This document shows positions 1 to 20,878 of a stretch of 20,878 bases of DNA, in pieces; position 1 is the first letter of the stretch, and the number at the start of each line of letters is the position of its first letter. The stretch is from IMG/VR virus record IMGVR_UViG_3300032562_000203, positions 1-20,878 of that record; one strand, given 5' to 3'. Both the position numbers and the translations under genes were made by a program. This stretch comes from a virus. The notes beneath the pieces were generated by a model. It searched no databases, was not told the origin of the DNA, and was given only the letters and a program-made list of their open reading frames with translations.

Positions 1-1353
1 CTGGGCCGGCAGGAGATTTATGGCGAGGTCATTGAAGACTTGGAGGGCGCGCTTTGGCACCGCGACACGCTCGAGGCCGGCCGGCTGAAGTACGGTGACA
101 TCCCGGACCTGGCGCGCATCGTCGTGGCGGTCGACCCGGCGGTCACGAGCGAAGCCGGCAGCGATGAGACCGGCATCATCGTCGCCGGTATCGACGACGT
201 GCCGCAGAGGGCGCAGGGCTACGTGCTCGAGGACCTCTCGGGCCGTCACACGCCGCAGGGCTGGGCGGAGCGCGCTGTTGCCGCCTATCACGAGCATGAG
301 GCCGACTGCATCGTCGCCGAGGTCAATCAGGGCGGCGACCTTGTGAAAGCCATGCTGCGCATGGTCGACCCCAGCGTGCCATACAAGAAGGTGACGGCGA
401 CGCGGGGCAAGTGGGTGCGGGCCGAGCCGGTCGCGGCGCTCTATCAGCAGGGGCGCATCCACCACGTCGGCATGCTGGGGCCGCTCGAGGACCAGTTGTG
501 TCTGAGTGCCGACACGCTCGTGACGACGAAGCGCGGGGCCGTTCGCATCGCCGAAGTGACGGCTTGCGACCGTGTGTTGACGCGCAAGGGCTGGCGGCGT
601 GTCCTGTGGTCTGGGCAGACGGGCACCGCTCCTACCATCGGCGTGAGGACGGCAGGCGGGCGCATACTGCGCGGCACGGCGAGGCACCCGGTATACGTCG
701 AGGGGCGCGGCTTCGTGGCCTTGTCTGAGGTACAGACTTACGATACATTGGCCGTATGCCGACGCCCATTGTCAGAGAGTTCGTGGCCTTCAACGGAGAA
801 CGCTACTTCCGCGACGACGACGGCTACTTCAAGACCTCGCGCACTCGTGGCCGTCGCCTGCTTCATCGCGAGCTGTGGGCGCATGCTCACGGGCCTATAC
901 CGCCGGGCTACGTTGTCCACCATCGCGACGGCGACCGGGGCAATAACGCACTCGCCAACCTTGAGGCCGTGTCTCGTGGCTGCCACGACCGAAGGCACGG
1001 CACATCAGACCGGCTCAACGCGCTTTGGTCAACAATCCAGCCGACTCAGCGAACGTGTCCCTGCGGGCGCACGTTCTGGTCGCGGGGCAGGAACACCACC
1101 TATTGCCCTGTCTGCCGACCTCGTGGCCGAAAGGTTGTCGAGCCGCCCGCCTGAGCCGGTGTTCAACCTGAGCGTCGAAGATGGGCACGAGTTCTTCGCC
1201 AGCGGCCTGCTCGTGCACAACTGCAACTTCACGCCCGACATCGACCGCAAGGTGATGGGCAGCCCCGACCGCGTCGACGCACTCGTCTGGGCGTTCTTCG
1301 ACCTTATCGTCAGGCATGGGCCAATCCGCAAGGCTACGCAGCGCAAGCTCTGA
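1..1353 (+). CDS. Terminase large subunit, C-terminal nuclease part, interrupted by an intein (5' partial)
   Basis: This is the DNA-packaging motor subunit that cuts concatemeric phage DNA. The reading frame is open from base 1 and begins with LGRQEIYGEV, a stretch typical of the end of the TerL ATPase domain. The true start and the Walker motifs therefore lie upstream, and the ATG at 40 is internal. The RNase H-like nuclease domain is visible: first acidic strand VVAVDPAV (about codons 40-47), second acidic motif IVAEVNQGG, and the last motif SPDRVDALVWAFF near the C-terminus. Codons 167-407 are an intein. Its removal would join LEDQL to CNFTPD, restoring a normal TerL sequence of 209 visible residues. 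The insertion lies between the second acidic motif and the final Asp motif, so the unspliced protein should lack nuclease activity. The stop is TGA at 1351-1353. Family call is from recognised motifs, and the order TerL-portal-MuF supports it. Confidence 0.93.
   Translation: MGRQEIYGEVIEDLEGALWHRDTLEAGRLKYGDIPDLARIVVAVDPAVTSEAGSDETGIIVAGIDDVPQRAQGYVLEDLSGRHTPQGWAERAVAAYHEHEADCIVAEVNQGGDLVKAMLRMVDPSVPYKKVTATRGKWVRAEPVAALYQQGRIHHVGMLGPLEDQLCLSADTLVTTKRGAVRIAEVTACDRVLTRKGWRRVLWSGQTGTAPTIGVRTAGGRILRGTARHPVYVEGRGFVALSEVQTYDTLAVCRRPLSESSWPSTENATSATTTATSRPRALVAVACFIASCGRMLTGLYRRATLSTIATATGAITHSPTLRPCLVAATTEGTAHQTGSTRFGQQSSRLSERVPAGARSGRGAGTPPIALSADLVAERLSSRPPEPVFNLSVEDGHEFFASGLLVHNCNFTPDIDRKVMGSPDRVDALVWAFFDLIVRHGPIRKATQRKL
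499..1221 (+). mobile_element. Intein in terminase large subunit (HINT splicing domain, 241 aa)
   Basis: The intein begins with Cys (TGT at 499), with block A reading CLSADTLVTT. Block B is GTARHPVYV, with the expected T-x-x-H. Block F is FNLSVEDGHEFFASG. Block G is LLVHN followed by Cys+1 (TGC at 1222). All residues expected for class 1 protein splicing are present, so splicing is probably active (inference). The N-terminal splicing part is about 86 residues (499 to about 755) and the C-terminal part about 24 residues (about 1150-1221). Between them the terminase frame stays open for about 130 codons, but that stretch reads as Ser/Thr/Ala/Arg-rich sequence with no recognisable endonuclease motif. 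The same DNA encodes an HNH protein in another frame. Without the linker this is a mini-intein of about 110 residues, near the lower size limit. TerL is a well-known intein host. Confidence 0.93.
756..1154 (+). CDS. HNH homing endonuclease nested out of frame inside the terminase intein
   Basis: This 132-residue protein is encoded in frame 3, while terminase and intein are in frame 1. The N-terminal part (EFVAFNGERYFR, then LHRELWAHAHGPIPPGY) and the HNH core VVHHRDGDRGNNALANLE match free-standing phage HNH endonucleases of the NUMOD4/HNH_3 style. The C-terminus carries a CxC...CxxC cluster (CPCG, YCPVC) that may bind zinc. Frame 3 has a TGA at 726-728 and no other usual start before ATG 756, so this start is fixed. 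Its TGA (1152-1154) falls exactly where intein block F sequence begins. No good ribosome site precedes it; the nearest GAGG is about 25 nt upstream. A TACGAT hexamer at 739-744 could be a -10 box for a nearly leaderless transcript, but that is weak. The expected role is cutting intein-less terminase genes to drive homing. Confidence 0.85.
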   Translation: MPTPIVREFVAFNGERYFRDDDGYFKTSRTRGRRLLHRELWAHAHGPIPPGYVVHHRDGDRGNNALANLEAVSRGCHDRRHGTSDRLNALWSTIQPTQRTCPCGRTFWSRGRNTTYCPVCRPRGRKVVEPPA

Positions 1354-1399
1354 GGAGTACACTCAGCTCGGGCGCGCTGACGGGTGAGGAGGCTTTCTA

Positions 1400-2878
1400 G
1401 TGGCTGACGCAGTGGATATGAGCGCGCAGGGCACCGTGCTCTCGCCCGATTCCGGGCAGCATCCGAGCGACCTGCAACGGGCGTTCGAGGCGGTCTACAA
1501 GAAGAAGCCGGTCTACGACACTGACTTCGCTTACTACGACGGCGACCAGCCGGTGGTTTACGCGACCGACATGCTCAGCGCCTACTTCCGCACCCTGAAC
1601 GCGCGCTTCGTCGAGAACTGGTGCGCGCCGGTAGTCGACGCCGTGCTCGAGCGCCTGACGCTCAAGGGCTTCGACGTGGCCGACGGCAATCAGGCCGCAA
1701 AGGAGATGCTCAACGACCTCATGCAGGGCGGCGGGCTCGAGCTAGAAGCCTACGACGTGCAGACCGCTGCCATCGTGACCGGCGAGGGCTCAATCATCGT
1801 CTGGCCCAGCGATGAGGACCCGGGCACCATCGACCTCTACGCCAACGACCCGCGACAGGTCGCCGTCTTCTACGACGAAGAGCGACCCAAGCGTATCGCC
1901 TTCGCCGGGAAGCTCTGGCGCAACCTGACGAGTGGCATCACCTACCTGAATCTCTACTACGACGACCGCGTCGAGCACTACAGGACGCGCACCGACAAGA
2001 AGCCGACCGAGTGGCGCGAGTTCGTGCCGCTGCCCGAGGAAGAGGGCGCGCCGGTCGAGCTGCACGAGTTCGGGCGCGTGCCTGTCTTCCACTTCCGGCG
2101 CAATCGCAGGCGGCTCTCCGGCGAGCTGCGCGGCAAGGTCATGCCGCAGCAGGATATGGTCAACAAGCTACTCGCCGACATGATGGTCAGCTCCGAGTTC
2201 GCGGGCTTCAAGCAGCGCTACGCCATCTCCAACGCCGACCTCTCCGACCTCGAGGCCGACGCCACGACGCTGTGGACCGTGCCGCCGGGGGCCGAGGGCG
2301 AGCAGCCCACGCAGGTCGGGCAGTTCGAGGCCACCGACCTGCAGAACTTCCTCTTCGCGCGCACGGCGCTGGCCGAGGGCATCGCCATCATCTCGCATAC
2401 GCCGAAGCACTACATGACCGGGGCCACCCAGCCCTCGGGCGAGGCGCTCATCGCCATGGATGCGCCGCTGACGAAGAAGGTCGCCCACTATCAGGAGCTG
2501 TTCGCCGCGACGTGGCGGGACCTCGCCATCTTCTACTGCCAGCTCAACAACATCGCCCTCGAGGCCAAGGACGTCACCGTCATTTGGGAGCCCGCCAACA
2601 TCGAGCAGCCGGAGACGACGAGCAACGTCGTCAAGAACCTCAACGCCGCCGGTATGCCTCTGACCACCGCCCTGCGCGAGTACGACGGCTGGGAGCCGAA
2701 TCAGCTCGAGCGTATGGCCGAGGATGAAAAAGAGGCCGCTAAGAACGCTCCGCCCTCGCTGGGGGAGATAGCCCTCAAGGCAGCCGGACAGCGCCTGAAC
2801 GGGGCTCCTGCGCCCGTGGCGGGCGTCTCTGCGCCTGCGCCCTTCCCGCCTGCGCCAGCCGCCGCCGCACAGGGCTAA
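1400..2878 (+). CDS. Portal protein (SPP1 gp6-like)
   Basis: This 492-residue protein would form the dodecameric ring at the capsid vertex through which terminase pumps DNA and to which the tail joins. Length, position after terminase and sequence features such as FRTLNARFVENWCAPVV, DMVNKLLADMMVSSEF and TPKHYMTGATQPSGEAL fit the SPP1 gp6-type portal family of actinophages. The start is GTG at 1400, chosen because GAGGAGG lies at 1386-1392, seven bases upstream. The C-terminal tail is rich in Ala and Pro (from about residue 465), as is common for portals. The gene ends three bases before the small membrane gene. Function is assigned by family resemblance and gene order. Confidence 0.9.
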   Translation: MADAVDMSAQGTVLSPDSGQHPSDLQRAFEAVYKKKPVYDTDFAYYDGDQPVVYATDMLSAYFRTLNARFVENWCAPVVDAVLERLTLKGFDVADGNQAAKEMLNDLMQGGGLELEAYDVQTAAIVTGEGSIIVWPSDEDPGTIDLYANDPRQVAVFYDEERPKRIAFAGKLWRNLTSGITYLNLYYDDRVEHYRTRTDKKPTEWREFVPLPEEEGAPVELHEFGRVPVFHFRRNRRRLSGELRGKVMPQQDMVNKLLADMMVSSEFAGFKQRYAISNADLSDLEADATTLWTVPPGAEGEQPTQVGQFEATDLQNFLFARTALAEGIAIISHTPKHYMTGATQPSGEALIAMDAPLTKKVAHYQELFAATWRDLAIFYCQLNNIALEAKDVTVIWEPANIEQPETTSNVVKNLNAAGMPLTTALREYDGWEPNQLERMAEDEKEAAKNAPPSLGEIALKAAGQRLNGAPAPVAGVSAPAPFPPAPAAAAQG

Positions 2879-2881
2879 GCC

Positions 2882-3010
2882 GTGACCGCTCTGCGGCTCT
2901 GGTACATGGACCTCGGGCCTGACGACCTGCAGGCCGTGAGCGTCGTGTGCTGGCTCGTGGTCGCCGTGGCGATGGGCTGGCTCATGGTGCTCCTGCTCGG
3001 TGAGCGATGA
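2882..3010 (+). CDS. Small single-span membrane protein between portal and MuF genes
   Basis: A 42-codon ORF starts at GTG 2882, three bases after the portal stop, and ends with a TGA that overlaps the ATG of the next gene (ATGA at 3007-3010). It exactly fills the gap, which argues that it is a gene. The first 17 residues are polar and amphipathic (LRLWYMDLGPDDLQ). Residues about 18-40 form one strongly hydrophobic segment (AVSVVCWLVVAVAMGWLMVL) followed by GER. I do not recognise a family. It could be a small membrane protein used in lysis or in assembly near the membrane, or a translational coupler for the MuF gene. No strong ribosome site is visible, so it probably depends on coupling to the portal gene. 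Confidence 0.6.
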   Translation: MTALRLWYMDLGPDDLQAVSVVCWLVVAVAMGWLMVLLLGER

Positions 3011-4296
3011 GCGCAGTCGCCGACTACATGGCGAGCTGGAAGGCGCTGCTCAAGGCGAGCGACGAGAAGACGACGCAGGTCATGGCCGACCACTACGTCG
3101 GCCTGCAGAGTGCGCTCAAGGACGCTATCGCCAAGTGCGTCGAGGACGTGGCGGCGGTGCAGGCCAAGGGCGAGACTCCGACGCTGGGCCTGCTGCACAA
3201 GCTGGCGACCTACCGCTCGTTCGAGACTCAGGCAGCCGAGCAGTACGCCGAATACGGCAAGTGGGCGCAGACCGCTATCGAGGGCGTGAAGGTCGCCAGC
3301 GGCAAGGCCGGGGCGATGGCCGCGAGCGAGGCTGTGGGCAAGGGGGGACTCGAGGTCGGCGTGAGTGAGGAGGACGTGCAGGCCGCTGCTGCCGCCGTCT
3401 TCAACGAGGCCGCAGCCACGCAGGCGGCGGCGTCGACCAGCGGCGGACCGCTCGGCGAGCTGCTCAATCAGGGCTACGGGCTCATGCAGCAGACCATCGC
3501 GCAGAAGCTCATCGACGGCATCGCGCTGGGCAAGAGCCCGATGGAGGTCGGCGCGGAGGCGAGCGACTCGCTAGGGGTCGGCCTCGACCGCATCCTGACC
3601 ATCGCCCGCACGGAGATGAATGGGGCCTACCGCGACTCGACCATGGCCTCGTACCGGGCGAGCGACGTGGTCGAGAGCTACGTGCGGATGAGCGCCCGGG
3701 ATGAGCTTGTCTGTGAAGGCTGCCTCGCCGCCGACGGCGACCAGTTCGATTGTGACATCGACCCCGACGACCACCCGAACTGCCGCTGCACGGTGGTGCC
3801 AGTGCTGCGTGGGGAGACGCTCGACGACCTCGGGCTCAGCGACTCGCGTTCGTGGTTCGACGAGCAACCGGAGAGCGTGCAGCGCGGCATCATGGGACCG
3901 GGGCGTCTGGCGCTCTACCAGCAGGAGAACGATGGGCTGGGGCGGCAGATGCTCTGGGACCGCATGGTCAGCCGCACGGTGCACCCCGATTGGGGGCCGA
4001 ACCTCAAGCTGACGAGCATCGCCGACCTGAAAGAGGGGCTGGGGGGCCTGCCCGTCGACGGCCTGCCGACGCCGGACCATCCGCTCGGCGTCAACGCCAT
4101 GCCGCACTACCCGGGCAGCATGTGGACGCCCGCCGATGAGCTGGGCAAGAGCGCTCAGGAGCTGGCCGACTTCATCGCGACCGACGAAGGGGCCAAGGCC
4201 TTCGTGCAGGCCGTGGACGCGGCGCTCGGCATCGGGCCCTCGCTCAATCAGGACGCTCCAAGCATCAGGAACCCTACCCGGGCGACCACGGCGTGA
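3007..4296 (+). CDS. MuF-like minor head protein
   Basis: This 429-residue protein belongs to the Mu gpF / SPP1 gp7 family, which is packaged in the head and associates with the portal. The MuF domain spans about residues 195-262: ILTIARTEMNGAYRDS, then CEGCLAADGDQF and DDHPNCRCTVVPVL, the usual Cys pair and H-P-N-C-R-C motif. The N-terminal 190 residues are helical. After the MuF domain comes a common extension (WFDEQPESVQRGIMGPGRLALY). The start ATG overlaps the upstream small gene's stop. The last residues look wrong: from about 4257 the coding-like frame is frame 3, giving a plausible tail that ends at an ATGA overlap with the next gene. The annotated frame instead stops at 4296 and leaves a 49-base gap. 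A one-base indel near 4252-4263 would explain this. Confidence 0.88.
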   Translation: MSAVADYMASWKALLKASDEKTTQVMADHYVGLQSALKDAIAKCVEDVAAVQAKGETPTLGLLHKLATYRSFETQAAEQYAEYGKWAQTAIEGVKVASGKAGAMAASEAVGKGGLEVGVSEEDVQAAAAAVFNEAAATQAAASTSGGPLGELLNQGYGLMQQTIAQKLIDGIALGKSPMEVGAEASDSLGVGLDRILTIARTEMNGAYRDSTMASYRASDVVESYVRMSARDELVCEGCLAADGDQFDCDIDPDDHPNCRCTVVPVLRGETLDDLGLSDSRSWFDEQPESVQRGIMGPGRLALYQQENDGLGRQMLWDRMVSRTVHPDWGPNLKLTSIADLKEGLGGLPVDGLPTPDHPLGVNAMPHYPGSMWTPADELGKSAQELADFIATDEGAKAFVQAVDAALGIGPSLNQDAPSIRNPTRATTA

Positions 4297-4349
4297 CCTA
4301 CCAGTACGACCGCTACTCGGGGCTGCGGCGTCCGGCGTGGGCGCTATGA
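4257..4349 (+). pseudogene. Out-of-frame C-terminal remnant of the MuF protein
   Basis: Frame 3 reads KHQEPYPGDHGVTYQYDRY and then SGLRRPAWAL with a TGA at 4347-4349. Its codons are overwhelmingly G/C-ending, as in the real genes here. Its stop makes the ATGA overlap typical of this operon with the zinc-ribbon gene (ATG 4346). This looks like the original C-terminus of the MuF protein, now out of frame after a small indel. No slippery heptamer is seen at the junction, so programmed frameshifting is less likely than mutation or a base-calling error. Confidence 0.45.
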
Positions 4350-4555
4350 GCGTCGCCGTGCGCTGCCCGTTCTGTCGGCTCACGTTCGAGCACGCCGACA
4401 ACGCGCCGCTCGCCGACCGGCAGGTGATGACCTGCCCAGCCTGCGGGGCGCAGAGCGGCTACGACCTGCGCTGGAGCCGCTACATCGGCAAGGCCGACCT
4501 CGCCGCCAACATCGCCCCGGAGTACGCCAAGGAAGCCCGCCGAGGCGGCACGTAA
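4346..4555 (+). CDS. Small zinc-ribbon protein in the head gene cluster
   Basis: A 69-residue protein with two CxxC knuckles: CPFC at about residues 9-12 and CPAC at about 32-35, spaced as in a zinc ribbon. The tail is basic and polar (GYDLRWSRYIGKADL, EYAKEARRGG). The frame is open further upstream, but ATG 4346 is preferred because the sequence before it resembles another frame's coding DNA and the ATG forms an ATGA overlap. Zinc ribbons of this size bind nucleic acid or protein. Its place between the minor head protein and scaffold suggests a role in head assembly or late gene control, but no function can be assigned. Confidence 0.7.
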   Translation: MSVAVRCPFCRLTFEHADNAPLADRQVMTCPACGAQSGYDLRWSRYIGKADLAANIAPEYAKEARRGGT

Positions 4556-4611
4556 AGGGGCCTGTGGCGGCGATAGGGCCCTGCGCCGGGTGACCTTGCG
4601 CGTGCGGGGGC

Positions 4612-4641
4612 TGGACAGCCCAGAGGGCGCGGGAGTACGCT
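4612..4641 (+). promoter_or_regulatory. Possible sigma70-type promoter ahead of scaffold and capsid genes
   Basis: TGGACA (4612-4617) and TACGCT (4636-4641) are separated by 18 bases. The first is one mismatch from TTGACA and the second fits the relaxed TANNNT of actinobacteria. They lie in the only sizeable non-coding gap of the head module (4556-4683), just before the scaffold and major capsid genes. The -35 part also sits in a small inverted repeat (GGCT/AGCC). This is a pattern match only. Confidence 0.25.
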
Positions 4642-4650
4642 GCAAGCAAC

Positions 4651-4667
4651 GCGGGCCGGATGCCCGC
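4651..4667 (+). promoter_or_regulatory. Hairpin just upstream of the scaffold ribosome site
   Basis: GCGGGC (4651-4656) pairs perfectly with GCCCGC (4662-4667) around a five-base loop. It is followed within six bases by the strong ribosome site GAGGAGG (about 4673-4679) and ATG 4684. There is no T-run, so it is not a classic terminator. It may stabilise the transcript 5' end or tune scaffold translation (inference). The rest of 4556-4683 shows nothing else recognisable. Confidence 0.35.
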
Positions 4668-4683
4668 CCGATGAGGAGGCGGG

Positions 4684-5229
4684 ATGCCGAATCAAGATGA
4701 CCCGAACGCTGGCGCAGGCGCTGGTGGCAACGGTCAAGAGTCATCGCCTGAGGGCTTCGACTTCGAGGCATGGATTGCTGAGCAGGACGAAGGCGTGCAG
4801 GCTGGCGTGACAGGCCATATCCGGGGCCTGAAGAACACCGTCGACGCGACGCGCTCGGAGGTCAAGCAGCTCAAAGAGCAGCGCGAGGCCCTCGAGAAGC
4901 TCGCCGCCGGTGCCGAAGGGGACATGAAGACCCAGCTCGACTCACTCAGCGGGAAGCTGCAGGAGAGGGAGCGCGAGGTCGCATTCATCGACGAAGCCGT
5001 CGGGATGCGCTGCACGAAGCCTCGGGCTCTTTGGGTGCTCGCCAAGGCGGACGAAGCCTTCGACCGCTACGGCAAACCTGACTGGAATCACCTGCGACAG
5101 ACCTATGGGGAGTTCTTCGAGGGCACGCTCGCGCCGCGTGGAAACGCTGGCGCAGGCACCGGGGGAGCACCGCCGAGCGGCGGGGCCGACATGGAGAGTC
5201 TCATCCGAAAGGCTGCTGGTCGCGGGTAA
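4684..5229 (+). CDS. Capsid scaffolding protein
   Basis: This 181-residue protein would template capsid assembly and leave or be degraded before DNA fills the head. It has an acidic, Gly/Asn-rich N-terminus (DDPNAGAGAGG), then a coiled coil at about residues 48-100 (SEVKQLKEQREALEKLAAGA and following). Residues 101-145 include CTKPRALWVLAKADEAFDRYG, and a Gly-rich linker leads to a short basic end (MESLIRKAAGRG). A central coiled coil plus a basic C-terminal segment, placed directly before the major capsid gene, is the usual scaffold pattern. The start is ATG 4684 behind GAGGAGG. No prohead protease gene is seen next to it. Confidence 0.82.
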   Translation: MPNQDDPNAGAGAGGNGQESSPEGFDFEAWIAEQDEGVQAGVTGHIRGLKNTVDATRSEVKQLKEQREALEKLAAGAEGDMKTQLDSLSGKLQEREREVAFIDEAVGMRCTKPRALWVLAKADEAFDRYGKPDWNHLRQTYGEFFEGTLAPRGNAGAGTGGAPPSGGADMESLIRKAAGRG

Positions 5230-5249
5230 CCTCTCTAGGAGGAGCCCAA

Positions 5250-6218
5250 GTGACCGTATACAACGCCGACATCTCCAGCGGCGACCTCGCGGGCGTCATC
5301 CCCGTCGAGTACGTGCCGGAGATAATGAAGGGCACCACGGAGAACTCGAACGCGATGCGTCGCGCCACGAGGCTCCCCGACATGCCGACCAGCACCCGCA
5401 TCATGCCGGTGCTCGACTCGCTCCCGCTGGCCTACTTCTCCGGCGGCGAGGCGGTCATCGCTCAGACCACCGACGTCAAGTGGCGCAACGTCACGGTGAC
5501 GGCGGAGGAGCTGAACGTCATCGTGCCAATCCCGCTGACCGCGTTCGACGACGCGAATCAGCCCATCTGGCCGCGCGTGCAGCCGCTCATCATCCAAGCC
5601 GCAGGCAAGGCCATCGACCAAGCCGTCTTCTACGGCACCAACATCCCCTCGAGCTGGACGACCGGCCTCGGCGCGGCGGGCCTCGTGGCGGGCTGCAACG
5701 CCGTCAGCGACGCCGCCCACGTCGTGAGCCTCGCGGCCTGCGACGACATGTACGACGCGCTCCTCTCGGAGAACGGCGTGCTCTCCATGCTCGAGAACGA
5801 GGGCTTCATGGCCACCGCCCACGTCGCCCACACGTCGATGCGTGGCAAGCTGCGCGGCGTGCGTGATGCCGACGGCCAGCCCATCTTCCGCAACGGCATG
5901 CAGGAGGCCGGTAGCTACGTGCTCGACGGCGCGCCAATCGACTTCCCGGTCAACGGCTCCATCGTCGCCGCCTCCGGCCTGCTCATCGCCGGGCAGTGGA
6001 CCGAGCTGGTCTACGCCGTGCGTCAGGACATCACGTGGTTCGTCGCCAATCAGGGCATCGTGCAGGACGGCTCTGGCGCAATCCAGTTCAACCTCTTTCA
6101 GCAGAGGATGGTCGCCCTCATGCTGACCATGCGTCTGGGCTTCGCGCTGCCGAACCCGGTCAACGCCCTCGAGCCGACGCAGGCAAACCGCTACCCGTTC
6201 GCGCTGCTCACGGCGTAG
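5250..6218 (+). CDS. Major capsid protein (HK97 fold)
   Basis: This 322-residue protein should form the icosahedral shell. It resembles HK97-type capsid proteins of actinophages without a long N-terminal delta domain. Features include VEYVPEIMKGTTENSNAMR, then a P-domain-like stretch ERL/EEL region VTAEELNVIVPIPLTAFDD, the spine helix IWPRVQPLIIQAAGKAIDQ with VFYGTNIPSSW, and a C-terminal VRQDITWFVANQGIVQDG leading to LFQQRMVALMLTMRLGFAL. The start is GTG 5250 with AGGAGG at 5237-5242. The separate upstream scaffold explains the short N-terminus. A long minus-strand ORF mirrors this gene and is only a high-GC shadow. Confidence 0.92.
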   Translation: MTVYNADISSGDLAGVIPVEYVPEIMKGTTENSNAMRRATRLPDMPTSTRIMPVLDSLPLAYFSGGEAVIAQTTDVKWRNVTVTAEELNVIVPIPLTAFDDANQPIWPRVQPLIIQAAGKAIDQAVFYGTNIPSSWTTGLGAAGLVAGCNAVSDAAHVVSLAACDDMYDALLSENGVLSMLENEGFMATAHVAHTSMRGKLRGVRDADGQPIFRNGMQEAGSYVLDGAPIDFPVNGSIVAASGLLIAGQWTELVYAVRQDITWFVANQGIVQDGSGAIQFNLFQQRMVALMLTMRLGFALPNPVNALEPTQANRYPFALLTA

Positions 6219-6237
6219 ACGGTAGAACGCCGACACT

Positions 6238-6270
6238 GGCCCGTCCTGCCGAAAGGGTGCAGGCCGGGCC
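6238..6270 (+). terminator. Strong hairpin after the major capsid gene, possible attenuator
   Basis: The left arm GGCCCG-T-CCTGC pairs with GCAGG-C-CGGGCC, giving eleven base pairs with one T/C mismatch and a nine-base loop. It lies in the 71-base gap between the capsid and the next head gene and is not followed by a T-run. High-GC bacteria often use such U-poor hairpins. It could partly stop transcription or protect the 3' end of the abundant capsid mRNA. A ribosome site (AAGGAG, about 6279-6284) follows it. Confidence 0.45.
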
Positions 6271-6289
6271 GCAGGCGTAAGGAGAGAAC

Positions 6290-6922
6290 ATGAGTCGCTT
6301 CCCGTTCGACTGGCATATCGCCAACAGGCTCGCCGGGACCAACCGCGCCAACAGCGGTTACCGGGGGCACATCTACTACTCGCCGAAGCTCACGCCGCTC
6401 GCCACCAGCGCGACCGCCGTGCTCGCCGCCGCGACGCTCGGCGCAGCCGCGACCAACAAGGTCGCCGCCGACCTCGTGGCGACTATCAACGCGAAGCTCG
6501 CGGCCTGCCCGCAGCTCCTCGAGGTCAAGGGCAACGCCGTCGGTATCGCTGGCGACGTCGTCATCACCGGGCTCGACATCTGCGGCAACGCCATCACCGA
6601 CACCATCGCGCTCAACGCTTCGGCGGCGGTGCCCGGCGTCAAGGCCTTCTCCAAGGTCACGAACATCCATCTCCCGGCCAAGACCAACAGCTCGGGCGAC
6701 ACCGTGAGCGTGGGCGTCGTCAAGAGCGTCGGCGTGCCGTTCCTCTCCGGTGACATCTCGGCGATGGTCGCGGGCGTCTACTTCTTCAACGGCTCCACGG
6801 ACGCCGGTTCGCTGAGCGCCCACGCCTCCGACGTGTCCCAGAGCACCTACACGCCCGCAGGGACGCCGGATGGCTCGAAGGTCCTGCTCTACCGCTTCGA
6901 GCTTGTAAGCTGGCTGGCCTAG
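6290..6922 (+). CDS. Probable head-associated or decoration protein, unknown family
   Basis: This 210-residue protein follows the major capsid gene, where decoration or accessory head proteins are usual. The first 33 residues (FPFDWHIANRLAGTNRANS...) contain no membrane segment. The rest is rich in Ala, Val, Thr and Gly and looks like alternating beta-strands (GNAVGIAGDVVITGLDICG, SSGDTVSVGVVKSVGV), consistent with an Ig-like or jelly-roll outer protein. There are no catalytic motifs. ATG 6290 sits behind AAGGAG. I do not recognise the family from sequence, so the assignment rests on position and composition. Confidence 0.6.
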   Translation: MSRFPFDWHIANRLAGTNRANSGYRGHIYYSPKLTPLATSATAVLAAATLGAAATNKVAADLVATINAKLAACPQLLEVKGNAVGIAGDVVITGLDICGNAITDTIALNASAAVPGVKAFSKVTNIHLPAKTNSSGDTVSVGVVKSVGVPFLSGDISAMVAGVYFFNGSTDAGSLSAHASDVSQSTYTPAGTPDGSKVLLYRFELVSWLA

Positions 6923-6926
6923 CCTC

Positions 6927-7397
6927 ATGTCGGCCTCTGCCAGCGATATCGCGGCGGTGCGCCTCGGGCTGAGCATCCCCGAGGGCACCGAGGCGGCATT
7001 CACCGATGACCTCATCGGGGGCTTCCTCGAGGCGCACCCGGTGAACGACGCCGAGGGCCGTCATCCCGCCGACCTCGGCTGGGCGGCGACCTACGACCGC
7101 ATGGCGGCGACCGCCGACCTCTGGGGGCTCATCGCCGCCAGCGTCAGCCAGCTCTACGACTTCGTGGCCGACGCGGCGACGTTCAGCCGCTCGCAGGTGT
7201 TCGACCACGCCCTGAAAATGGCGGCATGGTTCAACAGCCGCAGGCACGCACGCACGGTCGCCATCCAGCGCGACCGCCAGCGGGACATCCTCTATCAAGG
7301 CCGCTGGCCGTTCGTGGCCGAGTTCGACATCAACATGTACGAGAAGGCGCAGAGTGAGGTCTACGCCCCGAACACGTCGCAGGGGCAGGCTCTGTGA
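6927..7397 (+). CDS. Head-tail adaptor (connector) protein
   Basis: A 156-residue, mainly helical protein in the slot where phages encode the adaptor that stacks under the portal (HK97 gp6 / SPP1 gp15 type). Helical stretches include ASDIAAVRLGLSIP, ATADLWGLIAASVSQLYDF and FDHALKMAAWFNSRRHAR. It ends with a flexible tail, as adaptors often do. It begins four bases after the previous stop and has only a weak ribosome site. Its stop overlaps the next gene's GTG (GTGA at 7394-7397). Family assignment is by order and predicted helicity rather than a diagnostic motif. Confidence 0.65.
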   Translation: MSASASDIAAVRLGLSIPEGTEAAFTDDLIGGFLEAHPVNDAEGRHPADLGWAATYDRMAATADLWGLIAASVSQLYDFVADAATFSRSQVFDHALKMAAWFNSRRHARTVAIQRDRQRDILYQGRWPFVAEFDINMYEKAQSEVYAPNTSQGQAL

Positions 7398-7777
7398 AAC
7401 CTGTCGGCGTCAAAGAAGGGGCCTCGCTCGAGGCCTTCATCCAAGGGGCGATGCTCGACCTCTGCACCATCGACGTCTACACGGAGGCAGAGGGCGAGCT
7501 GAACGAGCCAATCGTCACCTACGTGCCGGGGGAGCCGACCGTCTGCCGCTTCCGGGGGAAGCGGGCCGAGTGGTCGCCAACCCCGGACTACGGCATCTCG
7601 AGCATCGACGCCCTGCTCCAGCTCCCGAAGGACACGGTCATCACCAACCGTGACCAAGTGACCATCATCGCGCGCTTCGGCGTGACCCTCGCCGAGCCGC
7701 TGACCTACGACGTGAAGGGCGAGCCGACCCCGGCCATCCTCTCGCTGCACGTCCAGCTCATGGAACACCACCTGTGA
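7394..7777 (+). CDS. Head closure (stopper) protein
   Basis: A 127-residue protein, beta-rich after a short helix, occupying the usual place of the stopper that seals the filled head (SPP1 gp16 / HK97 gp7 role). Features include LCTIDVYTEAEGELNEP, PTVCRFRGKRAEW, and QLPKDTVITNRDQVTIIARF, the last a pattern seen in stopper proteins where a small barrel carries the plug loop. The GTG start overlaps the upstream stop, and its own TGA overlaps the next GTG (7774-7777), so the three connector genes are probably translationally coupled. Confidence 0.68.
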   Translation: MKPVGVKEGASLEAFIQGAMLDLCTIDVYTEAEGELNEPIVTYVPGEPTVCRFRGKRAEWSPTPDYGISSIDALLQLPKDTVITNRDQVTIIARFGVTLAEPLTYDVKGEPTPAILSLHVQLMEHHL

Positions 7778-8277
7778 CCGAGCTTCTCGACATCACGATG
7801 GTCGGCGGGCAGGCGATTCAGAAGCGCCTCGACCAAGTGCAGGCCAACGCTCCGAAGGTCGCTGACAACATGGCCGAGGGCATGGCCCGCGTCTACGAGC
7901 GCGGGATGAAGAGGCGGTGCCCGGTGGGCCGGACCGGGGCGACCCGGGGCTCAATCCACGTCCTCAAGCCGGAGGAGGCCGAGCGTACCGTGGGGCCGAA
8001 CAGCGTTCACGCGATGTTCCTCGAGTTCGGGACCGGGCTCCATACCGAATACGAGGGCGCGGTGCCGCACCGCATCAAGCCCATTCACGGCAAGTTTCTG
8101 GCGTGGACGAGCTACAGCGGGCGCGGGCTCAAGGGCGGCACCAGCGTGGTCGTGCGGAGCACCGCCGGTATGCACGCGCAGCCGTTCGTGCGCCCGACCT
8201 ATCACGAGGACACCCCGGCTGCCGTGCGAGCCGGGAACATGCAGGGCAAGCTCACGCTGCTCAAGGGGCTCAAGTGA
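7774..8277 (+). CDS. HK97 gp10-like neck/tail protein
   Basis: This 167-residue protein matches the HK97-gp10 family of head-tail joining or tail components. Recognisable parts are the N-terminal helix AIQKRLDQVQANAPKVADN and CPVGRTGATRGSIHV (the family's P-x-x-T-G-x-L-x-x-S/G-I block). The motif SVHAMFLEFGTG is the family's most typical sequence. A final AQPFVRPTYHED corresponds to the usual P-F-L/V-R-P. GTG start and TGA end overlap both neighbours. Confidence 0.85.
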   Translation: MTELLDITMVGGQAIQKRLDQVQANAPKVADNMAEGMARVYERGMKRRCPVGRTGATRGSIHVLKPEEAERTVGPNSVHAMFLEFGTGLHTEYEGAVPHRIKPIHGKFLAWTSYSGRGLKGGTSVVVRSTAGMHAQPFVRPTYHEDTPAAVRAGNMQGKLTLLKGLK

Positions 8278-8636
8278 GCGCCGTGGAGGACATCCTCGCC
8301 GTGCTCAACGAACTGAGCGCCAGCGTCTTTACCGGCTACCTGCCGGTCAACGCCAAGGGCGAGCCGACGCGGCTGCCTGCCGTGGTCCTGAAACAGGTCG
8401 GCGGCGGCGGCGGTTACAGCCACGACGAAGGACCTGCCTACGATAATCCGCTCTGGGAGCTGCGCTGCTGGGGCACGACCTACGCCGAGTCGCGGGGCCT
8501 AGCGGAGCAGGCGACGCAGGCCATCGCCACGCTCGGCATGCAGGTCACGAGCACCATCGACGACCGCGAGCCGCAGACGGGCACGCATTCCTGCGTGCTG
8601 ACCGCGAGCGGATACTTCCCGACCGAGGCGGAGTGA
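8274..8636 (+). CDS. Tail terminator protein
   Basis: A 120-residue protein in the slot of the tail terminator (lambda gpU / gp17-like), which caps the growing tail tube and binds the neck. The frame is open upstream to 7917, but that part overlaps the gp10-like gene. GTG 8274 (GTGA overlap at 8274-8277) gives a sensible N-terminus, MSAVEDILAVLNELSASV. The pattern of an N-terminal helix, RLPAVVLKQVGGGGGY, LWELRCWGTTYAESRGLAEQ and a late beta-strand fits the alpha/beta fold of this family. Confidence 0.75.
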   Translation: MSAVEDILAVLNELSASVFTGYLPVNAKGEPTRLPAVVLKQVGGGGGYSHDEGPAYDNPLWELRCWGTTYAESRGLAEQATQAIATLGMQVTSTIDDREPQTGTHSCVLTASGYFPTEAE

Positions 8637-8791
8637 TGGCAGGGAAAAGAAAGCCGGAGAACATCCGGGTGAGTACATGGGCCGGAAGGCCCAACTACCA
8701 GTGCGTGCGATGCCCCTTCGCAAGCCTCGACCGCGAAGCCGTCGTGCTGCATATCATCGACAAGCACGCCGTCAAGGAGGCGTCGAAATGA
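8636..8791 (+). CDS. Mini C2H2-type zinc-finger protein
   Basis: A 51-codon ORF that precisely bridges the tail terminator and tail tube genes. Its ATG overlaps the upstream TGA (TGATG, 8634-8638), and its TGA overlaps the next ATG (ATGA, 8788-8791). The protein starts basic (MAGKRKPENIRVS) and has one zinc-finger-like unit, YQCVRCPFASLDREAVVLHI followed by IDKH. That gives C-x2-C, a hydrophobic helix and H-x4-H. Single fingers of this kind bind DNA or protein. Its role in a tail operon is unknown. Confidence 0.72.
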   Translation: MAGKRKPENIRVSTWAGRPNYQCVRCPFASLDREAVVLHIIDKHAVKEASK

Positions 8792-9471
8792 CCGAAGCAA
8801 TCCGCTCGCATGGAACCCACCTGCAGATGGGCGACGGCGGCAGCGCCGGCACGCCCCTGACGGGCGTGACCAGCGCCGCCGACGCCTACGCGACCCTGCT
8901 CACCTTCGCCGCCGCTCACGGGCTGGTCGACGGCCAGCCGGTCACCGTCTCGGGCCTCACCGGCACCGGGGCGACCGTCGCCAACGGCACATGGGCCGTG
9001 AAGAAGGTCACGAGTAAGGTCGTCAGCATCCCGGTGGCCACGACCGGCGCCGGCACGGGCGGCACCGTGACGCCGCAGGACGAGAGCTTCACCACGGTCG
9101 CCAAGGTCGGCGACATTCAGGGTCCGGCCTACACGCGCGACAACGTCGACGTGACCAGTCACGACTCGCCGCTCGATTACGAAGAGCTGCTCGCCACCAT
9201 CAAGAAGAGCGGCGAGCTGACCTTCTCGCTCTTCTGGCTGCCGACCGACCCGACCCACGACGCCACGACGGGCCTCTTCGCTGCCTATGAGGACGGGATA
9301 ACGCGCAACTGGAAGCTCGTGCTGACCGACTTCGAGAGCGACCCGACCGAGCTACACCTGACCGGCTACGTGAGCGGCTTCGCGCCGAAGGCTCCGGTCG
9401 CGGGCGTGCTCGCCGCAGACCTCAAGGTGCAGGTCACCGGCGCCAGCTACCTCATCGAACACAGCTCGTAA
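8788..9471 (+). CDS. Major tail tube protein with an inserted FCCH-like domain
   Basis: A 227-residue protein that should stack as hexamers to make the tail tube. ATG 8788 is chosen over upstream frame extensions because AAGGAGG lies at 8774-8780 and the preceding gene overlaps it. The tube core is split. It starts with RSHGTHLQMGDGG, resumes at SFTTVAKVGDIQGPAY, and continues with the family-typical DVTSHDSP, GELTFSLFWLPTDPTHD and a late LKVQVTGASYLI. Residues about 24-97 interrupt the core with TLLTFAAAHGLVDGQPVTVS, GANGTW-like VANGTWAVKKV and GGTVTP. These resemble the FCCH-type beta domain often inserted in phage proteins. Confidence 0.82.
   Translation: MTEAIRSHGTHLQMGDGGSAGTPLTGVTSAADAYATLLTFAAAHGLVDGQPVTVSGLTGTGATVANGTWAVKKVTSKVVSIPVATTGAGTGGTVTPQDESFTTVAKVGDIQGPAYTRDNVDVTSHDSPLDYEELLATIKKSGELTFSLFWLPTDPTHDATTGLFAAYEDGITRNWKLVLTDFESDPTELHLTGYVSGFAPKAPVAGVLAADLKVQVTGASYLIEHSS
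8857..9078 (+). other. Inserted FCCH-like domain within the tail tube gene
   Basis: This covers residues about 24-97 of the tail tube protein. The pattern A-x-G-H/H-G-L-V-D-G-x-x-V-T-V-S-G, then N-G-T-W-x-V, then G-G-T-V matches the small FCCH-like beta domain I know from other phage structural proteins. Removing it joins the two halves of an ordinary lambda gpV-like tube protein. It would probably project from the outside of the tail tube. Boundaries are approximate. Confidence 0.6.
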
Positions 9472-9494
9472 ACAAGCCGACCTAGGAGGGCGGG

Positions 9495-10016
9495 ATGCCC
9501 GACGAGAATACGCCGCAGGACGCGGTTTCACCGTCTGCGTGGCTCGGTGGTGCCGAGCCACGCCAAGACGCCCCAGAGGCCCCTCAGAAGCCCGGGACGG
9601 GCCTTCTGACCGCCGCCGCCATCATGCAGGCCCCGGACCTTGCGACTGTCGACGTGGAGGTGCCCGAATGGGGCGGCACCGTTCGCGTCCGCGCCCTGAA
9701 CGGTCGCGAGCGTGATGCATTCGAGGCCTCGTGCATGAAGGAACGCCGGGACGGGACCACAGAATTCGTGACCCGCAATATGCGGGCCAAGCTGGTCGCG
9801 CTCTGCCTCGTCGATGAGAAGGGGCAACGCCTCTTCGGCGAAGAGGACATCGCGGCGCTGGGGAAGAAGGCCGCGAAGCCGCTCGCGCAGGTGTTCGACG
9901 CGGCGACCAAGCTCAACGGCCTGAGCGGCGAAGACGTGAAGAGCCTCGAGGGAAACTCAGACGGCCCGGGCGACGGTTTCTCTTCCGCCTCGCCTTGGCC
10001 CTCGGACGAACAGTAG
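9495..10016 (+). CDS. Tail assembly chaperone G (unshifted product)
   Basis: A 173-residue protein in the lambda gpG position between the tail tube and tape measure genes. G binds the tape measure and recruits tube subunits but is absent from virions. It has a disordered Pro/Ala-rich N-terminus, then a beta/helical core (TVDVEVPEWGGTVRVRALNG, RERDAFEASCMKERRDG, LVALCLVDEKGQRLF, IAALGKKAAKPLAQVF). That core is typical of actinophage and HK97-like G proteins. The start is ATG 9495 behind AGGAGG (9484-9489). Near its 3' end is the slippery heptamer GGGAAAC, from which the G-T product is made. Confidence 0.85.
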   Translation: MPDENTPQDAVSPSAWLGGAEPRQDAPEAPQKPGTGLLTAAAIMQAPDLATVDVEVPEWGGTVRVRALNGRERDAFEASCMKERRDGTTEFVTRNMRAKLVALCLVDEKGQRLFGEEDIAALGKKAAKPLAQVFDAATKLNGLSGEDVKSLEGNSDGPGDGFSSASPWPSDEQ

Positions 10017-10288
10017 GCGAACTCGGCGAGAGCATCAGCAGCCGGGAGGTAGCAGAGTGGCGAGCGTACTACGAGGTCGAGCCGTTCGGCGAGGCGCGGG
10101 CCGACATGCGGGTCGCATACGCTTGCGCTCATATCGTTGCCGCGCTGACGGGCGAGGAACAGGCCATGGACAAATTCCTTCTCGACTTCGAGCCCTCGCC
10201 GGAAGAGGAGCAAGCGGCCACGCAACGCTCGAAGCTCGAGCTGCTCGCGGCTGCCCTAGGCGCAGAGCGGAGGCCTCGTGACGCTTGA
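9495..10288 (+). CDS. Tail assembly chaperone G-T, made by -1 ribosomal frameshift
   Basis: Slippage by -1 at GGGAAAC (9950-9956) would join 154 codons of G to 110 codons in frame 2, giving about 264 residues. After the shift the frame reads LRRPGRRFLFRLALALGR and TVGELGESISSREVAEW, then AYYEVEPFGEARADMR. This is the characteristic T domain of long-tailed phages. The T frame has no good independent start; the earliest ATG-like start misses its beginning. It overlaps the tape measure GTG by 11 bases. G-T fusions bind the tape measure during tail assembly, and the G to G-T ratio matters. Confidence 0.85.
9950..9994 (+). promoter_or_regulatory. -1 programmed frameshift signal: slippery heptamer plus stem-loop
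   Basis: G GGA AAC (9950-9956) is a canonical X XXY YYZ heptamer in the correct phase for G. Twelve bases further on, GGCGACGG (9969-9976) can pair with CCG-CC-TCGCC (9985-9994) around an eight-base pyrimidine-rich loop with a two-base bulge. The phase change from frame 0 to the T frame is exactly -1. The heptamer is firm. The stem-loop is a by-eye pairing at a slightly long spacing. Confidence 0.85.
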
Positions 10289-12059
10289 AGAAATCATTAT
10301 CCGCATCAAGGCGAGCGCCGCCGGGGTCGGGGCGACGCTCGACAAGGTCAAGCACGACGTCAAAGGCGTTGAGGACCAGGCGAAGACGTCGAAGAAGGGC
10401 ATGAGTGGGCTCTTCGCCGGCGTCGGCGCCGGCTCTGCCGTGGCCGCCGGGGCGCTGGGCGTGGTCGGCGGCATAGCACTCAAGGGCGCGGAGGCCTTCC
10501 AGAACTACGGCGGCGAAATCAAGGGCATCCAGAGGATGCTCGGCGACTCGAGCCAGCAGGCGAGCTTGCTCGCTGGTCAGTGGGAGCTGAGCAACGTCGC
10601 GGTCGACAAGGGCACCCTCGGCATGAAGATGTTCCAGAAGAACCTCTACGGGGCGCAGCAGGCGCTGACCGACAATACGCCGAAGGTGCTCGCCGCCCAG
10701 CAGAAGATATCCGCGCTGCAAGCCGAGTACGCGAGGAAACCCTCGGCCTCGCTGCAACTGCAAATCGAGAAGCTGACCGCCGGCCTCGCCGGTATGGCGA
10801 CCAAGGGCAGCCCGGCGCTCAAGTACCTGACCTCCATCGGCGTCAGCATGAAGGACGCAAGCGGCCACTGGCTCTCCGGCGAGGCGGTCATCGAACAGGT
10901 GCGCGGCAAGCTCGCCGGGATGACCTCAGCGACCGAACGCACGGCGCTGGCGCAAGCGCTCTTCGGCAAGGGCGGCGCGGCGATGCTGCCATGGCTGATG
11001 AAGTCGAACAAGGCGATTGCCGACCAGACGCAGGAGGTCAAGGGCCTGGGACTCGTTTGGAGCCAGGCCGACATGACCAAATTCGGCACGCTGCAGCAGG
11101 CGTCCGACTCGATGAAGCTCGGCATGGAAGCCCTGCAGGTCAAAATCGGCATGCTGGTCATCCCTATCGTGAACAAGCTCATCCCGGCCTTCACGTCGGT
11201 CGTGACGTTCCTGACCAAGCTGCCGGGCGGCTTTTGGAAGACGGCGGCGGCGGTCGTGGGCCTTCTGGCGGGCGTCAAGCTCCTGCATACCGGGTTCACC
11301 ATCGCGAAGAACGCTATGGAGATGTACAGCGGCGTCTCGGGCACGCTGAACAAGCTGCTGGGCGGTTCGGCCAAGGCGACCGAAACGCTGGCGACGACAG
11401 AAGGCGGCGAGGTCGTGGCCTCTGACGCAACGACCGCCTCGCTCGGCGCGCAGCTCGTGTCCCTAGGGCTGCTGCTTACCGCGCTGGCGGCAGCGGCGGT
11501 CGCTATCTACGCCATCGTGAAGGCCTACCAGTCGTGGAAGAAGGCGGCAGACGAAGCGGCGAAGGCGGCGAAGAACGCGAAGGATGAGGTCTACGACAGC
11601 GGCCCGGCGGCGAAGAGGCGGCAGGCTGAGGTCACCAAGCTGCGCGCCGAACAGGCCCACGGCATGAAGCTCACGCCCGACCAACTCGACTTCCTCAAAA
11701 CCGTCGATAGCTGGGGCAAGACGGTCGACCAGTCGAGCTACAAGGCCCCGCAGGGGATTGGCGGCTGGGCGAAGGCGGCGCTGGGCGGTATGTGGGACAG
11801 CTCCTATGGGCATATCGTGAAGAAGCACGCCGCTGGTGCCGACTTCATCACGTCGGGGACCACGCCGATGATTGTCGGCGAGGCCGGGCCTGAGCGCGTC
11901 ACCGTGACGCCGCTCGGCAAGGGGCACGGGGGGGGCGACGTCCACGTCCATATCGGGCAGGTCATCGGCACCGACTCGGCCTCGGCGCGGGCCTTCGCCG
12001 CGACCGTCGCGAACCTCGTCATGGTGAGGCAAAAGCGGCAAGTGGCGACGGGATTCTAG
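10278..12059 (+). CDS. Tail tape measure protein
   Basis: A 593-residue protein that sets tail length. At roughly 1.5 angstrom per residue it predicts a tail near 90 nm. Parts seen: N-terminal helix (EEIIIRIKASAAGVGATLDK), hydrophobic segments at about 50-70, 321-343 and 390-415, and long Ala/Gln/Lys helices. The tape-measure core has TALAQALFGKGGAAMLPWL at about 222-240, the typical A-L-F-G-x-x-G motif. A C-terminal block ADFITSGTTPMIVGEAGPER leads to VHVHIGQVIG, a common tape-measure ending. No lysozyme or peptidase domain is apparent. GTG 10278 is chosen because GGAGG lies about six bases upstream and it overlaps the T frame. Confidence 0.92.
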   Translation: MTLEEIIIRIKASAAGVGATLDKVKHDVKGVEDQAKTSKKGMSGLFAGVGAGSAVAAGALGVVGGIALKGAEAFQNYGGEIKGIQRMLGDSSQQASLLAGQWELSNVAVDKGTLGMKMFQKNLYGAQQALTDNTPKVLAAQQKISALQAEYARKPSASLQLQIEKLTAGLAGMATKGSPALKYLTSIGVSMKDASGHWLSGEAVIEQVRGKLAGMTSATERTALAQALFGKGGAAMLPWLMKSNKAIADQTQEVKGLGLVWSQADMTKFGTLQQASDSMKLGMEALQVKIGMLVIPIVNKLIPAFTSVVTFLTKLPGGFWKTAAAVVGLLAGVKLLHTGFTIAKNAMEMYSGVSGTLNKLLGGSAKATETLATTEGGEVVASDATTASLGAQLVSLGLLLTALAAAAVAIYAIVKAYQSWKKAADEAAKAAKNAKDEVYDSGPAAKRRQAEVTKLRAEQAHGMKLTPDQLDFLKTVDSWGKTVDQSSYKAPQGIGGWAKAALGGMWDSSYGHIVKKHAAGADFITSGTTPMIVGEAGPERVTVTPLGKGHGGGDVHVHIGQVIGTDSASARAFAATVANLVMVRQKRQVATGF

Positions 12060-12060
12060 G

Positions 12061-13803
12061 ATGACCCTGACGGTCCACTACGCGCCCGGCCGGGTGCTAC
12101 TTAGCTGGGACGCCGCGCTCGGCCCGACGTGGTCGAAGGCGCAGGAGGGCAACAACCCCGAGCGGAAGAAGTACCTGCGCACCTGTGAGGTGTGGCGCTG
12201 CGCCAACGCGGTCGACGGGCGTGCGCCCGCCGTGAAGCTCGGCGAGAGCGAGGCCGAGGCGTGGTTCGACACGGACGTGCCGAACGAGGCGCACCTCAGC
12301 TATTGGGTCCTAGAGCAGACCGCCACGGGGCTCCGCCAGATAGGACCGACCGTTGATGTGGTGATGCCGCAGGCCAGCTCTGGCGACCATCTTTCACGCG
12401 CAGACGTGACGCCGCCCAGCGCGCCGCAGGACCTTGTCGCGTGGGTCATCCCGGCAAGCACCGTGCCGGGCTCCTACCCCATCGGCAACCTGCTGGAGTG
12501 GTCGCCATCGGCAGACGCTGAGTCGGGCCTGCTGGCGTACCTCCTCTACGACTCGAATCAGGACCAACCGGACAGCGTCATCTGGGCGAACATCGAGGCG
12601 GGCGAAAAGGTCGCCGAGTTCCTCGACCGCTCGCCGGACACCGGCAAGGGCTACGAGCTGGCAGCCATCGACGTGGCGCTCAATCTCTCCGACCGCGTCG
12701 GGCCTGTGAAGCCGCAGCCTAGCGGCTGGACGGCATACGAGTTTCTGGTCGACTCCGCCTTCGAATTGAAGCCGCACAAGAAGGTCCGCGCCGACGTGCT
12801 ACTCGTCGGTGGCGGCGGCTCGGGCGGCGGCGGCTTTCAGGGCGGCGGCGGCGGCGGCGGCGGCTTCCTCGACGTCCACGACTTCGTGATTGACTCAGAT
12901 GTCACGCCGGGGACCGTGACAGTCGGAGCCGGAGGGGCCGCGCCGGACCTGCTAGGGACCGGAGCCAACGGGGGCGAGTCGTCTTACGCCGATATGAGGG
13001 CTTATGGCGGCGGCTTCGGCAGTTCGGAATGGTACGACTGGGACAAGGGGCACAGCGTTGTCGTGGACGCCACGGACGGCGCATCCGGCGGCGGCGGCAG
13101 CCCGTGGGGCAAGTGGATTGGCGGAAATCCCGGACAGGCACAGCACTATGAGGGACCGGGCGGCAAGGCCACGCACGGAGACCAAGGCCACGACGGGACG
13201 GACGGCAACGGCTGGACTGCGTGGGTGAATCACACCGCCGGAAGCGGTGGCGGGGCCAACTGGCCGGGCTACCAGCCGAACAGTGACATCGGACCCGTCG
13301 GGGGCCTCGGCAGGCCGTGTGACATCCTCGGGTGGGGACCCTTCTTCGCCGAGTCTGGGTTGAGGTTCATCTCGTGGTACGCGGGCGGCGGCGGTGGCTG
13401 CGAGCGACCTAACAACTGGGGCTATCCCGGCGGTCTGGGCGGCTACGGCGGTGGCGGCGACCCAGGCAATCCGGGAGTGGACGGTCTGGGCGGCGGCGCG
13501 GGCGGCAATGGGGCCATGGGTCCCGGCCACAACGGCGACGCGCCGGGCACGAAGGGCGGAGATGGCTGCGTGGTCATCCGCATCCCGACTCACGACGTGC
13601 GCTGGGTGACCTACCCGCTGCCCATTGGCAGGGACGAGAACGGCGACGACGTGTACCCCGACGGTATCCACGTCGTGAAAATCCCGATGGACCAGCCGCA
13701 CCTAGACGAAATGGGGAGCGAGCCGGTCGTGGTGTGGCAGAGCACCCCAGCGGGCGGCGACCACCACGGCTGGGACGGCACCTTCGAGCCGGGGGACTTT
13801 TGA
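12061..13803 (+). CDS. Minor tail protein: FnIII-like domains plus a glycine-rich adhesin domain
   Basis: A 580-residue protein starting one base after the tape measure stop. Residues 1-110 are beta-rich (MTLTVHYAPGRVLLSWD... LSYWVLEQT), resembling a fibronectin type III unit. Residues about 116-215 form a second FnIII-like unit (TPPSAPQDLVAWV, LLEWSPSADAESGLLAYLLY). From about 240 to 508 the chain is extremely glycine-rich, opening with ADVLLVGGGGSGGGGF and closing with GGDGCVVIRIP. This opening and closing pattern is typical of tail-tip glycine-rich domains thought to pack as polyglycine II bundles. A 70-residue C-terminal segment follows. In many siphoviruses this position holds the distal tail protein, so the gene order is unusual. 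It is likely a tip or host-contact protein. Confidence 0.75.
   Translation: MTLTVHYAPGRVLLSWDAALGPTWSKAQEGNNPERKKYLRTCEVWRCANAVDGRAPAVKLGESEAEAWFDTDVPNEAHLSYWVLEQTATGLRQIGPTVDVVMPQASSGDHLSRADVTPPSAPQDLVAWVIPASTVPGSYPIGNLLEWSPSADAESGLLAYLLYDSNQDQPDSVIWANIEAGEKVAEFLDRSPDTGKGYELAAIDVALNLSDRVGPVKPQPSGWTAYEFLVDSAFELKPHKKVRADVLLVGGGGSGGGGFQGGGGGGGGFLDVHDFVIDSDVTPGTVTVGAGGAAPDLLGTGANGGESSYADMRAYGGGFGSSEWYDWDKGHSVVVDATDGASGGGGSPWGKWIGGNPGQAQHYEGPGGKATHGDQGHDGTDGNGWTAWVNHTAGSGGGANWPGYQPNSDIGPVGGLGRPCDILGWGPFFAESGLRFISWYAGGGGGCERPNNWGYPGGLGGYGGGGDPGNPGVDGLGGGAGGNGAMGPGHNGDAPGTKGGDGCVVIRIPTHDVRWVTYPLPIGRDENGDDVYPDGIHVVKIPMDQPHLDEMGSEPVVVWQSTPAGGDHHGWDGTFEPGDF
12841..12861 (+). repeat. (GGC)7 trinucleotide repeat in the glycine-rich tail gene
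   Basis: Seven perfect GGC units encode consecutive glycines. Replication slippage here would change the number of glycines by whole codons without breaking the frame, so length variation between isolates is plausible. Confidence 0.9.
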
Positions 13804-15728
13804 CGCCCACCTACGATAGCGTCCCGCACCGCCTCATCGGCAACTTCATTATCTCCGGCGCCGACGCGCCGGAGAACGCGCAGGTCGTTTCGACGAACGC
13901 GGGCGGGTACGGGACCTGCGACTGGGACCAGCGCACCGCGCCGAGTCTGGGCGCGGGCGACGCCGTGACGGTGATAAGCGAAGGCGTGCATATCTTCGAG
14001 GGCCACGTCCAAGGCGTGACAACGGGCGTCGGGCCGGTGAAGACGTACCACGTCTCCTGCCTCGGGCGCTATGACAAGCTGCGTAACAACGAAGCGGTGC
14101 AGGCGGTGTTCGTCGACCGCGACCTCTCCCAACTCCAGACCGCCGACTGCGGCTGGGCGGCGTGGAGCGAAGGGGCTATCGGCGTCGACACGACCTACGG
14201 CGTGCAGTTCAACTGGCCGACCGTGACCTACACCGACCCCGTCCTGTCTTACGTATCAGCGCCGAGAACGCACTATGACCACACCGGCAACAACCTGCCG
14301 CCCGGATGGAGCCTTACCGACTTCCCGGCTGCGGATGCTTTCTGGACGGCGGCCTACTACCAGATGGCGGGCGGAAAGAACGTCACGCGCCTCTCGTTCG
14401 TGCCTTATTGGAACACCGGCCTCGCCGGGCTCACGAGCCTGACGACGCCCGACTACGACTCCCCCATCGGGCCGCCTGACGATACTTACGGCAACAGATT
14501 CAGTAGGTACCCGAGCATGAACGTGTGGCGGGACTTCTACGGCGTCGCGCCGCTGCCGACCCTGTTCGCGGGCGTCTACGCCTGTGACGACCCGGAGGAC
14601 CTGCCGACCGACAACCCGCAGCTCATGTATAGGCGCGGAGTCGGCTTCCGCAATGGAGCGACCTGCTTGTTCATGGTGCGCGGAGATGAACTCGGCGGTA
14701 TGGGCGGCGTGCAGGGGCCAGTCGTGGTCGACTGCAACCACCGGCTCATCGTCTTCTACGCTGGGTATGTCCCGGTCCAGCTTCCGCGCAATCAGGGCAC
14801 GACCTACTCGAAGAACGCTGACCATTTAGTGCGTACCAAATGGGTCGCCGAGAATCAGTACTTCTGCCCGCCGTGCGGCTACGGCGACAATCAGTGGGCG
14901 TGGTTCTCCCAGCTCCAGTTCTACGGCATGGGCTACAAGAGCAAGGACGACGGGAGCGATGACCTGCGCGACGTTTTCAGCATCCTCTTCCCGGACTGCA
15001 AGTGCGACTCCATGCCGATACCGGCCTCGCCCGATGAGGCGACCGGCCTCAAGGCCACGACTTCTATCGCCCTGCGCACGCCGATGAGCGAGCTGGCTGC
15101 CATCCCCGACCTGCTGAGCCTCTACCCGACGCCGGTCTGCTGGGGCGTCTGGGAGGACGGTATTCTAAAGATTGAGCACGACCTCGGCAGCGTTAGCGTG
15201 GGCGATGAGCCGGGCGTCGACACCACCGGAGCCAGTCAGACAAGCGCTGGGGCGCTCGACTATGTGCTCGTGGACTACCAGCCCGCAACAACGTCCGGCG
15301 GCGGCGTGAGCGCGCTCGTCATCCCACAACCGCTACGCATCATCGTTGATGCTCTGGGAGAGTGGGAGCTGGCTGACCCGACTGAGGCGTTCGACCCCGA
15401 GCTGCGCATCGGCTACCTCGACGCCACCGCCTCGGCCTCGAGCCCTGCGGCGGCGGCACTGCAGGGACAGCTCATCGCCGCCAGCAGGCTACCCGACCAG
15501 TGGACCGGCGTGGTCACGCTGCAAGGCATCGCTGGGGCCTCGACGTGGCGGCCCGGGAAGAAGCTCAACGCGCCGGGCATCGACGGGGCGCTCATCACGC
15601 AGGTGCAGGTCGACGCGAATAGCGATACCGCTGTGCTCTCGCTGGGCTCGACCGGCTACTACCTCAGGTTCCCGCTCTTCGTGCCCGGCAAGCCACTCAC
15701 CGCGAACCCGCTCGCGGTCCGCAAATAG
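13800..15728 (+). CDS. Tail hub-like minor tail protein
   Basis: A protein of about 642 residues that probably forms the baseplate hub or tail-associated (Tal-like) ring. The frame is open back to ATG 13734, but that part is out-of-frame reading of the previous gene. TTG 13800 makes a TTGA overlap with the upstream stop, like other junctions here, and gives MTPTYDSVPHRLIGNFII. Domain cues: an N-terminal barrel (LGAGDAVTVISEGVHIFEGHV, then YHVSCLGRYDKL) as in gp27-like hubs; a large middle region with several Cys (CPPCGYG, FPDCKC); then IALRTPMSELAAIPDLL with WGVWEDGILKIE, and LDYVLVDYQ, typical of hub second halves. The ribosome site before TTG is weak, so the exact start is uncertain. The central 250 residues are not recognised. 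Confidence 0.72.
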   Translation: MTPTYDSVPHRLIGNFIISGADAPENAQVVSTNAGGYGTCDWDQRTAPSLGAGDAVTVISEGVHIFEGHVQGVTTGVGPVKTYHVSCLGRYDKLRNNEAVQAVFVDRDLSQLQTADCGWAAWSEGAIGVDTTYGVQFNWPTVTYTDPVLSYVSAPRTHYDHTGNNLPPGWSLTDFPAADAFWTAAYYQMAGGKNVTRLSFVPYWNTGLAGLTSLTTPDYDSPIGPPDDTYGNRFSRYPSMNVWRDFYGVAPLPTLFAGVYACDDPEDLPTDNPQLMYRRGVGFRNGATCLFMVRGDELGGMGGVQGPVVVDCNHRLIVFYAGYVPVQLPRNQGTTYSKNADHLVRTKWVAENQYFCPPCGYGDNQWAWFSQLQFYGMGYKSKDDGSDDLRDVFSILFPDCKCDSMPIPASPDEATGLKATTSIALRTPMSELAAIPDLLSLYPTPVCWGVWEDGILKIEHDLGSVSVGDEPGVDTTGASQTSAGALDYVLVDYQPATTSGGGVSALVIPQPLRIIVDALGEWELADPTEAFDPELRIGYLDATASASSPAAAALQGQLIAASRLPDQWTGVVTLQGIAGASTWRPGKKLNAPGIDGALITQVQVDANSDTAVLSLGSTGYYLRFPLFVPGKPLTANPLAVRK

Positions 15729-15740
15729 GGAGGTTCATCC

Positions 15741-16262
15741 ATGACTGTTATCCCGCATTGGTATCTTTCAGGAGGCGGCGCCAACAGCGACCCGACGCTC
15801 AGCATCGGCGGCGCCAAGTCGTCTGTGCAGGTCAGCGCCACGGAGCTGGATTCCGTCTTCGACGACACGACCGGCGATGAGGCTGCGAGCGGCTACACCG
15901 ACTACCGCCTGCTCTACGTCCAGAACGACGGCGACGGCGATTGGGTCGGCCCGGTGGGCTGGTTCGCCTTCCAGCCGCGCAACCCGGCCTCGCCCTACAC
16001 GGTCAACGGCGACACTATCTCAGCCGCCATGGCGGACGCTGGGAAGAACGCCGCCGAGACTGCCATCTCCGACGACCACACCGCACCGGCGTCCGTGAGC
16101 TTCGCCGACCCCTCGACGAAGGGCACGGGTGTCGCCCTACCCTCGCCCGACTACGCGGCGGGCGACTACGTGGGCGTGTGGTTCAGGCGGGTCGTGCCGT
16201 CGAGTCAGAGCTATTCGAGCGGCAACGAATGGTCCTACCTCATCGAAGGCGACGACGCCTAA
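15741..16262 (+). CDS. Minor tail protein with a common tail-tip beta domain
   Basis: A 173-residue protein. The opening IPHWYLSGGGANSDPTLSIG followed by LDSVFDDTTGDEAASGYTDY and RLLYVQNDGDGDW is a recognisable phage tail module: a D-D-x-T-G-x-E-A turn, then Y-R-x-x-Y-V-x-N. It is found in fibre-associated or tip proteins of Myo- and Siphoviruses. The remaining beta-strands (ASVSFADPSTKGTGVALPSP, YVGVWFRRVVP) fit the same fold. ATG 15741 has GGAGG at about 15729-15733. Exact role is unknown; tail tip structure is likely. Confidence 0.65.
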   Translation: MTVIPHWYLSGGGANSDPTLSIGGAKSSVQVSATELDSVFDDTTGDEAASGYTDYRLLYVQNDGDGDWVGPVGWFAFQPRNPASPYTVNGDTISAAMADAGKNAAETAISDDHTAPASVSFADPSTKGTGVALPSPDYAAGDYVGVWFRRVVPSSQSYSSGNEWSYLIEGDDA

Positions 16263-16268
16263 GACCCC

Positions 16269-17840
16269 ATGACCTACAACGGCGAAACCCCGTACAGCGA
16301 CGGTGCCTACACCGTCCAGAAGTTCCTGCAGAGCGGCAGCTTCATCACGCCCAGCGGCGTCACCGAGGCCGACGAGATATGCCTCGTGGCGGGCGGCGGC
16401 GCGGGCGGGACGTGGGTCGGCGGCGGAGGCGGCGCAGGCGGTGTGCGGGTCGAGAGCGGCATCGCTCTGAGCGGAACAATGGCCGTAGTTATTGGCGACG
16501 GCGGCGCGGCTCCTACCGCGAACGGCGCAGGGGACGACGGCGACGACTCGACCTTCGCCGGGTACACGGCGAAGGGTGGTGGCGGCGGAGGCTGGTACAA
16601 CAACGGTGGGAACATGGACGGCAGGCCGGGCGGTTCCGGCGGTGGCGGTGCATGGGGAGTTGGTCACGGTGCGGGTGGTGCAGGAACGACGGGGCAGGGG
16701 ACGGACGGCGCGATGGGCGCGCCGGCAGACGCGGGCGGCGGTGGCGGCGGGGCGAGCGCCGCCGCATATGGAGATACCGGCGGAGCCGGTACCGACTTCC
16801 ACGGCACGACATACGGCGGCGGTGGTGGCGGAGCAGGTCCAAGCGGTGGCGCTGGTGGCGCTGGTGGCGCGGGCGGTGGCGGTCACGGTTCCGACCACTC
16901 GACCACATCCAAGACCGCCACAGACGGCACGCCGAACACCGGCGGCGGCGGAGGCGGCGCCTGGTACGCGCCGTACAGCAGCTTCGGCGGCGCGGGCGGC
17001 TCCGGTGTGCTCATCATTCGCTACCTCACGCCGGGCGTCCCGACGACGCAGCTCCCGCTTACCAGCGGGTATCGCACGCGCTCATTGCACCCGCTCGACC
17101 TGCTCAGCAAGTACAAGACGCACCGGGGGCCTCACTGGAGGCTGACCCTGCGCTCGGCGTACTCGACGTCTCGCCTGCCGCCGGTACAGGTCGCATCGGT
17201 GGCGCTGGCGAGCCTCTACCGGACCGGGAAGCGGCCGGACGCGGTCAGGAGTACGTTGCTGAGCGCCTTCGGGACGCACTCGCTGACGCGGGGGGCGCTG
17301 GCCTCTGCGTACCGCACCGTGAGCGTGCATCGCGTGCGCCTGACGCTGGCCGGGAGGTACAGGACGGGGCATGCGACCACGCTGACCCTGCACAGCCTAT
17401 TCGCCACCGAGTGGCGCGGAAGGGAGCCGGGCGACGTGAGAACGGTATTCGAGGTCAACGGCATCAACCTGAACGACGGCGTGCATACGTTCGTGCAGCC
17501 GGGAGCGAATCTGGGTGCGGAGGAACAGCAGTACGACCTCATCCTCCACTACGATGCCAGCCTGCGGCAGCACAACGTCCACGGCGTGCCGGTGCAGATG
17601 AACGTGCCGGTCAAGTTCGTCTTCGCCACGGCTCCCGAGCTAAGCTCCTTCGTGGACGGCGTGCGCGAAAGCATCAAGGGCGGCGGCTACGCCATTTGGC
17701 AGGACGGCGGGGATGAGCTAGGGGAACCCGAGTACTTCAAGCTCCTGCAGGACACCTCGCCTGAGCCGCAGCGGGACTTCGCCTATCGCAAGCGCAACGT
17801 CGCCATCTACACCCTGACCATGATGAGGTTCCCGCGATGA
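16269..17840 (+). CDS. Glycine-rich tail protein with L-x-S-x-Y-R-T repeats and a Dit-like C-terminal domain
   Basis: A 523-residue protein in three parts. Residues 1-258: a glycine-rich domain that opens FITPSGVTEADEICLVAGGGA and closes GGAGGSGVLIIRYLTPG, like the one in the gene at 12061. Residues 264-380: eight degenerate repeats with consensus L-x-S-x-(Y/F)-x-T, spaced 14-19 residues. Residues about 393-523: FEVNGINLNDGVHTFVQPGA and onward, ending YRKRNVAIYTLTMMRFPR. This resembles the N-terminal domain of distal tail or similar ring proteins in actinophages, where I-N-G-V-x-L-N-D-G is typical. It starts six bases after the upstream stop and ends in an ATGA overlap. It is likely a tip adhesin anchored by its C-terminal domain. 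Confidence 0.65.
   Translation: MTYNGETPYSDGAYTVQKFLQSGSFITPSGVTEADEICLVAGGGAGGTWVGGGGGAGGVRVESGIALSGTMAVVIGDGGAAPTANGAGDDGDDSTFAGYTAKGGGGGGWYNNGGNMDGRPGGSGGGGAWGVGHGAGGAGTTGQGTDGAMGAPADAGGGGGGASAAAYGDTGGAGTDFHGTTYGGGGGGAGPSGGAGGAGGAGGGGHGSDHSTTSKTATDGTPNTGGGGGGAWYAPYSSFGGAGGSGVLIIRYLTPGVPTTQLPLTSGYRTRSLHPLDLLSKYKTHRGPHWRLTLRSAYSTSRLPPVQVASVALASLYRTGKRPDAVRSTLLSAFGTHSLTRGALASAYRTVSVHRVRLTLAGRYRTGHATTLTLHSLFATEWRGREPGDVRTVFEVNGINLNDGVHTFVQPGANLGAEEQQYDLILHYDASLRQHNVHGVPVQMNVPVKFVFATAPELSSFVDGVRESIKGGGYAIWQDGGDELGEPEYFKLLQDTSPEPQRDFAYRKRNVAIYTLTMMRFPR
16845..16871 (+). repeat. Three tandem 9-bp units (GGTGGCGCT) in the glycine-rich domain
   Basis: GGTGGCGCT occurs at 16845 and 16854 and nearly perfectly (last base G) at 16863, encoding Gly-Gly-Ala three times. 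It is an in-frame slippage-prone tract. Confidence 0.9.
17058..17408 (+). repeat. Eight degenerate protein repeats L-x-S-x-(Y/F)-x-T
   Basis: The units are LTSGYRT, LLSKYKT, LRSAYST, LASLYRT, LLSAFGT, LASAYRT, LAGRYRT and LHSLFAT. Aromatic residues sit at 268, 282, 298, 317, 334, 348, 364 and 378 of the protein starting at 16269. The DNA has diverged, so the repeats are old or under protein-level selection. The tract links the glycine-rich domain to the C-terminal tail domain. Basic residues are abundant (Arg, His, Lys) and acidic residues almost absent. Confidence 0.75.
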
Positions 17841-18472
17841 GCGAGGACGCTTTCGAGTCCGAGGTACGCAAGTTCGTTGACAAGCAGAACGGCGGCGACC
17901 TCACCGCCCGCGTGGTCTACGACATGCTCAAGGCGGTCGACTCGGACGGCAACGCTCGGCACGAGGAGTCGATGCTGCGCCTCAAGGAACTCGAGGACGC
18001 GATGAGTTCACACGTCGCTTGGACGGAGGCCGAATCGTTGCCGCGCCTCGTCGCCGTCGAGAACTGGTGCCACGAGTGGGAGGCGGGCTGCGTGCTGCGC
18101 AACGAGGAGACCGACAAGCGGCACCTCGTGGTCCACGCAGAGCATCTGGCCGCCGACCACAAGCACGCCCCGCGCCGCTCCAGCGACCCGCCAGACTCCG
18201 ACTTCGGCAAGAGTGGCGACCGCGAGGACGAGGAGATGCGCGTTTCCTTCCGCATCGGGCGCTACGTGCTGGCTTCGCTCGCGGTCGTCGCCATGACGGT
18301 CGCTATCAACTACTTCGTGCTCTACCGGGGCCAGAAGACGCAGCTCGCCACCAGCCGCAGCAACGCGGCGGCGCTCTCGGCGCTGGTCATCCAACAGCAT
18401 CAGGACACGACCGACCTGCTCAACCTGCTGCGGGCCGAGCACAACACGCCCTCGCCTACGCCGACGCCCTAG
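17837..18472 (+). CDS. Single-span membrane protein, holin candidate
   Basis: A 211-residue protein. The N-terminal 110 residues are charged and partly helical (SEDAFESEVRKFVDKQNGG, ARHEESMLRLKELEDAMS) with two Cys. One hydrophobic segment at about 142-163 (YVLASLAVVAMTVAINYFVL) is followed by a short helical tail and a Ser/Pro/Thr end (PSPTPTP). The start overlaps the upstream stop (ATGA, 17837-17840). It is next to two peptidase genes, and no classical multi-span holin is visible, so a lysis role (holin or membrane partner of the lysin) is possible. It could instead be a structural or tail-associated membrane protein. I do not recognise a family. Confidence 0.55.
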   Translation: MSEDAFESEVRKFVDKQNGGDLTARVVYDMLKAVDSDGNARHEESMLRLKELEDAMSSHVAWTEAESLPRLVAVENWCHEWEAGCVLRNEETDKRHLVVHAEHLAADHKHAPRRSSDPPDSDFGKSGDREDEEMRVSFRIGRYVLASLAVVAMTVAINYFVLYRGQKTQLATSRSNAAALSALVIQQHQDTTDLLNLLRAEHNTPSPTPTP

Positions 18473-18481
18473 GAGGCAAGC

Positions 18482-19213
18482 ATGAGTGACCGCAGGCACG
18501 GTAAGCTCGGGGCCACGCTCAAGCCGAAGCCGGTCGAGCTGCGCTGGCTCTCGGAGTTGCTCACCAACCCGCTGCCGCCAGCGAGCACGGCGGTTGACCA
18601 CACCTTCGCGCGCAAGTCGTGGGGCATGCTCGGCAACGACCGCTATGGTGACTGCGCCGTGGCGGGCATCGTCCACCTGCGCGAGGTCCACGCTCGCATC
18701 GTCGCCAAGTCGGAGAAGTGGCCCAGCGATGCCCAGACGGTGAAGCAGTACCTCGCCTACACGGGCGGCAACGACGACGGCTGCGTGCTCTCGGAGCTGC
18801 TCCTCTACTGGCACCAGCACGGGCTCTTCAACGACAAGGTGCCCGCCTTCGCGCCGCTCAAGGTGAAAAACGACGCCGAGGTGAAAAGCGCTGTGCAGAC
18901 CTTCGGCGCGGTCTACCTCGGCGTGGACGTGCCCAAGCCCGCCATGCAGCAGTTCGACCGGGGCCTCGCGTGGGAGCTGACCGGGACGCCAGCCGATGAC
19001 GACATCGAGGGCGGGCACTGCATCGTGCTCGCCAAGTACGACGGCGCTCGCGCCGGGGCGCTGACATGGGGGGCCGTGCAGCCGCTCTCGTGGCGCTGGT
19101 ACCAGAGATACGCCCGCGAGGCGTGGGTCGCGCTCTCCAGCGAGTTCCTCGCCTCAAAGGCCATCGACGTGGCGGCGCTCAAGGCAGACATCGCCAAGCT
19201 GGGAGGCACGTGA
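18482..19213 (+). CDS. Papain-like cysteine peptidase of the lysis region
   Basis: A 243-residue protein with a C-H type peptidase layout: MLGNDRYGDCAVAG gives nucleophile Cys58 after G-D. EGGHCIVLAKYD gives His179, and LTWGAVQPLSWRWYQRY follows with the late W-G and aromatic stretch typical of this group. It resembles small papain/C39-like proteins common in actinobacteria and their phages. Such a protein may cut peptide cross-links of the wall, or act on a protein. No signal peptide or wall-binding repeat is visible. ATG 18482 has AGGAGG at 18471-18476, overlapping the upstream stop. Its end overlaps the CHAP lysin start (TGATG). GATC is still absent from this gene, unlike the next one. Confidence 0.75.
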   Translation: MSDRRHGKLGATLKPKPVELRWLSELLTNPLPPASTAVDHTFARKSWGMLGNDRYGDCAVAGIVHLREVHARIVAKSEKWPSDAQTVKQYLAYTGGNDDGCVLSELLLYWHQHGLFNDKVPAFAPLKVKNDAEVKSAVQTFGAVYLGVDVPKPAMQQFDRGLAWELTGTPADDDIEGGHCIVLAKYDGARAGALTWGAVQPLSWRWYQRYAREAWVALSSEFLASKAIDVAALKADIAKLGGT

Positions 19214-19875
19214 TGCTCAACCCGATCCGAGACAAGTACGCGCTGCGCAAACGCTTGGCAGCGAAGAAGAAGCCCGAGCAGCCGCGCATGGCGTGCAGCG
19301 TTCCGTCATGGGGGAAGGCCGCGCAGGTCAACGCGGCGCGTGAGTTTGGTAGTCCGTCCGAGCAGGTCGCGCACGACCATCTCTTCCCGCCGACCTACGC
19401 GCAGGAGATCGTGCGAGTGGTCGAGGGCGAGGTCGGCGTCAAGGAGCACCCCGCCGGGAGCAACCGCGGCACGCGCGTCGACGTCTACGAGCTCGCCGTC
19501 GCGTCGTGGGCGCTCGGCAAAGCATGGTGCGCCGACTTCGTGACGTGGGCGCATAAGGAAGCGGCGAAGCGTCTCGGGATCAGGCCGCCGAAGTTCCCGG
19601 CCGACCCGGCGAGCGTGCCCTACTGGACCGAGATGATCCGCGCCGGCCGGGGCGGCTGGCGGCGCGTCGAACCGGCAGCCGCCCGCGGCGGCGACGTCGT
19701 CTGCCTCTGGGGCAGCGCGCACATCGAGACCGTCATCAGCGTCGACGTGCATGCGCACACGCTCAGTTGCATAGGCGGCAACACCTCAGAGAACGGCCAG
19801 TCGAGCAACGGCGGGCAGGTGTGCCGCACGGTGCGCAACTTCTCCGAGGTCACCGTCGTGGGCCGCTGGCGATGA
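19213..19875 (+). CDS. CHAP-domain endolysin
   Basis: A 220-residue cell-wall hydrolase. The CHAP domain occupies about residues 62-220: VVEGEVGVKEHPAGSNRGTR, catalytic Cys106 in KAWCADFVTWA, His170 in GSAHIETVISVD, and Asn190 in IGGNTSENG. These are the expected Cys-His-Asn residues, and the protein ends VRNFSEVTVVGRWR. CHAP enzymes are amidases or peptidases of peptidoglycan. The N-terminal 60 residues are basic (RDKYALRKRLAAKKK) and without a clear signal sequence, so export would need a holin. The start ATG 19213 (TGATG overlap) has GGGAGG upstream; the frame is open further back inside the previous gene. This gene carries the first four GATC sites of the window, hinting at a different origin from its neighbours upstream. 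Confidence 0.88.
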   Translation: MLNPIRDKYALRKRLAAKKKPEQPRMACSVPSWGKAAQVNAAREFGSPSEQVAHDHLFPPTYAQEIVRVVEGEVGVKEHPAGSNRGTRVDVYELAVASWALGKAWCADFVTWAHKEAAKRLGIRPPKFPADPASVPYWTEMIRAGRGGWRRVEPAAARGGDVVCLWGSAHIETVISVDVHAHTLSCIGGNTSENGQSSNGGQVCRTVRNFSEVTVVGRWR

Positions 19876-20677
19876 CCGACGACACCATCTTCCCCACCAC
19901 CGGCACCATCGTCGTCGCGCTCGCCGACCGTGACGCGGATCTCGTGACCGAGGCGGGCATCACCGTCAGCACGCGCTCCTACTCGAACCCGGCGGCGCTG
20001 CCCGAAGGACGCACGCGCTTCACCGTGACCAGCCCGCCCGGCTGGCTGCATCTTGAGGACGACGGCGCGGTCTACCGGCTGAGCATGGGCGATGCGCCCG
20101 AGGTCGAGGTGCGCGACGAGCCGACGCCACCGATGGACATGGGCGACCACATGGCCGCTCTCGACCTGATCGCAGGAGGCTGACATGGCGAACGCATACG
20201 CCGCCGCCTGTTTCACCCTCGACACGGACACCAACGTCGCGGGGCTGACGGCTCTCAAGGGCTCCGCCTGCGCCGTCACCGACGACATCTGCGTCAAGGC
20301 GAGCGCGGCGGGCGTCCCGGCGACGCTGACCATCGACGCGAACCTGACCTGCAAGAGCCTCAACATCGGCTATGGGGCCGTGAACGGCGGCACGGCTTCC
20401 TACGGCAACTGCGTCGTCTCCGACAACGTCGTCATCACCATGGCGGCGAGCGGCAAGCTCTACCTGCGTATCGGCTCACGCTGGACCTGCAATGGTACGC
20501 TGCGCTCCATCGGCACCGGGACCGGCGCTGAGGACCAGACCGTGACGGCGCTGCACGCCAACAATCAGGACGTGCAGGTCGCGGGCGCGTGGTGGCAGCT
20601 CGTCAACGACCTCACGGGGCGCAGGTTCGACGTGACCGCCTCGACGAACACGACCTCCGTTACCTGCACGACCGATC
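19224..20677 (+). other. GATC-containing segment (seven sites) after 19.2 kb with none
   Basis: GATC occurs at 19224, 19407, 19578, 19635, 19938, 20168 and 20674. A base-by-base reading of 1-19223 found none, although GAT followed by A, G or T is common there. The change coincides with the start of the CHAP lysin gene. It marks a compositional border rather than a gene. Confidence 0.85.
19872..20183 (+). CDS. Small protein of unknown function
   Basis: A 103-residue protein whose ATG overlaps the lysin stop (ATGA, 19872-19875). The frame is open upstream but lies inside the lysin gene. The first 80 residues look beta-rich (GTIVVALADRDADLVTEAGI, TRFTVTSPPGWLHLEDDG, AVYRLSMGD), followed by an acidic, Pro/Met-rich end (DEPTPPMDMGDHM). 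No membrane segment or catalytic motif is visible. The strands could be a small structural or fibre-associated domain. I do not recognise the family. Confidence 0.6.
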   Translation: MTDDTIFPTTGTIVVALADRDADLVTEAGITVSTRSYSNPAALPEGRTRFTVTSPPGWLHLEDDGAVYRLSMGDAPEVEVRDEPTPPMDMGDHMAALDLIAGG

Positions 20678-20878
20678 CGCGCAACATGTTCCTCGCGGGC
20701 GGGGACACGGTGGAGATACGCACTCGCGCCGATGGCACGCTCAAGGCCACCAAGGTCATCAGCGCCATAGGAGCCACATCGCTCTCGTGGGCGAGCGGCA
20801 ACGTCTCCGTGACCAGCGGGGACTCCGTCTACAAGGCGTATGCGGGAACCGACAAGGTCTACTCGATGACCGGCACGA
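20185..20878 (+). CDS. Beta-rich probable tail adhesin, 3' partial
   Basis: ATG 20185 follows AGGAGG (20174-20179) and the frame stays open for 231 codons to the end of the window, so the gene continues beyond it. The protein is rich in Gly, Ala, Thr, Val and Asn and poor in charged helices, with repeated short strands (TLTIDANLTCKSLNIGYGAV, GNCVVSDNVVITMAASGKLY, LRIGSRWTCNGTLRSIGTG). This suggests a beta-solenoid or stacked-strand structural protein, such as a tail fibre or spike. Several Cys are spread along it. FCCH-like features may occur near the end (GDTVEIRTRADG). Function is inferred from composition and position only. Confidence 0.6.
   Translation, partial: MANAYAAACFTLDTDTNVAGLTALKGSACAVTDDICVKASAAGVPATLTIDANLTCKSLNIGYGAVNGGTASYGNCVVSDNVVITMAASGKLYLRIGSRWTCNGTLRSIGTGTGAEDQTVTALHANNQDVQVAGAWWQLVNDLTGRRFDVTASTNTTSVTCTTDPRNMFLAGGDTVEIRTRADGTLKATKVISAIGATSLSWASGNVSVTSGDSVYKAYAGTDKVYSMTGT

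Follow-up and report, generated by a model that had tools for sequence, protein, structure and literature searches.

The window, as we call the whole 20,878-base stretch of DNA that we analyzed, is the record of an uncultured virus. It opens inside a gene for the large terminase subunit, whose 5' end is lost at the contig edge, and portal, head, and tail genes follow downstream. Frame 1, the terminase frame, is open across positions 1-1353, and within it lie an intein and, in a different frame, an HNH endonuclease open reading frame (ORF). The features of the locus are as follows.

1-498, plus strand: N-extein, the C-terminal nuclease part of the large terminase subunit
499-1221, plus strand: intein in the terminase frame, 241 residues from Cys1 to His-Asn
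499-750, plus strand: N-terminal splicing half with blocks A and B (Cys1, TARH); family HMM 4e-24, pLDDT ∼97
751-1155, plus strand: intein linker in the terminase frame, stop-free; predicted to be mostly disordered, with the open frame retained in relatives
756-1154, plus strand: HNH endonuclease ORF, 132 amino acids, frame 3, ATG to TGA, between the splicing halves
1156-1221, plus strand: C-terminal splicing half with blocks F and G and the His-Asn end; TIGR01443 (full protein), family HMM 4e-11, pLDDT 93-98
1222-1353, plus strand: C-extein, from Cys+1 to the end of the terminase (CNFTP...SPDRVDALVWA), placed by alignment to intein-less terminases

The N-extein matches Pfam Terminase_6C (1.4e-15) and the PHROG terminase large subunit (3.5e-27). 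The coordinates and splicing motifs of the intein are those given by an earlier, sequence-only reading of this DNA, with the boundaries now set by extein alignment: when the exteins are joined in silico, their alignment with the intein-less TerL proteins of Roseobacter phage CRP-6, Bacteriophage sp. 103231, and Streptomyces phage mu1/6 has no gap at the junction, which fixes the boundaries and provides the empty site that matches an in-frame insertion in a host protein. Every hallmark of a class 1 intein is present: Cys1 (499-501), the TxxH of block B (here TARH), block F (PVFNLSVEDGHEFFA), a terminal His-Asn within the C-terminal end LLVHN, and Cys+1 at 1222. Of the NCBIfam intein signatures, TIGR01443 (C-terminal) scores above its cutoff and TIGR01445 (N-terminal) exactly at its cutoff. 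The AlphaFold2 model of the intein has the Hint fold and matches the Mtu RecA, DnaB, and gp41-1 inteins; pLDDT is 90 to 98 in the splicing halves and ∼45 in the linker (mostly 38 to 55, with a short helical stretch near 70), for which we found no conserved function in the terminase frame. From what is known of the family, we infer that this intein splices. It does not belong with split inteins or fractured genes, whose halves lie in separate ORFs, because a single frame is open from 1 to 1353; neither is it a canonical endonuclease intein with both activities in the same reading frame, because the HNH ORF lies in host+2 and has its own start and stop.

The sequence-only reading had also described a complete HNH ORF filling the linker in another frame, which we confirmed: the protein matches Pfam HNH_3 (8.7e-15; 54.5 bits against a cutoff of 24.8) and PHROG HNH endonuclease families (best match, 3e-16). 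Relative to the terminase frame its register is host+2, equivalent to −1. It consists of an HNH core, with invariant residues H55, H56, D58, N68, and H77, followed by a C-terminal zinc ribbon (CxC...CxxC). The predicted model (mean pLDDT, 89) has the homing enzyme I-HmuI as its top fold match by both Foldseek and VIA-align (Z of 7.9, which is middling; rmsd of 2.9 over 72 residues), and I-HmuI is the best sequence match as well; rows from annotated records were left out of the alignments used for structure prediction. The ORF begins with ATG, and no Shine-Dalgarno sequence was seen upstream of 756 in the window.

Elsewhere in the window, the products of 12061-13803 and 16269-17840 both match phrog_2295, whose function is not known, and are likely encoded by paralogous tail-region genes. 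A short ORF at 4136-4555, which overlaps the preceding gene, weakly matches (0.0034) a Lar-like restriction alleviation protein.

Recurrence of the nested layout

Scanning with one protein, the complete intein, as the query returned no matches, so we looked for relatives through the HNH instead; none of the scans made found a close relative of the window element. A search of phage records located the HNH within annotated terminase genes of Tetrasphaera phage TJE1, Rhodobacteraceae phage LS06-2018-MD07, and Acinetobacter phage Highwayman. All three carry the two intein halves (IntN and IntC) in the terminase frame and the HNH in host+2, as in the window, and their records name only a terminase at this locus. 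The sequence-only reading had pointed to TerL inteins of other phages as the place to look for the same layout, and it is widespread there: scans of viral contigs and prokaryote genomes gave 172 loci with an HNH match, which at 90% identity comprise 68 nested loci (a single open frame with both IntN and IntC, HNH in host+2), ∼22 fractured loci (IntN and IntC in separate ORFs, HNH between them), and 46 without intein halves. Two loci, L029 and L030, were set aside as chance, their first residue being Thr and their frame host+1. Overall, nested HNHs form 161 clusters at 80% identity that range from 28 to 71% GC, 53 of them below 40%.

Nested loci are uniform in architecture. Cys1, TxxH, and the terminal Asn are present in all 68, the +1 residue is Cys (62 loci) or Ser (6 loci), and the start and stop of the HNH keep conserved positions relative to the splicing blocks. 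Among 55 host proteins scanned, 52 match a PHROG large terminase family and 53 match Pfam Intein_splicing; LAGLIDADG_3 is also matched by one of the 55. The insertion falls at several TerL positions, in most nested loci at the terminase nuclease motif D(N/H)H|C-x-D-A-x-R-Y; the site in the window differs (LEDQL|CNFTP). A terminase-like ORF at 62-3709 of IMGVR_UViG_3300017991_000034 contains two IntN matches, which suggests two inteins. In Mycobacterium phage Frankie, an HNH gene annotated as intron-associated lies on the opposite strand within the lysin A gene region (2348-2836).

How prevalent the layout is was judged from a sample drawn at the splice site. An intein-first scan yielded 75 nested loci out of 77, but its profile included the linker and was thereby biased, so we did not use it for prevalence. 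A profile of IntN only was too variable for scanning, and we turned instead to a DNA pattern for the splice junction at the TerL nuclease motif given above; because this pattern covers the junction only, the resulting sample is independent of linker content. It comprises at least 80 loci, 72 of them complete among the matches listed (redundancy retained). Among these listed matches, 59 of the 72 are nested (40 clusters at 80% identity), 8 are fractured, the HNH separating the halves, and the other 5 are mini-inteins whose linkers have 19 to 28 residues. The sequence-only reading had held that relatives with the HNH in frame with the intein would speak against it: an in-frame endonuclease was found in none of the 72 complete loci among the matches listed. 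TerL mini-inteins without the HNH and with linkers of ∼19 to 28 amino acids (L248, L256, L278, L284, L302, and L313) are natural comparators for the nested form.

Fractured loci also occur in named phages: in Lactobacillus phage CL2, Brochothrix phage BL3, and Vibrio phage 1.245.O, the ORF carrying terL and IntN stops and the HNH ORF comes next. In CL2 and BL3 a further ORF after the HNH matches IntC; in 1.245.O, the HNH is followed by an annotated hint-domain protein. These fractured terminases are recorded as ordinary large terminases.

Judged by this recurrence, which extends to well over a hundred other phages, the nested layout is no accident of a single sequence but a genuine type of mobile element that has largely been overlooked.

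Register, initiation, and selection on two frames

The HNH lies in the −1 frame of every nested locus, as it would if −1 ribosomal frameshifting from the terminase frame, rather than internal initiation, gave a terminase-IntN-HNH fusion. We consider this unlikely. In-phase slippery heptamers occur in 10 of the 68 nested loci versus 4 in the control phase, a weak excess; most loci lack slippery sites, however, and several of the sites that do occur fall within the HNH core. Start signals are instead enriched where the HNH begins: near the start of the HNH core, ATG is found in the HNH frame at 49 of the 68 loci, the counts for comparison being 12 (host frame), 31 (third frame), and 7 (further downstream), and a Shine-Dalgarno run of at least 4 at proper spacing accompanies 21 of the 49, versus 4.5 expected. 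Moreover, the −1 register is accounted for by stop avoidance. Synonymous shuffling of the HNH in the 68 loci predicts 156 stops in host+2, where none is observed, and 1362 in the other shifted frame; host+2 is the only register low in stops and thus the only one that can be kept open.

The HNH might also be a domesticated helper of terminase packaging, of the HK97 type, and not a homing enzyme. HNH genes beside terL are common, free-standing HNH genes related to ours flank terL, and HNHs of the HK97 type help in cos cleavage, as PMC10448857 discusses. We nevertheless think such a role quite improbable for the nested HNH, which sits within an intein, at several TerL positions, and whose best fold match is the homing enzyme I-HmuI; in addition, the mini-inteins among the listed junction matches (5 of 72 complete loci) do without it, and intein-less terminases exist.

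In GC-rich DNA alternative frames tend to stay open, so that the open terminase frame could be meaningless and the overlap due to chance. For the window by itself this argument holds: when the codons of its HNH (∼65% GC) are shuffled synonymously, the terminase frame is stop-free in 72% of cases (P = 0.72), and stop-free runs of at least 130 codons are common in all six frames. The sequence-only reading, in taking the stop-free frame in the window as evidence of dual coding, therefore overstated an argument that is weak by itself. Dual coding itself stands, through the relatives. Across the 161 nested clusters the terminase frame contains no stops versus 291 expected, and only 29.5 clusters are expected to be fully open by chance; the layout also persists at 28 to 40% GC. 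As nested loci are defined by their open frame, a non-nested control is needed: 39 related HNH genes, either free-standing or fractured, contain 224 stops in the same +1 frame versus 223.8 expected. At the level of the family, chance is thus refuted, and we give it almost no credence. On the evidence of these counts, selection is shown to keep the host frame open, and dual coding is demonstrated by the relatives and not by the window alone.

Selection is seen in the HNH frame as well. Relatives with a stop-filled HNH frame would, by its own account, have spoken against the sequence-only reading; in the nested relatives the HNH frame is intact. In close pairs, substitutions fall mainly at HNH third positions and HNH dN/dS is 0.07 to 0.37, which shows, for the sequences compared, purifying selection on the HNH. 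Naive linker dN/dS in close pairs is 0.6 to 1.7, a ratio that is distorted by the overlap and shows no more than that the linker can drift freely in sequence. One locus in the nested register, in IMGVR_UViG_3300037487_001798 (IntN, 10336-10587; HNH, 10617-11222), has an intact HNH and many host-frame stops between IntN and IntC; it is a possible intermediate on the way to a split intein.

That two indels near 750 and 1150 displaced an ordinary in-frame HNH intein is scarcely credible: two single-base errors could yield the pattern in a single uncultured virus record, but the same register, with conserved HNH start and stop positions, recurs in the records of three named phages and in more than a hundred further contigs, and the TerL junction has no in-frame version among the matches listed.

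A probable composite element and its relation to known systems

We think it very likely that the locus is a composite mobile element whose overlapping frames encode protein splicing in one and DNA cutting in the other, and that it is probably mobilized by an internally initiated HNH. Ribosomes translating terL would make a terminase precursor containing the class 1 intein, and the intein halves (499-750 and 1156-1221), with the flexible linker between them, would excise in cis and restore the terminase. Initiation at or near 756, in the −1 frame of the linker DNA, would yield the separate 132-residue HNH; what is known of the family suggests that the window phage produces it. By analogy with intron and intein endonucleases, the HNH would cut terL copies without the insert, and repair after cutting would copy the entire 723-bp element into terL. 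Homing of this kind is presumed from the family, with the patchy distribution of the element as indirect support.

HNH divergence correlates more with that of TerL (rho = 0.45) than with that of the splicing half (rho = 0.12), which fits an HNH adapted to its terminase target or, alternatively, a splicing half too short for signal. The HNH and the splicing half may thus not always travel together, with the same proviso that the half is short and may lack signal. In an HNH tree, which is unrooted and weakly supported, nested forms are widely spread, fractured forms are clustered, and free-standing forms are mixed in. The order of events proposed by the sequence-only reading, a free-standing HNH entering a mini-intein, is one possible course among these forms.

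A broader generalization, which we would put at even chances, is that overprinted inteins with a −1 homing gene prevail at the catalytic motif of phage terminases, that selection on both frames keeps them stable, and that loss of the open frame may give rise to split inteins and a separate endonuclease. Unlike the same-frame inteins of textbooks, such an element would derive splicing and homing from a single stretch of DNA as two separate proteins, either of which can evolve or be lost and leave the other as it is, while the HNH sequence would be confined to versions that leave the host frame stop-free. The nested loci are a large natural set for the study of overlapping genes, their layout suggests a possible route for the origin of split inteins, and they reveal endonucleases that annotation conceals (TJE1, LS06-2018-MD07, and Highwayman).

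By profile, the window HNH belongs to the same family as free-standing HNHs beside terL in Pseudomonas PAE1, Acinetobacter BP10, and Exiguobacterium EauM-23; these, however, are not nested, have no detected intein, and contain stops at expectation in the +1 frame. I-HmuI, its nearest match, is likewise an HNH homing endonuclease but is encoded in a group I intron, whereas an RNA family search of the window, introns included, gave no match. The endonuclease of an intein is normally continuous in frame with the splicing domain. Classical inteins such as PI-SceI share the splicing fold and blocks with the window element and have their endonuclease in the loop that joins the halves; in the window, the endonuclease has a gene of its own, read in another frame. 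Among solved inteins, gp41-1 (6qaz, 2e-19) is nearest to the splicing domain by sequence profile; like other split inteins, it reportedly comes from fractured phage genes (work attributed to Dassa and colleagues, 2009). In several relatives of the window element the gene is fractured and the HNH lies between the halves, but the terminase frame is unbroken in the window and most relatives, so that they would splice in cis.

The closest precedent is the ShiLan element, an out-of-frame HNH inside an insertion in an actinophage DNA methylase (Arsenault et al. 2025, PMC11855218). There too, a shifted-frame HNH, thought to be a homing enzyme and with no clear ribosome site, occupies an insertion that is open in the host frame. 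Its authors found no intein or intron splicing domain, and the insertion is thus thought to remain in the methylase (PMC11855218); the window differs in its terminase host and in the canonical splicing blocks that flank the HNH. The same paper cites, for overlapping frames, a preprint on actinobacteriophage inteins of non-canonical architecture (bioRxiv 10.1101/2025.01.02.630785); it may describe similar inteins, which limits any claim of novelty. We found no other reports of an overprinted homing gene in an intein in the open-license literature. We describe the terminase element as an intein with a homing gene overprinted in another frame.
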